From the NCBI GenBank assembly GCA_030693335.1, contig JAUYAU010000001.1:77796-141795 (forward strand): a stretch of 64,000 nucleotides of DNA. Reading direction: 5' to 3'. The position numbers and the translations under genes were made by a program. Source of the stretch: Sulfuricurvum sp. (lineage in GTDB: Bacteria > Campylobacterota > Campylobacteria > Campylobacterales > Sulfurimonadaceae). A model generated the notes under the pieces. It saw only the letters and a program-made list of their open reading frames with translations. It ran no database searches and was not told the origin of the DNA. Positions 1-64,000 of the stretch are shown here, piece after piece (the stretch's first letter is position 1; every line of letters begins with the position of its first letter).

Positions 1-31
1 CGATAGAAAATTGTAAAACGAAGGAAAAGAA

Positions 32-817
32 ATGATACTAGACGACATATTGGTAAAAACGAGAGAAGATGTAAAGATAAGAGAATCCAAATTCAGTATG
101 GATTGGCTAGGTCGATCATTGGCATTTAACTCCCGTGCACCGCGCGATGTATACTCATTTTTAACCTCCACGGAAGATGAGCCGTACCGTATTATCGCTG
201 AGGTTAAAAAGGCGAGTCCCTCACGTGGCGTGATTCGTGAAGATTTTGATCCTGTGGCCATTGCGCAAGCGTATGAGCGTGGGGGAGCGAATGCTATCTC
301 GATTTTGACAGAACCTCATTTCTTTCAGGGAAATCTCGATTATCTTGCGGAAATTCGTCGTTATGTAGGAATTCCGCTGTTGCGCAAAGATTTTATTGTG
401 ACCAAATATCAGCTTCTTGAGGCTTTGGTATACGGTGCGGATTTTGTCCTTCTTATCGCGGCGGCATTGTCTAAAAGTGAGCTCAAAGAATTGCTTAATT
501 ATACGCGTCATTTAGGGATGGAAGCATTGGTAGAAATCCATGATAAATCGGAGTTAACCAAAGCCATTTATGCAGGGGCAGACATTATTGGAATCAATCA
601 CCGTAATTTGCAAACGTTTGAAATGAACATGAATCTTAGCTACGATCTTATTCCCCTTATCCCTAATGGAAAAATCATTGTGGCTGAAAGCGGTATCTAT
701 GAACATGGTCAGCTTGAGGATTTGAATAAGGCGGGAGTGGATGCATTTTTAGTCGGAGAGTCACTTATGCGTCAGGATAATGTTGAAGAAGCGCTGCAAA
801 AACTAAAAAATGGCTAA
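32..817 (+). CDS. trpC: Indole-3-glycerol phosphate synthase
   Basis: Cytoplasmic TIM-barrel enzyme of tryptophan synthesis; it closes the indole ring of CdRP to give indole-3-glycerol phosphate with loss of CO2. The 261-residue length is normal for a monofunctional TrpC. Family signatures are visible: [10 protein letters not shown] (catalytic Lys near residue 58), [15 protein letters not shown] (second catalytic Lys), [16 protein letters not shown] and VAESGI. An AAGGAAAAG ribosome site lies just before the ATG at 32. No other trp gene is in the window, and the gene is followed by about 100 bases before the next operon, so it is probably the end of, or separate from, its neighbours. Identification is secure. 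Confidence 0.95.
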
Positions 818-916
818 TTTTAACGCTATTATGACTTATTGGTGAATATTTAAGCAATACCTAATCCTCATTTAGGATACTATTAATAGATAACATTTAG
901 TTTCCGAAGGGAAAAT

Positions 917-2281
917 ATGATAGAGCCAATTACACCTGAGTTGCAAAAATTTTACGACATTTTTGATGGCGTTGATCAGAGTAAAGTTTCGGAATTTAAA
1001 GATTTTCTAGAGACCAATGCCGTTAATTTCAACCTCTTTAAAGAGGGAAATTTTATTGAACGTTCCTTTCCTTTTGATATGATTCCCCGTATCATTCCCA
1101 AAAAAGAGTTTGACCATTTACAAGCAGGTATTATTCAGCGGGTTCGTGCCCTTAATGCCTTTTTAAATGATATTTATACCGACCAAAAAATCGTAGCCGA
1201 TGGTATTGTCCCCAAAGAATACATTGATTCGGCAACAGGCTATTTACCCAGCTTTCAAGGGGTTGTCCCGCCAAAAGGGATCAGAACCCACATCAGTGGT
1301 ATTGATCTGGTCAAAGATACGGTGAGCGGAGAATGGGTGATTCTTGAAGACAATCTTCGTGTGCCAAGCGGGGTTAGCTATCCGTTGACAATTCGTCGGG
1401 CCTTTCGCCATACGTACCCGGAGTTTTTTGAGCAGATGAAGATCTCTAAAATCCGTCAATACGGTATGGAACTTAAAGATGCGATGGATCATGTCAATAC
1501 CGGCGGGCTCAATGTGATTTTGACCCCTGGACGTTACAATTCGGCATTTTATGAACACAGTTATCTGGCAAGAATTACAGGGGCGGCATTGGTAAGCGGC
1601 GATGATTTAGTTGTTGAGAATGAGATGGTTTATCTTCGCAGTTATAATGGTGAACGGTTACACGTAGGTGCAATTTACCGACGATTGGATGATGATTTTT
1701 TAGATCCCGAAGAGTTCGATGCAGAGAGTCTTATCGGGGTACCCCATTTGATGAGCGCGTATCGTGCGGGGAATGTTGCCGTTATGAACAGCATTGGCAA
1801 CGGGGTGGCTGATGATAAAGGTATTTATTATTTTGTCCCCGAAATGATTCGTTATTATCTCAAAGAAGAACCGATCCTCTCAAATGCACCGACGTATTTA
1901 CCGTATTATGAAAAAGATCGTAAGTATGTATTGGAAAATATTGACAAACTGGTGATAAAAGACGTCGCGGAAGCGGGAGGATACGGCGTCTTGTTCGGTA
2001 ATCGTTTAACCCCTGAGCAACGCGAAGAGATCATTGGCAAAATTATAGAAAATCCGCGTCGTTTTATTGCACAGGAAGTGATTGAGTTTTACGATCTTCC
2101 GTGTATGCTCAACGGTGGAGTAGAGCCTCGAAAGGCCGATTTACGTGCGTATGTGATTTATGGGGAAGCCATTACGGTGAGCATGGGAGGGTTAACCCGT
2201 TATGCGATGGAAGAGGGAAACTATTTGGTCAACTCTTCTCAAGGGGGAGGCTTTAAAGATACGTGGGTGGTAGAACTATGA
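917..2281 (+). CDS. Circularly permuted ATP-grasp type 2 protein
   Basis: 454 residues matching the circularly permuted ATP-grasp family (DUF404/DUF407 type), predicted to form amide or peptide bonds using ATP through an acyl-phosphate. Typical stretches are visible: NLFKEGNFIERSFPFDMIPR near residue 40, an ILEDNLRVPSGVSYP loop near 150, LTPGRYNSAFYEH near 205, AVMNSIGNGVADDK near 295 and the C-terminal VEPRKADLRAYV and GGLTRYA. SD GAAGGGAAAA precedes the ATG. Its TGA overlaps the next ATG (ATGA), so it is translationally coupled to the alpha-E gene. Family knowledge (Iyer/Aravind amidoligase analyses) links this pair to peptide ligation or peptide tagging; the substrate is unknown. Function beyond the fold is inference. 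Confidence 0.86.
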   Translation: MIEPITPELQKFYDIFDGVDQSKVSEFKDFLETNAVNFNLFKEGNFIERSFPFDMIPRIIPKKEFDHLQAGIIQRVRALNAFLNDIYTDQKIVADGIVPKEYIDSATGYLPSFQGVVPPKGIRTHISGIDLVKDTVSGEWVILEDNLRVPSGVSYPLTIRRAFRHTYPEFFEQMKISKIRQYGMELKDAMDHVNTGGLNVILTPGRYNSAFYEHSYLARITGAALVSGDDLVVENEMVYLRSYNGERLHVGAIYRRLDDDFLDPEEFDAESLIGVPHLMSAYRAGNVAVMNSIGNGVADDKGIYYFVPEMIRYYLKEEPILSNAPTYLPYYEKDRKYVLENIDKLVIKDVAEAGGYGVLFGNRLTPEQREEIIGKIIENPRRFIAQEVIEFYDLPCMLNGGVEPRKADLRAYVIYGEAITVSMGGLTRYAMEEGNYLVNSSQGGGFKDTWVVEL

Positions 2282-2982
2282 TAGATACAGCAATTACAGT
2301 CAATGCGGCACAAAGTCTTTATTGGAAAGGGCGTTATTTACAGCGTGCACAGACGATGCTCAAAGAGTTGGTAGTAGGATATGACAATGTTATTGATCGA
2401 GACCATGATTATGGTCGATATCATTACGCGAAATTAGACATAGAGATTGACTATGGGGATGCCCACGATTTCTTACGACAGGGAGTTTATGGCAATCATG
2501 GCAGTTCTATAGCTTCAATGATTATGATGGCCAGAGAAAATGCGATAGAAACACGAAATCTTTTGGATGAACGGGGATTTGCGCGATTGAATTTAATTCA
2601 TAGCCGTATTGTAAATGCATATGGAAAAGTGGTCACTCCCAGTATGCTAGAAGATCTTATTGATGACCTCTCTTTTATTTTAGGTATTTTTTCTTCAGAG
2701 TTAGGGCGTACAAAAGCGTATAATTTTGTACGTTTAGGGCAATACGTTGAACGATTTGATCTCATTTTACGATTGTATGGGGGGTTTGATTATGTAAATT
2801 CTGAATTGGATGCCATGAATACCATAGCAAAACGTCTTAACCGTAATTATCAATTTAGTAAAATCTTTACATCAGATTTGCAAAGAGCACTTGCTATTGT
2901 AAACGGTGTGATTGATCGAGTGATTGAAGAAAAGAGGTGTATTTTGGAATTTCCGGACAAAGATTGGCAAACGCAAGGGTGA
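2278..2982 (+). CDS. Alpha-E domain protein (DUF403)
   Basis: All-helical alpha-E protein, the usual genomic partner of circularly permuted ATP-grasp enzymes. The start is taken at the ATG at 2278, which overlaps the TGA of the preceding gene; an upstream in-frame GTG at 2263 would add only five residues and break the ATGA junction. Characteristic pieces are the N-terminal AQSLYWKGRYLQRAQTML, an ENAIETRNLL segment, GRTKAYNFVRLGQYVERFD and LDAMNTIAKRLN. At about 234 residues it is shorter than many family members (near 300). No transmembrane segments are seen, so it should be cytosolic. Its biochemical role is unknown; co-occurrence suggests a structural or regulatory partner of the ligase. 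Confidence 0.82.
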   Translation: MIDTAITVNAAQSLYWKGRYLQRAQTMLKELVVGYDNVIDRDHDYGRYHYAKLDIEIDYGDAHDFLRQGVYGNHGSSIASMIMMARENAIETRNLLDERGFARLNLIHSRIVNAYGKVVTPSMLEDLIDDLSFILGIFSSELGRTKAYNFVRLGQYVERFDLILRLYGGFDYVNSELDAMNTIAKRLNRNYQFSKIFTSDLQRALAIVNGVIDRVIEEKRCILEFPDKDWQTQG

Positions 2983-2984
2983 GC

Positions 2985-3923
2985 ATGGGTGATATAGAAG
3001 AAGTATTAACGATTGAACTTCCGGTAGGTGAAAATTTCCGGATTCAAAGAAGCCGTTATGAACCTCTCAAAGGCAAATCCAAAAAACGGATTTCAGTAGT
3101 CAGCGGTATTCACGGAGACGAGCTTGAGGGTCAGTATGTTTGCTTTTTATTAGGACAATGGTTGCGAGAGCATCCTGAAGCAATCCGAGGAACCATTGAT
3201 ATTTATCCGGCAATCAACAGTTTGGGAATAGACAGTATTACCCGCTCCGTCCCTTTTTACGATGTTGATCTAAATCGCACCTTTCCGGGCAGTAAAAATG
3301 ATTTTCTTCCGGCACAAATAGCCGATGGGGTCGTTAATCTCATGAGAGGAAGTGATTTTGCGATCGATATACACTCCAGCAACGTCTTTCTACGTGAGAT
3401 TCCGCAGGTGCGTATTGCAAAGTCCCAAGAGGATGTCCTTGTTCCTTTGGCAAATTTGCTGAACATAGATTTTGTGTGGGTCCATGATGCGGTCACGGTT
3501 TTGGAGTCAACGTTTGCCCATACGATGAATACGATCGGGACCAAAACATTGGTAGTAGAAATGGGTGTTGGAATGCGTTTGGGCAAAGCGTATGGCCATC
3601 AATTATTGGATGGATTGCTTAACCTTATGGCTCATGAGGGAATATTGGACATTGAGCCATTAAAGGTGCGTTTTCCCATTCAATCTCAAGTAGGTGAAGT
3701 GGCTTATCTCAATGCTGCGTGTCCTGGATTGTTTGTCCCCCTCATTGATCACTGTCAGATTATCGAAAAAGGTTCGGTGGTGGGTCATATCGTGAGTGCA
3801 TTGAGCGGTGAAGTTTTGAATGAAGTGATTGCTCCTATAGCAGGAATCCTCTTTACCATCAGAGCTTATCCGATTGTGTATGAGGGCTCATTGGTTGGAC
3901 GTATTTTTGGGGAAAAACAATGA
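2985..3923 (+). CDS. M14-family succinylglutamate desuccinylase/aspartoacylase-like amidohydrolase
   Basis: Zinc-dependent amidohydrolase of the AstE/AspA branch of M14, 312 residues from the ATG at 2985 (AAGGG five bases upstream). A GTG at 2979 overlapping the previous stop is an alternative start. Zinc site residues are present: GIHGDELEGQ gives the HxxE pair, DIHSSN supplies the third ligand, and VVEMGVGMRLG carries the catalytic Glu. DVDLNRTFPG matches the Arg/Asn substrate-binding motif. A C-terminal beta-rich lobe with VGHIVSALSGEVL and IAPIAGIL is typical of the family. Located after an ATP-grasp/alpha-E pair, it may cleave or trim the amide made by that ligase; this is inference. It overlaps the following paralogue by 4 bases. 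Confidence 0.83.
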   Translation: MGDIEEVLTIELPVGENFRIQRSRYEPLKGKSKKRISVVSGIHGDELEGQYVCFLLGQWLREHPEAIRGTIDIYPAINSLGIDSITRSVPFYDVDLNRTFPGSKNDFLPAQIADGVVNLMRGSDFAIDIHSSNVFLREIPQVRIAKSQEDVLVPLANLLNIDFVWVHDAVTVLESTFAHTMNTIGTKTLVVEMGVGMRLGKAYGHQLLDGLLNLMAHEGILDIEPLKVRFPIQSQVGEVAYLNAACPGLFVPLIDHCQIIEKGSVVGHIVSALSGEVLNEVIAPIAGILFTIRAYPIVYEGSLVGRIFGEKQ

Positions 3924-4882
3924 AACGATTTGACATAGTAACGCTTGAATCACCTAATCGGGCACCTTTGAGAATTGAAGGGTTTTTATTTGGTGAAGAA
4001 AACCTCCAAGGACCTTCGGTGGCTATTGTCGGTGCTATGAGCGGAGATCATATCAATCAGCTTTATGTAGCTTCTGGACTCGTAGAATATTTACGTATCA
4101 AAGAAGAAGAGGGCAAAATCATTGGACGCATCCTGGTGATTCCTGCAGTTAATGCGTATGCTCTCAATATGGGGGAAAAAAATTGGCCGTTGGATAAAAC
4201 GGATCTCAATATGATGTTTCCGGGATACGCCCAAGGTGAAACAACACAGCGCATCGCATCGCGGCTTTTTGAAACACTCAAAGGGTATGATTATGGGATT
4301 ATTTTAGAAGGTCGACGTGATCAGGGGATGTGCCTGCCGTATGTTAAATTGATTCAAAGCGGTTACGAAGATTTGGAATGTACTAAAGACTTGGGCTTGG
4401 GCTTTGTCCATTATCGTCCGCACGACCCTGTTGAAACGGCTATGCTTCAATATAATTGGCAGCTGTGGGAAACGAAAGCATTTTCAATCGTTTTTGGAAA
4501 AAATGGGGCGATAGATAAAAATGTCAGTAACGAAGTACATACATCGATTGTACGATTTCTATCTAAACGTGAAATGTTAAACATTCCGGTTTTTGAGGGA
4601 CGAAAGAGTAATATAGTGGATCCAAACCGTATTACTTTACTCAAAGCATCGCGTGCGGGTATTTTTATTTCAAAAGTACAATGTGGGGCTCATATTCAAA
4701 GAGGAGAAGTTCTTGGTAAAATTATAGATGCCTTGAGCGGTGAAAAACTTGAAAAAATAGTTTCACCTTGTGAGGGAATTGTGACGTGCCAGTACGCACA
4801 TCCTCTCATCTTTCAAAACTCTATTGTGTTTAGGATCGCTTCTGTAGAGTTATGTTCTCATATCGAGGCTAAGAAGAACTAA
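3920..4882 (+). CDS. M14/AstE-like paralogue lacking zinc ligands (probable pseudoenzyme)
   Basis: 320-residue paralogue of the preceding protein: the C-terminal lobes correspond (GKIIDALSGEKL against GHIVSALSGEVL) and DLNMMFPGYAQ matches DLNRTFPGSKN. The metal site does not survive. Where the partner has GIHGDELEGQ this protein has AMSGDHINQL, the DIHSSN segment is replaced by IILEGRRDQG, and the catalytic VVEMG region by SIVFG. It is therefore probably catalytically inactive, possibly a substrate-binding or scaffold subunit of a heteromer with its neighbour. Codons and reading frame are intact and the ATGA overlap is clean, so it looks maintained and not decaying. A different catalytic activity cannot be excluded. 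Confidence 0.75.
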   Translation: MKRFDIVTLESPNRAPLRIEGFLFGEENLQGPSVAIVGAMSGDHINQLYVASGLVEYLRIKEEEGKIIGRILVIPAVNAYALNMGEKNWPLDKTDLNMMFPGYAQGETTQRIASRLFETLKGYDYGIILEGRRDQGMCLPYVKLIQSGYEDLECTKDLGLGFVHYRPHDPVETAMLQYNWQLWETKAFSIVFGKNGAIDKNVSNEVHTSIVRFLSKREMLNIPVFEGRKSNIVDPNRITLLKASRAGIFISKVQCGAHIQRGEVLGKIIDALSGEKLEKIVSPCEGIVTCQYAHPLIFQNSIVFRIASVELCSHIEAKKN

Positions 4883-4887
4883 CCCTT

Positions 4888-5331
4888 TTAGCTCAAAAAT
4901 TTCTTAGCACATTCATTGATGCGTTTTCCATCCGCTAACGCGCCAATGCTTTTTGATGCAGCAGCCATGATCTTGCCGATATCTTTTAGAGTAGTTGCAT
5001 TTACTTCGGTAATAATAGCACCTATAGCGGCTTGGAGTTCTTCATCACTTAGCTGTTTTGGAAGGTAGGTTTCAAAAATTGCAGCTTCAGCAGCTTCTAT
5101 CTCGTATAAATCATCACGTCCGGCTTCTTTATATTGTGTCATTGAATCATTACGTTGTTTGACCTGTTTTTGTATAATTTTGATAATATCTTCATCACTT
5201 AGTTCTTTGCGCTCATCCACTTCGATTTGTTTCATAGCACTGCTAAGAAGACGTAATGCATCACGTTTAACGACCTCTTTTTCTTTCATAGCAGTTTTAA
5301 TATCAGTATTGATTTGCTCTTTTAAACTCAT
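4888..5331 (-). CDS. GatB/YqeY domain protein
   Basis: 147-residue YqeY-type protein, the small helical domain also found at the C-terminus of GatB. Signatures are the N-terminal SLKEQINTDIKTAMK, RDALRLLSSAMKQIEVDERK, ETYLPKQLSDEEL and DIGKIMAAASKSIGALADGK. It is cytosolic and thought to bind tRNA or act near amidotransferase reactions, but its own function is not established. SD GGAAAGAAG lies just upstream of the ATG at 5331. The gene is convergent with the M14 operon (six bases between stops) and divergent from flgH. Confidence 0.9.
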   Translation of the reverse strand: MSLKEQINTDIKTAMKEKEVVKRDALRLLSSAMKQIEVDERKELSDEDIIKIIQKQVKQRNDSMTQYKEAGRDDLYEIEAAEAAIFETYLPKQLSDEELQAAIGAIITEVNATTLKDIGKIMAAASKSIGALADGKRINECAKKFLS

Positions 5332-5395
5332 CTTCTTTCCTTGGAACTCTTTTTGCTTATTATAGCTAAATAACCTTCTTGAATGGACGATTACA

Positions 5396-6109
5396 GTGCC
5401 TAAAATCTATCTTTCATGTGTTGCCATATCGTTACTTATCAGTGGGTGTACCGCCAGACTCACTGAACCTGATATCACCTTCACTCCTCCTAAGTATGTG
5501 GAAGAGATGCCTGAACGTGAAGATGAAGGCAGTTTTGTTGCACGCGGCAGCTTGTTTGGACAAGGGAACAGCCCTTTGTTTTCTGATCAAAAAGCGATGC
5601 GTGTAAATGACATTGTCACTGTTGTCATTTCTGAAACAGCAACGAGTTCTAATAGAGCGGTTAAAGCGCTCGCTGAAGCTGATACGGTAGGTCTCAATGG
5701 GGGAGCTTTTACAAACGCTGGAACGAATTCTGCGATTAATTCTGCGGCTAGCAAACTCAACGGACTTGCTAATATCGGATTTAGTGCCGGTTCAAGTTCT
5801 GAATATGCCGGGTCAGGTACTGCTACTAAGAATGCTTCCTTTACGACAACTGTTTCTGCTCGCGTTGTCAAAGTGATGGTCAATGGCAACTATTTTATTG
5901 TAGGGCGTCGTGAAATCATGGTAGATGATCAAAAACAGATCATGCAGCTAAGCGGTGTTATTCGTCCGTACGACATTGATCAGAATAATCAAATCAGCTC
6001 GGCTAAAATCTCGGATGCTAAAATCATGTATGCTAACGAAGGGGATATTGACCGCTCCGTGAACCAAGGCTGGGCAAGTAAGATGATTCAGTCTGTTTGG
6101 CCTTTTTAA
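5396..6109 (+). CDS. flgH: Flagellar L-ring lipoprotein FlgH
   Basis: 237 residues, the usual FlgH length; forms the outer-membrane L ring around the flagellar rod. A GTG start at 5396 gives a lipoprotein signal with lipobox LISGC (Cys near residue 18). FlgH signatures follow: GSLFGQGNSPLFSDQKAMRV, NDIVTVVISETATSSN, VKVMVNGNYFIVGRREI and the LSGVIRPYDIDQNNQISS segment. The rest of the flagellar regulon is not nearby, which is usual for scattered flagellar genes in Campylobacterota. Its stop codon directly abuts the stop of the convergent EnvC-like gene, with no space for an intrinsic terminator between them. Confidence 0.94.
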   Translation: MPKIYLSCVAISLLISGCTARLTEPDITFTPPKYVEEMPEREDEGSFVARGSLFGQGNSPLFSDQKAMRVNDIVTVVISETATSSNRAVKALAEADTVGLNGGAFTNAGTNSAINSAASKLNGLANIGFSAGSSSEYAGSGTATKNASFTTTVSARVVKVMVNGNYFIVGRREIMVDDQKQIMQLSGVIRPYDIDQNNQISSAKISDAKIMYANEGDIDRSVNQGWASKMIQSVWPF

Positions 6110-7327
6110 TTATCGAATGACTTGCAACGGGTCAATATGGGCATTGCGCTGGGTGACTTGAAACATAAGTTCACGCGCCACACGACCGATAATAGCACCT
6201 TGCTTTAATCGCTGACCCACGGAGATAGTAGGGGCAATTCTGTCCATATGTGCATAGATGGTATGCAATCCGTTATCGTGCTCAATGATGACAACGTTCT
6301 CCAGCATTGCGGTTGATTTTGCAAAAATAACTTTGCCGTTAAAAACAGCTTTTACTTTTGCATCGGCTTCGTTAGGGCGCAGTGAAACGGATTCATTGTG
6401 AATTTTGATGCCATAAACAGGATCGGTATACATACCGAAACGTTTTGTTACGCTGTAGCCATCCAGCGGAGCAATTGAGCGATCACCGCTGTAATTGGCT
6501 GTTTTAGACGGCTGATATGAGGCAATAGCTTCACGCGCACCTTGGGGAAGTGGTTTTGAACCAGGTTTTGCCGCTATCATCGCAGGAGGGGCTTTTTGAG
6601 GCTTCATAGACTCGCGCTTAATGATATTCAAGCTGGCAAGAGTATTTTGAAGTGATTGTTGTTGATTTAAAATGCGGCCAAGAGAACGTTTGTACTCTTG
6701 TTTCTCTTTTTCCAAAGCAGCAATTGCTTTTTCATTTTGCAGCTTTGTCGCTAGGACATTTTGTTTTTGCTGATCGATAATAGCAATTGATTTTTTGAGT
6801 ACCGTTGTTTGAGAAGAGAGGGCAGCAATTTTGGTGGCATTTTCACCAAAAATAAAATTGAGTTCTTTGATCTCTTGATTGATTTGTTTGAGATGGAGTT
6901 TCAATGCCTCTTCGGTGATAATCGCATTTGCTTCTTTAGCACGATCATCGTTCACAAGAAGAGAGATGGAAGTGTTGCGTGCAATGGCAAATACAAGCTT
7001 CTGCTCAATATCATTTTGTGTTTTAATCAGTTGATTTTGTTGTGCTTCCAGAGAATGCAAACTTGATTTATTGGCTTGATACACGGATTCTTTAGAATTG
7101 AGTTCAGTGACGAGGGTATTGATTTTTTGTTGTTGAATACCAACGACTTGTTTTTGTTGCAAAATTTTATTGGCGGTTTCTTCAAGTTTGCTATTAAGGG
7201 ATGAGTAAGTCTGTTTGGCTTGATTTAGCTTAGAGGTAGCCAATAGTATTCGCTCATCTATTTTTGCACCATAGACACTTAGACTCAGTAAGGTTGCCAA
7301 GATAAGGGAACGGTGAAAAAAGGTCAT
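6110..7327 (-). CDS. EnvC-like murein hydrolase activator with degenerate LytM domain
   Basis: 405 residues: signal peptide (FFHRSLILATLLSLSVYG), a long coiled coil (about residues 25-235), a linker, and a C-terminal LytM/M23 domain (about 290-400). The LytM domain keeps only IYAHMD of the metal-binding set. The first motif reads YGIKIHNE, lacking the usual His/Asp pair, and the final HxH motif is ELMFQV. This is the pattern of EnvC, which activates amidases and is not itself a hydrolase. It lies directly downstream of ftsE-ftsX, abutting ftsX, which fits the known FtsEX-EnvC arrangement in which the ABC complex controls septal peptidoglycan cleavage from the periplasm. Function is by homology. 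Confidence 0.84.
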   Translation of the reverse strand: MTFFHRSLILATLLSLSVYGAKIDERILLATSKLNQAKQTYSSLNSKLEETANKILQQKQVVGIQQQKINTLVTELNSKESVYQANKSSLHSLEAQQNQLIKTQNDIEQKLVFAIARNTSISLLVNDDRAKEANAIITEEALKLHLKQINQEIKELNFIFGENATKIAALSSQTTVLKKSIAIIDQQKQNVLATKLQNEKAIAALEKEKQEYKRSLGRILNQQQSLQNTLASLNIIKRESMKPQKAPPAMIAAKPGSKPLPQGAREAIASYQPSKTANYSGDRSIAPLDGYSVTKRFGMYTDPVYGIKIHNESVSLRPNEADAKVKAVFNGKVIFAKSTAMLENVVIIEHDNGLHTIYAHMDRIAPTISVGQRLKQGAIIGRVARELMFQVTQRNAHIDPLQVIR

Positions 7328-8140
7328 TTAGTCCTCTTCATTAGGAAAAATAACGATCATAAAGGTTAATGCAACCGATATGCCCAAAGCAATTCCTAAA
7401 GAGCGAAGGGAGTCATTTACAAAGTTGAAAAGTTGAACGCTGATACCGACCGCTTTGAGTTGAGTGATTAAAAAGCCATAATAATCGATGACGTAAAAAG
7501 CCAAACATAAAATAATCGTTGCGATAATTGCATCCACGATGGCCAACCGAAATAAGACGGCAGAACGAAGCCATACCGGAGCACCAAAGAGCGCCATAAT
7601 ACTCATACGTTCCGCATGTTGAAACTGCCAAAGACGCATTTCCTTGAGAATCAGCAGTGAAGTAACAGCGGCAATAGCTATGGAGAAGACCTGGACAACA
7701 TTTTTGAAAAGAAGCATAAGCTTATAAATCGTATCGTGTGTTTGCGCAAATCCCTCAACCCGCTCAATCGCAGGGTTACGTTGTAAAAGACGCTGGAGAT
7801 TATTGATCTCTTTGGGTGATGGGTATCGGTTCAGATAAATACGGTAAAACTTTGGCAGAGTTAATCGTAAGAGATCAAGATTTTTTTGACTCATTTCCCC
7901 TTTAAGACGGTCTAGTACTTGGGCAGTGCTGATGGGTTCACTTCGCTCAATCATCGAACTCATGGATTTGAACTCTGATGGAACAAATGCTTTGTTGGAA
8001 ACAACAATAACTGAATAGTCATCTTTTAGACGTGTTTCATACGCCGCAATGGTACGATCTACGGCAACATAAATTTGAACGGAGGCCAAAACGGTAAAAA
8101 GGGCGATAATGAGAGATATGTGATTTTTAAGCGATTTCAT
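7328..8140 (-). CDS. ftsX: Cell division ABC transporter permease-like protein FtsX
   Basis: Chosen start at the ATG at 8140 gives about 270 residues; the longer ORF from 8182 would run 56 bases into ftsE, while 8140 overlaps it by 14. One N-terminal transmembrane helix (HISLIIALFTVLASVQIYVA), a periplasmic domain of about 120 residues, then three C-terminal helices (NVVQVFSIAIAAVTSLLIL, FRLAIVDAIIATIILCLAFYV, GIALGISVALTFMIVIF). This is the FtsX topology. With FtsE it forms a mechanotransmitting complex at the division septum that controls periplasmic amidase activation through EnvC. The gene order ftsE-ftsX-envC supports the call, since FtsX sequences are poorly conserved. Confidence 0.86.
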   Translation of the reverse strand: MKSLKNHISLIIALFTVLASVQIYVAVDRTIAAYETRLKDDYSVIVVSNKAFVPSEFKSMSSMIERSEPISTAQVLDRLKGEMSQKNLDLLRLTLPKFYRIYLNRYPSPKEINNLQRLLQRNPAIERVEGFAQTHDTIYKLMLLFKNVVQVFSIAIAAVTSLLILKEMRLWQFQHAERMSIMALFGAPVWLRSAVLFRLAIVDAIIATIILCLAFYVIDYYGFLITQLKAVGISVQLFNFVNDSLRSLGIALGISVALTFMIVIFPNEED

Positions 8141-8798
8141 TGATGTTACCCGCGTCGATATGATAGTGTTTGTATGGAACATTAAGTTCTTCTGGAATGT
8201 GGTGAGTCACAACCACAACGGTTGTTTTAAGCTGAGTATTGGCTCCCTCTAACAAGCTCCAAATAACCGAAGATGAATATTCATCCAAATTACCTGTCGG
8301 TTCATCCGCGAGGATCAAAATAGGGTTATGTGCCAGTGCCCGTGCCATTGCCACACGCTGTTGCTCTCCGCCACTAAGCTCCAGTGGATATTTCCCTGCT
8401 TGATGAATCAGTTTGACATGGCCTAGAAGTTTTTGAACCTGGGTGCCGCTAACATCGCTTGTATAGCCTGAAATGATGAGAGGAAGCATGACATTTTTTT
8501 CAATTGTCCACTCTTTGATGAGTTTGTAATCTTGAAATACAATACCGATATGACGGCGCAGAAAATTGAGTTTTGATGTGCTGATACGGTTCATGTTAAC
8601 ACCGCCTACACTTAGCTGTCCCTGTTTCGGTTCGATAGCACCGTAAAAGGATTTAAGAAGCGTTGATTTACCGCTTCCGCTGGCTCCGGTAATAAAGACA
8701 AAGCTTCCGGCATCAATTGAAAAGCTTGCTTTGGAGATGATGGTTTCGAACTCTTTGTACGAAAGAGAAAGGTTTTGGGCGATAATGACTTTATCCAT
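8127..8798 (-). CDS. ftsE: Cell division ATP-binding protein FtsE
   Basis: 223-residue ABC ATPase with Walker [10 protein letters not shown] near residue 36, Q-loop IVFQDYKLI, signature [15 protein letters not shown] and Walker [13 protein letters not shown]. Size and position before ftsX identify it as FtsE, the cytoplasmic ATPase of the FtsEX division complex. It overlaps trmB by 8 bases upstream and ftsX by 14 bases downstream, so translation is coupled. LolD/MacB-type ATPases look alike, but the FtsX and EnvC-like neighbours decide the call. Confidence 0.9.
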
Positions 8799-9966
8799 GT
8801 AGCAACTCGTTTAATAAGATATGGGCTTTTAGATTGGCGCTTGAGCGAACCGGCTGCGTTGGAAAATAACGGGCTTTCCCATTTTCAACAATCAAATACA
8901 GATGTTCAGGACGATCAAAACTTCCCATCGCAAGGCGAAGCATCCATCCTCCCTCACGTATATCAAAGCTGGCTTCCGTATTCAAAAAGCCCCAATCCCG
9001 TCTGAAAGTTTGACGCTCCAGTTTTGGCAGGATAGCATCATCAATTGGCGTTTCACTAAAGGAAAATTCCCCTTCTAATACTTTTTGAGGACTTTCAAAA
9101 TCATTGATGAGAGTTACGTCATAGATGTTTTTTTCCATGCGCTTCCATCGGTCTTCGTATTTGCTTACGATGGCAATTTCCTGATTTTTTCGTACTTCAA
9201 ATCGTGCATAGGCGGGATGAGAATAGGTTTCAAGAGCAAAGCGATAATAGTTTTCACTGTCGGTACGCAACTCAAGTCTCCCTTGCACCGCAAGAGTACG
9301 CAGAGCTTCTTCTACAAAGACATCGCTGATGACGCGTCTGTGAGGTTTTTTGTCCCACGGAACAGGGAAATGGACATAGATACGGCTAAGGACATTGGAG
9401 GGGATAAGCTCTAAAAATAAACGTGCATCGTAATCTAAAACCATAATATTCGTGAGGTTTTGGATGGTGATTTGTTTGAGTGCCTGTTCGATAGAGGGTT
9501 TGTGTATCTCAAGACCGATAAATAAAATGTCAGGATTTTTGGCTGCTTGATGCAGAAGGTGTCGCGCAGAGCCAAATCCTACTTCGAGGCGAACTTCACG
9601 ACCGGTTGGAAAATGATCGGCAAAAAAGTCGACGGATTTGAGGGCATCATGCGTTTTGAGATGAACGTTTTCTCCTGCAGTATCCACGTTGGAATCCAGT
9701 ATCGTAATATTGGCATGGCATGCATACGCAAGAAGGGCTTGCTTGATCAAATAATTGGGTGAGGGACGGGTAATTTTGTCACTTTTTAGGAGATGTTTTT
9801 CACCGCTCATTTTATGTAAAATGAAAAATTCACGATCCCGAAAACGGGTGGCGATTAAGGACTCTTTACCCTCACCGCGTGAAGTAGCGATAAAATAAAA
9901 AGCAACATCCCCTTGGGTCGCAGGAAGTGCAATGGGATGAAACGATTCTAGATGTAAATGCGGCAT
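8791..9966 (-). CDS. trmB: tRNA (guanine-N7-)-methyltransferase
   Basis: Makes m7G46 in tRNA variable loops using SAM. The 391 residues are much longer than the roughly 240 of E. coli TrmB: about 110 residues precede the methyltransferase core and roughly 90 follow it. The core shows EVGFGSARHLLHQA (SAM-binding motif I, near residue 127), FIGLEIHKPSIEQAL, YDARLFLELIP, and YVHFPVPWDKKPHRRVI, the last being the TrmB signature. The extended form is what I would expect for Campylobacterota. It sits between an FN3 lipoprotein gene and ftsE in a leftward operon, with three bases separating it from the FN3 gene. Confidence 0.87.
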   Translation of the reverse strand: MPHLHLESFHPIALPATQGDVAFYFIATSRGEGKESLIATRFRDREFFILHKMSGEKHLLKSDKITRPSPNYLIKQALLAYACHANITILDSNVDTAGENVHLKTHDALKSVDFFADHFPTGREVRLEVGFGSARHLLHQAAKNPDILFIGLEIHKPSIEQALKQITIQNLTNIMVLDYDARLFLELIPSNVLSRIYVHFPVPWDKKPHRRVISDVFVEEALRTLAVQGRLELRTDSENYYRFALETYSHPAYARFEVRKNQEIAIVSKYEDRWKRMEKNIYDVTLINDFESPQKVLEGEFSFSETPIDDAILPKLERQTFRRDWGFLNTEASFDIREGGWMLRLAMGSFDRPEHLYLIVENGKARYFPTQPVRSSANLKAHILLNELLHG

Positions 9967-9969
9967 ACG

Positions 9970-11223
9970 TTATTTGGTCTCATAATGAAGTGAAATCGGA
10001 AGGGTTGGAAGAGAACGAATGCCATCTTTGTCTACGCTGATAACTTCGTAGAGATACTCGACGTTGGCAGTAACGTCCCCATCGTGAAATTTCATATCAG
10101 CAATGCTGTTGATTTCAACACTAACACGATCTATCCAGCTTTTTTTGGTTGTTTTGATGACGGTATACGATACCGCTCTAGGATCGCTGTTGATCCACGT
10201 TAAATCAGCACCGTTAGGGCCTATTTTTCCGTCAAATGAGGTTGGAGTTTTTGGTTTAACTAAACTGGAACCTTGAACAATTGGGGCACTTTGAGGGCCT
10301 TCTAAATCATCTTTATCGACAGCCGTAATTTTATAAAAGAAAATTTCGCCATCTTCTTTAGTGATGTCGGTAAATTTAGTCTCATTGAGTTTTACATGGT
10401 AAGCATACGTACCGTTTGAGGTGCTGGAACGATAAATATTATAATGATTCAAATCATTAATAGGACTCGCTTCCCAGCTTAATGCGATCGCTTTTGGAAG
10501 ATCATTGGTCGAAGTGATGTTCTTGATCTCAGGAGGTAACGGTTTGGTAACGAGTTTGCTGGTTTCACTAGGTTCAGTAATCAGTTTGTCATACGTGACG
10601 GCACGTACACGATAATAATAAATTTGGCCGTCTTTGAGATCACGATCGATAAATTCTGCATTTAAACGTCCTGTGATGGTAGCTATTTCAATCCATTTTT
10701 GATCGTTAACGTTTAGGCGATCGATGATGTAACTGTTGATTTTAGCGTTAGGATGCGGACGCCACAAGAGTTTTGCGCTTCGCGGCATATTGCCTACGGA
10801 TTGAAAAAAGCTAACAGGAGCGATCATGGGGAGCGTACTTACACTGATGGTCTCACTGGCAGGAGACTCAGTATTTTCTTTTCCTTTAGACGAAAAGCGG
10901 TATTGGTACTGAGTGTTGGGAACCAGATGATCATCTACAAAATGGGTTGCATAGCGACTCTCAATCGTAGCAATACGCTGAAGTTTTTTATCTTCGTTGC
11001 TTTGTGACGATCGGTAGACATAAAACCCGCTTACTCTTGGGTCTTCGATTGCTTTCCACTCAAATGCAGTAGAAGTAATGTCAGATAAAGAACCGTTCAA
11101 TGAAGGAACGCTTAGTGTAGGATCAATCGTAATGACTTTTTCGGGAGTTGGCAGTTTACTGCATCCGGTAAAAAGATTAAGCGCTAAAGAGATGCTCAAA
11201 GCGTATAGCATCGATGTTCGCAT
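9970..11223 (-). CDS. Fibronectin type III repeat lipoprotein
   Basis: 417 residues. The N-terminus MRTSMLYALSISLALNLFTGC is a lipoprotein signal with lipobox LFTGC. After it come four FN3-like units recognisable by repeated patterns such as FEWKAIEDPRVSGFYVYRS, LLWRPHPNAKINSYIIDR, LSWEASPINDLNHYNIYRS and LTWINSDPRAVSYTVIK, each followed by a YxYRV/YKI strand. It is expected on the periplasmic or outer face of a membrane. The family is commonly found next to trmB or rluD in this phylum, but its function is unknown. Its 5' end lies inside the 3' end of the upstream pseudouridine synthase gene (47-base overlap), tying the two together. Confidence 0.82.
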   Translation of the reverse strand: MRTSMLYALSISLALNLFTGCSKLPTPEKVITIDPTLSVPSLNGSLSDITSTAFEWKAIEDPRVSGFYVYRSSQSNEDKKLQRIATIESRYATHFVDDHLVPNTQYQYRFSSKGKENTESPASETISVSTLPMIAPVSFFQSVGNMPRSAKLLWRPHPNAKINSYIIDRLNVNDQKWIEIATITGRLNAEFIDRDLKDGQIYYYRVRAVTYDKLITEPSETSKLVTKPLPPEIKNITSTNDLPKAIALSWEASPINDLNHYNIYRSSTSNGTYAYHVKLNETKFTDITKEDGEIFFYKITAVDKDDLEGPQSAPIVQGSSLVKPKTPTSFDGKIGPNGADLTWINSDPRAVSYTVIKTTKKSWIDRVSVEINSIADMKFHDGDVTANVEYLYEVISVDKDGIRSLPTLPISLHYETK

Positions 11224-12145
11224 GAAGTTCCTTTAAATTAAAGTGTTTGTTTAAATAAGTCTCCATAACTGCGTCCAGTGGAGCCTTGAAATGGAGGGAT
11301 TCACCCGTGGTTGGATGAACCAAATACAGCATATAGGCATGGAGCAAAATATGTTCCACCTTGATGTCTTTGGTTTGCCCGCCGTAGAGGTGATCACCGT
11401 GGATATGACGGCTGATGGATTCGAGATGAACACGGATTTGGTGCGTTCGACCTGAGAAGAGTTTACAGACAATGAGTTCGCTGTTGGCATCGTGGGATGT
11501 GAGGAGTTTTCGAAACATTGTTTTGGCGCTTTTACCGGCTTCATTAATCGCCATTTTGAGGCGATTTTGTGCACTTCGCCCTATGGGTCTGTCAATCGTT
11601 GTCTCTTCATCTTTGAGAGGAGGGGTACAAACGGCTAGGTAATAGCGTCCCATGCTTTTGTCTTGAAGCTGTTGGGAAAGTGCTTCGTGCGCCGTGTTGT
11701 TTTTGGCGACCACCATCACACCGCTCGTACCTCGGTCAAGCCTGTGAACGATTCCATGACGTTCTTCACCGCTGAGGGTTGAGAGACTGATCCCCTGATG
11801 CTTGAGCCAATCGACAAGGGTGGGTTCTTTGACGCTGGGTGCTGGGTGAACGGTGAGCGAACTTGGTTTGTTGATGACCAAAATATCGTCATCTTCGTAT
11901 AAAATTTCGACATCAAAATCGATCACCATTGCAGGGGTTGATTTTGCTTTTGGAAAAAGTATCTGGACGTATTGTCCCTCTTTGAGTTTTACCCCGGGTT
12001 TGGCACATCGTTTACCGTTGATTTCGATCGCATTTTGCTCAATGAGCTGCGCAATTTGGTTACGTGTTTGAGCTAGCTTTTCGACCAAAAACAGGTCGAG
12101 ACGCATGGCCTCTTCAACCTTAAAAGTTATATTTTCACGTTCCAT
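11177..12145 (-). CDS. RluD-type 23S rRNA pseudouridine synthase
   Basis: 322 residues: an S4 RNA-binding domain (residues 1-80; RLDLFLVEKLAQTRNQIAQ, NGKRCAKPGVKLKEG) followed by the RluA-family catalytic domain. The catalytic Asp sits in GIVHRLDRGTSGVMVVAK near residue 137; supporting motifs are VLVINKPSSLTVHPAP, PIGRSAQNRLKM, LFSGRTHQIRVHL and GDHLYGG. Size and S4 domain fit RluD (Psi1911/1915/1917 of helix 69), although RluC-like specificity cannot be excluded from sequence alone. It is the first gene of the leftward operon leading to ftsEX and is divergent from rodA. Confidence 0.88.
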   Translation of the reverse strand: MERENITFKVEEAMRLDLFLVEKLAQTRNQIAQLIEQNAIEINGKRCAKPGVKLKEGQYVQILFPKAKSTPAMVIDFDVEILYEDDDILVINKPSSLTVHPAPSVKEPTLVDWLKHQGISLSTLSGEERHGIVHRLDRGTSGVMVVAKNNTAHEALSQQLQDKSMGRYYLAVCTPPLKDEETTIDRPIGRSAQNRLKMAINEAGKSAKTMFRKLLTSHDANSELIVCKLFSGRTHQIRVHLESISRHIHGDHLYGGQTKDIKVEHILLHAYMLYLVHPTTGESLHFKAPLDAVMETYLNKHFNLKELHANIDAIRFEHLFSA

Positions 12146-12190
12146 TCATTTCCTTGAAATTGAGTCCTTTGGGGTTAAGTCCCCTTATGC

Positions 12191-12196
12191 TACAAT
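12191..12196 (+). promoter_or_regulatory. Probable -10 element for rodA
   Basis: TACAAT preceded by TG one base upstream (TGC TACAAT), an extended -10 pattern typical of Campylobacterota sigma-70 promoters, 36 bases before the GTG of rodA. A GGGG/CCCC inverted pair (12171-12174 and 12181-12184) lies just upstream. Pattern-based call only. Confidence 0.4.
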
Positions 12197-12232
12197 TCAC
12201 TCAAAATTATTTAATTTAAAGATGAGATTGCA

Positions 12233-13342
12233 GTGCTCAATATTGATCGTAGAATTTTAGCACACTTTGACTTTGTGACTGTTGTGCTACTAGTCCCTAT
12301 TATTTTTCTCTCAGGCTGGCTGATCAATGAGATTCATCCTACGCTTGGACAAAAACATTTGACCTATGTTTTTGTAGGTATCGGTGTATTTGTAACATTG
12401 TTTTTATTACCCGTACGGCGTATGTTTTGGCTCATTCCAATTTTTTATTGGGGGAGTGTCTTATTGCTGGTTGCGGTAGAATTTGTTGGACATGCGAGGT
12501 TGGGAGCAAAGAGATGGATTGAAATCCCTTTTGTTCATTTTACATTACAGCCCTCTGAGCTTATCAAGCCTGCATTTGTTCTGATGTTGGCCTATTTAAT
12601 CAGCCGAAATCCTCCGCAGAGAGACGGTTATCGCTTTAAAGAGTTCATGAAACTTTCGTTTTTTATTCTTTTGCCGTTTATCCTTATTGCCAAAGAACCG
12701 GATTTGGGAACGGCTACGGTATTGGCGTTGTTGGGATTTGGTATTTTATTTTTGGTCGGTGTTCATTGGAAAGTCTGGATTGGATTAGGGGCTGTTTTCT
12801 TGATCTCATTACCGCTCATTTACACACAGCTGCACGATTATCAACGACAGCGTTTGCTTGATTTTGTCAGTGAAAAGCCCAGCTATCACGTCGAGCAGTC
12901 CATTATTGCAATCGGTTCAGGCGGCTTTACAGGCAAAGAAAAAGCAGATGCAACACAGACACAAATGAAATTCCTCCCAATTGCTTCGAGTGATTTTATT
13001 TTCGCTTATGTTGTTGAACGATTTGGATTTCTGGGAGCATTCTTTCTCATTTCTCTGTATTCTGCGCTCATTATCCATCTCTTGATGCTCTCTAACTGGG
13101 CAAGTGACTATTACACTAAAGTAGTCTCCGGAGGTTTATCACTTCTGATTTTCATTTACATGAGTATCAATATCGCAATGACGATGGGGCTTTTCCCGGT
13201 CGTCGGGGTTCCTTTGCCCATGTTTAGTTATGGAGGGAGCAGTTTTGTCAACTTTATGGTGCTGTTTGCGGTGATGGAAAATCTGATAGCGTATAAATTT
13301 CGATATTTATACGATAATGTTGGTAAAAAAAGCTTCGTCTAA
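12233..13342 (+). CDS. rodA: SEDS peptidoglycan glycosyltransferase RodA (MrdB)
   Basis: 369 residues with about ten hydrophobic helices, the SEDS fold. Signatures: GHARLGAKRWIEIPFVHFTL QPSEL near residues 85-105, AKEPDLGTATVLALL near 150 (putative catalytic Asp region), HVEQSIIAIGSGGFTGKEK, SSDFIFAYVVERFGFLGAFF and the C-terminal FPVVGVPLPMFSYGGSSF. RodA polymerises glycan strands for side-wall elongation; FtsW is the division counterpart. The FVGHARLGAKRWI and VVGVPLPM wording and lack of adjacent division genes favour RodA over FtsW. GTG start with weak ribosome site AAAGATGAGA. Confidence 0.88.
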   Translation: MLNIDRRILAHFDFVTVVLLVPIIFLSGWLINEIHPTLGQKHLTYVFVGIGVFVTLFLLPVRRMFWLIPIFYWGSVLLLVAVEFVGHARLGAKRWIEIPFVHFTLQPSELIKPAFVLMLAYLISRNPPQRDGYRFKEFMKLSFFILLPFILIAKEPDLGTATVLALLGFGILFLVGVHWKVWIGLGAVFLISLPLIYTQLHDYQRQRLLDFVSEKPSYHVEQSIIAIGSGGFTGKEKADATQTQMKFLPIASSDFIFAYVVERFGFLGAFFLISLYSALIIHLLMLSNWASDYYTKVVSGGLSLLIFIYMSINIAMTMGLFPVVGVPLPMFSYGGSSFVNFMVLFAVMENLIAYKFRYLYDNVGKKSFV

Positions 13343-13348
13343 TCTAAT

Positions 13349-13366
13349 AGCGCTTATAATTGCGCT
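13349..13366 (+). promoter_or_regulatory. tRNA promoter: TATAAT inside an inverted repeat
   Basis: A perfect TATAAT (13355-13360) is flanked by five-base arms AGCGC (13349-13353) and GCGCT (13362-13366). The tRNA starts at 13375, so transcription would begin just before it, through a GC-rich discriminator (GCGCTCC). Such discriminators are typical of stable-RNA promoters under stringent control. Whether the inverted arms bind anything is unknown. Confidence 0.55.
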
Positions 13367-13374
13367 CCACAAAC

Positions 13375-13450
13375 GGGTCAATAGTTCAGTGGTTAGAGCC
13401 CTCCGCTCATAACGGAGTTGTCGCAGGTTCAAATCCTGCTTGACCCACCA
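13375..13450 (+). tRNA. tRNA with CAU anticodon (elongator Met or Ile2)
   Basis: A 76-base cloverleaf: acceptor GGGTCAA pairs with TTGACCC, the anticodon stem CTCCG/CGGAG encloses CTCATAA (anticodon CAT), T stem GCAGG/CCTGC encloses TTCAAAT, discriminator A, and CCA is encoded. The anticodon stem lacks the three GC pairs of initiator tRNA, so it is either elongator tRNA-Met or the lysidine-modified tRNA-Ile2. The short D-loop AGTGGTTA resembles E. coli Ile2, but I cannot settle this by eye. Confidence 0.95.
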
Positions 13451-13486
13451 CAATCCTCTTTTTTAGTAAAAATCACCCCTTTTATT
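13449..13486 (+). repeat. Direct repeat copy 1, at tRNA 3' end
   Basis: Begins with the CA of the tRNA CCA. The first 17 bases, CACAATCCTCTTTTTTA, are identical to 14984-15000; similarity continues through TAAAAA and CCCCTTT with a few substitutions. The two copies bracket the toxin-antitoxin and hydrolase genes. The T6 run could also act as the tRNA terminator. Confidence 0.7.
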
Positions 13487-13620
13487 TGATTCAAGTGACT
13501 ACCACATTCTCTACTTATATCCTCGCTACGCTCAGTATTTACAACATTTCTATGGATTTTATCAAGATTTTTTTACTGTAAGCTATTTTACACATATGAT
13601 CCATTGAGTTTGAAATACGT

Positions 13621-13642
13621 TATAATACGCATAAACAATGCG
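13621..13642 (+). promoter_or_regulatory. Promoter and candidate operator of the ccdAB-like module
   Basis: TATAAT at 13621-13626 is followed at once by an inverted repeat CGCAT-AAACA-ATGCG (13628-13642). This lies where transcription should start, 15 bases before the antitoxin ATG at 13657. CcdA/CcdB complexes repress their own promoter in known systems, and an operator in this place fits. The remaining sequence between the tRNA repeat and here (13487-13620) shows nothing else I can identify. Confidence 0.5.
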
Positions 13643-13656
13643 CATAGGATATTATC

Positions 13657-13902
13657 ATGACTGCTTATTACAACCAAAATGCTCCTAAACAATCAGCAAA
13701 TCTCAGCATAAATAGCGATCTCATTCAACAAGCTAAAGCTCTTAAGATTAATCTTTCAAAACTACTTGAAGAGAAGTTAGCACAAACCATCGCAGTGCAA
13801 AAAGAATCCCTGTGGCTTCAAGAAAACAAAGAAGCAATCGAGGATTACAATGAGCGTATAGCCAGTCAGGGAACTTTCTCTGATCGTTTGAGACGTTTTT
13901 AA
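13657..13902 (+). CDS. CcdA-like antitoxin
   Basis: 81 residues with the CcdA layout: an N-terminal ribbon-helix-helix segment (NLSINSDLIQQAKALKINLS KLLEEKL, residues about 16-42) for DNA binding and a charged C-terminal tail (WLQENKEAIEDYNERIASQG) that in the family wraps the toxin. It ends in the conserved FSDRLRRF-type sequence. TAATG overlap with the toxin gene supports a co-translated antitoxin-toxin pair. Chromosomal copies may act as stabilising or anti-addiction modules; the role here is unknown. Confidence 0.85.
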   Translation: MTAYYNQNAPKQSANLSINSDLIQQAKALKINLSKLLEEKLAQTIAVQKESLWLQENKEAIEDYNERIASQGTFSDRLRRF

Positions 13903-14207
13903 TGTCACAGTTCGATATTTATAAAAATAATAATATTGATAGTGCCTCGGAATTTCCTTACTTACTTGATATACAGTCTGAAATTCTCTCCTCCTTGGAG
14001 ACAAGAGTAGTAGTGCCGTTAAGTATAAATATTAAAGCGATTAAGTATCTCAATCCAGAGTTTGAAATTGATAAAAAAATGTATGTTTTATTGACTCAAG
14101 AACTTGCTGGTGTGCATAAGTCCGTTTTAGGAGAAAAGTGTGGCTCATTACAAGATAATCGTAGTGATATAATCGCTGCTTTGGATTTTATGGTTAGCGG
14201 ATTTTAG
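13902..14207 (+). CDS. CcdB-like toxin
   Basis: 101 residues, exactly the length of F-plasmid CcdB. Shared features: N-terminal FDIYKN, FPYLLDIQSEILSSLETRVV VPL, a LTQELAGV segment, KSVLGEKCGSL and the terminal helix NRSDIIAALDFMVSGF. CcdB poisons DNA gyrase through its C-terminal Trp99-Gly100-Ile101. Here residues 99-101 are Ser-Gly-Phe, so the key Trp is missing. The fold is likely preserved, but gyrase poisoning may be weakened or lost. The start codon overlaps the antitoxin stop. Confidence 0.82.
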   Translation: MSQFDIYKNNNIDSASEFPYLLDIQSEILSSLETRVVVPLSINIKAIKYLNPEFEIDKKMYVLLTQELAGVHKSVLGEKCGSLQDNRSDIIAALDFMVSGF

Positions 14208-14337
14208 AATTAAATATTATATTCGTACAAATAGTAGTTTTCCATTTGGTTTTAGCTCTAATCGTTTGAAATTAATGCCATTTTTACACAAAATTTGCAC
14301 AAATAAAGTATGCTTATATAAAAATAAAGGATATTCT

Positions 14338-14979
14338 ATGCGTTTTCCTCTGATGTTTCTCTTACTACCCGTTTATTTGTTTGCTGTATCAATACCTGAA
14401 AAAGCGCTCTATTTGGAGGGCAAAAGTGACACTGGTATGATTTTGGCACACGGTAAAGGAATGGACCCTGATTTTAAAGTGGTTAAGCCTTTACGTTTGG
14501 CTCTCAATCAAGACTTGGGTTTTCATACCTTATCGTTACAAATGCCTAATCAATATGAAGCATATGAAGATTATGAAAAGGAACAGCCAAAAGTTGATGC
14601 CATGATTGATCAGGCGATTTCCTTTTTACACAGTAAGGGTGTTAAAAAGATTTACTTGATGGGGCATTCTCTGGGTGCAGGGATGACCAGCAGTTATTTA
14701 GTCTCACATCCTAATGCACCGATTACAGGATATATTGCTGTAGGGTGTCGCGGGAATAAAAGCAAATTGATATCGTGTACCGATAATATGCCGAAGATAA
14801 AGATAAAAACATTTGACATTTGGGGTAAAAGTAGTAGTGAAGATGAAGCTTTTGCCGCGATTCGTTTACCGCTCGTTAATGAGAATTATCGACAATATGG
14901 TGTTGAGGGAGCCAATCATGTCTTGGACGGATCAATTGAATTTTTTATAGAAGAGATAGAGGGATGGCTGGCAAAGTAG
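14338..14979 (+). CDS. Secreted alpha/beta hydrolase family protein
   Basis: 213 residues from the ATG at 14338, chosen because a signal peptide (RFPLMFLLLPVYLFA) begins there and an AAAGGA-type ribosome site precedes it; an upstream in-frame ATG at 14266 would place 24 charged residues before the signal. The nucleophile elbow GHSLGAG (Ser near residue 109) and a late GANHVLDG supplying the probable catalytic His near 196 fit the alpha/beta hydrolase triad; ILAHGKGMDPD is the oxyanion-region loop. Likely a periplasmic esterase or related hydrolase of unknown substrate. It lies inside the repeat-bounded cassette next to ccdAB. Confidence 0.78.
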   Translation: MRFPLMFLLLPVYLFAVSIPEKALYLEGKSDTGMILAHGKGMDPDFKVVKPLRLALNQDLGFHTLSLQMPNQYEAYEDYEKEQPKVDAMIDQAISFLHSKGVKKIYLMGHSLGAGMTSSYLVSHPNAPITGYIAVGCRGNKSKLISCTDNMPKIKIKTFDIWGKSSSEDEAFAAIRLPLVNENYRQYGVEGANHVLDGSIEFFIEEIEGWLAK

Positions 14980-14983
14980 TTTA

Positions 14984-15021
14984 CACAATCCTCTTTTTTA
15001 ATAAAAACAACCCCTTTATAT
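14984..15021 (+). repeat. Direct repeat copy 2, closing the tRNA-proximal cassette
   Basis: Second copy of the tRNA 3' flank: 17 identical bases (14984-15000), then TAAAAA and CCCCTTT shared with copy 1. It starts five bases after the hydrolase stop codon. The AT-rich stretch from 15022 to 15215 that follows contains no gene, RNA or clear promoter that I can identify. Confidence 0.7.
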
Positions 15022-15215
15022 TGTGTAATCTTACTTTGGAACTTTTTAATATCAGTTTTATGCAAGTTTTATGATGCAAACTTATAAAAACTATATTTAA
15101 TGTTAGAATAATAAAAAAATATTAATGAAACTCTTCATATCTTGAATATTATAAAAAGCTGAATAGTTCTATACCTAATATTGCCGTAAATGAACTAGTA
15201 CAGACGAAGTTAAAT

Positions 15216-15275
15216 ATGAATATAGTACTAATCGTCGATGATAAAGAAAACAATAGAAAGTGGCAGTATAAATGA
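15216..15275 (+). pseudogene. Remnant of a receiver-domain gene start (19 codons)
   Basis: The tiny frame reads MNIVLIVDDKENNRKWQYK then TGA. The first 14 residues are a typical receiver start (beta-1 strand followed by the acidic pair and ENNR). After that the match stops abruptly. Its TGA overlaps the ATG of the next receiver gene (ATGA). It is either the stump of a deleted response regulator or, less likely, a translated leader coupling initiation of the downstream gene. Confidence 0.55.
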
Positions 15276-16060
15276 AAGTAGTTGTAGTCGATGATTCAAA
15301 AACGGTATTACTAACAATTAAAGCTCTTTTGGAAAACTTAGGTGTTGAAGAAGAAAATATCATTACTTTTGCAGATGCGAGAGAAGCACTGTCTTATATT
15401 GATACACATGGTGCAAATATTATTTTCAGCGATATTCATATGCCGGGAATGGATGGATTTGAATTCGTCAGCCAGCTTCTTAAACTTTCTAAGCAATATG
15501 TATCCACTTTATTCATCGTTAGCGCGGATGAGCACATGGACAATGTTTCACGTATGAAAGATGTTGGTGGGAAACGATTTATCCGAAAACCCATTAATGC
15601 AAAACACTTTAGCCATTTTGTTGTCCCTGAATTGATAAAAATTCGAAGACGCGATAACACACAGATGCATGTAAAAACGGGATTAGAGTCGCAAGTATTA
15701 ACCGATGATTCTGAGGCAACTAGGCAATATGATTTTTTGAGCATCACAGAAGAAGATTATCCAATTATAGCAAGTCAGATGGGCATCAAACCAAAACACG
15801 TTGGGATGCTTATTAAGAGTTTTTTCGCAGAAGCGGCAATCAATCTAAAAAAACTAGAAGAAGCAATTGCCATTAATGACTATGCCCAAATTGAACGATG
15901 CAGTCATTCTCTAAAAGGAAGTGCAGGAAATATGAAATTCAATCAAGTATATGAAGTGTTTAAAAAAATCGAGGAAGCAGCGCAAGCAGAGGATAAAACA
16001 CTTCCCTATTCAGAATTGCTGCTGCCATGTAAAGAATGGATAAGTAATTATGAGGAGTAA
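15272..16060 (+). CDS. Receiver + Hpt phosphotransfer protein
   Basis: 262 residues. Receiver domain at 1-125: acidic pair VVVDDS, phosphoacceptor Asp54 in FSDIHMPGMDG, Ser in IVSADE, Lys in FIRKPIN. A linker leads to an Hpt domain (about 160-255) with phospho-His212 in CSHSLKGSAGNM. There is no output domain, so it acts within a phosphorelay, receiving phosphate from one kinase and passing it on or draining it. Candidate partners are the hybrid kinases nearby. Its start overlaps a short receiver remnant (ATGA). Confidence 0.86.
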   Translation: MKVVVVDDSKTVLLTIKALLENLGVEEENIITFADAREALSYIDTHGANIIFSDIHMPGMDGFEFVSQLLKLSKQYVSTLFIVSADEHMDNVSRMKDVGGKRFIRKPINAKHFSHFVVPELIKIRRRDNTQMHVKTGLESQVLTDDSEATRQYDFLSITEEDYPIIASQMGIKPKHVGMLIKSFFAEAAINLKKLEEAIAINDYAQIERCSHSLKGSAGNMKFNQVYEVFKKIEEAAQAEDKTLPYSELLLPCKEWISNYEE

Positions 16061-16100
16061 AATAAATGAAAATGGTTTTTAATGCCAGATAAAGCCAAAC

Positions 16101-16119
16101 TTGCAGAAAAGTGTTATTA
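16101..16119 (+). repeat. Recurring motif copy A (TTGCA-x-AAAAGTGTTATTA)
   Basis: TTGCAGAAAAGTGTTATTA, 18 of 19 bases identical to 24735-24753. It lies 62 bases before the AraC gene start in the spacer 16061-16180, which otherwise holds only trivial reading frames. Candidate regulator-binding site. Confidence 0.45.
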
Positions 16120-16180
16120 CAAAAAATTATTTAATAAAAGAATCTGATAGAATAGTAAAGACATTTTAGAAAGAAGTTTC

Positions 16181-17137
16181 ATGGATTCTGATAATTCTTT
16201 ATTCCCTGCAGGTCATATGATTTTTAAGCGTGCTAAGTGTTTAGCAGATTTAGAAGTACATGCGTGGAATTTAGATCGGATTCAACTAAGACGCGGGGCA
16301 TTTATTTCTGAGTTGGATGCTTTTCATACCTATAATGTTCAACTTGGTATAGTCCGCCACTCTATACAAATAGCAGTAAACGGCGATGTTCCCTCTAATG
16401 CTATCTCTTTTGTAGTGATTCTTAACGATGCGTCCATTGTTCAGCATAAGCATACAATGAAAAAGCATCATTTGGCGGTTCTTGAGCACGGCGCTGAAAT
16501 TGATGCCGTCTTTGTGGAACCCGTTAGCTTTTTGAGTGTGGCAATTAATCGCAAACTATTTCGAGAGCAATATGAGGGAAGATTTCTTGAAAAATATCCT
16601 ATTGAGAAAAAATTTGAGTTGCGAGTATGCAATGCAGAAATTTTAGATGCGGTTAAAGAGAAATTGATGCGGATTTTGGAAGCTGTACAAATAAAGCACA
16701 CTTTTTTACTCCTCCCCGAAAATATGATTATGCTTGAAAAAACCATTATTGATGAAATGCTTAATTTGGTTTATACAAGCGCACATGAACACAGTGAATC
16801 GAAGTGGATTGAAACAGCAGAGAGTCTTTTTAAATTGATAAAACTTAGATATAAACAAGACATTAATATAGAGTCTTTGTGCAGAGAGCTCAATATTTCA
16901 GAACGTAACGCTTATCTGACATTTCATAAACATTACGCAATGACTCCTAAGCAATATTTGTTGAGTGTCAGGTTAGGAAAGATCAAAAAAATATTAGAGT
17001 ATTCTGATCCAAAAACGACACAGATTGAGCACATAGCACTGCAACATGGTTTCTATCACATGAGTCACTTTGCCAAAATATACAAAAGTTTTTTTGGAGA
17101 GCTTCCCTCAGAAACGCTTTGGAGGAACAAATATTGA
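16181..17137 (+). CDS. AraC/XylS-family transcriptional regulator
   Basis: 318 residues. The N-terminal 200 residues form a ligand or signal domain of the AraC cupin-like kind that I cannot assign to a ligand. The C-terminal 100 residues carry the two helix-turn-helix motifs: IESLCRELNISERNAYLTFH (near 230) and the second with IALQHGFYHMSHFAKIYKSF FGELPSETL (near 285), the latter being the AraC signature. SD AGAAAGAAG precedes the ATG. It sits between signalling genes and has motif copy A in its promoter region, which would fit autoregulation but is not proved. Confidence 0.9.
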   Translation: MDSDNSLFPAGHMIFKRAKCLADLEVHAWNLDRIQLRRGAFISELDAFHTYNVQLGIVRHSIQIAVNGDVPSNAISFVVILNDASIVQHKHTMKKHHLAVLEHGAEIDAVFVEPVSFLSVAINRKLFREQYEGRFLEKYPIEKKFELRVCNAEILDAVKEKLMRILEAVQIKHTFLLLPENMIMLEKTIIDEMLNLVYTSAHEHSESKWIETAESLFKLIKLRYKQDINIESLCRELNISERNAYLTFHKHYAMTPKQYLLSVRLGKIKKILEYSDPKTTQIEHIALQHGFYHMSHFAKIYKSFFGELPSETLWRNKY

Positions 17138-17246
17138 AGATCGTTTCTGTAGCAAATCGTATGGGGATATGAAAATGAAAGAATCTTTTAAAAAAATATT
17201 CGGGTTTAAGTAAGTAGTTATTATACTAAACATATAAGGATTTTTC

Positions 17247-18281
17247 GTGAATGAGTTAAAAATAATATCCGTTGATGACACGTATATAAATCTTGTTATC
17301 ATTGAGGAAATGGCTAGTGATATTGGGATTGAGGTGATAAGTTTTCAAAATCCATTGGATGCTTTGGAGCATATCAAAACACAAAGAGTTGATATGATGC
17401 TGGCGGATTATATGATGCCGCAACTTGATGGACTTGAACTAATAAAAGAAGCTCTTAGTATCCAAGAAGAGCTGATTCCCATTATGGTTACGGCTGTAAG
17501 TGACAATAATGAATTAAAACTAGAAGCGCTGAACATTGGTGCTGCCGACTTTTTGACAAAGCCGGTAAATTTGGCCGAGTTTAAAGCAAAAATAAAAAAC
17601 TTTTCTAAAATTATACAACTCAAACTTGATCTAAAAGATTTCAACGGTAGACTTCAAGAAGAAGTAAAAAAAGCAACTTCCGATCTTGTTGAGCGAGAAC
17701 ACGAAGCGCTCAGGATAATTTCCCGTCTGGCAGAGTATAGAGATCCTGAAACTGGCAGTCACATAGCCAGGGTTGCTCACTACTCAAAACTTTTAGCCAA
17801 AGAATACGGATTAGATGAAAGAGAACAGGACATCATTTTTTTCGCTTCTCCGCTTCATGACGTTGGAAAAGTGGCCATAAGAGACAATATCCTTTTAAAG
17901 CCGGCAAAATTGGAAGCAGACGAGTATGAAATAATGCAAACGCATGCGAGTATTGGATACGAGATTCTCAAAGAGAGTAAAAATCCTTACCTGGTAGCCG
18001 GTGCCATCATCGCAAAGCATCATCATGAAAAATACGATGGCACCGGTTATCATACGGGAATACGGGGTGAAGAAATTCATATTTATGGTCGTATAACCGC
18101 TATAGCAGATGTTTTTGACGCTTTAACGTCACAGCGACCATACAAAAAACCGTGGACGTTTGAAGATGCCACTGAGTTTTTAAAACAAGAATCAGGTAAA
18201 CATTTTGATCCCAAACTGGTTGAGTTGTTTACACAAAACATACAAAAAATAAAAGAAATTTATTTAAAATTTGAAGAATAG
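17247..18281 (+). CDS. REC-HD-GYP response regulator (c-di-GMP phosphodiesterase)
   Basis: 344 residues from a GTG start with AAGGA upstream. Receiver at 1-120: ISVDDT, phosphoacceptor in MLADYMMPQLDG, FLTKPVN. A short coiled coil leads to an HD-GYP domain (about 145-340) with AEYRDPETGSHIARV, SPLHDVGKVAIRD (HD pair), HASIGYEIL and HHHEKYDGTGY. The GYP motif itself reads GYH (GTGYHTGIRG), although metal-binding His and Asp residues are present. It begins a three-gene operon with a FIST protein (10 bases later) and a hybrid kinase, and is the likely output of that kinase. Confidence 0.88.
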   Translation: MNELKIISVDDTYINLVIIEEMASDIGIEVISFQNPLDALEHIKTQRVDMMLADYMMPQLDGLELIKEALSIQEELIPIMVTAVSDNNELKLEALNIGAADFLTKPVNLAEFKAKIKNFSKIIQLKLDLKDFNGRLQEEVKKATSDLVEREHEALRIISRLAEYRDPETGSHIARVAHYSKLLAKEYGLDEREQDIIFFASPLHDVGKVAIRDNILLKPAKLEADEYEIMQTHASIGYEILKESKNPYLVAGAIIAKHHHEKYDGTGYHTGIRGEEIHIYGRITAIADVFDALTSQRPYKKPWTFEDATEFLKQESGKHFDPKLVELFTQNIQKIKEIYLKFEE

Positions 18282-18290
18282 GAGAAAGCG

Positions 18291-19424
18291 ATGAAAATTG
18301 ATAACCTGGTATTAAAAGATAACGTTTGGGAATACGCTTCACAAGGGCTAACGGATGGTGAGACGGCAGATATAGTGTTTATATTCGGTGATACCGACAT
18401 CATAAAACTAAGAGCGACATATGAGACGATTAAAGCAAGATTTCCAAACAGCCATTTGATTGGCTCATCATCTTCTGGGAACATATTAGGAAGAGAAATA
18501 TCGAAGTTTCCCATAGTTGCAACGGCTGTGAAATTTGAAAGCTCTCGTGTTGAAGTTCAGAGTATTGAGTATCACGAAGGGGAGTCTCTGAGCGATTTAT
18601 CCTATGAGCTCGTGAACAAATTAAGTAAAGAGGGGCTAAAACATATATTTTTGCTCTCAGATGGCCTAAAAATCAATGGATCGGACCTTGTAAAAGGAGT
18701 AAATTTAGCATTAACGAATGTAGAAGTAACAGGAGGCCTGGCAGGAGATGGAGCAAGATTTCAAGAAACGTATGTGATCTGTGACGACGAGCCTAAAGCG
18801 TCGATAATATCGGCAGTTGGATTTTATGGAGAGAACCTAATTATAAGCAGCGGGTGTTTTGGCGGATGGAGTGAGTTTGGAACCAATAGAGTCATCACGA
18901 AGTCAAAAGCGAATGTATTGTACGAAATCGATAACGAACCTGCTCTTGATTTTTATAAAAGATATCTTGGAGATTATGCGAAAGACTTACCAAACAGCGG
19001 ACTGCGTTTTCCACTTAGTATAAAAAAAGACGATAACGATTCGGAAGTCATTCGAACGCTTCTGGGAATTGATGAAGAGAACAAATCCATCACTTTCGCC
19101 GGAGACGTACCGGAAGGCTACTATGCCAAACTTATGAAGCCAGATACAGATGAGCTTATACAGGGTGCCGGTCATGCTGCAAACAAAATAGTTATTGCAA
19201 ACGATAAACCGGCCCTTGGGCTTGTAGTTAGCTGTGTTGGCCGTAAACTTGTATTGGGACAACTCATAGACGAGGAGCTTGAAGAAGTGGGGGAAACTCT
19301 AGGGAGTAACATAAATCTGATTGGTTTTTACTCGTATGGCGAAATTGCTCCCTTCGAGGTAAATAAATTGCAATGTAGCCTCCATAATCAAACGATGACG
19401 TTGACAGCGATTTACGAAAACTAA
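18291..19424 (+). CDS. Stand-alone FIST sensory protein (NosP-like)
   Basis: 377 residues made only of FIST_N and FIST_C. Visible features: HLIGSSSSGNILGREIS near residue 60, IFLLSDGLKINGSDLVKGVN, VTGGLAGDGARF near 150, CFGGWSEFG and, in the C-terminal half, LGLVVSCVGRKLVLG and IGFYSYGEIAPF. FIST proteins sense small ligands. One branch (NosP) is a heme nitric-oxide sensor that controls an adjacent hybrid kinase (NahK) and c-di-GMP enzymes. Gene order here (REC-HD-GYP, FIST, hybrid kinase two bases downstream) matches that arrangement. Heme binding is inference; the ligand residue was not identified. Confidence 0.87.
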   Translation: MKIDNLVLKDNVWEYASQGLTDGETADIVFIFGDTDIIKLRATYETIKARFPNSHLIGSSSSGNILGREISKFPIVATAVKFESSRVEVQSIEYHEGESLSDLSYELVNKLSKEGLKHIFLLSDGLKINGSDLVKGVNLALTNVEVTGGLAGDGARFQETYVICDDEPKASIISAVGFYGENLIISSGCFGGWSEFGTNRVITKSKANVLYEIDNEPALDFYKRYLGDYAKDLPNSGLRFPLSIKKDDNDSEVIRTLLGIDEENKSITFAGDVPEGYYAKLMKPDTDELIQGAGHAANKIVIANDKPALGLVVSCVGRKLVLGQLIDEELEEVGETLGSNINLIGFYSYGEIAPFEVNKLQCSLHNQTMTLTAIYEN

Positions 19425-19426
19425 TC

Positions 19427-22288
19427 ATGCACAGACTACTCAACAGACAAATAGCCAGGCATTTTGGTAAAACCTATGATATCTCATCATTTTCGAGCGA
19501 AACTCTAGCGTTTATCGAGGACATTTCGCAAAGCTATGAGGAGCTTTATGGTGAGAAAAAATTCCTAGAGCATACGATAGGGCTAAACTCCCAAGAGCTG
19601 GAATTGGCCAAAAACAAAATCCTCGAACAAAACATCTCTTTGCAAAAGCTTCTTGAAGAAAGAACCGATGAAAACCATGAAATGGTTTATATGCTCAAAC
19701 AGTATAAAGAGGCAATAGACGCTTCTTTGATCGTCAGCACCACCGATGTTCACGGTAAAATAAAATATGTCAACTCAAACTTTTGCAAAATAAGCGGCTA
19801 CAGCGAAGAAGAACTTGTCGGACACCATCATAATATTGTAAGGCATCCAAGTAATGACAAATCGCTCTTTAAGGATATGTGGACAACGATACTGAGCAAG
19901 AAACCGTGGCAAGGGATATTTCCCAATATGGCGAAAGATGGAAGTACCTACCACGTCAACGCCACTATCGTGCCCTTGCTAAATCGAGATGGCGAAATCG
20001 TTGAATTTATGGCTCTGCGAGAGGATGTCACAAAAACGATTGAATACCAAAACAAACTGGAAGCTCAAAAGCAGAGGGTTTCTCAAATATTGGATAACCA
20101 AGAAAGCATTATCGTTTTGTTTAATCCAAAAGAGGGCGTCAGCGAAGTGAATAAAAAGTTTTTTGAAACTTTCGGCTTTGACTCTTTGGATACTTTTAAA
20201 GTAAAGCATAGCTGTGTATGTGAACTATTTGAGCCAAAAGAAGGTTTTTTAAGAGAATCTACTGCTGAACATTTTTGGGCGCAACCTATCCTTGATGAGC
20301 CTCAAAAAGTTCATCTCGCAATGATTAACAAAAAAGTGTACAGCGTTAAATTGGCACAGATGTCCATGGATGAAAAAGAGATCTTTCTAGCGACGCTTAC
20401 AGACATTACCGAAATAGAAGAAGCAAGGGTTAAGTCGCAAGAGGCTGAAAAAGAAAAATCAAATTTCTTGGCAAATATGAGTCATGAAATAAGAACTCCG
20501 ATGAACGCTATTTTAGGATTTACACAGCTGCTTGAAAATACGCGATTGGATGCTCGACAGGATAAGTTCGTCAATTTAATCAAAAACTCTAGCGCAATGT
20601 TGCTGGGTATCATTAACGATATTCTCGATTTTTCAAAATTGGAAAGTGGCAACAGTAATATAGAACTGAATAAAATCAATCCATTTATGGAGTTTGAAGA
20701 TACCATTATGCTTTTAGCTCAAAAAGCCAAAGAGAAAAACGTATCTTATATGATATCTATAGATTCCTCGCTCGAAGAATGTGTTGAATTGGATAGCTTT
20801 CATATAAAACAGATCTTGACCAACCTCATAGGCAACGCAATCAAATTCACTCCTGAACAGGGGACGGTAGATATTAAGCTTCATAAAATTCACCGCGATA
20901 ATGAGAATATGATACGTTTTAGTGTCCAAGATACAGGAATAGGGATACCAAAGGATAGACAAGAAAAAATATTTCAGCCATTTTCTCAAGCGGACAGCTC
21001 AACTACGAGAAAATTTGGAGGAACGGGGCTTGGGCTTAGCATTTCTGACAAGCTTGTAAGATCATTTGGAAGTCAACTTAAATTGGATAGTGAAGAAGGT
21101 CAAGGAAGCAAATTTTATTTTGATATCCAATACAAAACATGCAGCGATAAAAAAACTCTCAAGGAACATTTATCCAACTTCACTATTTATCTTTATGGCC
21201 AAGAAGAGAAGTTTTTAAAAAATATTTCAAAGCAGCTCAATGACTATCATTTGAAATTTGAGATCCTAAATGAGTACGATGAAGCCATAGATAAAGCCAG
21301 TTCCATTATCATCTCCAAGGATATGGGATTTGGAAATAAATTCAAGCACGCAAAAATTCTTCTTCTTACAAGCGAGAATGTTGAATACGAAGACGAAAGA
21401 CATTATTGTATAAACCTTTTTGAAGAATTCCCATCCATACTTTACAATGAATTAATGAGACTCAAAGTCATTAAAATAGACATAAATGCGAAAGAGACAA
21501 AAGAAGAGATTAGCTTAAAGATTCTTGTCGCTGAAGATTATGATATTAATAGAATTCTTGTTGCAGAACTGTTAGACCAATACAATATCGAATACTCTTT
21601 TGCACTCAATGGTCAAGAAGCGGTTGAGATGGTGAAGAATAATCAGTACGATCTTATTTTCATGGATATCAATATGCCGATTCTCAATGGTATAGAAGCC
21701 TCTAGAATCATAATTGATGATTTGAAAAATACCACCCCAATCATAGCTCTTACAGCAAATGCTCTGGAAGGAGACAAAGAAAGATTTTTAGCTATAGGAA
21801 TGATGGATTATCTAAGTAAACCAATAGATATAAATGCATTAGAGAGCTTGCTTAGAAAATACAGTACCAAAGTATTTGAATCACAATGCAGTATAGATAA
21901 TACATCTTCTGCGGTTCAAACACAACTGCCAGCTCTAGACATAGCAGCAGCCTTGGAGTTATCTACTAAACAATTTAGTTTTCGCCCTAGTTTAGTCACA
22001 AAACTTTTTAATTCCTACGTAGAATCTCTTGAAAAGCTACAAAATGACATCGAAATAGCGATAGAAAATCGAGATTTTACCATCATAGAGATCAATGCGC
22101 ATAACATTAAAAGTGGAGCAGCCTCTTTATGTTTTGAGACGATGCAGAAATTAGCCCAAGAACTCGAAACGAACGCTAGAAATAAAAACGTAGAATTCGA
22201 TTTTAAATCAAATTTGAACGAAATCAAAGCATTTATTCATCAGTTACAAACAGCATATAATAGCGGGAAAGAGGGATCTATATATTGA
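19427..22288 (+). CDS. Hybrid histidine kinase, PAS-HisKA-HATPase-REC-Hpt (NahK-like)
   Basis: 953 residues, no transmembrane segments. An N-terminal HRLLNRQIARHFGK segment and coiled coil lead to a PAS domain (about 95-210; YVNSNFCKISGYSEEELVG), a second degenerate PAS-like region, HisKA with His353 in FLANMSHEIRTPMNAIL, HATPase (IGNAIKFTPE; DTGIGIPKD; FGGTGLGLS), a receiver (VAEDYDINRI; Asp747 in FMDINMPILNG; LSKPID) and Hpt with His892 (NAHNIKSGAASL). It follows the FIST gene by two bases, so it should be co-translated and is the expected signalling partner. The Hpt can relay to the REC-HD-GYP two genes upstream. Cytosolic soluble kinase controlled by a separate sensor is the NahK pattern. 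Confidence 0.9.
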   Translation: MHRLLNRQIARHFGKTYDISSFSSETLAFIEDISQSYEELYGEKKFLEHTIGLNSQELELAKNKILEQNISLQKLLEERTDENHEMVYMLKQYKEAIDASLIVSTTDVHGKIKYVNSNFCKISGYSEEELVGHHHNIVRHPSNDKSLFKDMWTTILSKKPWQGIFPNMAKDGSTYHVNATIVPLLNRDGEIVEFMALREDVTKTIEYQNKLEAQKQRVSQILDNQESIIVLFNPKEGVSEVNKKFFETFGFDSLDTFKVKHSCVCELFEPKEGFLRESTAEHFWAQPILDEPQKVHLAMINKKVYSVKLAQMSMDEKEIFLATLTDITEIEEARVKSQEAEKEKSNFLANMSHEIRTPMNAILGFTQLLENTRLDARQDKFVNLIKNSSAMLLGIINDILDFSKLESGNSNIELNKINPFMEFEDTIMLLAQKAKEKNVSYMISIDSSLEECVELDSFHIKQILTNLIGNAIKFTPEQGTVDIKLHKIHRDNENMIRFSVQDTGIGIPKDRQEKIFQPFSQADSSTTRKFGGTGLGLSISDKLVRSFGSQLKLDSEEGQGSKFYFDIQYKTCSDKKTLKEHLSNFTIYLYGQEEKFLKNISKQLNDYHLKFEILNEYDEAIDKASSIIISKDMGFGNKFKHAKILLLTSENVEYEDERHYCINLFEEFPSILYNELMRLKVIKIDINAKETKEEISLKILVAEDYDINRILVAELLDQYNIEYSFALNGQEAVEMVKNNQYDLIFMDINMPILNGIEASRIIIDDLKNTTPIIALTANALEGDKERFLAIGMMDYLSKPIDINALESLLRKYSTKVFESQCSIDNTSSAVQTQLPALDIAAALELSTKQFSFRPSLVTKLFNSYVESLEKLQNDIEIAIENRDFTIIEINAHNIKSGAASLCFETMQKLAQELETNARNKNVEFDFKSNLNEIKAFIHQLQTAYNSGKEGSIY

Positions 22289-22289
22289 A

Positions 22290-22316
22290 ATGGATCCTAT
22301 CCATAGTAAACTATGG
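22290..22316. repeat. Two overlapping, mutually exclusive inverted repeats
   Basis: ATGGAT-CCT-ATCCAT (22290-22304) and CCATAG-TAAA-CTATGG (22301-22316) share CCAT, so only one stem can form at a time. They lie between convergent genes. No U-tract follows on the + strand, so this is not a standard intrinsic terminator. Confidence 0.5.
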
Positions 22317-22342
22317 TGGCTGACACGAAATTCTTAACGCTC

Positions 22343-24559
22343 TTATTTATTTAATCGAATGATAAATAATGCACCATCATCTGTATTTTTCACATCAATA
22401 CTTCCATTGCAATGTTCATGAATAATTATTTTAGACATGTATAATCCTAAACCTGTCCCGTTTAGGGATTTTTTAGTGGTGAAATAGGGTTCAAAAATTT
22501 TATCAATAACAGTATTTGGAATGCCACCTGCGTTATCTTCGATAGAAATACAATATTTGTCATTTTCTTGGTATGTTTTTATTGTAATGCTAGGTGTAAT
22601 AATATTCTTATCTTCCAAGGCATCTTGGGCATTTTTAAATATATTCAAAAGAACTTGTTTAAATTCATTTGGATACGTACTGATCTCTTCTTCGCATAGA
22701 TATTCAATGTTCAAGATAGTGCCGCACTTGGAAAATATTGGACTTATAATTTTTAGAGCATCTTCTACTAGTTGATGAAGCTTGATATCGGTTTTAGTTG
22801 TATCATTTTTGAAAAAATTTCTAAAATCATTAATTGTTTCAGATAAATGCTGTGTATAGTTTTCGATATTTATCAACCCTTTTTCTAGCTTTTCAGAGCT
22901 AAGAGTCTCTAAATCTTGTTGAACTCTTAAAGAGGATGCTATAACGGATATAGCAGACAGCGGTTGTCTCCACTGATGAGCAATCATCGTCAGCATTTCG
23001 CCCATTTGCTCATGCTTGGTTTGAAGTTGTAGTTGATTTTCCATCATTACTTTTTCGGTAATATCTTCACCAGAAGTAAGTATGCCAAATCCGATACCAT
23101 CTTTATTGTACAGTGCAGAATTTTTCCATGATATTAATCGTTCATCACCATTCTTAGTTACTACAGCATGTATATGGTTTTGAGCCCCAACCACTTTATT
23201 GAGAATATTATCTGCAATAAAGTTTGTCTCTGTACGCATTGATTCCGGGATAAAATTTTCTATAAAGTTTTTACCGATAATTTCATCCTTGGAATACCCC
23301 AATATATCTGCCCCTTCTTGATTAATCATAATGATGTTTTTGTCATTGTCTAGAGCCATTATGAGGACTTTAGCAATGTCTAAATAGTATTGAGTTTGTT
23401 CAATATTGAATTGTAGTTTTTTTGCATAGGCTTCATTTTCTTGCGTCGTTACTTCAACTAGATTGGCTAACGCCGAAATTGTAAAACTGGGATGGATAAA
23501 GTTTTCTTCATCGGTATCGTTTTTGTATTCTATGTGTTTTGTTTCAGAAAGCCCTAAAATGGTTGTTGTAATATTAAGAAACTCATTATGGTCAGTTCCA
23601 TGATAAAACTCACCATAAGTGAAAAAACCTGCAAGAGGGGCTATTTTTGACAGCGGTATAAATTCAGCTTCAAGATCTTTACCTAAAAAAGCTTTTCTTG
23701 CTGAACACGAATAGATAAACAGTCCTTCAATCGGGCTCTCTTTGGCAAGTTTAGAGGTAATTTTGGAATTATCTACAAGCATATTTGGACTGCCTACACC
23801 AAAGCGAACATTTGATCCTTCAGGCATGTTGCCCGCATAAACAATCCCTCCGTTATCCGTAAGAGCAATCATAGATCTCGCGATATCAATACCGCTCTCG
23901 TGCATGATAAGAGGAAATTCAATTGTTGAAGCAGGCATAGACTCAACAACATTAGCACCTAAGTATTTAGAATAGACATCTTTTACAGGTTCATTATCAA
24001 GCTCATAAAGTACATTACCAACAGATTTAGTAACTTTCATCTTTCTCCCGATTGGATTCCAGCTTAGGTTATAGGTATGAAAAATTTCCAGTTCTGGATT
24101 GGAAAGGGCAACGGCAACAATACCTTTTTCAAAAATATCATTGCCATGCATACAATAACTTTTTTCAAAATTTTTATTATCTCCAGACATTCCTCCTGCA
24201 ATAACAATCTCTTTGGGGCAAATATCATTTAAACCTCTAAGAAGTGCTGCTCCATTGCATTTTAGTCCATCGGCAAATATGATAATACACTTGGTGCTCT
24301 GATCGACGATACTGCTGCCGATCTTATATCCCATTGTCTCAGAATCGTCACCAATGAGATGAATACTTTTTAGAGCAGTATTTTCAAAAATGGACATAGA
24401 AATTACGATACTTTCATCTTGCATTTTCCCATTGATAATTTCACCGCTGGTAGTTGTTCCGATAAGGGTAGCTTGTGGCAATTGATCTAAAAGAGTTTGT
24501 GTAACATCGTGCATAATTTTTAAGTCAAGAATACCGCTAAAGATTTGGATTAAAACCAT
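22343..24559 (-). CDS. FIST-PAS histidine kinase, N-terminus interrupted by a stop codon
   Basis: 738 residues as an open frame: FIST (about 1-350; IGTTTSGEIINGKMQDESIV, FADGLKCNG, VIAGGMSGDNKNF, LFIYSCSARKAFLG, FFTYGEFYHG), PAS (about 375-500; MINQEGADILGYSKDEIIGK), HisKA with TMIAHQWRQPLSAIS near 527, and HATPase (DNAGGIPN, NGTGLGLYMSK). It is cytosolic. Compared with the FIST-GGDEF paralogue at 39998 it lacks the first 27 residues. Those residues are encoded upstream in the same frame but separated by a TAA at 24593-24595. The ATG at 24559 has no good ribosome site, so expression may be impaired or need reinitiation. Everything downstream is intact. Confidence 0.8.
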   Translation of the reverse strand: MVLIQIFSGILDLKIMHDVTQTLLDQLPQATLIGTTTSGEIINGKMQDESIVISMSIFENTALKSIHLIGDDSETMGYKIGSSIVDQSTKCIIIFADGLKCNGAALLRGLNDICPKEIVIAGGMSGDNKNFEKSYCMHGNDIFEKGIVAVALSNPELEIFHTYNLSWNPIGRKMKVTKSVGNVLYELDNEPVKDVYSKYLGANVVESMPASTIEFPLIMHESGIDIARSMIALTDNGGIVYAGNMPEGSNVRFGVGSPNMLVDNSKITSKLAKESPIEGLFIYSCSARKAFLGKDLEAEFIPLSKIAPLAGFFTYGEFYHGTDHNEFLNITTTILGLSETKHIEYKNDTDEENFIHPSFTISALANLVEVTTQENEAYAKKLQFNIEQTQYYLDIAKVLIMALDNDKNIIMINQEGADILGYSKDEIIGKNFIENFIPESMRTETNFIADNILNKVVGAQNHIHAVVTKNGDERLISWKNSALYNKDGIGFGILTSGEDITEKVMMENQLQLQTKHEQMGEMLTMIAHQWRQPLSAISVIASSLRVQQDLETLSSEKLEKGLINIENYTQHLSETINDFRNFFKNDTTKTDIKLHQLVEDALKIISPIFSKCGTILNIEYLCEEEISTYPNEFKQVLLNIFKNAQDALEDKNIITPSITIKTYQENDKYCISIEDNAGGIPNTVIDKIFEPYFTTKKSLNGTGLGLYMSKIIIHEHCNGSIDVKNTDDGALFIIRLNK

Positions 24560-24592
24560 ACTCGCGTTTGAGATGGCATAAGACTCAATCCA

Positions 24593-24640
24593 TTAGGTTA
24601 AGTTTTTCGTTGTATCGTATGTATAAGTAAACTGACGCAT
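24593..24640 (-). pseudogene. Original start of the FIST kinase, ended by in-frame TAA
   Basis: Starts at an ATG with strong ribosome site AAGGGTG and reads MRQFTYTYDTTKNLT, then TAA. The FIST-GGDEF paralogue begins MRAFTFQYTDDQEFLK at the same position, and homology continues after the stop as WIESYAISNAS against WLKSCNASASP without a frame change. A single nonsense change at codon 16 explains this. Confidence 0.7.
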
Positions 24641-24734
24641 TAGCACCCTTGGTTATTGACATGCAGTATCTTGATAATTGTTAAATTTTCTTAGCGAATT
24701 ATTATACTTTAAAGTTATGCTATGTAATCAGAAT

Positions 24735-24753
24735 TTGCATAAAAGTGTTATTA
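24735..24753 (+). repeat. Recurring motif copy B (TTGCATAAAAGTGTTATTA)
   Basis: 18 of 19 bases match copy A at 16101-16119. It lies 95 bases upstream of the leftward FIST kinase start at 24640, in a spacer (24641-24819) where I see no gene. Confidence 0.45.
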
Positions 24754-24819
24754 GATATTCGTGGGAAAGATCTTAGCTGGTACAAAGAATCTTATAATAT
24801 CAATCTGTACAACAATTAT

Positions 24820-24996
24820 CTATGTTGACGAGGTTTTCATAGAGATATTTTCACATGCATCGTAAAGTATTTGAATCATTTGTTGTGTGTTCATCGGTTT
24901 TGGGACAAACCTAGAGACTCCAAGATTGGCTAAGTCATCATGATATTGGGTCTCTTCACATGCAGAGGTAACGATGATCATTTGATCAGTGAACAT
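24820..24996 (-). pseudogene. C-terminal half of a receiver domain
   Basis: 58 codons opening with ATG that overlaps the TAA of the CHASE kinase (TAATG). The protein contains MIIVTSACEETQYHDDLANL followed by GVSRFVPKPMNTQQMI, clearly beta-4 to alpha-5 of a receiver, with the Thr/Ser and Lys switch residues. The first half, including acidic pair and phosphoacceptor Asp, is absent. The closest relative in the window is the receiver at 43383 (IIVTSACEESSYLLELINLG), which also directly follows a kinase. It is best read as a deletion remnant of a cognate response regulator, though the open frame and coupled start leave open that it is translated. Confidence 0.65.
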
Positions 24997-27464
24997 TATT
25001 CAATCTCATTTTTGAGAGGTATTTTGATCGTAAATGTTGTGTAGTCATCTTGACTGCTTACTTCCAGTGTTCCGTCACAATTATCTTCAATAATCATTTT
25101 TGACATATAAAGACCTAAGCCGGTCCCTTGATCATGTTTCGTCGTAAAATAAGGGATAAATACTTTGTCAATAATAGCGGGGCAAATCCCTCCGGCATTG
25201 TCTTGAATAGTGAGTATCGCGTATTGGGTGTCTTGATCCAAAGTGATGATGATTTTAGCATCTCTTGTTTTATTCGCTTCAAAAGCTTCAAAAGCGTTTT
25301 TCAAAATGGTCATAAGAACATGGATAATTTCGTTTCTATAGCTAAAAAATTCTGGATTATTTACGGTAACTTCTTGTATCTCAATTTCGTTACTTTTAAT
25401 AAGATGGTCCATCAAACTAAGTGCGCTGATGATAATTTGAGTGAAATTAAGGGTTTCTTTGGCTTTATTGGGAATGAAAAAATCCTTGAAATCGGTAATT
25501 GTTTCAGAAAGATGAAGAATTTGTTTTTCAATTTTTGTCATATTTTCAATCAGTACTTCATTAGAATCTGCTTTCAATAATTCTTGTATCTTGGTGTGTG
25601 CACTAATGGAATTGATAACCGTGAGTGGTTGGCGCCATTGATGGGCTATGATGGATATCATTTCGTTCATCTGGGCTTGTCGTGAATGCATCTTTAAATT
25701 TTTTTCGTCTTCAACGTCTTTTGTAATGTCACGGATGACAACAATCATTTTAGGATCATTGGGAGCGAAAGCTCTTATCGCGATGTTGAGAATTTTTGCG
25801 CTTTTCGTATTTCCGTATAAAACCAATGATGCTTTTATTTCTACGGGTTGGGCATTACCGGCAGTACTTAGATAGTGATCAAAATCATAGGAGGTACAAG
25901 CGATTTTTCGTATTGAATTTTCGATACTGTTGCCTACTAACATTGTTTTAGTTGTTTTGAAGAGTTCAAGAGCCCTGGTATTACAGTCAATGACGATTTT
26001 ACCTTCCACAACAAATATTGCTTCATTGACGGTTGAAAAAATGGTTCGATAAAAGTGCTCATTGGCTTTAATCTGCTCTTGCGCACGGCGTATGTCAGTG
26101 ATATTTCGAACCATAGCAATGTTATAGTCTATGCCATTGTAGTTGAAGATACGAACACTCGCCTCTACGGGAAAGCTTGTCCCGTCTTTACAAATGACGG
26201 TAGCATAGTCCACCATTTTATTTTGCTGTTTTAGATTTTGAAGATGCTCATTAAAAGACTCATCTCCAGTCAGCGGACGCCTAAATCTTTCCATCCCTAC
26301 TTCGCGTATCTCTTCTAGGGTGTACCCTACCATGGCGGTTGTTGATTTATTGATGTACTCAATGTATCCATCACTGATGCGGATGATAAACATCATATCA
26401 TTGGAAGCATCAATCATGGTGTTTAGAAAAGCAAGCTGATTGTTCTTATTTTCAATGAAATGCTTGGTTTCGCTAATTCTTATAATTATATATACGAGTA
26501 TAAAATAGATAAGCAGTCCGGCCGCAGTGGCTAATAGGGGATAAGTATGGCTTACTTCTTTATCAAATTTGGCAGTACTGGTGAACTTGACATACCATAT
26601 TGTCCCATTGATGTTCAGTTTTTCAACACGATGATATTTTGGAGAATTGTCAGATACATTTTGCGATCGATACAGTAAATGGTCATGGCTCATTTCACTG
26701 TCATCATAGATTTCTAAGTTAACGTACAAATTATCATTGGGTATTTTACTCATCATAGCATTCATTTGAATAGGGCTATAGGCAAAACCTATCAGGGCGT
26801 TTCGACGTTCTTGAACCGTATTGGTCGTTTTTCCTGTTTGGTATACTGGATGGTACATGACTATTCCGGCTGAGGTGCTGTTTTGTGTAAAAAATACTTT
26901 TTCAGATGTGCTCACATCGCCTGTATCTCTTGCTTTTTCCATGGCACTTCTGTACACAGGATGGGAAAACATATCGTATCCGATGGTTTTTTGGTTATTG
27001 GCAGTCATGGGCTCCAGATAAAGAACACTTGAGTATTGTTCGCGTACACCAGATGGGAAGATGGAAAAAGATGGGAAATTATCAGAACGTATTTTTTTTT
27101 CAAAATTGCGAAGATCACCGGGATTAAGCATGATGCTAAAACCGATTCCTTGAAGTCCGGGATAACTTTTATTCAAATTGAGTTCTTGAACAAAATGGTA
27201 CCATTCTTCTCGTGTCACCGTATCGCTTGCTACTATCATCCCTACGCTTGCATGCAAAGCCAGTTCGTATTTAGAAATGTATTTTGTAATATTATTAGCT
27301 GTTGAATGAACGGTTCTTGAAAAACGGAGTTGATCTTGATTTTCATAATATTTCGTAGTGAATGACCAAATAATGGCAGAAAGAATGAGAGAGAGAATTA
27401 GAATAGCCCATTTCGTTATCTTCAGGGGATAATGTTTTTGTGACCATATTTCATTGCCTATCAT
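24996..27464 (-). CDS. CHASE-PAS-PAS membrane histidine kinase
   Basis: 822 residues. Transmembrane helix near 17-37, periplasmic CHASE domain (about 60-300; TREEWYHFVQEL, YPGLQGIGFSIML, GYDMFSHPVYRSAME), second helix near 310-335 (LLATAAGLLIYFILVYIIIR), PAS domains near 350-470 and 470-590, HisKA with SIIAHQWRQPLTVIN near 608, and HATPase (DNAGGICPAIIDK, GTGLGLYMSK). CHASE domains bind small extracellular molecules such as cytokinin-like or amino-acid ligands; the ligand here is unknown. SD AGGAAAAG precedes the ATG, 30 bases after the upstream gene. The half receiver follows directly, suggesting its cognate regulator was lost. Confidence 0.9.
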   Translation of the reverse strand: MIGNEIWSQKHYPLKITKWAILILSLILSAIIWSFTTKYYENQDQLRFSRTVHSTANNITKYISKYELALHASVGMIVASDTVTREEWYHFVQELNLNKSYPGLQGIGFSIMLNPGDLRNFEKKIRSDNFPSFSIFPSGVREQYSSVLYLEPMTANNQKTIGYDMFSHPVYRSAMEKARDTGDVSTSEKVFFTQNSTSAGIVMYHPVYQTGKTTNTVQERRNALIGFAYSPIQMNAMMSKIPNDNLYVNLEIYDDSEMSHDHLLYRSQNVSDNSPKYHRVEKLNINGTIWYVKFTSTAKFDKEVSHTYPLLATAAGLLIYFILVYIIIRISETKHFIENKNNQLAFLNTMIDASNDMMFIIRISDGYIEYINKSTTAMVGYTLEEIREVGMERFRRPLTGDESFNEHLQNLKQQNKMVDYATVICKDGTSFPVEASVRIFNYNGIDYNIAMVRNITDIRRAQEQIKANEHFYRTIFSTVNEAIFVVEGKIVIDCNTRALELFKTTKTMLVGNSIENSIRKIACTSYDFDHYLSTAGNAQPVEIKASLVLYGNTKSAKILNIAIRAFAPNDPKMIVVIRDITKDVEDEKNLKMHSRQAQMNEMISIIAHQWRQPLTVINSISAHTKIQELLKADSNEVLIENMTKIEKQILHLSETITDFKDFFIPNKAKETLNFTQIIISALSLMDHLIKSNEIEIQEVTVNNPEFFSYRNEIIHVLMTILKNAFEAFEANKTRDAKIIITLDQDTQYAILTIQDNAGGICPAIIDKVFIPYFTTKHDQGTGLGLYMSKMIIEDNCDGTLEVSSQDDYTTFTIKIPLKNEIE

Positions 27465-27494
27465 TCTTTTCCTGCCTTAACTAAAAAAATTTGA

Positions 27495-28544
27495 TTAAAA
27501 AAATTCAATTTCACCTTCTTCCATTGCTTCTGGAAGTATCAGACCTATGACCTGTTTAATACTGATGCTTGTAGGCTGATGAATGTGATGGATGTTTTTC
27601 ATGGCCATACTCTCTATGGAGAACCGTTTCATGTAGCGGTCCATGTCGATACTGATTGAATCAAACAAGGCTAAAATGTTATCAGGATTCGATTGGTACA
27701 GAGCAACAAATGTGTCCATATTTTGAACGATGGTCAACGAGAGCTCTTCCATACTATGTGCCAATGGATCTAAAAACGGGGTGTAGTGGAGCAGGATGTT
27801 TGCAACTTTACCAAATTGCAAACCTGCTGATTTGATGAGTTCAAGGTCTTGTTCATCATAAAAACGTCCAAGCAGTTCAGGGATTTCGTTGAGTATTTCT
27901 GCCATTTCCTCACAATCGTCATGGTTAAACAAAACATTTTCAACCCCTTCATCTTCATCGCTTGCAAAATAATCATTTAGGAGCGGTTCTGAAATTTGCG
28001 GTTGACTGTGCGCCAAAAGATTTTCGACCTGCTGATGTTTGACGGAAACGGTATTGACTTGTGCCTCCAATAGGCGAATTTGTTTTTTGAGTCTGCCGCG
28101 TTCAATGTTTAGCATTTCAAAAAGCTCAATATTGCTTTTTTGCGTATCAGCATCACGACATACAGGATAAAGAATATTAAGCAAATCTTGGTGCATGATA
28201 GGTTTTAGGATAAAACTGCTGATTCCGCTGCGAATCAAATTGATCAAAATCTCCGATTCGTTATGTGCGGAAATGGCGATTACTTTTTGATCCGGATTGA
28301 TTTCACGCATATGACGTATCATCTCAATTCCATTCATCCGAGGCATATTGATGTCGGTGATAATAATGTCATAAAAATGACGGTTGTACTTATCCAGTCC
28401 ATCTATGCCATCAACGGCAATGTGCAGTTTTTCGAAAAAGGGTTCTAAAAGCAAGACCGTTTCTTCTCTTAGCTTTACATCATCTTCTACGTAAAGTACG
28501 TGCAGTTTACTGGAAAATTTATAAACATTTTTTGTGGTAATCAT
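27495..28544 (-). CDS. Response regulator with unrecognised C-terminal domain
   Basis: 349 residues. Receiver at 10-130 with LYVEDD, phosphoacceptor in IIITDINMPRMNG, AISAHN and FILKPIM. A coiled coil (about 145-180) connects to a helical C-terminal domain of about 162 residues beginning LLNDYFASDEDEG and ending GEIEFF. I do not recognise this domain. It aligns without gaps to the C-terminus of the protein at 60725-61738 (74 of 162 identical by eye), with ILLHYxPFLD, DMDRY, RFSxESM and NxHHIHxPT as the best conserved blocks. Its start overlaps the upstream kinase stop (ATGA), so the kinase at 28541 is the likely phosphodonor. Confidence 0.82.
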   Translation of the reverse strand: MITTKNVYKFSSKLHVLYVEDDVKLREETVLLLEPFFEKLHIAVDGIDGLDKYNRHFYDIIITDINMPRMNGIEMIRHMREINPDQKVIAISAHNESEILINLIRSGISSFILKPIMHQDLLNILYPVCRDADTQKSNIELFEMLNIERGRLKKQIRLLEAQVNTVSVKHQQVENLLAHSQPQISEPLLNDYFASDEDEGVENVLFNHDDCEEMAEILNEIPELLGRFYDEQDLELIKSAGLQFGKVANILLHYTPFLDPLAHSMEELSLTIVQNMDTFVALYQSNPDNILALFDSISIDMDRYMKRFSIESMAMKNIHHIHQPTSISIKQVIGLILPEAMEEGEIEFF

Positions 28545-29731
28545 GATACTACTTCCATTTTATTGATAGGTATTTTTATGCAAAAGTCTGCTCCACCAAA
28601 AGCCGTATTATTTGTCACGCTCAGTGTTCCCTCTATGTGATGTTCTATAATCGTTTTGGACATATGCAGTCCCAGTCCCGTTCCGTTTTTTTTGCTTTTT
28701 GTTGAAAAATAAGGGAGAAAAATCTGATCCACAATGGATGAGCTGATCCCTCCTGCATTGTCGGCAATGTTAATGTAAACAAATTCTCCGCCTTGCTTGA
28801 CGGATATGCGCAGTTTTGGATTTTCGATCTCTTGTTCGCCAAAGGCATCTTTTGCATTGTTGATGATGTTGATGAGTGCCTGTTTGAGTTCGTTTTCATA
28901 GGATGTCAAAATAATAGAATCGTCATGGTTTATTTTCAAATCGATATTAAGCAACGCTTTGTCCAATAATGCCATCCTGCATACGCTGTCTATCAATTCA
29001 GAGGCTTTAAACGTGCTGAGCCCTGTTTCTGGACGATAAAAATTACGAAAATCATTGACGGTTTTAGAAAGGTAATCTGCTGATTCTTCTATGCGTTCAA
29101 AGGCATTGCAAAGATCTGCTTGTAATTGCTCGTATGGATTTTGTGTTTTTGTATAAACATCTAAGTCTATTCGTGTTCGCAAGGTTGCCGTAATGGCAGT
29201 AATGACTGCCAGAGGCTGGCGCCATTGATGGGCAATCATAGAGATCATATCGCCGGTTTGGGCTAGTTTCGACTGCTGAATAAGAATGTTTGTTTGAAGC
29301 TCATGTTCCTGAGAGAGTTTTTCGTTAAAGATTTGTGTTGATTGCGAGTCAATGCTCTCTTTTAAAACAGATGCTGCTTGGTTGGCTATAGTGATAAATT
29401 TTTGTGCACTGATGGGTTTAATCATAAACAATGAGACATCATTTTTTATGATTGAAAAGAGATGCGGGGCATCTTTTTCGCTGATGATTACCGAAAAGAG
29501 TTGATTCTTATCGTAGTTTTTGATATTTGATATCAGCTCTTTCGCGTTCATATTTTCTAGATTGAAGTCAATGTAAATAATATCAAAACGTCCTATCTCG
29601 TGAATATTCAAAGCATCTTCGGCAGAATGGACAATGTCAATTTCATCAAAAACATCGTTTTCTACGAGATTGAGTTCGTGTACCGCATCTGGAGTACTTG
29701 TAACAATTAATGCATTGAGTTTTTTAGTCAT
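28541..29731 (-). CDS. Histidine kinase with N-terminal pseudo-receiver
   Basis: 396 residues from the ATG at 29731; the longer frame to 29851 would overlap the upstream GGDEF-EAL gene. The N-terminal 125 residues have the receiver fold pattern (ALIVTSTPDA, IIYIDFNLENM, VIISEKD, FMIKPISAQ), but the acidic pair is replaced by Thr-Ser, so Mg binding and phosphorylation are doubtful. Then come HisKA (SMIAHQWRQPLAVIT near 187) and HATPase (NAKDAFGEQ, DNAGGISSS, GTGLGLHMSK). Cytosolic. It lies five bases after the GGDEF-EAL gene and overlaps the following regulator, within one operon. Confidence 0.86.
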   Translation of the reverse strand: MTKKLNALIVTSTPDAVHELNLVENDVFDEIDIVHSAEDALNIHEIGRFDIIYIDFNLENMNAKELISNIKNYDKNQLFSVIISEKDAPHLFSIIKNDVSLFMIKPISAQKFITIANQAASVLKESIDSQSTQIFNEKLSQEHELQTNILIQQSKLAQTGDMISMIAHQWRQPLAVITAITATLRTRIDLDVYTKTQNPYEQLQADLCNAFERIEESADYLSKTVNDFRNFYRPETGLSTFKASELIDSVCRMALLDKALLNIDLKINHDDSIILTSYENELKQALINIINNAKDAFGEQEIENPKLRISVKQGGEFVYINIADNAGGISSSIVDQIFLPYFSTKSKKNGTGLGLHMSKTIIEHHIEGTLSVTNNTAFGGADFCIKIPINKMEVVS

Positions 29732-29736
29732 TATTT

Positions 29737-31920
29737 TCAAGACTCCGTAGGATTTAGTATATTTTTTGTTTTGACATATTTTTGTAAAAAAACTTCTATT
29801 TGGGATGCCGGCATTGGTTTGGCATTGTAATAGCCCTGTATCGCTGAACACCCTTTTGATACCAGATAGTTTTGCTGTTCTTGCGTTTCGACACCCTCAG
29901 CTATGATGTCAAATTGCATGCTTTTGGCTAAAAATATGATCGATTGAACGATTGCTTCACTGTTTGGGTTACCGGGGATATCACGGACGAAAGACTGGTC
30001 GATTTTGAGTTTATGTATCGGAAGTTTTTGCAAATAAGAGAGTGAAGAATAGCCTGTTCCAAAATCATCGATGGAGAGATGAATTCCGACATCTTTGAGT
30101 CTTTGCAGCATTCTGATCGCTTCATCGGCGTGCTTCATCGTATACCCTTCCGTAATTTCAAGCTCTATCCAATCGCTTTTACATTTCGCGTCTGCGAGTC
30201 TTTGGATGATGCTCTCTACAAAATTCTCTTTTTGCAGTTCTATGGCAGAGAGGTTGATGGCTACTCTTCCCGGTTTATAGCCTTGCGCATACCACTGTGC
30301 TATTTGAGAGGTTGCTTGGGAAAATACGAACTCGCCGATCTTGTGTATCAGTCCTGCTTCTTCGGCTATGGGGATAAAAACAGCGGGAGAAATAAATCCG
30401 TTTGGTGTTTTCCATCGTATGAGCGCTTCCACTCCCAACACTTTGTTCTCGACGGCATCGATTTGCGGCTGGTAGTAGACTTCAAATTCTTTTAGCTCCA
30501 ATGCGGTTCGAATATTTTTTGCCATCATCATGCTGTACAGTGTTTTATCGGTCATCTCTTTGTTGTAAAACGTATACGCATTGCGTCCTTCGTCTTTGGC
30601 ACGGTACATCGCCGTATCCGCATTGCGTATAAGAATTTCAGCGGTATCGCCATCATCAGGATAGATGCTGACTCCGGCACTGAGGGTTAAATGGAGGTGA
30701 TGGTCATCGATATCAAACGGTTCATCCATGGCTTTTACCATTTTACCCGCAATCTCTGCGACTGCGGAAATGTCTGTTATGTCTTCGAGTAAAACGGTGA
30801 ATTCATCTCCCCCGAAACGGGCGACGGTATCCTCGCTTCTTAGAATTGCAGAGAGTCTATGGGCTAACAGCTGGACAATTTTATCCCCTGTTTCATGACC
30901 TAAAGAGTCATTTATTTGTTTAAAACGATCCAAATCTATGAACATAACCGCAAGTTTTTTTTGGGAACGCTCTACTTTTTTCATCGCATGATTCAGCCTG
31001 TCCATATACAGCACACGATTTGGCAAATCGGTGAGTGGATCATGTTGTGCCTGATACCCTAGCTCATCCCTGGCTGCTTGAATTGCATTCATTGCGTCTT
31101 TTTGTGCAGTGATGTCAGAATATGCCCCCAGGATTCCGACAACATTCCCATTTGAATCCATCAAAGGTACTTTGGATGTTGACAGCCACATCTGGCTTCC
31201 ATCTTGTTTGGTTTGTTTTTCCTCAAAATTGAGCTTTTTTATGCCGCTTTTGATCACTTCTTGATCGTCTTTTATGTAGTCTTTTGCCTCATTTTTCCAT
31301 GAAAAATCATAATCGGTTTTGCCGATAAAATCTGCTTCGCTCTCAAGCCCTGCATCTTGTGCAAAAAGACGGTTACAGCCTAAAAAACGGGATTGCCTGT
31401 CTTTCCAAAAGATACGGATTGGGACGGTATCGATAATTCTTTTTAGGAGCTCTTTGTTTTCATCCAAATCTTTCTTGAGCTCTTTTGTCAGAAGAATCAC
31501 CTTTTTATCATTGTTAATGCTGATTGCAGTGCTGATGAAACTGTTCAAAAGATGTTTAAACTCAGGTGGTTTGGGAACGAATTTGCTAATGCCGATTTCG
31601 ATAAATTCTCTAAAATACTCCATTTCTTCAAATGCGGATATCACGATAATCGCTTGGTGCGGATTTATTTCCCGAATTTTTCGAGAGAGAGAGCGTCCGT
31701 CTAGTTTGGGCATCATTATATCGGTAAGGACGATATCGAACTGCCCATTTTTATAGGCTTCCAGCCCTTCTAGTCCATCGTGTGCCAAGGTGATCGATTT
31801 AAAAAATGGGCTAAGCATTTCCTTGGTAGATTCAGCAATTTCCTGATCATCTTCAACATACAAAAGATCTAAAGTTTGGCACTGCTCGAGCATCTCCTGT
31901 ATCAAATCAGACAGTTCCAT
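29737..31920 (-). CDS. REC-PAS-GGDEF-EAL protein
   Basis: 727 residues. The ATG at 31920 is chosen over the longer frame because the protein then begins MELSDLIQEMLEQC, matching MELSHLIQEMFAQC of the hybrid kinase at 37933. Receiver (LLYVEDDQEI; LTDIMMPKLDG; FVPKPPE), PAS (about 170-290), GGDEF (VARFGGDEFTVLL with RSED I-site five residues before), EAL ([30 protein letters not shown]). Both catalytic motifs are intact, so it could make or degrade c-di-GMP depending on receiver state. It overlaps the giant kinase gene by 14 bases. Confidence 0.9.
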   Translation of the reverse strand: MELSDLIQEMLEQCQTLDLLYVEDDQEIAESTKEMLSPFFKSITLAHDGLEGLEAYKNGQFDIVLTDIMMPKLDGRSLSRKIREINPHQAIIVISAFEEMEYFREFIEIGISKFVPKPPEFKHLLNSFISTAISINNDKKVILLTKELKKDLDENKELLKRIIDTVPIRIFWKDRQSRFLGCNRLFAQDAGLESEADFIGKTDYDFSWKNEAKDYIKDDQEVIKSGIKKLNFEEKQTKQDGSQMWLSTSKVPLMDSNGNVVGILGAYSDITAQKDAMNAIQAARDELGYQAQHDPLTDLPNRVLYMDRLNHAMKKVERSQKKLAVMFIDLDRFKQINDSLGHETGDKIVQLLAHRLSAILRSEDTVARFGGDEFTVLLEDITDISAVAEIAGKMVKAMDEPFDIDDHHLHLTLSAGVSIYPDDGDTAEILIRNADTAMYRAKDEGRNAYTFYNKEMTDKTLYSMMMAKNIRTALELKEFEVYYQPQIDAVENKVLGVEALIRWKTPNGFISPAVFIPIAEEAGLIHKIGEFVFSQATSQIAQWYAQGYKPGRVAINLSAIELQKENFVESIIQRLADAKCKSDWIELEITEGYTMKHADEAIRMLQRLKDVGIHLSIDDFGTGYSSLSYLQKLPIHKLKIDQSFVRDIPGNPNSEAIVQSIIFLAKSMQFDIIAEGVETQEQQNYLVSKGCSAIQGYYNAKPMPASQIEVFLQKYVKTKNILNPTES

Positions 31921-34900
31921 TGGAATCCTTTGTTGGCATGGATAGGGTGAATTTTGCTCCATTGGCCGTATTTTCAACATGCAAGGAGCCTTTACAGTGC
32001 TCTTCAACGATGGTTTTGCTCATGTACAGACCCAAGCCGGTTCCATTGTGCTCATTTTTGGTTGATACATAAGGTAAAAAGAGGGTGCTTATAACACTTG
32101 AATCAATTCCCCCAGCATTGTCTTCTATCGTGATAAAAGTTATGTCATCTTGATGATTGGACTTGATAGTAAGCGTTGGATTGACGATTTTTCGCTCTTT
32201 GAAGGCATCCTGCGCATTTTTAATCAGATTGAGGAACACCTGTATCATCTCATGCTCATAGGTTAAATAGGATACATCATTGGTGTAATCGGTGACAATT
32301 TCTACTTTATCATTTTTGAGAGTATGGCGGATCAATCTCAGTGCCTTGTCTATGATTATGGAGCTTTTTGTCAATGTTTTTTCTTTGTCAGGTCTGAAAA
32401 AATCTCTAAAATCGCTGATGGTTCGAGAGAGATATTGTACTTGGGTATCGACGTCACCCAAGCTTTGCTCTATCCCCTGCAGTGTATACTGCTCGAGTGC
32501 AATGTTAACGCGCTGTTTGTTCATCAGCGCACTGATAACAGAGAGCGGCTGGCGCCACTGGTGTGCAATCATGGAGAGCATTTCCCCCATTTGCGCTTGA
32601 CGTGTCTGCATCATGAACAGCTTGTCTTTGATGTTTCGCTGAGTTACATTTTCTTGAATGGTGACGAAATTGGTCACTTCACGATTCGTATTTAAAATCG
32701 GAAAAATAGTAGAGGAACAGTCGAGATTGTCTCCATTTTTTATTTTATTGATAATCGTACCGCGCCATATTTGCTGTTTATGTGCAATCGTGTCCCACAG
32801 ATCTGTGTAAAACTCTTTTGGATGGATGCCCGAACAAAAGATGCTCATCTTTTTACCAATAAGCTCCTGCTCAAAATAGCCCGTCATGATGAGGGATTGT
32901 TTGTTTGCATACTCTATCACCCCTTCAGTGTTCGTGATGATAGTGCTAAAAGGGTTTTGATCCACCACTTGGGTTAGACGTGAAATTTCGGCTTTGGCTT
33001 CCTCGGAATTGGTGATGTCTTGTATCGTCCCGGAAATCTTTTGTACATCGTTCTCCCAGTAAGTTTGCGCTTTTTGATGGACGATTTTTTCATTTCCATT
33101 CGCCGTGATGATACGATGCCGGATGTTGTATCCGCGATTGCCATTCAATGCTTTTTGGACAGCATTTTGAATCAAAGCTACATCATCGGGGTGTACATGC
33201 TCAATAAACCACTCATGGTCGATAATTTGACTAAACGGTTCAATCTCGTAAATACGGTAGACTTCCGCACTCCATTCAAGATCTTCTGTGTCGGCATTAT
33301 ATTTCCAGCTTCCCAGATGGGCTAGCTCTTGAGCCTTATTGAGCTCTTCGGAACTCTTGGTGAGGGACTCATACAGGAGTGTATTTTTGAGAACGATGGA
33401 AGCCTGTGTCAGTAGCAGCTCCAGTGTCCGTACCGATTCTGAACTAAGCGGTGTTGCTATCGACTCATTTTCCAAATACAGCACCGCACTGATACTTCCC
33501 TCAAGAGAGCTCACAATCGCACTGCAAGAAGCGGGTTTATGCGTTTGCAAGTACGGATCATTGAGAAAGATATCAGATGCTAATGGATTATCCAGAATAA
33601 GGTTCTGTTGAGCGTTTAGAGCATACTGGATCACGCTTTGAGGTATGAGAGGATATTGGGCGAGCAAAAAACCGCACATTTCGATTTTTCCTTGTGCAAA
33701 ATCAATGGTTGCTTTGGTGTAATAGTCGTTGCCGTATTTTAGGATCAAAATAGCTCTGCTTGCGGTAGCATTCTCCAAAATCGTTTGCATCAAAGTTTCA
33801 ATGAGTTTGGTGGAATCCAATGTTTGGGAAATCGCGTTAAAAGAGTCAAGAATACTTTGAAAATTTCCAGATTCTGTTTTCAATGATGACCGTTTGGAGG
33901 AGACACTGGAAACGATTTCAGATGACGATATGTATTGAGCGGGAGGGATTAAACCGCTGACATGTGTTGCGATTTCATAGGCACCCCAGGCATTTAGCCC
34001 GACAACTGCTTCATTGAGATAAAAGCGGCTCAAATCGCTGTAAAACATAGAATCCCAAAACCGATAGGCACACAGTGCAGTCAATGCCACAAAATAGGAA
34101 CTTTTACTCTCTTGTGCCGCACGGATGGCATCATCGTAGATACGGGCTACCTCCCATGTGTTCGCAATTCCTTTCATCCGCTCTGCTTTGAGGAGAAGTC
34201 TGCCGGATTTGAAATTCTTTTTAGAGATTTTCATGAACGATTCACATTTATTCAAATCAGAAGTTAAAAGTTCCTGTTCATCAACCGTTAATGGGGTTTT
34301 CTTACCCATGAGCAGGAGCGCACGTACAAAGAGCAAACGCAATTTTGGAAACATGACTACTTCATTTGCCGTTGTATGAACATACTTTGTATAATAGTCC
34401 AATCCCTCATCAAACTCACCTCTCAGGAGGCATATTTGTGCTTTGAGCAATGCGTACCATGCCAGAGCAGGATAAAATTTATCTTCTTCCCACGCTTTTA
34501 TTGCCTTTTCTTCTTCTTTGGCATAATCTTGAGTGTGCTCTTGCAAAGATGCAGCCGTTTGAATCAAAATATTGAAAATAGCAATCATTTTGGTATCGCC
34601 GGACGCTAAAATAAAGTCACTGTTTTGGGAGGCACTGTGCCTGAATTTCTCGAGTGAAAAACCTGCTAGATACTCGGAAAAGAGCATTAAAAAGTTTGCC
34701 CAGGTACCAAAAACAATATCGCCGTTTATTTTAGATTGATGGAGGCTTTTTTGGTAATAAGTGACATTGCTTATGAGCGGTTTGACATAAGGGTTGATGA
34801 AATTCGCCATAAAATTGTGCACTTTTGGGAGCATGATTTTATCGTTAAGCTGTTGATTGAGTTTGATTGCCGCGTCTCCAAAAGCATACCCTTTGGTATA

Positions 34901-37690
34901 GTTTTTTTCACTTGCGAGTTGACCGCCTAGCAAAACATAGCCAAATGATGACTCAGTCGTATTCCCATTGGCAAACGATTGTGCCACAATAGTCAAATAA
35001 GCCCATTGCATCAAGCTGACATCTGCGAGATAATACGCTGCTTCCCAATAATCGATTAACAGCGAAGCAATGATGTTGTTTTTTGAATTGTTTATGAGAG
35101 GAAGGGATAATACTTTTTTGGTTTCCAAAAAAAGAGGATGTGATCTGACTTGATCATTGAGAATTGCAATCGTATTTTCCAGATTGGGCTTGTCGCTTGG
35201 AACATTTACTTGCAGCTCTTTAAACAATGCATTTCCGGCTTCAATCAGTGTTGTAAAATTCTTGCCCTGCGTAACACAAATATTTTTAAGGACTCGGAAA
35301 CACGCAACACGCTCATCAATCGTTTTTGAAACCAAAATCAAATACTGTATCTCTTTTACTGCTTCATCGTGTTCTCCATTGAGGTACAGAATACGGCATT
35401 TTAGCTGCGAATAAGCATACGCATCACTGCGCTGGCTCTTCCACAGTTTTTCATCAAACAAATGCTCATCAACCCATTTTACCAGCTTACATGCATGAAT
35501 ATAGGAGCCGTTATTCACCATCTCTTGCAATGCGGTGATGTTAAGCAAAAAAAGTTTTTTTGAAAATTTCGCCCCATTATAGGTTTGATTTAGATGATAC
35601 ACAGCGCTGTTGCACTCTTTATATTCACCACTCTCAAAGGCTTTGAGCAAATAGTGGCCGATTTTATAATGAATCCGTTTCTTTATTTCGTTATTCATGC
35701 TTTGATATACATGATTTTGAATTTGATCGTGAACGAAGGCATACTCTTTTTTGGTAAGCTCAATGAAGCCATTGGATGCAAGTTCTTCTATAAGATTGTT
35801 ATTCATGCCCAATGAATGCATCATGGTGAGGGTGAATTTTTTGGCATATCGGCTTGAAAACAGGGCTAAATAGCACAGATACATCTGTTGTTGCGGGTTT
35901 AACTGTTCGAATCTTTCGTTGATAATGGTCGTAATATTGGTGTTGGCACTGTATAATTTGATTCTATCCAGAGAGTAGTTCCAGTGGCCTTTTTCAAATA
36001 CAATGTATTTTTTCTGGACAAGTTCTTCGACAAGAGTTTTAAAATAAAACGGATTTCCTAGCGTTTTCGCGTGTAACAGAGCCCCTAGCTTATGGATTGT
36101 GTTCTTGTTGTCATCCAAAACTTCTTCCAATATCTGTGTGATGTTTTCTTGAAGCAATGGTGCGACTTCGATTTCTACCAGACGGGATTTATCGTAAAAA
36201 ATATCTTGGATCTGTTGTGTATCCCCCTCATCATTTCGATAGCTTCCGATAATGTGCAAATACGGATTGTTGCTGTTCAAAAGTCCTTTTTTAATCAAAT
36301 TCAGTGATTCAGGGTCCGCCCACTGTAAATTATCCATAAATAAAATCAAAGGTGATGATTGCGTAGCGACAGAATTAAATAATTCTTTAAGGGCAAAGGG
36401 GAGTTTTTGGCTTAAATTATCAATCGGGTCAGCCACATTTGAACGTACTGAGTGCAAAATCGGTTTGAGCTCGGTAAAAAGATAGCTGAGAATTTGACTG
36501 CTGGATACAGAGAGATTCAGTTTTTGCTCATGCACTCCTCGCGTCAGCATCCATGCGTGCAACTGTCCCATAAGTTGTTTTAGGGAACTGTAGGGCAAAG
36601 CGACTTTGTGTGAATAGAATTTTGCTCTTAAGACGTTAAAAACACTCAAATCGGCATAAGCAAAGAACTCTTCGATCAGCCGCGTTTTACCCACCCCTGA
36701 ACTGCCCGATATGAGGACAGATATAGGGCCGTCGATCATCATACGATTGAGTGCTTTGTCCAAAAGCTGGAGCTGGGATTCGCGCCCGTATAAACGCTCA
36801 CCGATACACTTGAGTATTCCATCGTGCATGGCGATGGTAAAATCAGGAATTTCGTTTTTTTCGTTGAGCAGTCGCAGGCACTCCTCTAAATCATGAATCA
36901 GCGATTCATCGCTTGCATAACGCAACTCAGGTTTTTTGGCTATGAGTTTGTTGACAATACGTGATACGACATTGGGAATCGCAGGGGACAATTCGTCCAG
37001 AGACTGGGGCATGAGGGCGACTTGTTTATGGACCAGCTCATAACGGTTTTTTACAGTATACGGAGCTTTTGAGCTCAATAGATGATACAGGGTCATCCCA
37101 AAACTGTACAAATCGCTGCGAAAATCGATGCGATTTTTGGTACGTCCGGTTTGCTCAGGCGACATGTAAAGCAGGTTTCCCGAAGTTCCTACATTGATAT
37201 CGGTGTTAAAGTAAAAATTGTTATCGACAACACTGTAGCCATAATCGATGAGCATAACCTTTTGCGTTGAGGGATTGTATACGATATTTTTTGGATTGAC
37301 ATCTGCGTGAATGATGTGTTTTTGATGCAAATAGTGCAAAGTTTTGGCGACTTTTACAGCAATCATGAGCGATTCTCGCAGTTCAAATGTACGAGTGCTT
37401 AGTATGTCATGCAAAGAAATTCCGCCAATGTCCTCAAATACGATGCAATATTCGGATGGCAGGGTCACCACTTCTATAATTTTTGGGATACAGCATCCAT
37501 TCAGTTTTGATAATATCTGATACTCTTGATTGAGTTGGGCTGAAGCCAAACGACCGGCATCAGTGGATTTTAGCATCTTGATAATCACTGCTAAGTCATC
37601 TACTGATCGTTTGGCCCGATAAACGATAGACTCCTCATTTTCATGAAGCAAATCCAAAACATGATACTTTTTAAACAAGGTTAATGCCAT
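31907..37690 (-). CDS. Ser/Thr kinase - AAA ATPase - GAF - PAS - histidine kinase (HstK-type)
   Basis: 1927 residues, the largest gene here. Domains in order: protein kinase (about 10-270; IIHADVNPKNIVYN catalytic loop, LIDYGYS in place of DFG), AAA/NACHT-like ATPase with Walker A SGSSGVGKT near 330 and ILFMDNLQWADPES, a long helical TPR-like region (about 600-1250), GAF (about 1295-1440), two PAS domains (about 1460-1680), HisKA (SMIAHQWRQPLSVIS near 1710) and HATPase (DNAGGIDS, GTGLGLYMSK). This multi-module kinase type is known from cyanobacteria and some Proteobacteria; targets are unknown. HAD instead of HRD in the catalytic loop is usual for the type. It starts the leftward operon with a GAGG ribosome site. 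Confidence 0.92.
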   Translation of the reverse strand: MALTLFKKYHVLDLLHENEESIVYRAKRSVDDLAVIIKMLKSTDAGRLASAQLNQEYQILSKLNGCCIPKIIEVVTLPSEYCIVFEDIGGISLHDILSTRTFELRESLMIAVKVAKTLHYLHQKHIIHADVNPKNIVYNPSTQKVMLIDYGYSVVDNNFYFNTDINVGTSGNLLYMSPEQTGRTKNRIDFRSDLYSFGMTLYHLLSSKAPYTVKNRYELVHKQVALMPQSLDELSPAIPNVVSRIVNKLIAKKPELRYASDESLIHDLEECLRLLNEKNEIPDFTIAMHDGILKCIGERLYGRESQLQLLDKALNRMMIDGPISVLISGSSGVGKTRLIEEFFAYADLSVFNVLRAKFYSHKVALPYSSLKQLMGQLHAWMLTRGVHEQKLNLSVSSSQILSYLFTELKPILHSVRSNVADPIDNLSQKLPFALKELFNSVATQSSPLILFMDNLQWADPESLNLIKKGLLNSNNPYLHIIGSYRNDEGDTQQIQDIFYDKSRLVEIEVAPLLQENITQILEEVLDDNKNTIHKLGALLHAKTLGNPFYFKTLVEELVQKKYIVFEKGHWNYSLDRIKLYSANTNITTIINERFEQLNPQQQMYLCYLALFSSRYAKKFTLTMMHSLGMNNNLIEELASNGFIELTKKEYAFVHDQIQNHVYQSMNNEIKKRIHYKIGHYLLKAFESGEYKECNSAVYHLNQTYNGAKFSKKLFLLNITALQEMVNNGSYIHACKLVKWVDEHLFDEKLWKSQRSDAYAYSQLKCRILYLNGEHDEAVKEIQYLILVSKTIDERVACFRVLKNICVTQGKNFTTLIEAGNALFKELQVNVPSDKPNLENTIAILNDQVRSHPLFLETKKVLSLPLINNSKNNIIASLLIDYWEAAYYLADVSLMQWAYLTIVAQSFANGNTTESSFGYVLLGGQLASEKNYTKGYAFGDAAIKLNQQLNDKIMLPKVHNFMANFINPYVKPLISNVTYYQKSLHQSKINGDIVFGTWANFLMLFSEYLAGFSLEKFRHSASQNSDFILASGDTKMIAIFNILIQTAASLQEHTQDYAKEEEKAIKAWEEDKFYPALAWYALLKAQICLLRGEFDEGLDYYTKYVHTTANEVVMFPKLRLLFVRALLLMGKKTPLTVDEQELLTSDLNKCESFMKISKKNFKSGRLLLKAERMKGIANTWEVARIYDDAIRAAQESKSSYFVALTALCAYRFWDSMFYSDLSRFYLNEAVVGLNAWGAYEIATHVSGLIPPAQYISSSEIVSSVSSKRSSLKTESGNFQSILDSFNAISQTLDSTKLIETLMQTILENATASRAILILKYGNDYYTKATIDFAQGKIEMCGFLLAQYPLIPQSVIQYALNAQQNLILDNPLASDIFLNDPYLQTHKPASCSAIVSSLEGSISAVLYLENESIATPLSSESVRTLELLLTQASIVLKNTLLYESLTKSSEELNKAQELAHLGSWKYNADTEDLEWSAEVYRIYEIEPFSQIIDHEWFIEHVHPDDVALIQNAVQKALNGNRGYNIRHRIITANGNEKIVHQKAQTYWENDVQKISGTIQDITNSEEAKAEISRLTQVVDQNPFSTIITNTEGVIEYANKQSLIMTGYFEQELIGKKMSIFCSGIHPKEFYTDLWDTIAHKQQIWRGTIINKIKNGDNLDCSSTIFPILNTNREVTNFVTIQENVTQRNIKDKLFMMQTRQAQMGEMLSMIAHQWRQPLSVISALMNKQRVNIALEQYTLQGIEQSLGDVDTQVQYLSRTISDFRDFFRPDKEKTLTKSSIIIDKALRLIRHTLKNDKVEIVTDYTNDVSYLTYEHEMIQVFLNLIKNAQDAFKERKIVNPTLTIKSNHQDDITFITIEDNAGGIDSSVISTLFLPYVSTKNEHNGTGLGLYMSKTIVEEHCKGSLHVENTANGAKFTLSMPTKDSNGTV

Positions 37691-37784
37691 TTTTGCCTCG
37701 GATTTATGTTTTAATGAACGTTCTTGTCTAATAATATCAAAAAAATAACGTTAGTCAGAGTGTTTTGGTAGTAATTTTTAAAAC

Positions 37785-37803
37785 TTACACAAAAGTGTTA
37801 TTT
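37785..37803 (+). repeat. Recurring motif copy C (TTACACAAAAGTGTTATTT)
   Basis: In the 242-base divergent spacer 37691-37932. It matches copy B at 16 of 19 positions. In this copy ACAC-AAAA-GTGT is also a perfect inverted repeat. A related CAGTGTTATATT occurs near 37890. The spacer holds no gene; it should carry the promoters of both large signalling operons. Confidence 0.45.
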
Positions 37804-37932
37804 GAAATATTGATTAACGGATGAAAACGTAATTATGTATGCTACTATATTAATTCATAAAAAACTTATATTTTTAAAAAATAAGTATGACAGTGTTATA
37901 TTGATACTAGTGCATACCGATAAAGGTTACGA

Positions 37933-39909
37933 ATGGAGCTGTCTCATTTAATTCAAGAAATGTTTGCTCAATGCAAAGAACTAAAACTTTTATACGTTGA
38001 AGACGATCCAACAATTTCCCAAACAACGGAAGAAATGCTCAAGCCGTTTTTTAAATCTGTGACGATGGCATCCAATGGTGCACAAGGGCTTGAAGCATTC
38101 CGTAAAGAAGCGTTCGATATTGTCTTGACGGATGTTATGATGCCCGTGCTTGATGGCAATAAAATGAGCAGAACTATGCGTGAGATGAAGCCAACGCAAG
38201 TGATTATGGTCATGTCCGCCTTGGAAGACATAGAACATTTTAGAGAATTTATCGAAATCGGTATTAGTAAATTTATCCCTAAACCGTTCGTTATTAAACA
38301 TCTCCTCAGCAGTTTTATCTCAACTGCAACCGATATCAATAACGCTAAAAAAGTCTTTTTGATGGCTGAAGATACAAAAAATTCTATGAACGAAGCACAG
38401 AGGATTGCAAAACTTGGCAGCTGGTATTTGAATCTCAAAACCAATGAACTGCATTGGTCGGATCAAATTTATGCACTGTTTGAAATTGATCCTGCTGCGC
38501 ATAAGCCCTCTTATGAAGGATTTTTAGAGGCGGTACATCCTGATGATCGGGAGCTTGTAAACAGCACTTATTTAGATTCCGTCAAACATAAAACACAATA
38601 CAATTACATCCATCGACTGTTAATGCCCGATGGACGTATTAAATACGTACATGAACAGGGAGAAACACTTTATTCTCCCGATGGGGAGGCAGTAAGCTCC
38701 CGAGGTACGGTACATGACGTTACCGAGCAAAAAGAATTGGAAAACACTCTTATTCTTGCCAAAGAAACAGCGCAAAAAGCCAATCAGGTCAAGAGTGACT
38801 TTTTAGCGAATATGTCCCACGAAATCCGTACTCCGCTTAATGGAGTGCTTGGGCTCACCGACTTGGTTTTACAAACTCAATTAGAGCCTCTGCAGCGTGA
38901 TTATCTGTTAAAATCCCAAACGGCGGCAACAGCGCTTTTGGGTATACTGAACAATATTTTGGATTATTCAAAAATCGAAGCTAACAGACTTAATCTGAAC
39001 TCAAAAAACTTCAATCTAAAAACCCTTCTAAATACCCTTCATGATATGTTTGACTATCAGGCAGAACAAAAAAAGCTTGTTTTCGAACACTGCATAGATG
39101 AAAGCGTTCCTGAGGAGCTTATTGGAGATCCATTGCGGCTGCAGCAAGTTTTGAGTAACCTTGTGGTCAATGCCCTCAAATTTACCGACTCAGGTTATGT
39201 GAAAATTTCGATTACTGCAACCAAACAAAACGAACACGATACACTCGTTTTTTCCATCAGCGACAGCGGGATTGGGATGACAGATGAAGATCAAGCCGTT
39301 CTTTTTCAACCGTTTTCTCAAGTTGATTCCTCATTTACACGTAAATTCGGCGGTTCAGGATTAGGACTTGTGATCACCAAAGAACTGGTTGAACTCATGG
39401 GAGGAAACATCAGTGTGCAAAGTGCGATAGGCCAGGGGAGTACTTTTACGTTTTCGGCTGTATTTAACCAGCCTGTTTTAAACCATGCTAAATCCATTGA
39501 AAAAACAACCCCAAATAGTCAAAACGATCTGTTTCTGGGGCGCAGCATTCATCTGTTATTGGTCGAAGACAATGATTTGAATCAATTGGTTGCTACCGAA
39601 CGGCTTAAACAAATGGGGATAACCTGTGACATTGCCAACAATGGCCTCGAAGCCGTTGATATGGTTCAAAAAACACATTATGATGCTATTTTGATGGACA
39701 TACAAATGCCGGTTATGGACGGACTTGAAGCCACAAGACAAATCCGAAGACTCGAGGGAAAAGAAAATATTCCCATCATCGCACTCAGCGCCGCCGCTTT
39801 GAAAAAAGATCAAGATATGGCGATTGAAGCCGGTGTGGATGATTTTATTTCAAAACCAATAGATAATGCACTGCTGCGCAGTACGCTTATGAAGCATTTG
39901 AGTGTTTAA
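37933..39909 (+). CDS. Hybrid histidine kinase REC-PAS-HisKA-HATPase-REC
   Basis: 658 residues, soluble. First receiver (LLYVEDDPTI; Asp67 in LTDVMMPVLDG; FIPKPFV), PAS with PAC (about 155-275; LGSWYLNLKTNELHWSDQIY), HisKA with His296 in FLANMSHEIRTPLNGVL, HATPase (VNALKFTDSG; DSGIGMTDED; GGSGLGLVITKEL), second receiver (LLVEDNDLNQ; Asp589 in LMDIQMPVMDG; FISKPID). No Hpt domain, so a separate Hpt protein such as that at 15272 may complete the relay. Its first receiver is closely related to that of the divergent REC-GGDEF-EAL gene. First gene of a rightward operon. Confidence 0.91.
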   Translation: MELSHLIQEMFAQCKELKLLYVEDDPTISQTTEEMLKPFFKSVTMASNGAQGLEAFRKEAFDIVLTDVMMPVLDGNKMSRTMREMKPTQVIMVMSALEDIEHFREFIEIGISKFIPKPFVIKHLLSSFISTATDINNAKKVFLMAEDTKNSMNEAQRIAKLGSWYLNLKTNELHWSDQIYALFEIDPAAHKPSYEGFLEAVHPDDRELVNSTYLDSVKHKTQYNYIHRLLMPDGRIKYVHEQGETLYSPDGEAVSSRGTVHDVTEQKELENTLILAKETAQKANQVKSDFLANMSHEIRTPLNGVLGLTDLVLQTQLEPLQRDYLLKSQTAATALLGILNNILDYSKIEANRLNLNSKNFNLKTLLNTLHDMFDYQAEQKKLVFEHCIDESVPEELIGDPLRLQQVLSNLVVNALKFTDSGYVKISITATKQNEHDTLVFSISDSGIGMTDEDQAVLFQPFSQVDSSFTRKFGGSGLGLVITKELVELMGGNISVQSAIGQGSTFTFSAVFNQPVLNHAKSIEKTTPNSQNDLFLGRSIHLLLVEDNDLNQLVATERLKQMGITCDIANNGLEAVDMVQKTHYDAILMDIQMPVMDGLEATRQIRRLEGKENIPIIALSAAALKKDQDMAIEAGVDDFISKPIDNALLRSTLMKHLSV

Positions 39910-39956
39910 AAAGATATTTTATAATTTAGTGAGATGTCAGTGAGATTTTAACACTC

Positions 39957-39962
39957 TATAAT
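39957..39962 (+). promoter_or_regulatory. Probable -10 element for the FIST-GGDEF gene
   Basis: TATAAT 35 bases before the ATG at 39998, in an 88-base spacer. It suggests that this gene and those behind it can be transcribed independently of the hybrid kinase. No clear -35 is seen, which is usual in this phylum. Confidence 0.45.
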
Positions 39963-39997
39963 TAAAAAGATGATTTTATAAGATTACAAGGCTGTCA

Positions 39998-41773
39998 ATG
40001 CGCGCATTCACATTTCAGTATACAGATGACCAAGAATTTTTAAAATGGTTAAAATCGTGTAATGCAAGTGCCAGTCCTGCTGTTTTGGTTCAAATTTTTA
40101 GCGGAAGCATGGAATTGGATCTTTTAAATTCTATCACTGAGGCTCTTTTTTCCCAATTACCCCATGCCATTATTATCGGTTCAACATCCAGCGGAGAAAT
40201 TTTTGAGGGGAGAATGCTGGAAAATACGATTGTTATTTCTTTGATGGCATTTGAGCACACAACACTCAAAAGCATTCACCTCACAGGTGAGGATTCTAAA
40301 TTATTAGGTCAACAAGCGGCAAAAGCAATTGCAAATGATGATACGCGTGCCGTTATTTTATTTGCTGACGGTCTTTTATGCAATGGAGATGCAATTCTAG
40401 ACGGATTTTATGATTACTCCAACAAAAATATTATTATTTCCGGCGGAATGGCTTCGGATAATCATGAATTTAAAAATACCTGGCTCATCCATAACAAAGA
40501 AATATTTGAAGGAGGCTTGGTCGCTGTGGCTTTGTCCAATCCGGATTTGCATGTTTTTCATGCTTACAATTTGGGCTGGTATCCTCTGGGCAAAGAGATG
40601 AGCATAACGAAAGCCCAAGGCAACCGTGTTTATGAAATTGACAATATGCCGATTCAGGAAGTGTATGCAAAATATTTAGGGGATCAGGTCGTCGATAAAA
40701 TGCCGGGTTCTACGGTTGAGTTTCCTTTGATTTTTGAGCGTAATGGCGTTTATATTGCCCGATCTATGGTTCATGTGTATGAGGATGGTTCCGGATTATT
40801 TGCAGGCAATATACCTATGAACAGGAAAGTACGGTTTGGAATTGGCCACCATGAGTTGTTAAATAAAAAATCGATAGAGAACTACCGATTGGCTTGTGCT
40901 TCATCGGTTGAGGCTTTGTTTGTTTATGCATGTTCAGCACGAAAAATGTATTTTGGCAGTGAGCTGGAATTTGAATTTGACTCTTTGGCTCAGGTTGCGC
41001 CATTATCAGGTTTTTTCACCTACGGCGAGTTTTATCATTCAAACGCCGGGAATCAATTACTCAACATTACAACAACTATTCTGGGTTTGTCCGAATCCCA
41101 TGATGCTTTCAACAACCTAGATTCAAAATATTTAGAAGTGCGGGCTGACAACTTATCAACCAGTGCACTAACGCATCTTGTGGACGTTACAATGCGTGAG
41201 CTTGAAAATGAATCTATTGAACACAATAAAACGATTTTGGCATTAAAAGAGGCCGAAATAGCTTTGTCTCAGTTAGCGGTGAGTGATCCGTTGACGGAAG
41301 TGCTGAACCGCAGAGGAATGCAAAAGTATTTTGAGACATTGCTGGCCAATATGGGACGTACGAAAAAACAAGGCGCTCTTATTTTCTTTGATATTGATAA
41401 GTTTAAACCGTTTAATGACCTCTATGGTCATAAAGCAGGAGATGAACTGCTTAAAAATATAGCGACTAAAATAAAATCAAATATACGCAGTATTGATGCT
41501 GTCGCGCGGTTTGGGGGAGATGAGTTCATCATCATTGTTTCAGATTTGCATCCTGGTATCGAGGAAGCTTTTGAAGAGGCCAAAATAATTACGGAAAAAA
41601 TATCTTCGCTTTTGTGCGTATCTTACACAGTGAAAACCTGGGATAATCAAGCAATAGAACAAAAAGTGACCGTCAGCAGCGGATTTTCACTTTTTGATGA
41701 CACAGCGGATTGTGAAACGGTGATCGCTTCAGCAGATGAAGCAATGTATCGGCGTAAAAATAAAAAGGATTAA
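39998..41773 (+). CDS. FIST-GGDEF diguanylate cyclase
   Basis: 591 residues, no membrane segment. FIST_N and FIST_C occupy about 1-380 (IIGSTSSGEIFEGRMLENTI, LFADGLLCNG, IISGGMASDNHEF, LFVYACSARKMYFG, FFTYGEFYHS), then a coiled coil and a GGDEF domain (about 430-590; DPLTEVLNRRGMQKYF, FFDIDKFKPFNDLYGH, VARFGGDEFIII). An RSID inhibitory site lies five residues before GGDEF. This connects a FIST ligand sensor directly to c-di-GMP synthesis. Its FIST half is the close paralogue of the FIST kinase at 22343. SD AAGG precedes the ATG. The following kinase starts 23 bases later. Confidence 0.91.
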   Translation: MRAFTFQYTDDQEFLKWLKSCNASASPAVLVQIFSGSMELDLLNSITEALFSQLPHAIIIGSTSSGEIFEGRMLENTIVISLMAFEHTTLKSIHLTGEDSKLLGQQAAKAIANDDTRAVILFADGLLCNGDAILDGFYDYSNKNIIISGGMASDNHEFKNTWLIHNKEIFEGGLVAVALSNPDLHVFHAYNLGWYPLGKEMSITKAQGNRVYEIDNMPIQEVYAKYLGDQVVDKMPGSTVEFPLIFERNGVYIARSMVHVYEDGSGLFAGNIPMNRKVRFGIGHHELLNKKSIENYRLACASSVEALFVYACSARKMYFGSELEFEFDSLAQVAPLSGFFTYGEFYHSNAGNQLLNITTTILGLSESHDAFNNLDSKYLEVRADNLSTSALTHLVDVTMRELENESIEHNKTILALKEAEIALSQLAVSDPLTEVLNRRGMQKYFETLLANMGRTKKQGALIFFDIDKFKPFNDLYGHKAGDELLKNIATKIKSNIRSIDAVARFGGDEFIIIVSDLHPGIEEAFEEAKIITEKISSLLCVSYTVKTWDNQAIEQKVTVSSGFSLFDDTADCETVIASADEAMYRRKNKKD

Positions 41774-41796
41774 TGCGTCAATGGTTGGAGTGAAAT

Positions 41797-43386
41797 GTGG
41801 ATAAAAATTTGATTCATACCTTTTTTAGTATGGGAGAATTACTGCTTTTCTTCATACTGATTGCTATGATTCTGATGCTTCGCAGACAAAAGTTTCTACT
41901 TATGAAACAAAATAAAGAAATTATGCGCGAATATAATAATACGCAAAACTATTTTGACATTGCAGCTGCAATGATTCTGGTGCTTGATAAAAACCATAAC
42001 GTTATTCGGATCAATAAACGCGGATGTGAAATCATGGGCTATCGTGCCGATGAGATCATTGGAAAAAACTGGATAGAAAATTTTTTACCTGTACGCTGTC
42101 GAAAAAAAGCGATAGATGTAAGCAATGAGATTAAAAGAAAAAGAAATCATTATAATGAATTTACCAATCCCATTTTGACAAAAGAGGGAAAAGAAAAAGT
42201 GATTTTTTGGAAAAATGCATCTCTCAAAGATGAAAATGATCTTCCCATTGGGATAGTGACCTCAGGTGAAGATATCACTGAGAGAATAAATTCAGAAAGA
42301 GTCATTCAGGAAAGTGAACTGTTTTACCGTACTATTTTTTCAACAGTGCATGATGCTATTTTTATCTTGGAAGACAATTGTATCATTGACTGCAACTTGA
42401 CAGCACTTAGGCTGATAAAGATGAATAGAGAAGAGATCATAGGAAGGCACATAAAAAACTCAATCCTAAAGTTTGAGTGTCCTGTTCATCCCTTTGATAA
42501 TTATTTAACTGCAGCCTCAGCGGGTACATCATCAACCCTAAGATGTTCGCTGATTTTAACGGGTGACATTATTGAAAATAAAGTCACGGATGTTACAATC
42601 AGCAGTCTTGGTTCTAGGCAAAAGAATCGACTGCTTTTAAGCGTACACGATATTACTGAACATCTTGATCAAAAAAGCAAGCTATTGAGGAATATGCGTC
42701 AAGCGCAAATGGGGGAAATGATATCCAGTATCGCACATCAATGGCGGCAACCACTGACAATAGTGAATTCCATAGTATCTCAAATAGGACTGCAAGAAAA
42801 TATAAAAGAAGAACCAAATAAACTATTGATTGAAAAAACCAAAGAAATCGAAAAGCAAATTCAATATCTATCACAAACCATTACCGATTTCAGAGATTTT
42901 TTTCATCCCAATAAATCCAAAGAGCGTATTATAGTAAGCAGGATTATAGACAAGGCATTGAGTTTAATTGATCATGCGATCGAAAGCCATGGAGTTACGA
43001 TAGAATATCGTATTGAACACGATTCAGAGGTCTTACTTTTTCAAAATGAAGTACTTCAAGTCATTCTGGTACTTTTGAAAAACTCTTTGGATGCATTTGC
43101 TGAAAGTGAGATAGAAGCCGGTCAAATCACAATAAAAATAGATCAAATAGATGAATATGCCATTATCACAATGAAGGACAATGCTGGCGGCATTGAGAAA
43201 AATATCATTAAAAACATTTTTCTCCCCTATTATACGACCAAAATTCAAAGTGCCGGAACAGGCATAGGGCTTTCATTGAGTAAAACCATTATTGAAGATC
43301 ACTGTAACGGATTCATAGATGTCCAAAGTGAGAATCACTGCACCATATTCACTATAAAACTGCCACTTGAGGAAAATCAACCGTGA
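41797..43386 (+). CDS. Membrane PAS-PAS histidine kinase
   Basis: 529 residues from a GTG start. One N-terminal transmembrane helix (GELLLFFILIAMILML, about 12-28) with no sizeable periplasmic part, a coiled coil, two PAS domains (about 45-170, INKRGCEIMGYRADEIIGKN; about 175-285), HisKA with SSIAHQWRQPLTIVN near 312, HATPase (DNAGGIEKN, GTGIGLSLSK). The first PAS is similar to that of the FIST kinase at 22343 (shared DIA..LDK/LDN..IIxIN). It overlaps the REC-PAS-HD-GYP gene by four bases (GTGA), making the pair an obvious kinase-regulator unit. Confidence 0.9.
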   Translation: MDKNLIHTFFSMGELLLFFILIAMILMLRRQKFLLMKQNKEIMREYNNTQNYFDIAAAMILVLDKNHNVIRINKRGCEIMGYRADEIIGKNWIENFLPVRCRKKAIDVSNEIKRKRNHYNEFTNPILTKEGKEKVIFWKNASLKDENDLPIGIVTSGEDITERINSERVIQESELFYRTIFSTVHDAIFILEDNCIIDCNLTALRLIKMNREEIIGRHIKNSILKFECPVHPFDNYLTAASAGTSSTLRCSLILTGDIIENKVTDVTISSLGSRQKNRLLLSVHDITEHLDQKSKLLRNMRQAQMGEMISSIAHQWRQPLTIVNSIVSQIGLQENIKEEPNKLLIEKTKEIEKQIQYLSQTITDFRDFFHPNKSKERIIVSRIIDKALSLIDHAIESHGVTIEYRIEHDSEVLLFQNEVLQVILVLLKNSLDAFAESEIEAGQITIKIDQIDEYAIITMKDNAGGIEKNIIKNIFLPYYTTKIQSAGTGIGLSLSKTIIEDHCNGFIDVQSENHCTIFTIKLPLEENQP

Positions 43387-44831
43387 CATTCAAAGAAAAT
43401 TTAAATAAATTAATCCAATACGGGCATGAAATGCGTGTCCTTTATGTTGAAGATGATCATTTAATTCGTGAAAATAATAAAGAATTGCTGACATCATTTT
43501 TTCCTTTTGTAACAACAGCGGTAAACGGGAGAGAAGGACTCGATTTTTATGAAAATGAGTCGTTTGATTTGGTTATTAGCGATATTTTAATGCCTGAAAT
43601 GAATGGCATACAAATGATCGAAAAAATAAAATCGATAAATCCAAATCAATCTATTATCGTGACATCCGCATGTGAAGAAAGCAGCTATCTGCTGGAATTG
43701 ATTAATCTTGGAATAGGATACTTTATTCTAAAGCCAATCAAAGCAGATCAGATGATTGATGTGCTGCTTAATGTCACAGAAAGTATTTTTAATACAAAAA
43801 AAGTAGAAGAATATAACCATAATGTTCAACGTGATCTGATTCATCAATCAAGCCTTTTAGAGCAATATAAAGAAATAGTAGATATCACCTCCATCGTATC
43901 AAAAACGGATTTGAAGGGTAAAATCACCTATGTCAATGACGAATTCTGCAAAATAAGCGGCTACAAAAAAGAAGAACTTTTGAATAAAAGTCATAACATA
44001 GTGAGTCATATGGATATGTCATCGGAAGTCTTTAAAGAGGTCTGGAAAACGATAAAAGGGAAACAAATTTGGCAAGGGACGATAAAAAATAAAAAAAAGA
44101 ATGGTGATTCCTATATTACACAAACAACCATCAAGCCTATTTTGGATGTCAATGGTGATATTATGGAATACATCAGCATACGATTTGATGTAACGGAACT
44201 GTATGAGTTAAACGAAGAGATTTGGAGTACGCAAAGCGAGCTGTTGGATTTAGTTGGAGAAATAGGAGAAACGAGATCCAATGAAACAGGACAGCATGTT
44301 CATCGTGTCGCTGAATATTCGAAATTGCTCGGGGAACTCTATGGTCTGGAAGAAAAAGCCATAACGCTGCTCTACAGCGCTTCACCTATGCACGATATCG
44401 GTAAGATCGGGATTCCTGATTCCATCTTGCTCAAGCCCGGTAAGCTCAATGATGAAGAGTTTGAAATCATGAAAGACCATGCCCGTATCGGCAATGAGAT
44501 TTTCAAAAAGTCCAAACGCCCATTGATGCAAACGGCCTCAATCATTGCGCATGAGCATCATGAAAAATGGAACGGCCTTGGATATCCACAAGGTCTATGG
44601 GGTGAAAATATTCATATTTACGGACGAATAACCGCTCTTGCAGATGTATTTGATGCGCTAAATTGTAAGAGAGTCTATAAAGAAGCGTGGCCGATGGAAA
44701 AAATAATAGATTTGATCCGTGAAGAGCGCGGCAAACATTTTGATCCAAAATTGGTTGATTTGTTTATTGACAACGTTGATCAATTTATTGAAATTTCCAA
44801 TCGATTTAGTGATTTGGTTTCTAATAACTAA
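43383..44831 (+). CDS. REC-PAS-HD-GYP response regulator
   Basis: 482 residues from a GTG overlapping the kinase stop. Receiver (VLYVEDDHLI; phosphoacceptor in VISDILMPEMNG; IVTSACEES; FILKPIK), PAS (about 165-275; YVNDEFCKISGYKKEELL), HD-GYP (about 290-480; SPMHDIGKIGIPDSI, HARIGNEIF, HEHHEKWNGLGYPQGLWG). All HD-GYP motifs are canonical, so c-di-GMP hydrolysis to GMP is expected, controlled by the preceding PAS kinase. The receiver is the best match for the half receiver at 24820. Confidence 0.91.
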   Translation: MTFKENLNKLIQYGHEMRVLYVEDDHLIRENNKELLTSFFPFVTTAVNGREGLDFYENESFDLVISDILMPEMNGIQMIEKIKSINPNQSIIVTSACEESSYLLELINLGIGYFILKPIKADQMIDVLLNVTESIFNTKKVEEYNHNVQRDLIHQSSLLEQYKEIVDITSIVSKTDLKGKITYVNDEFCKISGYKKEELLNKSHNIVSHMDMSSEVFKEVWKTIKGKQIWQGTIKNKKKNGDSYITQTTIKPILDVNGDIMEYISIRFDVTELYELNEEIWSTQSELLDLVGEIGETRSNETGQHVHRVAEYSKLLGELYGLEEKAITLLYSASPMHDIGKIGIPDSILLKPGKLNDEEFEIMKDHARIGNEIFKKSKRPLMQTASIIAHEHHEKWNGLGYPQGLWGENIHIYGRITALADVFDALNCKRVYKEAWPMEKIIDLIREERGKHFDPKLVDLFIDNVDQFIEISNRFSDLVSNN

Positions 44832-44886
44832 AATTTATGCTATATTTAACTAATAAGTAAAATACTTTATAACTACTAAAGGAATC

Positions 44887-45567
44887 ATGGTGCCTGAACG
44901 TCTTAAAGATAAATCAATTCTTTTTATTGAAGACGACAACGATGTAGCAAAACACAGTATTTTACTTTTCCAAGAATTTGTCAAAAATGTGTACCATGTC
45001 ACAACGACCATAGAAGCTGATGTTGTGCTGCGTTCTCATACCGTTGACATTATCATCTCGGATATAAAACTAAAAAATGAAAATGGACTTGATTTCATTT
45101 ATTGTATCAGACAAGAAAACCCTTTTATCCCAATAATCATAATCAGCGGCCATAAAGACGAAGCATTTTTGTTCCGTTCTATTACTCTGGGGTTAACTGC
45201 CTATTTGCTCAAGCCGGTTGCATTGGATGAACTGACTGAAGCATTTGTCAGATGCAATGATATCATCGTGCAAAACCAACAAGACATTATTATGTTAAAA
45301 GATGGCTGGCAATACAATCAGGAATTAAAAACGCTGCATAAAAACAACGAGTTGTTTATTTTGAATAAAAAAGAGATTTTATTTATTGAACTGCTTATCA
45401 AAAACACAGATCGTATCATCACTAAAAATATGATACAAACTTCTGTATGGGAATCTCAAGAAATGAGTGATGCGGCTATTTCAAACTTTATACTTCGTAT
45501 ACGAAAACGATTCGGAAAAACATTTATCTATACGATACCTGATATAGGATATCGGTATTCTTTGTAG
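44887..45567 (+). CDS. OmpR-type response regulator
   Basis: 226 residues. Receiver at 1-120 (ILFIEDDNDV; phosphoacceptor in IISDIKLKNENG; IIISGH; YLLKPVA) and a C-terminal winged helix (about 135-226; LNKKEILFIELLIKNTDRI, WESQEMSDAAISNFILRIRK, IYTIPDIGYRYSL). ATG at 44887 follows AAAGGA. A TATGCTATATT element at about 44836 may be its own extended -10. No kinase is directly adjacent in the same transcript beyond the upstream operon, so the donor is uncertain. It resembles the regulator at 53850. Confidence 0.9.
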   Translation: MVPERLKDKSILFIEDDNDVAKHSILLFQEFVKNVYHVTTTIEADVVLRSHTVDIIISDIKLKNENGLDFIYCIRQENPFIPIIIISGHKDEAFLFRSITLGLTAYLLKPVALDELTEAFVRCNDIIVQNQQDIIMLKDGWQYNQELKTLHKNNELFILNKKEILFIELLIKNTDRIITKNMIQTSVWESQEMSDAAISNFILRIRKRFGKTFIYTIPDIGYRYSL

Positions 45568-45590
45568 TTTTTGATTCAACAATTCGTGGA

Positions 45591-46955
45591 TTAACGGATG
45601 ATGAGGCTAATGTTATCCGATTTTGTTCTCATTTTGAGCCACGTTTCGATTGTCTGACGCTCGTTGGAGGTCAGTCTTTTTTTGGCATTTATATTTAGAA
45701 TGAGACGGTTGACGCTGCGGTTATGTTCAATGGCGCTGGGGTCATAGCTTCGTGAAAGAAGGACATTGTTCACTTTTGGGAAAAGTGTTTCCAGTTCGTT
45801 GGGAACAGCCGTATAGTATTCACGGTCGCTTGAGAGAAGTCGAATTTGTTCTTTTAGTTTTTCAACTTCTTTTGCCTTATTTTCCAAATCTGTTTTGGTG
45901 TTTTCATAGAGATCGGCAATAATATCAGCTTTTAATGTGGTTACGTCAACGTCTTCACGTTCTCCATTTTGGTAGATTTTGAGTTTGGCATTTTCCAAGC
46001 CAGAATTGCTTAATGTGAGAGTTAAATGATCCAATTGTTTTTGGGGAACATGATCTCCAATCAAAAAAACTTTGATCATATGGGTTTTCGTGTCTATTTT
46101 TACCTGAGCAACATCGGTATTTTTAAAGCGGAGCTGATTGGTGACAAAAGTATTTGCTTTGGCTTTGAACATTTCGTTTCCAACAAGCTGATAGGCTAGA
46201 TAAGAGCTGGGAAGAACGGTTAATATGACGACGAGCGCAATGTAGCGTTGCGCTTTTTTGGCAATTTCAGGGTCAACGTATTTTTTTTCATTCAGGTTGA
46301 ATACACGAACAATCATAAAAGAGGCCAGCGCGATAAAAACGAAATTGATGGTATAAAGATAAAAAGCTCCGAAAAAATAGCTCCAATGCCCCGTTGCCAA
46401 TCCAAAGCCTGCGGTGCACAATGGCGGCATAAGTGCGGTTGCGATGGCAACACCCGGAATAACATTGGTTTTTTCTTTTCGTGTTACTGCCACGATTCCG
46501 GCCAATCCGCCAAAAAGTCCGATCATCACATCCCAAACGGTTGGCGTAGTTCGGGCCAATAGTTCTGAGCGCGCCACGTCCAAAGGTGAAAGTAAAAAAT
46601 AAATAGTGGACGTAAGCAGTGCAATCAGGGTTGCAATGGCGAGATTTTTAAACGCGCTTCGGATGAGAACAAAATCATTAATCCCTGCACCGTATCCAAT
46701 ACCCATAATCGGTCCCATCAGCGGAGAGATCAACATAGCCCCGATGATAACGGCAGTTGAATTTACATTCAGCCCTACGGATGCTACGAGAATGGCGAAC
46801 ATTAAAATCCATAGATTGGCCCCTTTCATCGAGACATCGCCACGGATTCTCTCGTCAATCACGTCATCATCAGCCTTGTCCTCGGTAAGGCTTAATCGAT
46901 CGCGAATCATCTCTTTTAGATTTAGCCAGACACGGTGTTCTCTGATAGGTGTCAT
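45591..46955 (-). CDS. DUF389 (TIGR00341) membrane protein
   Basis: 454 residues. The first half has six or so hydrophobic helices with family motifs VASVGLNVNSTAVIIGAMLI, SPLMGPIMGIGYG, GLFGGLAGIVAVTRKEK and GVAIATALMPPLCTAGFGLA. After residue 240 comes a soluble part with a coiled coil near 350. Function of the family is not established. It is transcribed alone, convergent with the OmpR-type regulator (23 bases between stops). Confidence 0.88.
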   Translation of the reverse strand: MTPIREHRVWLNLKEMIRDRLSLTEDKADDDVIDERIRGDVSMKGANLWILMFAILVASVGLNVNSTAVIIGAMLISPLMGPIMGIGYGAGINDFVLIRSAFKNLAIATLIALLTSTIYFLLSPLDVARSELLARTTPTVWDVMIGLFGGLAGIVAVTRKEKTNVIPGVAIATALMPPLCTAGFGLATGHWSYFFGAFYLYTINFVFIALASFMIVRVFNLNEKKYVDPEIAKKAQRYIALVVILTVLPSSYLAYQLVGNEMFKAKANTFVTNQLRFKNTDVAQVKIDTKTHMIKVFLIGDHVPQKQLDHLTLTLSNSGLENAKLKIYQNGEREDVDVTTLKADIIADLYENTKTDLENKAKEVEKLKEQIRLLSSDREYYTAVPNELETLFPKVNNVLLSRSYDPSAIEHNRSVNRLILNINAKKRLTSNERQTIETWLKMRTKSDNISLIIR

Positions 46956-47094
46956 CTTCTGTAATCCTTATTTAATCAATAATAAACATTTTACTCTTTG
47001 TTTTGAAAACTAGGCTTATATCTGCCCATTTAAGATAATCGGGAATTTATGTTTACCTTTGTGTACTATACTAGGGGAAAATGAAAAGAAGTTA

Positions 47095-47880
47095 ATGATG
47101 ACAGAGAGTAAATTGCAACGTATCGTGATCAAAGTAGGTACCGCGGTCTTGACAGAAAATAATAATATTGCCAAAGAACGGATGATGAATCTTGTGACGT
47201 TGATCGCAAATCTTAAAAAAATATATGACGTTATATTAGTCACATCTGGGGCAGTAGGGGCAGGGTATTCGGCACTGAAACTTGATAAAAGCAAGCAGAT
47301 AGGGAGAAAAGCATTGGCAGCGGCGGGACAGCCGATTTTGATGTCCAGCTACAAACAAAAATTTGGTATTTATGACATGGATACGGCACAGATACTTTTG
47401 ACCGAGGATGATTTCGATTCACGCAAACGGACGATTATGTTTCAAGAAATTATTAATACCCATTTAAACTACGATATCGTACCGATCATAAATGAAAACG
47501 ATATTACATCGACTCCGGAGCAATCATTTGGGGATAATGACCAGCTTTCAGCCCATGTCGCATGTGCTACGGATGCAGATCTGTTGGTTATCCTCAGTGA
47601 TATCGACGGGTACTATGATAAAAATCCCAAAGAATTTAAAGATGCTAAAATCATAAAAGAGATCACAGAAATCCCAAAAGAGGCTTTAGCGCAAGATGCA
47701 TCAGCCAATAATGCATTTGCCACAGGGGGAATCGTGACGAAACTCAAAGCTGCCGATTTCTTGATGAAGCGCGGTAAAAAGATGTTTTTGTGCAACGGAT
47801 TTTATCTTAGTGCGGCAGAGTCTTATTTGTTCAGAGGTGAACATACTCTGGGAACATTGTTCAAACCAAAAGATGGATGA
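47095..47880 (+). CDS. proB: Glutamate 5-kinase, short form without PUA domain
   Basis: About 261 residues from the ATG at 47095 (next ATG at 47098 is equally possible); AAAAGAAG precedes it. The amino-acid kinase fold is complete: VIKVGTAVLTENN, VTSGAVGAGYSAL, AAAGQPILMSSYK, VPIINENDITST, FGDNDQLSAHVACATDADLL VIL, ATGGIVTKLKAADF. It phosphorylates glutamate in proline synthesis. E. coli ProB has an extra C-terminal PUA domain of about 100 residues, absent here. No proA is adjacent in this window. TATACT at 47067-47072 is a possible -10. Confidence 0.9.
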   Translation: MMTESKLQRIVIKVGTAVLTENNNIAKERMMNLVTLIANLKKIYDVILVTSGAVGAGYSALKLDKSKQIGRKALAAAGQPILMSSYKQKFGIYDMDTAQILLTEDDFDSRKRTIMFQEIINTHLNYDIVPIINENDITSTPEQSFGDNDQLSAHVACATDADLLVILSDIDGYYDKNPKEFKDAKIIKEITEIPKEALAQDASANNAFATGGIVTKLKAADFLMKRGKKMFLCNGFYLSAAESYLFRGEHTLGTLFKPKDG

Positions 47881-47907
47881 AATTAGAGTGTTTATGTGAC
47901 TTCTTTT

Positions 47908-48681
47908 TTACATCATCCTAAAAGAAACATTTTTCATATCAACGGCTTTATCGTTTTTAATGTCATAGATCCCTTCGAATGCATACGGAAACTGCCCGTT
48001 AAACTCTCCAATTCGTGATCCGCTGGCGGTCGTTTCGGCGTAATAATATTTTTTACCGTCGATGGTGAGTCTGGCACTTAAAAAGGGGATCGCTTTTTCA
48101 TCCTCAACATGAACCACCACAAAAACATGATGAGGTACATACACAAATCGGTAGTCAAGGCTTCTTTCGTTTAGCAGGGAGGCAAACAGATTGGATTTGT
48201 CGTCGCAATCTCCCCAGTTGGTTTGCAGTACCTCTTTTGGGCTTCGGCTGGTGTGATCGGTGCGATAGGGGATATGGGTGACGTAATCAAACATCTTTTC
48301 AATCTCACAGGCATCGTTACCATGGCACTGTTGCGTTAAAGCCGTTGCTAAATCTTTTAAATCTCCGGGTTTTGCAAGATTGGTTTTGATGTATTGACCG
48401 TTTAGCTCTATGACCCCCTGATCAAAAATACTGACAAATTGAGGTGCGTTGGCAGGGCGATAAGGTCTTAAATCTCTGGTTTCAATGTTCGTGATCGATA
48501 GTCCAACATAGACAAATACACCAACGCTTAAACCCACCATGAGCAAACTCATGATTCCGGCTTTGTTTTTTACAGCGGGAGAGGAGAGGGGAGAGCTGTT
48601 AAGGGCTGCTGATTTTAGAATTTCTTTGTATACGAGGAGGCAAAAGAGCAATACAATGGCGATTTTGATCCAGATATCCAT
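47908..48681 (-). CDS. Membrane-anchored transglutaminase-like protein
   Basis: 257 residues with two N-terminal hydrophobic helices (IWIKIAIVLLFCLLVY; SLLMVGLSVGVFVYVGLS) and an extracytoplasmic transglutaminase-like fold. The probable triad is Cys in NWGDCDDKSNL (near 162), His in YVPHHVFVVVHV and Glu/Asp in YYYAETTASG. The fold often serves as a cysteine peptidase, so the reaction is undecided. It lies four bases after a rhodanese gene in the same transcript. Convergent with proB. Confidence 0.8.
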   Translation of the reverse strand: MDIWIKIAIVLLFCLLVYKEILKSAALNSSPLSSPAVKNKAGIMSLLMVGLSVGVFVYVGLSITNIETRDLRPYRPANAPQFVSIFDQGVIELNGQYIKTNLAKPGDLKDLATALTQQCHGNDACEIEKMFDYVTHIPYRTDHTSRSPKEVLQTNWGDCDDKSNLFASLLNERSLDYRFVYVPHHVFVVVHVEDEKAIPFLSARLTIDGKKYYYAETTASGSRIGEFNGQFPYAFEGIYDIKNDKAVDMKNVSFRMM

Positions 48682-48685
48682 GATA

Positions 48686-49099
48686 TTAGTATGGGGTAAC
48701 GCTCAACCCTTGCGCTTTCCATGCGATGATCCCGCCGGTCACATTAAGAGGAGTGAAGCCATTTTCCACCAAGATACGTGAGGCAGCAACGCTTCGAGTT
48801 CCGCTGTGACAATAGAGAATAATTTTTTTATTTTTAACGCTGGTGAGTTTTGAGATATTTTGACTCAATTCATGTACAGGGATGAGCGTTGCTCCCGCTA
48901 TGTGCTCTTTTGAAAATTCTTCTGCTGTTCGGACATCCAGAAGAGTTACTTTTGGATCATTTTGCAATAGCTCATAAGCGGATTGGGGAGAGATGGATTC
49001 AAAGTCTGCAAATATCCAACCTTTGACATAGGCCAAATAGACGGCTACACCTGCGAATGCGAGAGAGTAGAAAAAAGTGGTGATTTGTTTTTTTGTCAT
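48686..49099 (-). CDS. Membrane-anchored rhodanese-like protein
   Basis: 137 residues. An N-terminal helix (FFYSLAFAGVAVYLAYV) anchors a single rhodanese domain: LLDVRTAEEFSKEHIAGATL IP, active-site loop YCHSGTRS with catalytic Cys near 97, and NVTGGIIAWKAQGL. The CxxGxRS loop is the canonical single-domain sulfurtransferase type. It probably works outside the cytoplasm in sulfur transfer, which suits a sulfur-oxidising host. First gene of a two-gene leftward unit. Confidence 0.9.
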   Translation of the reverse strand: MTKKQITTFFYSLAFAGVAVYLAYVKGWIFADFESISPQSAYELLQNDPKVTLLDVRTAEEFSKEHIAGATLIPVHELSQNISKLTSVKNKKIILYCHSGTRSVAASRILVENGFTPLNVTGGIIAWKAQGLSVTPY

Positions 49100-49212
49100 G
49101 TCTTAGCTCCAAAGTAATAGAAGCGCTATAATAGTTAGAATAGGCTTTAATAAACGTGAATACATTTGTCAACTTTATGTCATAATGATACATTACGCAA
49201 AAGGGGGATACG

Positions 49213-51639
49213 GTGCGCATTGTGATTATCGGCGGCGGTATATCTGCGGTCTACCTTGCCAATACAATACTCAAAAAATCCCCCTCATCCGAAGTGCTGA
49301 TCGTATCGGATGAGAGTCATCCTCCTTATGATCGTATTCATCTGTGTGCTCTTGTGGACAAAAGCCAATGCGTTGAATCGATTACGTTGGATTTGCATCC
49401 AAAAGTACGTCTGGAACTTAACCAGAGTATTATCGGTATTGACAGTTCGGCCAAACGGATTGTGAGCGAGCATGCCGTATTTGCTTATGACAAGCTGATC
49501 ATCGCCACGGGATCAAATCCAAAAACGCTGTTTGATATTGAAGAGATTCGTAACGCCTCCACGTTTCGAAGTGAACAAGACAGTGAGAAAATAGCACAGG
49601 GAATTGTCGGAAAAAATGTAGTCATTGTTGGAGTCGGACCGATTGGTTTGGAACTGCTCGATACATTGATGCAAAGCCCGATGGCCAAATCCATCACCCT
49701 GCTGGCTCGCAAAGAGTACCTTTATTCTCAGGATTTGAGCCGTGAGGGGGTTGCATTGCTGCGGGGGATTTTTGAGCAGGATTCTCGCATACGCATCGAA
49801 TTCAATGATGAGATTGTTGATAAAACAATTTCTGGGGATACGATTGAGAGTATAAAGACGCGTCATCGAATCATAGAAGACCCTTTTCTCATTTTTGGTA
49901 TTGGGATTGATCCCCGTATTGATTTTGCACGCCAAGCGCTCCAGTGTGATAAAGGAGTTTTGGTAGACGATACTATGTGTACGTCCAATCCTGATATTTA
50001 TTGTGTGGGGGAAGCGGCACAAGTTCGCAGCAGCGGTTTTATAGCAGGACGGGTCAAAGAGTGTACCTTGCAAGCAGAAGTGGCAGTCGATGCGCTATTG
50101 GGAGTACAAACCAAACAGTTTGTACCCGAAGTAGCGATGGATGGGCTCAAAGTGGGATCGTTTCTCTTTGCCGATGTCACTTCTCCTACGTATAACCCCA
50201 AAGACTCTGACAATGAAACCATTTTGATCACCCATGAAGATCGGGTGGATCAGTACATCGTCAATCATGACCGCTTAAAACGCTTTATCGGGATCAATAC
50301 CAACATCGATCTAGGTGAGCTTAAGCGTCTTATTGAAATGGATAAGCCTATCGATGCGGCGTATTTGTATTCCAATCGTCTTAATAGCGGTAAGGGACGG
50401 CTAGTTTGCAGCTGTGAGAGTGTTTATGAGACGCAGCTCGTTGATATCATCAAGCAAAACTCTATCACTTCTTTTGGAGAGCTAAAAGCTTACACTGAGG
50501 CAGGGAGGGTATGCGGACGCTGTAAACAAGACATCACGGCATTGATCGCGGCAACACCTGTGGATGCCGTAATGGCACAACAGCTTCGGACACAAAAAGA
50601 AGCGGATGCAAAAGAAGCCGAGGTGGCATTGGTACGCGCACGGATTGAAAAATACAATAGAATCCATCCCAAAAACCAGCTCAGTTTTGAGAACTTGGAA
50701 GAGGCGATGGAATCCTTTGAGATGGGTCATGAGTTTAACAAATGGATCTCTATGATTACCGCAACGATGAATTTACATCCCGGATACGAGGAAGTAGTCA
50801 AAGAGGGGGTGGCACAGCTCAATAAAATCCCGATCATTTGGCTGGAACTCGCCGATTGCAGCGGAAACTCCGAAGGGTTTATCAAATCCTCCCATCCTAA
50901 AATCGATGATTTGATCCTCAAATACATTTCGTTGGATTATCATGAGCTTTTGATGGCGGGATCGGGGGAACAATCCGAAACGGTACTGGATGATATTATA
51001 AAATATGACTCTGGAAAATACGTACTGATCGTCGAGGGGGCGGTTCCTTTGGGACTGGATGGGAAGTTTTTGCGTATCGGGACCAAAGGGGAAACGGGGC
51101 ATGCACTGCTCAAGCGTGCTGCGCAAAATGCCGCGGCAGTGATCGCGGTAGGGTCATGTGCGTATGATGGTGGAGTCGTAGCGGCGGCCCCCAATCCCAC
51201 GGGTGCTGTGGGGGTTGCTGAGGCACTGGGGCGTACCGATATCATCAATCTCCCCGGTTGTCCTGTCAATCCGATCAACATTGTGGGGACGTTGCTGCAT
51301 TTTATGATGTTTGAAGAGTTTCCAAAGCTCGATGAGAAAAATCGCCCCCTTTGGGCCTACAGTGCAAGAGTGCATGACAACTGCGAACGGCGCGGTCATT
51401 TTGATATGGGTGAATTTGTTCTGGAGTGGGGGGATGAGGGAGCCAAGAAGGGGTGGTGTTTGTTTATGATGGGATGTAAGGGTCCCTATGCACAAATGAA
51501 CTGCTCGCAGGTGAAGTTCAATGAGGGGACCAGTTGGCCTGTTCAGGCAGGTCATGGATGTTTTGCCTGCGGTGCGGGAAAAATCGCGTTTGATGAATAC
51601 GCCAATCATCGACCTCTCTCAAAGGAATCCCATGAGTAA
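49213..51639 (+). CDS. FAD/NAD reductase - BFD [2Fe-2S] - [NiFe] hydrogenase small subunit fusion
   Basis: 808 residues from GTG with GGGGGA upstream. Residues 1-300 are a NirB-like pyridine nucleotide-disulfide oxidoreductase (FAD site IIGGGISAVYLAN, PPYDRIHL, IATGSNPKT, NAD site VIVGVGPIGLELLD). A BFD-like [2Fe-2S] domain has Cys399/401 and Cys434/437 (VCSCES, VCGRCK). After a helical linker, residues about 540-800 are a [NiFe] small subunit (LADCSGNSEG with Cys549, VGSCAYDGGVV, LPGCPVNP, MMGCKGPYAQMNC, GCFACGAGK). There is no Tat signal, so it is cytosolic. The fusion would couple H2 oxidation to NAD(P) through FAD. CSGN at the proximal cluster matches cyanobacterial HupS (group 2). Confidence 0.9.
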   Translation: MRIVIIGGGISAVYLANTILKKSPSSEVLIVSDESHPPYDRIHLCALVDKSQCVESITLDLHPKVRLELNQSIIGIDSSAKRIVSEHAVFAYDKLIIATGSNPKTLFDIEEIRNASTFRSEQDSEKIAQGIVGKNVVIVGVGPIGLELLDTLMQSPMAKSITLLARKEYLYSQDLSREGVALLRGIFEQDSRIRIEFNDEIVDKTISGDTIESIKTRHRIIEDPFLIFGIGIDPRIDFARQALQCDKGVLVDDTMCTSNPDIYCVGEAAQVRSSGFIAGRVKECTLQAEVAVDALLGVQTKQFVPEVAMDGLKVGSFLFADVTSPTYNPKDSDNETILITHEDRVDQYIVNHDRLKRFIGINTNIDLGELKRLIEMDKPIDAAYLYSNRLNSGKGRLVCSCESVYETQLVDIIKQNSITSFGELKAYTEAGRVCGRCKQDITALIAATPVDAVMAQQLRTQKEADAKEAEVALVRARIEKYNRIHPKNQLSFENLEEAMESFEMGHEFNKWISMITATMNLHPGYEEVVKEGVAQLNKIPIIWLELADCSGNSEGFIKSSHPKIDDLILKYISLDYHELLMAGSGEQSETVLDDIIKYDSGKYVLIVEGAVPLGLDGKFLRIGTKGETGHALLKRAAQNAAAVIAVGSCAYDGGVVAAAPNPTGAVGVAEALGRTDIINLPGCPVNPINIVGTLLHFMMFEEFPKLDEKNRPLWAYSARVHDNCERRGHFDMGEFVLEWGDEGAKKGWCLFMMGCKGPYAQMNCSQVKFNEGTSWPVQAGHGCFACGAGKIAFDEYANHRPLSKESHE

Positions 51640-53326
51640 CCGTAAAATTGTCATCGACCCCGTCACCCGTATCGAGGGGCATCTGCGCATCGAAGTTGAG
51701 GTGGATGAGGACAATGTTGTCACCGAAGCATGGGCGTCAGGACAGCTGTTTCGAGGCATAGAGATTATACTCAAAGGGCGCGACCCCAGAGATGTAGGAT
51801 TGATTGCTCAGCGTATATGCGGTGTGTGTACCAATGTCCACTATCGTGCCTCCATCAGTGCCGTTGAGGATGCTTACGCGATCACCATTCCCAAAAATGC
51901 CGAAATCATCCGTAACCTCGTCACGCTGGCTCTTTTTGTCCAAGACCATGTGGTCCACTATTATCATCTGCACTCTCTGGATTTTGTGGACATCACCAGT
52001 GCGCTGGAGGCGGATTGTGCCAAAGCGGTCACAATTGCGCAACAACATCATGAGCATCCGTATCGCAACTCACAGGGGCATTTGGAGAGTGTCAAAGAGA
52101 AACTGGGCAGTTTTGTCAAAGCAGGGAGATTGGGGCTTTTTTCAAACGGCTATTGGGGACATGAGACTTATCGGCTGAGTCCCGAAGAGAATCTGATACA
52201 CATGAACCATTACCTCGAAGCACTGCGCATACAACACGACATCTCCAAAGCGATCGCTATTTTTGCAGGCAAGACCCCTCATCCTCAAAATCTCGTTGTA
52301 GGCGGGGTGACCAGTGTCGCGGATATGCTCAATCCCCAGCGTCTCAATGATTTTATGTTTATTATCAAAGAGGTGAGGGAGTTTTTAGAGCGCGCGTACA
52401 TCCCTGATATCAAAATGGTCGTCAAAGCGTATGGGGAGTCCATAGAGAACGGGGAAGGGCGCGGAAGTGGGAACTTTTTGTGTTGCGGCGGGTATCGTTT
52501 GCCTAACAAAGAACAGCTTTTTGAGGGGGGTGTCATCATAGGACATGATTTTGACGCAATTCAACCGTTTAATCCCGATAAAATTACCGAAGAGGCCTCC
52601 CGATCGTGGTATGAAGAAGATGCTAAATGTTCGCCGTATGATCAAGACAGTACCCCGTTTTATACCGATTTAAACGACGATGGGACGCTCAAATCTGAGG
52701 GAAAATACAGCTGGATCAAAGCGCCGCGCTATGAGGGCAAAGTGATGGAAGTGGGTCCAGTCGCCCGAATGATCGTAGGGGCAGTCAAAAACTCTCCCGT
52801 GATCAAACCCTATATGGACCGTTTTATGAGTCAAAGCGGGATGAAGCTGATCGATTTTTCCACCAGTGTGGGGCGTAATGCGGCACGTGCCGTTGAGGCG
52901 CAAATCTGCTGCGATTATCTGTTTGACTTTATGAGCGAGATGATCGAAAACATCAAATACTACGATGAGACGACGTGGACGAAGTATGTGTTTGAAGAAT
53001 TGCCGACAACGTCTAAAGGGGCTGGTATATTTGAAGTCCCAAGAGGAGTTTTGGGTCATTTTGTCAAAATTCTAGAGGGTAAAGTTTCCAATTATCAAGT
53101 CGTAGCCCCCACAACATGGAATGCGTCGCCCAAAGATGCTGCGGGTGTGAGAGGACCGTATGAAGAGGCACTCATCGGGATAAAACTGTCCGACACAGCA
53201 CGTCCGCTGGAAGTATTACGGGTTGTGCACTCATTTGATCCGTGTTTAGCATGTGCGGTTCATGTGATCGATACCAAAGGACGTGAACTCTCACGATACA
53301 AAATACAGACCGTTTGTTCTGTATAA
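51632..53326 (+). CDS. [NiFe] hydrogenase large subunit, group 2-like
   Basis: 564 residues from the ATG at 51632, which overlaps the small-subunit gene by 8 bases. The NiFe site Cys pairs are Cys63/Cys66 in RICGVCTNVHY and Cys538/Cys541 in DPCLACAVH. Other signatures: VIDPVTRIEGHLRIEV at the N-terminus and GRNAARAVEA. A 20-residue tail (545-564) after His544 should be removed by the maturation protease encoded next. No signal peptide. Together with the fused small subunit it forms a cytoplasmic uptake or NAD(P)-linked hydrogenase. Hyp assembly genes are not in the window. Confidence 0.94.
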   Translation: MSNRKIVIDPVTRIEGHLRIEVEVDEDNVVTEAWASGQLFRGIEIILKGRDPRDVGLIAQRICGVCTNVHYRASISAVEDAYAITIPKNAEIIRNLVTLALFVQDHVVHYYHLHSLDFVDITSALEADCAKAVTIAQQHHEHPYRNSQGHLESVKEKLGSFVKAGRLGLFSNGYWGHETYRLSPEENLIHMNHYLEALRIQHDISKAIAIFAGKTPHPQNLVVGGVTSVADMLNPQRLNDFMFIIKEVREFLERAYIPDIKMVVKAYGESIENGEGRGSGNFLCCGGYRLPNKEQLFEGGVIIGHDFDAIQPFNPDKITEEASRSWYEEDAKCSPYDQDSTPFYTDLNDDGTLKSEGKYSWIKAPRYEGKVMEVGPVARMIVGAVKNSPVIKPYMDRFMSQSGMKLIDFSTSVGRNAARAVEAQICCDYLFDFMSEMIENIKYYDETTWTKYVFEELPTTSKGAGIFEVPRGVLGHFVKILEGKVSNYQVVAPTTWNASPKDAAGVRGPYEEALIGIKLSDTARPLEVLRVVHSFDPCLACAVHVIDTKGRELSRYKIQTVCSV

Positions 53327-53334
53327 GCAAATCC

Positions 53335-53868
53335 ATGAACAGTATCGCAGTTATCGGGGTAGGGAATATCCTCTTTTGCGATGATGGAGCAGGAGTCTAT
53401 GCCGCCAGATATCTGGAAACGAACTACGATTTTGAACCGCCAATCGATATCATCGATGGAGGGATGCTTGGATTTAACCTGATGCGCTATTTTAGCGACT
53501 ATGATCAGGTCATCATCCTTGATACACTTTCAATCGATGAAACGGCAGGAACAATCTATCGTCTCCCCTCGGATGCTCTTTTGGGGCTTGGAGATATGCG
53601 TAAAACGGTTCATGAGGTCGAAGTGACCCAAATGATCGAGTTGGCATCTTTGATGGATGTGAGGGCTAGTATCAGCGTTCTGGGGATCATCCCCTCAGAC
53701 ATAGAAACGGTTGCAATGGATTTGAGTCCTATTGTCAAAGAGCATTTTGGGGCATTTATTCAAACGCTTCTTGGGGTATTGAAAGAAGCAGGCGTTAGCG
53801 CAACACAAAAAGATCATGCGACATCGTTAGGTGCCATAGTGCAAGGGAGTTATAGATTTATTTTGTAG
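53335..53868 (+). CDS. Hydrogenase maturation protease (HupD/HyaD type)
   Basis: 177 residues from the ATG at 53335, 8 bases after the large-subunit stop. Family signatures: IAVIGVGNILFCDDGAGVYA with the Ni-binding acidic residue, DIIDGGMLGFNLM, VIILDTLSID, and KTVHEVEVTQMIELA (His ligand). It cleaves the large-subunit C-terminal tail after nickel insertion. Its last 19 bases overlap the convergent OmpR-type regulator gene at 53850. Confidence 0.92.
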   Translation: MNSIAVIGVGNILFCDDGAGVYAARYLETNYDFEPPIDIIDGGMLGFNLMRYFSDYDQVIILDTLSIDETAGTIYRLPSDALLGLGDMRKTVHEVEVTQMIELASLMDVRASISVLGIIPSDIETVAMDLSPIVKEHFGAFIQTLLGVLKEAGVSATQKDHATSLGAIVQGSYRFIL

Positions 53869-54530
53869 CCCGTTCCGTTATGATTTGAAATGATGGCGGG
53901 ATAGGTTTTTTTACGGATTCCGCCGACGAGAGTGCGCAGTGCATCCATACTCATGGGTTTGTCCCCCCATACAAGGGCCTCTATGAGGGAGTAAGGGATT
54001 ATTTTCCCTCTGTTATGCAGCAAAAGTTCAATAATTAAATACTCTTTTTTGGAGAGCTGAACGATTTCTCCCTCGGGACTTGCAATGGATTTGTTGATTG
54101 GATCATAGGTAAATCCGTCGTGCAAATCATTAGAGGAGAGAGGATGAAAGTTGAGGACTTTTTTGGCTGCTATTTTGAGAGCTTCAATCAAATCATCCTT
54201 GGAATAGGGTTTCATGATGCAGCGTGAAACATCTAAATTAATGGCTTCAAATAAAAGCTTCTCGTCCGTTTCTATGGCAGTGAGGATAACCGGGATGAAA
54301 AGTTTTTGCTGTCGAAGGTGGCGAACGAAATCCAATCCATTTCCATGGGGTGATTTGCAGTCAATGATAATGATGTCGACTTTATTGGTTCTAAAGATAT
54401 CATAGGCATTCAAAGACGTATCTGTAGACAAAACCCTCATCTCGTTTTCACGTATTATATGTTCAGTCGATTTTCGAATATCGGGATTAGATTCAACATA
54501 GAGAACGGTAATTTCTTGCGATACTGGCAT
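53850..54530 (-). CDS. OmpR-type response regulator with atypical acidic pocket
   Basis: 226 residues from the ATG at 54530; upstream in-frame ATGs exist at 54548 and 54593, but this one starts at the expected MPVSQEITVLYVES. Receiver: LYVESNPD (Glu-Ser in place of the usual acidic pair), phosphoacceptor in IIIIDCKSPHGNG, CIMKPYS. Winged helix: LSKKEYLIIELLLHNRGKII, WGDKPMSMDALRTLVGGIRK, NGTGYKINL. It resembles the regulator at 44887. Position beside the hydrogenase operon, with overlapping 3' ends, may be coincidental. Confidence 0.87.
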   Translation of the reverse strand: MPVSQEITVLYVESNPDIRKSTEHIIRENEMRVLSTDTSLNAYDIFRTNKVDIIIIDCKSPHGNGLDFVRHLRQQKLFIPVILTAIETDEKLLFEAINLDVSRCIMKPYSKDDLIEALKIAAKKVLNFHPLSSNDLHDGFTYDPINKSIASPEGEIVQLSKKEYLIIELLLHNRGKIIPYSLIEALVWGDKPMSMDALRTLVGGIRKKTYPAIISNHNGTGYKINL

Positions 54531-54584
54531 GTAAATCTTTCTTATCATGGATGCTGATATTTTAGCTTTATTTTCTATTATAGA

Positions 54585-54603
54585 TTTTAGCAATGTGTTA
54601 TTA
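54585..54603 (+). repeat. Recurring motif, weak copy D (AGCAATGTGTTATTA)
   Basis: TTTTAGCAATGTGTTATTA, 14 of 19 positions match copy B, but GTGTTATTA is exact. It lies 55 bases upstream of the OmpR-type regulator start. Confidence 0.3.
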
Positions 54604-54655
54604 GAAATTTGTAAGATTTATATGATTTTTTAATGTGGAAAATGTATAGAATCAA

Positions 54656-55201
54656 TTACATTAAATCTTCACGAATCTTGGCTAATTCTTCACGGTAGCG
54701 TTTTCCATCCCCATACGGGATGAATTTCGTATAATGGGCATGCTGGGCGCGAAGTTTGCGCGCATGGCGTATCGGACACCAATACTGCTCTGTGCGTCCC
54801 ACTATTTCTGTCGTATACTGTAAAAGACCGCTGAAGTAAGAGCAGTAGAAGCAGTTGATTTTTTCAATGATGTTGAGAAAATCCAAACTCGCACGATCAA
54901 ACACAAAATACTCTTTGCGGCTTACGGGTGCGATTTTATAAACACGGAAATTGACACTTTGATAGACAAATAAAAAAATTTCCAAAATAAAAGCAGGGAT
55001 AATCCCCGCATAGATAATAGGAGCCGTAAGATAGTGGAGAATCGGAGTGCGCCAAAGGTAGCGCAACAGACCTTCTTTGAACTTTTTTTGAGCAGTGAGC
55101 AAGTTCGCAGAAAGTTTCTCTTCTTCTTGCTCGAGCTCTTGTTTTAGGTTCTCTTCGAGAACACGAATGGCGTCAAAGATCTCGTCTATTTTTGAGTTCA
55201 T
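54656..55201 (-). CDS. Conserved hypothetical protein with hydrophobic segment and Cys motifs
   Basis: 181 residues, not assigned to a family by me. An acidic coiled coil (VLEENLKQELEQEEEKL, residues 14-30) is followed by a hydrophobic part (LTAPIIYAGIIPAFILEIFL FVYQ, about 58-81) and a C-terminal half with CFYC and YWCPIRHARKL. Four cysteines in this spacing could bind zinc or an Fe-S cluster, or be redox active. The C-terminal part is basic. It is transcribed alone, leftward, divergent from a GGDEF gene. The frame is clean, and the composition is that of a real gene. Confidence 0.7.
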   Translation of the reverse strand: MNSKIDEIFDAIRVLEENLKQELEQEEEKLSANLLTAQKKFKEGLLRYLWRTPILHYLTAPIIYAGIIPAFILEIFLFVYQSVNFRVYKIAPVSRKEYFVFDRASLDFLNIIEKINCFYCSYFSGLLQYTTEIVGRTEQYWCPIRHARKLRAQHAHYTKFIPYGDGKRYREELAKIREDLM

Positions 55202-55258
55202 GGCATATCTTTGAAGGTAGGATACACAATCTTATCAGGTTAAGCTTCAAAGACTATG

Positions 55259-55288
55259 GTTACAAAATTGTAACAATTGTGCTAGAAT
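55259..55288 (+). promoter_or_regulatory. Inverted repeat operator and extended -10 before GGDEF gene
   Basis: GTTACAA-AA-TTGTAAC (55259-55274) is a perfect seven-base inverted repeat placed where a -35 would be. TGC-TAGAAT (55280-55288), an extended -10, follows. A regulator bound there should block or assist polymerase for the gene starting at 55320. Confidence 0.5.
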
Positions 55289-55319
55289 AAATAAGAATGA
55301 TAAAACTTTGGGGGATCAG

Positions 55320-56822
55320 ATGATAGAAAAGTATAAAAAAATTCTCTTTTTATATCCATTTAGCTTATTTTTTCTGATAACGGTACTTTTCATAGGAGTA
55401 GAATATTTTTTAAATGAGTTGTTACAGCTGGTATGCTGTCAAGTTGGCATTTCTGAACATTATGGGCACTTTATTTTTGAAATCCCAATGCTTTATATTC
55501 TCTTCTACGCTCCGTTGCGCCGTATCATCGGCGATTATAGGAAAGTAGAATCAGAGTTTCATACACAGAAAAAAGAGTTGTTAAAACTCGCACATGTTAT
55601 CGAGCAAAGTGCAGATTTGATCATGATTACAGATGCCAGCGGAAAGATAGAGTATGTGAACAGTGCATATCCGAATATTACAGGATATAAAAAAGAGATT
55701 TTTATAGGCAATAAACCTGCAATTCTTAAATCTGATAATCACCCCAAGGAAGACTTTAAAGATTTATGGCAGACGATTACTTCCGGAAATGTATATCATG
55801 GGGTGTTTTGTAATAAGCGGCAAGACGGCACGTTGTATTATGAGGAGAAGACAGTCACTCCTATACGTTTGGAGGGTGACAAGATTACCCATTATATCTC
55901 TACGGGTAAAGAAATCACCGATAAAGTGCACATCGCAAAAGCATTGGAAGAGAGTGAGTATCTTTTTAAAATAGTATCTGAGAATTCCCTCACGGGAATT
56001 TTTATGTATCAGCACAACTATGTCTATTTCAATAAAGCGTTTGAAGAGATAACGGGCTATACGGCAGAAGAAATTTTTATGATGGAACCGGGCCATATTA
56101 TCCATCCTTTGGACAAAGAAATAATCGGCAGAGAAATTGAACAGCGATTGGCGGGAACACTGCAAGACTCAAAAACCTTCAATGAGCTTAGAATCATACG
56201 AAAAGATGGAACGATACGATGGGTGTATGCGACGATTGCATCGGTGATTTATCGTGAGAAGATCGCAGGGTTGGGGAGTATTATCGACATCAGCGATCGA
56301 AAAATGCTTGAACAGGATTTGGAAAAACTTGCGACTACGGACAAGCTGACATCGCTTTTGAATCGTACTCGCTTCAATGAATATGCAGAGCATGAAATTG
56401 CCTGTTTCAAACGGTATGAAACTCCGTTCTCCGTTATCATATTTGATATTGATTATTTCAAAAAAGTAAATGACCAGTTTGGGCATGATGTAGGTGACAG
56501 TGTGTTGATACAGATGGCTAAAATAGGTCAAAGCGTATTGAGGACAACGGATGTTTTTTTCCGATGGGGCGGTGAAGAGTTTTTGATTTTATGTTCGCAC
56601 TCGGATGAAGAGCAGGCTTATCTTTTGGCACAGCGTCTTCGTGAAAAAGTAGAAAACAGTTCCTTTGACTGCGGTTCTCTCAGAATCAGTGGAGGAATAG
56701 CCCAATATGTGGATGGAGAAACGATTGAATCTACCATCAAGCGGGCTGATTTAGCACTCTACTCGGCAAAGGAATTGGGCCGAAATCGTATTGAAAAAGG
56801 GGAAATTGCTTATTTAGTCTGA
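55320..56822 (+). CDS. Membrane PAS-PAS-GGDEF diguanylate cyclase
   Basis: 500 residues. The ATG at 55320 is chosen because GGGGGA stands seven bases before it; a TTG at 55308 is the alternative. Two hydrophobic helices (ILFLYPFSLFFLITVLFIGV; IFEIPMLYILFYAP) within the first 70 residues, PAS (about 90-205; YVNSAYPNITGYKKE), second PAS (about 210-325; FNKAFEEITGYTAEE), GGDEF (about 335-495; DKLTSLLNRTRFNEY, FDIDYFKKVNDQFGH, FRWGGEEFLIL). GGEEF is an active form, and RTTD five residues before is an intact inhibitory site. Confidence 0.92.
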   Translation: MIEKYKKILFLYPFSLFFLITVLFIGVEYFLNELLQLVCCQVGISEHYGHFIFEIPMLYILFYAPLRRIIGDYRKVESEFHTQKKELLKLAHVIEQSADLIMITDASGKIEYVNSAYPNITGYKKEIFIGNKPAILKSDNHPKEDFKDLWQTITSGNVYHGVFCNKRQDGTLYYEEKTVTPIRLEGDKITHYISTGKEITDKVHIAKALEESEYLFKIVSENSLTGIFMYQHNYVYFNKAFEEITGYTAEEIFMMEPGHIIHPLDKEIIGREIEQRLAGTLQDSKTFNELRIIRKDGTIRWVYATIASVIYREKIAGLGSIIDISDRKMLEQDLEKLATTDKLTSLLNRTRFNEYAEHEIACFKRYETPFSVIIFDIDYFKKVNDQFGHDVGDSVLIQMAKIGQSVLRTTDVFFRWGGEEFLILCSHSDEEQAYLLAQRLREKVENSSFDCGSLRISGGIAQYVDGETIESTIKRADLALYSAKELGRNRIEKGEIAYLV

Positions 56823-56903
56823 AACGATCAATGGAACAAAACGAAACCCAGCATGGATACGATTGTTAACTTCTTTTACTTCTGCTAACTCGCTTTCAAG
56901 ATG

Positions 56904-57929
56904 CTATTGCCAAATACCATGCAGTTTGTAACCGCATGAGGGGCAGCTGTTTTTATTGACCAAATGGTTGGTGACGTATTGACCGATATGGCCGTGCCGA
57001 TCAATCACTAATGCGTGGCATCCCGGGCAATAGGTAGATTCTCGCGCTTCGTCATCGATGTTTCCGACATAGACATAGTGCAATCCAACCTCTTTGCCTA
57101 TGTCGTATGCACGGCGAAGCGTTGCGGGGGGAGTTCTTTGAACATCTTGCATTTTGTACATGGGATGAAAGGCGCTGATGTGCCAGGGCATGGTTGGGTC
57201 AAGATCGGCTTGAAACTGTGCAATTGCGCGTATCTCTTCATCCGAATCGTTGTATCCCGGGATAAGCAGGGTAGTTGTCTCTATCCAGATCCCTTTTTTA
57301 TGAGCATATTCGATCGTATCGAGTACCGGTTTGAGTGAGCCGCCACAGATATCTTTGTAAAAAGATTGGCTGTAGCCTTTGATATCAATGTTCATCCCGT
57401 CCAAATAGGGGGCAATGGTATCGATCGCTTTGTGCGTTTCATAGCCGCTGGTGACATAGATGTTTTTTAATCCCGCTTCGTGAGCGAGTTTGGCGGTATC
57501 GTAGGTGTATTCAAAAAAGACAACAGGCTCATTGTACGTATACGCAATGCTTTGACAGCCGTATTCAAGTGCCTTTGCAACCGCACGTTGGGGCGAAAGA
57601 GGGTGTCCTACTATCTTATGATCATGCTCTTTTGGGTATTGGGAGATATCGGCATTTTGGCAAAATTTGCAGCTAAAGTTGCACCCAACCGTACCAAATG
57701 AAAAGACGCTGGATCCGGGCAAAAAATTAAACATCGGCTTTTTTTCGACAGGATCGACATTCACAGCAGCAGCAAGCCCATAGGTCAGTAAAAGCAGTTC
57801 ACCGTTTTCAACTTTGCGTATACCGCAAATACCGTACTCGCCCTCATGAAGTTTGCAATGCTGATTGCACGCTTCACATGCAATTCTGCCATCGTCAAGT
57901 TTCGTAGATAACCATGCTAAATGTGACAC
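56904..57929 (-). CDS. amrS: AmmeMemoRadiSam-system radical SAM enzyme
   Basis: 341 residues, PflA-activase-like. A Cys-rich N-terminus (CEACNQHCKLHEGEYGICG) precedes the radical SAM cluster motif CNFSCKFCQN near residue 84, then YNEPVVFFEYTYD, NIDIKGYSQSFYKDICGG, LIPGYNDSDEEI and WHISAFHPMYKMQD. The C-terminus has two CxxC pairs (CPGC, CPSC), a zinc-ribbon-like end. The usual partners (MEMO1-like and AMMECR1-like proteins) are not in this window. The modification it catalyses is unknown. It stands alone between signalling genes. Confidence 0.9.
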   Translation of the reverse strand: MSHLAWLSTKLDDGRIACEACNQHCKLHEGEYGICGIRKVENGELLLLTYGLAAAVNVDPVEKKPMFNFLPGSSVFSFGTVGCNFSCKFCQNADISQYPKEHDHKIVGHPLSPQRAVAKALEYGCQSIAYTYNEPVVFFEYTYDTAKLAHEAGLKNIYVTSGYETHKAIDTIAPYLDGMNIDIKGYSQSFYKDICGGSLKPVLDTIEYAHKKGIWIETTTLLIPGYNDSDEEIRAIAQFQADLDPTMPWHISAFHPMYKMQDVQRTPPATLRRAYDIGKEVGLHYVYVGNIDDEARESTYCPGCHALVIDRHGHIGQYVTNHLVNKNSCPSCGYKLHGIWQ

Positions 57930-58165
57930 CTTGTCTCCTTTTACGTACGCTTTATTTTGTTATTATTGCGCAAAATACCTCAGATTATTATCGGATAAAC
58001 ATATTTTGAATATATCGATACGGCTTTTTAGGTTTCATATTATGACCTTCTTTTTTCACCAGTGCCCACTTTTATAGAATAAGACTTTTTTGAGACTATT
58101 CCAAGCTATTATTTTCATGAATTGTGTGAATACCATCTAATGGATGAGCGATAAAGGTTGTAAAT

Positions 58166-60670
58166 ATGAATGATATCTATTTGAGTTCTATGCTGCTTAC
58201 GCAGAAAACTGCCCAATTGAGTCCAACGAACACTATCGAAGAAGCATCCAGATACATGTATCAAGATCATGTGAGTTCGGTCATTATTGTCAATAAAGAG
58301 AACCATCCTATAGGAATATTTACAGAGCATGACATTCTTAAATCCATAGCCAGACTCTTTCCAAAGACAACGCCTCTTTGTGAGGTTATGAGCAAAAATC
58401 TCTTTATGCTCAACGGTTCCGTATATTTTAACGATGCGTATCTCATAATGCAAAGCAAAGGATATCGTCACGTCATTGTCGTAGACAATAATGAAACACT
58501 CATGGGCGTGGTATCTGAAGGGGATTTTATCCGTCAAATCGGTTTTATAGAATTACCAATCATCAAAGTTGCGGAAGATATTATGAAAGAAGCACCTTTG
58601 ATGATTAATAATGATACGTTGATTATCAATGCTGCAAAAATGATGAATGAGCGTCATTGTGACTACGCAATCGTGATGGACGAATTAATACCAATAGGGC
58701 TTTTACGTGAACGAGACATTGCCCACTATTATCTCAAAGAAGATTTTTGTGAAAATGAAACAGTCAAAAAGCTGATACAAGAAGACTTGGTATTCATTGC
58801 CCCCTCTGTTTCAATCAAAGAAGCGGTAGCCATGATGGAAGAACATGGTATCCATCAGCTCGTGGTCACCGACTCCAAAGAAAAAGTTGTAGGGCTTCTC
58901 AATCGTCATGATGTACTGAAAACCATTCACGGTGCTTATTTTGAGACACTTTTAAAAACAATTAACGAAAAAAATAAAAGCATAACGCAACTCAAAGAAC
59001 GGGAATTGGAACTCAAGGAAAAAGAGACTATTTTTAATGAAGCTCAATCTCTGGCACATATTGGAAGCTGGGTGCTTGATATGAAGGAAAACATTTTAAC
59101 CTGGTCAAATGAGTGTTACAATATTTTTGAAATTGAGATCGGTACGCCTATGACGTACGAACTTTTTTTGGACAGGGTTCATGAAGATGATCGAGCTAGC
59201 GTCGATAATGCTTGGGAAAAAGCGCTTCAGGGAAGTGAATATGAAATAGAACATCGTATTTTGGTGAATCAAAACATTAAGTGGGTTCGTGAAAAAGGGA
59301 AGCTCAATATCAGCAATAACGCCGAGCTGATTTCAGGGATCGGAACCGTCCAAGATATTACGGAATACAAGATGTATGAAGAGAAGCTCGAGCACCTGGC
59401 CAATTATGACACTTTGACGGGTTTGGCCAATCGAACGTTTCTTTTTGCCTACTTGCAAAAGGTGATCTATCGTGTAAAGCGTTCCAATAAGATTGCAGGA
59501 TTGATTTTGATAGGTCTGGACCATTTCAAAGATGTTAATGACAGCTATGGACATGCTATTGGCGATGAATTACTCAAAATAGTAGCAAACCGTTTATCTT
59601 TACGTATTCGGAAGGGAGACTTTATCGCCCGTTTGGGGGGAGATGAATTTGCCATTATCTTAGAACAGATCAACTCTACTGATGAAGTGGCTACTGTCGG
59701 ACGAGAAATTATTGATGAATTGTCACAGCCTATTGTCCTCTCGAATAAAAGAGAAATACATGTAAGCGCGAGTGCAGGAGTTGTTATCGCACCTTTGAAT
59801 GGAGAAACCGCTGAAGAGCTTATTCAATTTTGTGATACCGCGCTGTATCGTGCCAAGAGTGATAAAAGCGGGACTATTCGCTATTACACGGAAGAGTTAA
59901 CAGAATTGGCCCAAAAGCGCGTTTTATGTGAAAGCCGTTTGCGACGTGCTATTGAGTGTCATGAATTTGAACTGTATTATCAACCGCAGGTTCATATATC
60001 AAGCGGAAGGATCGTGGGAGCTGAAGCGCTGATCCGCTGGCATGATCCGCAGGAGGGGATGGTGCCTCCCTACCTTTTTATCCCCCTTGCCGAAGAGACA
60101 GGACTCATAGGTGCCATTGGCGAGTGGGTGATCATGCAAGCCTGTCGTCAAGGGAGAATTTGGAATGACAAAGGGCATAATATCAGTTTGTCAGTGAATG
60201 TTTCTGCCTATCAGGTACGGCATCAGGATTTGTTGAACGTTGTCAACAGTGCACTCGATGAGAGTGGTTTTACCCCTGATAAACTGATATTGGAATTGAC
60301 CGAAAGCGCCTTGATGCAGCACGAAGAGGAGATCGTGTCCAAGCTTTATTCTTTACGTTCCAAAGGTATCGGTTTGGCTATTGACGATTTTGGGACGGGC
60401 TATTCATCGTACAGCTATCTCAAACGATTCCCCATAGATATATTGAAAATCGATAAATCGTTCATAGATGACATCCCGTTTAAAAATGACGATATGGCGA
60501 TTGTAAAAGCTATCATAGCCATGGGCAATGCTCTGGATTTCAAAGTTCTGGCTGAGGGGACGGAACATGCGGAACAGATTGAATTTTTGAATGAAAACGG
60601 ATGTGAATTTTATCAGGGATATTTCAAAAGCAAACCCGTTAGGGCAGAAGAGTTTGAAAAACTTCTCTGA
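58166..60670 (+). CDS. CBS-PAS-GGDEF-EAL protein
   Basis: 834 residues, no membrane helix. Four CBS repeats (about 1-260) appear as two pairs with motifs such as [40 protein letters not shown] and [21 protein letters not shown] coiled coil leads to PAS (about 290-405), GGDEF (VARLGGDEF-like [12 protein letters not shown] near 490) and EAL ([32 protein letters not shown]). CBS pairs bind adenine nucleotides, so this enzyme could tie c-di-GMP turnover to cell energy status. Both catalytic motifs look intact. Confidence 0.92.
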
Positions 60671-60724
60671 AAAATAAAATAATTTACGTTATAGCATTGA
60701 CATTTTTCAAGTGGTCAATATCAA

Positions 60725-61738
60725 TCAAAAGAACTCTATCTCGCCCGCATCTATTTGATCAGGTGCAAACATCGTTATAATCTGCCGAATGCTTAGTGTG
60801 GTAGGCTCGTGAATATGGTGTGAATTTTTCATCACCATGCTTTCAACGCTAAAACGCTGGATATAACGATCCATATCGGAACTTACCGCATCAAAAAGCC
60901 TTAAAATTCCCTCTTCACAGCACTCTAATGTTTCCATAAACTCTTCCGTGTGATCGAGCAATGCCGTAGAGAGTTCAGACATGCTTCCAGCGAGTGTATC
61001 TAGAAATGGGGAATAATGAAGCAGTATCGATGACGCATGAGAAAAGATATTGGCAATGCGTATAACTTCATTCTTATCTAAATGGATGACAGCGAGCGAA
61101 AGGCGCTCGGAGACTTCACTGACATACTCAAGCAAATCATCGGCATCATCAGTTCGAAAGAGAATTTTTTCTTCACCGTCATCTTCATCTGCAGCAAAAT
61201 ACTCTCCTAAAAGGGTATTGTCTATCGGTAGAATAGCTTGATTTTCTACTATAGGAATTGCATTACTAATATTACAATGTTTAGTATAGTCCTCTCCATG
61301 CATTGTTTTATTATATTCACGGATTACACCTGAAAAGTTCGCGTCAAATAACTCGACTGCTGTAGCAAACTTAACGTCTGAATGGACAATACCATTGTCA
61401 AGCAGTATGCTAACGACAGAGTTTTTCATCCCGGAACATATCTGGTAAATATCATCGAGCAGTATGCAGCGTTCGGAAAAGAACTTTAACATAACCATAA
61501 CAACAGGGCATTGACCCGGTTCCTTTTCCCTACGGAGAACCCCGATAAAATAGTCCAAAACCCGTGAACCAAAATGCTTGATAAAAAAAATAGGATTTAT
61601 TCCATTCCTCTTCAAAACGCTTTGCACTCGCAAATTTTGCAGCCATTTATTCAAGACGTCGGCATGATGTGTTTTAAGAAGATCTGCTAATTCATCACGT
61701 TTATTGGTATTAATTTCAATATAAAATATTCTACTCAT
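60725..61738 (-). CDS. RsbRD_N-like + unrecognised C-terminal domain protein
   Basis: 337 residues, soluble. The N-terminal 150 residues are helical and resemble RsbRD_N-type sensor modules (ELADLLKTHHADVLNKWLQN), a weak assignment. Residues about 176-337 are the same unrecognised domain as in the response regulator at 27495: LLGEYFAADEDDG, ILLHYSPFLD, DMDRYIQRFSVESM, NSHHIHEPT and terminal GEIEFF, alignable without gaps. It follows a stand-alone receiver gene (63 bases) in the GGDEF-receiver transcript. Here receiver and domain are separate, there they are fused, implying that the receiver controls this domain. Confidence 0.75.
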   Translation of the reverse strand: MSRIFYIEINTNKRDELADLLKTHHADVLNKWLQNLRVQSVLKRNGINPIFFIKHFGSRVLDYFIGVLRREKEPGQCPVVMVMLKFFSERCILLDDIYQICSGMKNSVVSILLDNGIVHSDVKFATAVELFDANFSGVIREYNKTMHGEDYTKHCNISNAIPIVENQAILPIDNTLLGEYFAADEDDGEEKILFRTDDADDLLEYVSEVSERLSLAVIHLDKNEVIRIANIFSHASSILLHYSPFLDTLAGSMSELSTALLDHTEEFMETLECCEEGILRLFDAVSSDMDRYIQRFSVESMVMKNSHHIHEPTTLSIRQIITMFAPDQIDAGEIEFF

Positions 61739-61801
61739 AATATGACCTTTTGTGAACTAGATATATACGATAGTATCACGCTAATAAGTCTCAAAAAAGT
61801 T

Positions 61802-62188
61802 TTACATACTTTTAATCGAAATGGTCTTTGCATAACTTTTCAGCTCTTGACAAAGAAAATTTTTATCAATAGGTTTACGTATATAGGAGATCATTCCTGC
61901 ATCTGTTATCTTGTCTTCGATATCCACTTCAGCCATTGTAGTTACCGCTATGATTATTGTATCCACATAGCGTTCTTTGATTTGTTTTGAAGCTTGAAAC
62001 CCATCCAATCGAGGCATCATAATGTCCATTAGGATAATGTCGGGACGTATTTTCTCACATTGATCAACCGCATCCTGGCCATCTATGGCTTCATGTATCT
62101 GAAATATTTCCAAGTCATGACACATTGCTTTGAGTAAATAACGATTCATTTCACAATCATCAACGATTAGCAGTTTTATTTTACTCAT
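61802..62188 (-). CDS. Stand-alone receiver (CheY/DivK-like)
   Basis: 128 residues from the ATG at 62188, which overlaps the GGDEF gene stop (ATGA). Single receiver domain: LLIVDDCEMNRYLL, phosphoacceptor in ILMDIMMPRLDG, AVTTMAE, YIRKPID. No output domain. As the gene lies between a diguanylate cyclase and the GEIEFF-domain protein, one or both may be its targets. Confidence 0.9.
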   Translation of the reverse strand: MSKIKLLIVDDCEMNRYLLKAMCHDLEIFQIHEAIDGQDAVDQCEKIRPDIILMDIMMPRLDGFQASKQIKERYVDTIIIAVTTMAEVDIEDKITDAGMISYIRKPIDKNFLCQELKSYAKTISIKSM

Positions 62189-63051
62189 AGACTTGCCTGC
62201 ACATCGATAGAGGAACTGCCATACACACAAACCCGATTACGTCCTTCATCTTTTGCCTGATACATCGCTTCATCTGCGCGTTTGACTAAGTCTGTGACAC
62301 AAAAAATATCAGAGGCAAATTCGGCTACGCCGATACTGACGGTAACGAGTACTTCTCTTCCCTCTTTTTCCATATCCGATGAAACCATAACGCATTTTTC
62401 AATTTCGCATCGAAGACGTTCTGCCAGCCAAGCCGCATGATGCCCATCGGTCAAAGGGCATAGTAGCATGATTTCCTCACCTCCATAGCGCGCCACCGTA
62501 TCGGTTTCACGAATTAATTCATTGATGAGTATTGCGAGCTTTTTTAAGACGATGTCACCCGTATCATGTCCATAGGTATCATTGATATTTTTGAAGTGGT
62601 CAATATCAATCATCAGAATGGAGAATGCAAGATCGTAACGTGCCGCTTTTGAAAATTCTTCTTCGAGTTTTTGATCGAGATAACGGCGGTTGCTTATGCT
62701 CATCAGCGGATCGGTAATGTTTTCGATTTCAAGAGTGTAAATGCGTTTGATGTCACGAGCCGTCTGAAGGGAAAGCGTACATACTAAAAAAACAAATAAG
62801 GAGCCTAGAAAAAGGACGATGCAAATAATTTCTCTGCTTGAAAAATCATTTTGTGCTCGAAACTGCAGTGCAATCACGATGTATGTGGCAATAAAAAATA
62901 AAATCATACCGGAAAGAATTTGCCACAGTTTGCGTATAGAGCCATGGGGAAGTTCGTGCATCAGTTTTTTAAGAGGGATAAGTGTGGCCATTAGTAATAC
63001 AATGCCAACAATGTCAAGATAATTGATAATAGTATAAAATAATTGATTCAT
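62185..63051 (-). CDS. Membrane GGDEF diguanylate cyclase
   Basis: 288 residues. Four hydrophobic helices in the first 110 residues (YLDIVGIVLLMATLIPL; LSGMILFFIATYIVIAL; IICIVLFLGSLFVFLVCTL), then a GGDEF domain (DPLMSISNRRYLDQKL, MIDIDHFKNINDTYGH, VARYGGEEIMLLC). GGEEI keeps the catalytic Gly-Gly-Glu-Glu but has Ile in the last position, a tolerated variant. RETD five residues earlier is an inhibitory site. No sensor other than the membrane part is seen. Confidence 0.9.
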   Translation of the reverse strand: MNQLFYTIINYLDIVGIVLLMATLIPLKKLMHELPHGSIRKLWQILSGMILFFIATYIVIALQFRAQNDFSSREIICIVLFLGSLFVFLVCTLSLQTARDIKRIYTLEIENITDPLMSISNRRYLDQKLEEEFSKAARYDLAFSILMIDIDHFKNINDTYGHDTGDIVLKKLAILINELIRETDTVARYGGEEIMLLCPLTDGHHAAWLAERLRCEIEKCVMVSSDMEKEGREVLVTVSIGVAEFASDIFCVTDLVKRADEAMYQAKDEGRNRVCVYGSSSIDVQASL

Positions 63052-63173
63052 GCTAGCTTCTTTCTTTTTTCGGATTCATAGTGCTCTTTTATGAGCGGTG
63101 AAAATCATTGCTGGAACTATGACTGAAAAAAGTCTTACAAAAGTTTCAAACCAGAATTCTTTTGAAGATAAAG

Positions 63174-64000
63174 TTATCCTTGCATGACCTTGTTGCGACC
63201 TGACTCTTTTGCTTTGTACAAAGCGCCGTCTGCACGTCGGATTAATCCAAGTTCATCGTCATCGGATTCAACTGCGGCAACGCCGAAACTCGCTGTTTTT
63301 CTTCCGATCTCTGGGAAAGTGTGCTCCTGGACAGCCAGCCGTAATTTTTCTGCCAGCTGAACTGTTTCGTTGAGATTGTTTTGTGAGCAGATAATCATGA
63401 ATTCTTCACCTCCCCATCGCCCCAGTGTGTCTGTTGGGCGTATATTGGATTTTAAAATACGCGCCAGTTCTATAAGAACCATATCTCCCGACAGATGACC
63501 ATGCAGATCATTCACTTCTTTAAAATAATCAATATCTATCATAATGACGCTCATGGGTGTTTGGTAGCGCTTAAAACGGGTCATCTCTTTGGTTAAGGTC
63601 ATGTCTAGGTAGCTGCGGTTGTACAGTTGCGTCAACTGGTCAGTGATCGAAAGTTTTTCGGCGTATTTTTTATCGGTAATGTTTTGCTGGATACCTTGAT
63701 AGCCTGTAAGAACCCCGTTTTCGTTGATGATTGGTTCAATGTGTGTCTGTGCCCAGTAATACTTCCCCTCTTTGTCAATATTTCTAATCTCACCGGACCA
63801 GCTTTTACCTGCATGAAGGTGTTTCCAAAGATCTTCATATATACTTGAGGGGGAATCAGGATCGTGGATCTTGTTGTGTTTTTTTCCAATGAGCTCCTCT
63901 TTGGTATACCCTGAAATTTTACAAAATGCTTCACTGACATAGGTGATAACCCCGTTTAAATCAGTAATGGAAACAATGACGTATCTATCGGTCACCATCT
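63174..64000 (-). CDS. PAS-GGDEF diguanylate cyclase (5' end outside the window)
   Basis: Partial gene running off the right edge; the visible 275 residues are the C-terminal part. A PAS domain (YVSEAFCKISGYTKEELIGK, with PAC up to TGYQGIQQNITDKK) precedes GGDEF (DQLTQLYNRSYLDMTL, IDIDYFKEVNDLHGH, LGRWGGEEFMIIC). RPTD five residues before GGEEF is an inhibitory site. The PAS is close to those at 19427 and 43383. The 122 bases between it and the gene at 62185-63051 contain no gene. Confidence 0.9.
   Translation of the reverse strand, partial: MVTDRYVIVSITDLNGVITYVSEAFCKISGYTKEELIGKKHNKIHDPDSPSSIYEDLWKHLHAGKSWSGEIRNIDKEGKYYWAQTHIEPIINENGVLTGYQGIQQNITDKKYAEKLSITDQLTQLYNRSYLDMTLTKEMTRFKRYQTPMSVIMIDIDYFKEVNDLHGHLSGDMVLIELARILKSNIRPTDTLGRWGGEEFMIICSQNNLNETVQLAEKLRLAVQEHTFPEIGRKTASFGVAAVESDDDELGLIRRADGALYKAKESGRNKVMQG

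Follow-up and report, generated by a model that had tools for sequence, protein, structure and literature searches.

A helical output domain with a conserved acidic tail, recurrently linked to chemotaxis genes in Campylobacterales

Two proteins encoded in a window of Sulfuricurvum DNA (the whole stretch analysed, 64,000 nucleotides, from an assembly of 2.17 Mb in 18 contigs with Sulfuricurvum as its nearest relatives) share a C-terminal helical domain that appears to be undescribed, judged by the libraries and papers searched. The explanation that fits best, held here with moderate confidence, is that it is an output domain of Campylobacterales serving accessory chemosensory pathways, placed under receiver or sensor control and docking by its tail on a chemotaxis protein, likeliest a CheY-type receiver. 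Somewhat less credence is given to the proposal that it defines a phylum-restricted chemotaxis output family, through which signals from ordinary histidine kinases enter chemosensory pathways via a conserved docking tail that a minimal CheZ also carries.

The first protein, P0001 (349 aa), is encoded on the minus strand at 27495..28544; the plus-strand reading of this segment contains 11 stops, so the ORF belongs to the minus strand. According to its translation, Pfam, and a full-protein AlphaFold2 (AF2) model, it comprises a receiver (residues 16–125, Response_reg E=4.4e-22), a long helix (118–180), a flexible linker (181–205), a helical output domain (ca. 206–340), and a disordered acidic tail (341–349) ending in GEIEFF-COOH, the codons of this motif lying at 27498..27515 (minus strand). 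The output domain with the preceding linker (residues 183–349, delimited from alignment A4 of 72 members and AF2) occupies 27498..27998 (minus strand). E20, D21, D22, D64 (within TDINMP), S93, and K114, read from the sequence, mark the N-terminal domain as a receiver. The gene overlaps by 4 bp that of a histidine kinase (28541..29851, minus strand; a weak receiver, HisKA, and HATPase_c in Pfam), which is likely the cognate kinase of P0001. The second protein, P0002 (60725..61738, minus strand; 337 aa), has an N-terminal helical input module (residues ca. 20–150) and the output domain (ca. 194–337), also with the tail GEIEFF; by BLASTP and alignment A4 the domain and its linker (residues 171–337) span 60728..61228 (minus strand). 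A Pfam scan gave no receiver domain in P0002, and a stand-alone receiver of 128 aa is encoded just upstream (61802..62188, minus strand, ATG at 62188; Response_reg E=3.7e-24), its gene overlapping by 4 bp that of a GGDEF protein (62185..63051, minus strand; E=5e-45 in Pfam) in the same apparent operon.

The C-terminal ca. 165 residues of the two proteins are homologous far beyond chance, as judged by sequence comparison: BLASTP aligned these parts with 82/187 identities (44%, E=3e-49), and their 144-aa cores are 44% identical with no relative gaps in a MAFFT alignment. A preliminary description, which had counted by eye ca. 74 identities in 162 gap-free positions, listed motif blocks common to both proteins, and reported a receiver fused in one and separate in the other, was borne out on each of these points. 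Both genes lie among those for kinases, GGDEF and EAL proteins, with HD-GYP and GGDEF neighbours. The segment 22343-41773 of the window is densely packed with histidine kinases and GGDEF/EAL proteins, and includes a 1927-aa protein (31907-37690) that reads as kinase/ATPase/PAS/histidine kinase.

Sequence searches of Pfam, NCBIfam, PHROGs, and PDB with P0001 and P0002 returned nothing convincing on the output domain, and Pfam and NCBIfam scans of 72 members individually gave no convincing match on it either. A weak PHROG match (phrog_17741, E 1.3e-4) falls in the N-terminal module of P0002, outside the domain, while the best PDB profile matches, designed or coiled-coil helical bundles, were judged compositional and not true relatives. 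The AF2 model of the domain is good and all-helical (mean pLDDT 84, pTM 0.78); Foldseek found no match to it in PDB below E=0.5, with neither CheZ nor a four-helix HPt among the 50 best. The earlier failure to recognise a known family therefore holds for sequence and fold alike. A by-eye suggestion of a degenerate HPt, such as CheA P1, was rejected on these fold matches and on the lack of Hpt among the 25 of 85 Pfam families listed for the 72 members.

In the genomes sampled, the family occurs in a part of Campylobacterales. A single-sequence search found the domain in 24 of 100 relatives, mostly of the same genus, and profile searches in 59, then 63, of 299 Campylobacterales genomes (ca. one fifth), a single genome having as many as 13 copies; the genera include Sulfuricurvum and Sulfurimonas. 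In a phylum-wide draw it was present in 18 of 200 genomes, every match being inside Campylobacterales. The profile search also revealed five copies in the Sulfuricurvum genome studied here, so that the two copies noted at first are real but incomplete as a count, three much more diverged ones lying outside the window. The set collected comprises 90 non-redundant members and is biased towards Sulfuricurvum.

In all architectures the domain is C-terminal. It follows a receiver and a long helix (P0001 type), a receiver with PAS or an unassigned middle region, PAS-PAS, two receivers (L106), or the N-terminal module of the P0002 type. In one protein, L108, a receiver, the P0002-type module, and the domain are fused, which supports the pairing of P0002 with the neighbouring receiver (60.7–62.2 kb), as the preliminary description had supposed. 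The same module begins L252 (G000:C8:330334, same genome), a hybrid histidine kinase as read by eye, and the module is therefore taken as input and the shared domain as output. Of the original reading as a receiver-controlled output or sensor module, the output part is thus upheld by a domain that is always C-terminal with a varying input partner, while the suggested metal site finds no support across the family (see below). The segment common to P0002 (residues 1–155; 61273-61738, minus strand), L252, and L108 is helical and unannotated, and resembles a sensor domain absent from Pfam. Three other proteins of this genome (L213:8161-9474, L214:17434-18741, L215:7406-8725) have the arrangement receiver-X-domain, the middle region of ca. 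120 residues resembling by eye a degenerate RsbW-type ATPase; there was no Pfam match for it in the two of its proteins scanned.

A survey of gene neighbourhoods revealed a recurrent linkage to chemotaxis genes, which had been overlooked at first, as had the size of the family and the near-absolute conservation of its last residue. A core che gene (cheA/B/R/D/W, cheV-like, or cheZ-like) lies within five genes of 38 of the 90 members, as against 0 of 384 control genes from 20 arbitrary 20-kb stretches of the members' genomes; with chemoreceptors counted too, the values are 44/90 and 25/384. The respective Fisher p values, 1e-31 and 1e-19, ignore shared ancestry, and a tree of the members was therefore built. 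On this tree the linkage label changes 17 times, at least nine of the changes being forced by well-supported branches, so the linkage is recurrent and does not reflect one inherited locus. The association of the family with chemotaxis genes is well supported.

The commonest direct neighbour is cheB, adjoining 19 of the 90 members, with cheR often near, and a histidine kinase gene lies directly upstream of 22/90, P0001 included. In most sampled Sulfuricurvum genomes the P0001 orthologues closely follow cheR, a PAS/MCP protein gene, a kinase gene, cheD, and cheB. Further members are found in cheW-cheA-cheR operons of Sulfurimonas and relatives, in MCP-cheW-cheV-like-cheR-cheB operons (L098, L107, L115, L228), directly upstream of cheA (L221), and, in deep-branching families, beside cheB (L222, L223). 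The L215 operon of the genome studied here reads cheR-receiver-cheZ-like-cheY-cheA-cheW-(89 aa)-cheW-parA-domain protein. A small protein of 87–94 aa recurs between cheW and cheA (L215:9930-10199, L094:6479-6742); by eye it is possibly STAS-like, with no Pfam match in the two examples tested. A gene for a ParA-like ATPase, which may serve the placement of the system at the pole, directly adjoins the domain gene in two distant che operons (L215:8745-9488, L223:3075-3887).

No core che gene occurs within five genes of 52 of the 90 members, both window proteins included, and several members sit in large kinase or c-di-GMP clusters, so some of them may have no part in chemotaxis. These settings, and the position of both window copies among kinases, GGDEF, and EAL proteins, favour a general two-component scaffold, in which the domain would bind receivers or kinases, its own or foreign, within kinase/c-di-GMP clusters, chemotaxis being one use among several. 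We regard this as unlikely, though the best of the alternatives: the family is strongly and recurrently enriched near che genes, and members away from them may act in trans on chemotaxis proteins encoded elsewhere.

The tail of the domain is highly conserved. The exact C-terminal Phe is present in 88 of the 90 members, and nearly all conform to [DE]-[ILMF]-[ED]-[FL]-F-COOH, with DDIFDF as a minor form; position 2 of the last five is I/L/M in 60/70 and F in 5/70. Both the domain and the full-length AF2 models give the tail low confidence, i.e. disorder, as expected of a linear motif, and in two members (L098, L107) an extra copy is found in the linker of the receiver domain. It is not a generic motif of many proteins in this genome, where the only long ORFs ending in phi-[DE]-F-F followed by TAA/TGA are those of three domain proteins, the other matches being spurious short ORFs.

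The tail recurs, moreover, in a second protein of the same operons. At five loci (L215:13791-14183, minus strand, 130 aa, in the genome studied here; L107:7289-7699, minus strand; and L098, L115, and L228) a protein of ca. 130 aa is encoded with an invariant QYxDxxxQ, which as AXXYQDXXXQ fits the CheZ signature AXX[FY]Q-DXXXQ (PMC7750401). It matches Campylobacterota CheZ in hhalign (E=1.1e-4, probability 56%) and has no convincing Pfam or NCBIfam match. Its tails read ..DDDGIEFF in the present genome and ..SIEFF, ..DISFF, ..SLEFFE, and ..EIEFF elsewhere. That these two proteins, unrelated in other respects and encoded in the same operons, share the tail suggests that both dock on the same partner. 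Classical CheZ binds CheY through its C-terminal segment, and by this analogy CheY-type receivers are the most likely and most economical candidates.

CheR or CheB would be the main alternative partner, given that no gene adjoins the family more often than cheB. In E. coli chemoreceptors the pentapeptide NWETF recruits either enzyme, and a tail of this kind would tether them and put the adaptation enzymes under kinase control. The pentapeptides, like the tail, are acidic with Phe last, and cheB and cheR lie as close as described above, but their rule, x-[FWY]-x-x-[FWY]-COOH, demands an aromatic residue at position 2 of five (PMC7390727), where the tail mostly has I/L/M. Moreover, the chemoreceptors of the same genome have C-termini without such an ending, while the CheZ-like protein, with no need of CheR, has it. 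An identification as a CheR/CheB pentapeptide was therefore rejected despite the final Phe, and tethering in general is judged slightly less probable than the scaffold.

Within the helical body the best conserved positions among the 90 members (P0001 numbering) are an aromatic residue at 304 (W/Y/F in 90), D300 (77), H319 (72), Q331 (68), and S328 (66). The spacing of D300 and the aromatic residue, which is that of D to Q in CheZ, and the chemotaxis context would agree with a phosphatase or phosphate sink acting on phosphorylated receivers, with a D-x-x-x-[WY] helix in place of the DxxxQ of CheZ. Such an activity is improbable, as the position of Q carries no amide, the similarity of the domain and CheZ profiles is negligible (hhalign probability 4%, E 0.009), and CheZ is absent from the best structural matches shown by Foldseek. 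The reading as a divergent CheZ was likewise rejected: the profile comparison is negative, no fold relation was detected, and the real CheZ-like protein is a separate neighbour. A metal-binding sensor using NxHHIHxPT, proposed at the outset, is very improbable: the His-rich HHIH block is strongly conserved among P0001/P0002 orthologues but specific to that branch, and family-wide only its first His is largely kept (H319), the second being Y/H/F and the third D or H.

According to the explanation preferred here, that of an output domain docking on a CheY-type receiver, the histidine kinase would phosphorylate the receiver of P0001, while in P0002 the input module, perhaps together with the receiver encoded next to it, would replace the fused one. 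The signal would pass from the receiver to the helical domain via the long helix 118–180 of P0001, and the input would alter how the helical domain is exposed or how it oligomerises. The flexible acidic tail, [DE]-phi-[ED]-[FL]-F-COOH, would then dock on a chemotaxis protein, likeliest a CheY-type receiver, much as CheZ docks by its C-terminal segment, and the kinase signal would thereby reach swimming or chemosensory control. Since the domain lies repeatedly inside chemotaxis operons, ordinary sensor kinases can probably feed the chemotaxis machinery. If true, the family would connect two-component with chemotaxis signalling as a modular bridge. It also offers a short, testable docking motif and a hypothesis for the steering of swimming by kinases from outside chemotaxis. 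Free-living Campylobacterota such as Sulfurimonas and Sulfuricurvum are reported to have chemosensory classes in addition to the ancestral F3, and in a survey of Campylobacterota chemosensory clusters some genes were marked only as unknown or unrelated (PMC9321776). The domain family is a widespread candidate for a missing component of such non-F3 clusters, and it would name many proteins that at present are recognised only as response regulators or not at all.

Judged by the libraries and papers searched, the domain appears to be new, and so do its tail and its linkage to chemotaxis, while the kind of protein, a response regulator or an accessory chemotaxis protein, is already known. With CheZ, the phosphatase of phosphorylated CheY, the family shares the chemotaxis context and a helical body with a flexible C-terminal extension, and the CheZ-like minimal protein of some shared operons carries the tail of the domain; it differs in having DxxxW/Y instead of DxxxQ, and in relatives an ordinary CheZ is present as a separate protein. 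ChePep has a receiver at its N-terminus, as have many architectures described here, and localises CheZ. It is a chemotaxis protein restricted to Campylobacterota (PMC11237671), reported from Helicobacter and Campylobacter, whereas the domain occurs in just 63 of the 299 Campylobacterales genomes; a search for a poly-Glu pattern, made with ChePep in mind, matched only a sigma factor. CheO of Campylobacter jejuni, found only in Campylobacterota, Sulfuricurvum included, is similarly a chemotaxis protein without a recognised domain and interacts with CheA (PMC9665402). It belongs, however, mainly to host-associated genera, a taxon distribution unlike that of the domain. The NWETF pentapeptide resembles the tail in being an acidic C-terminal motif with a final Phe on a flexible linker, but the tail has an aliphatic position 2 and is borne by signalling proteins, not by receptors. 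Finally, P0001 is formally one of the response regulators with an uncharacterised output, from which the family differs in that P0002 carries the same output without a receiver and that this output recurs in che operons.
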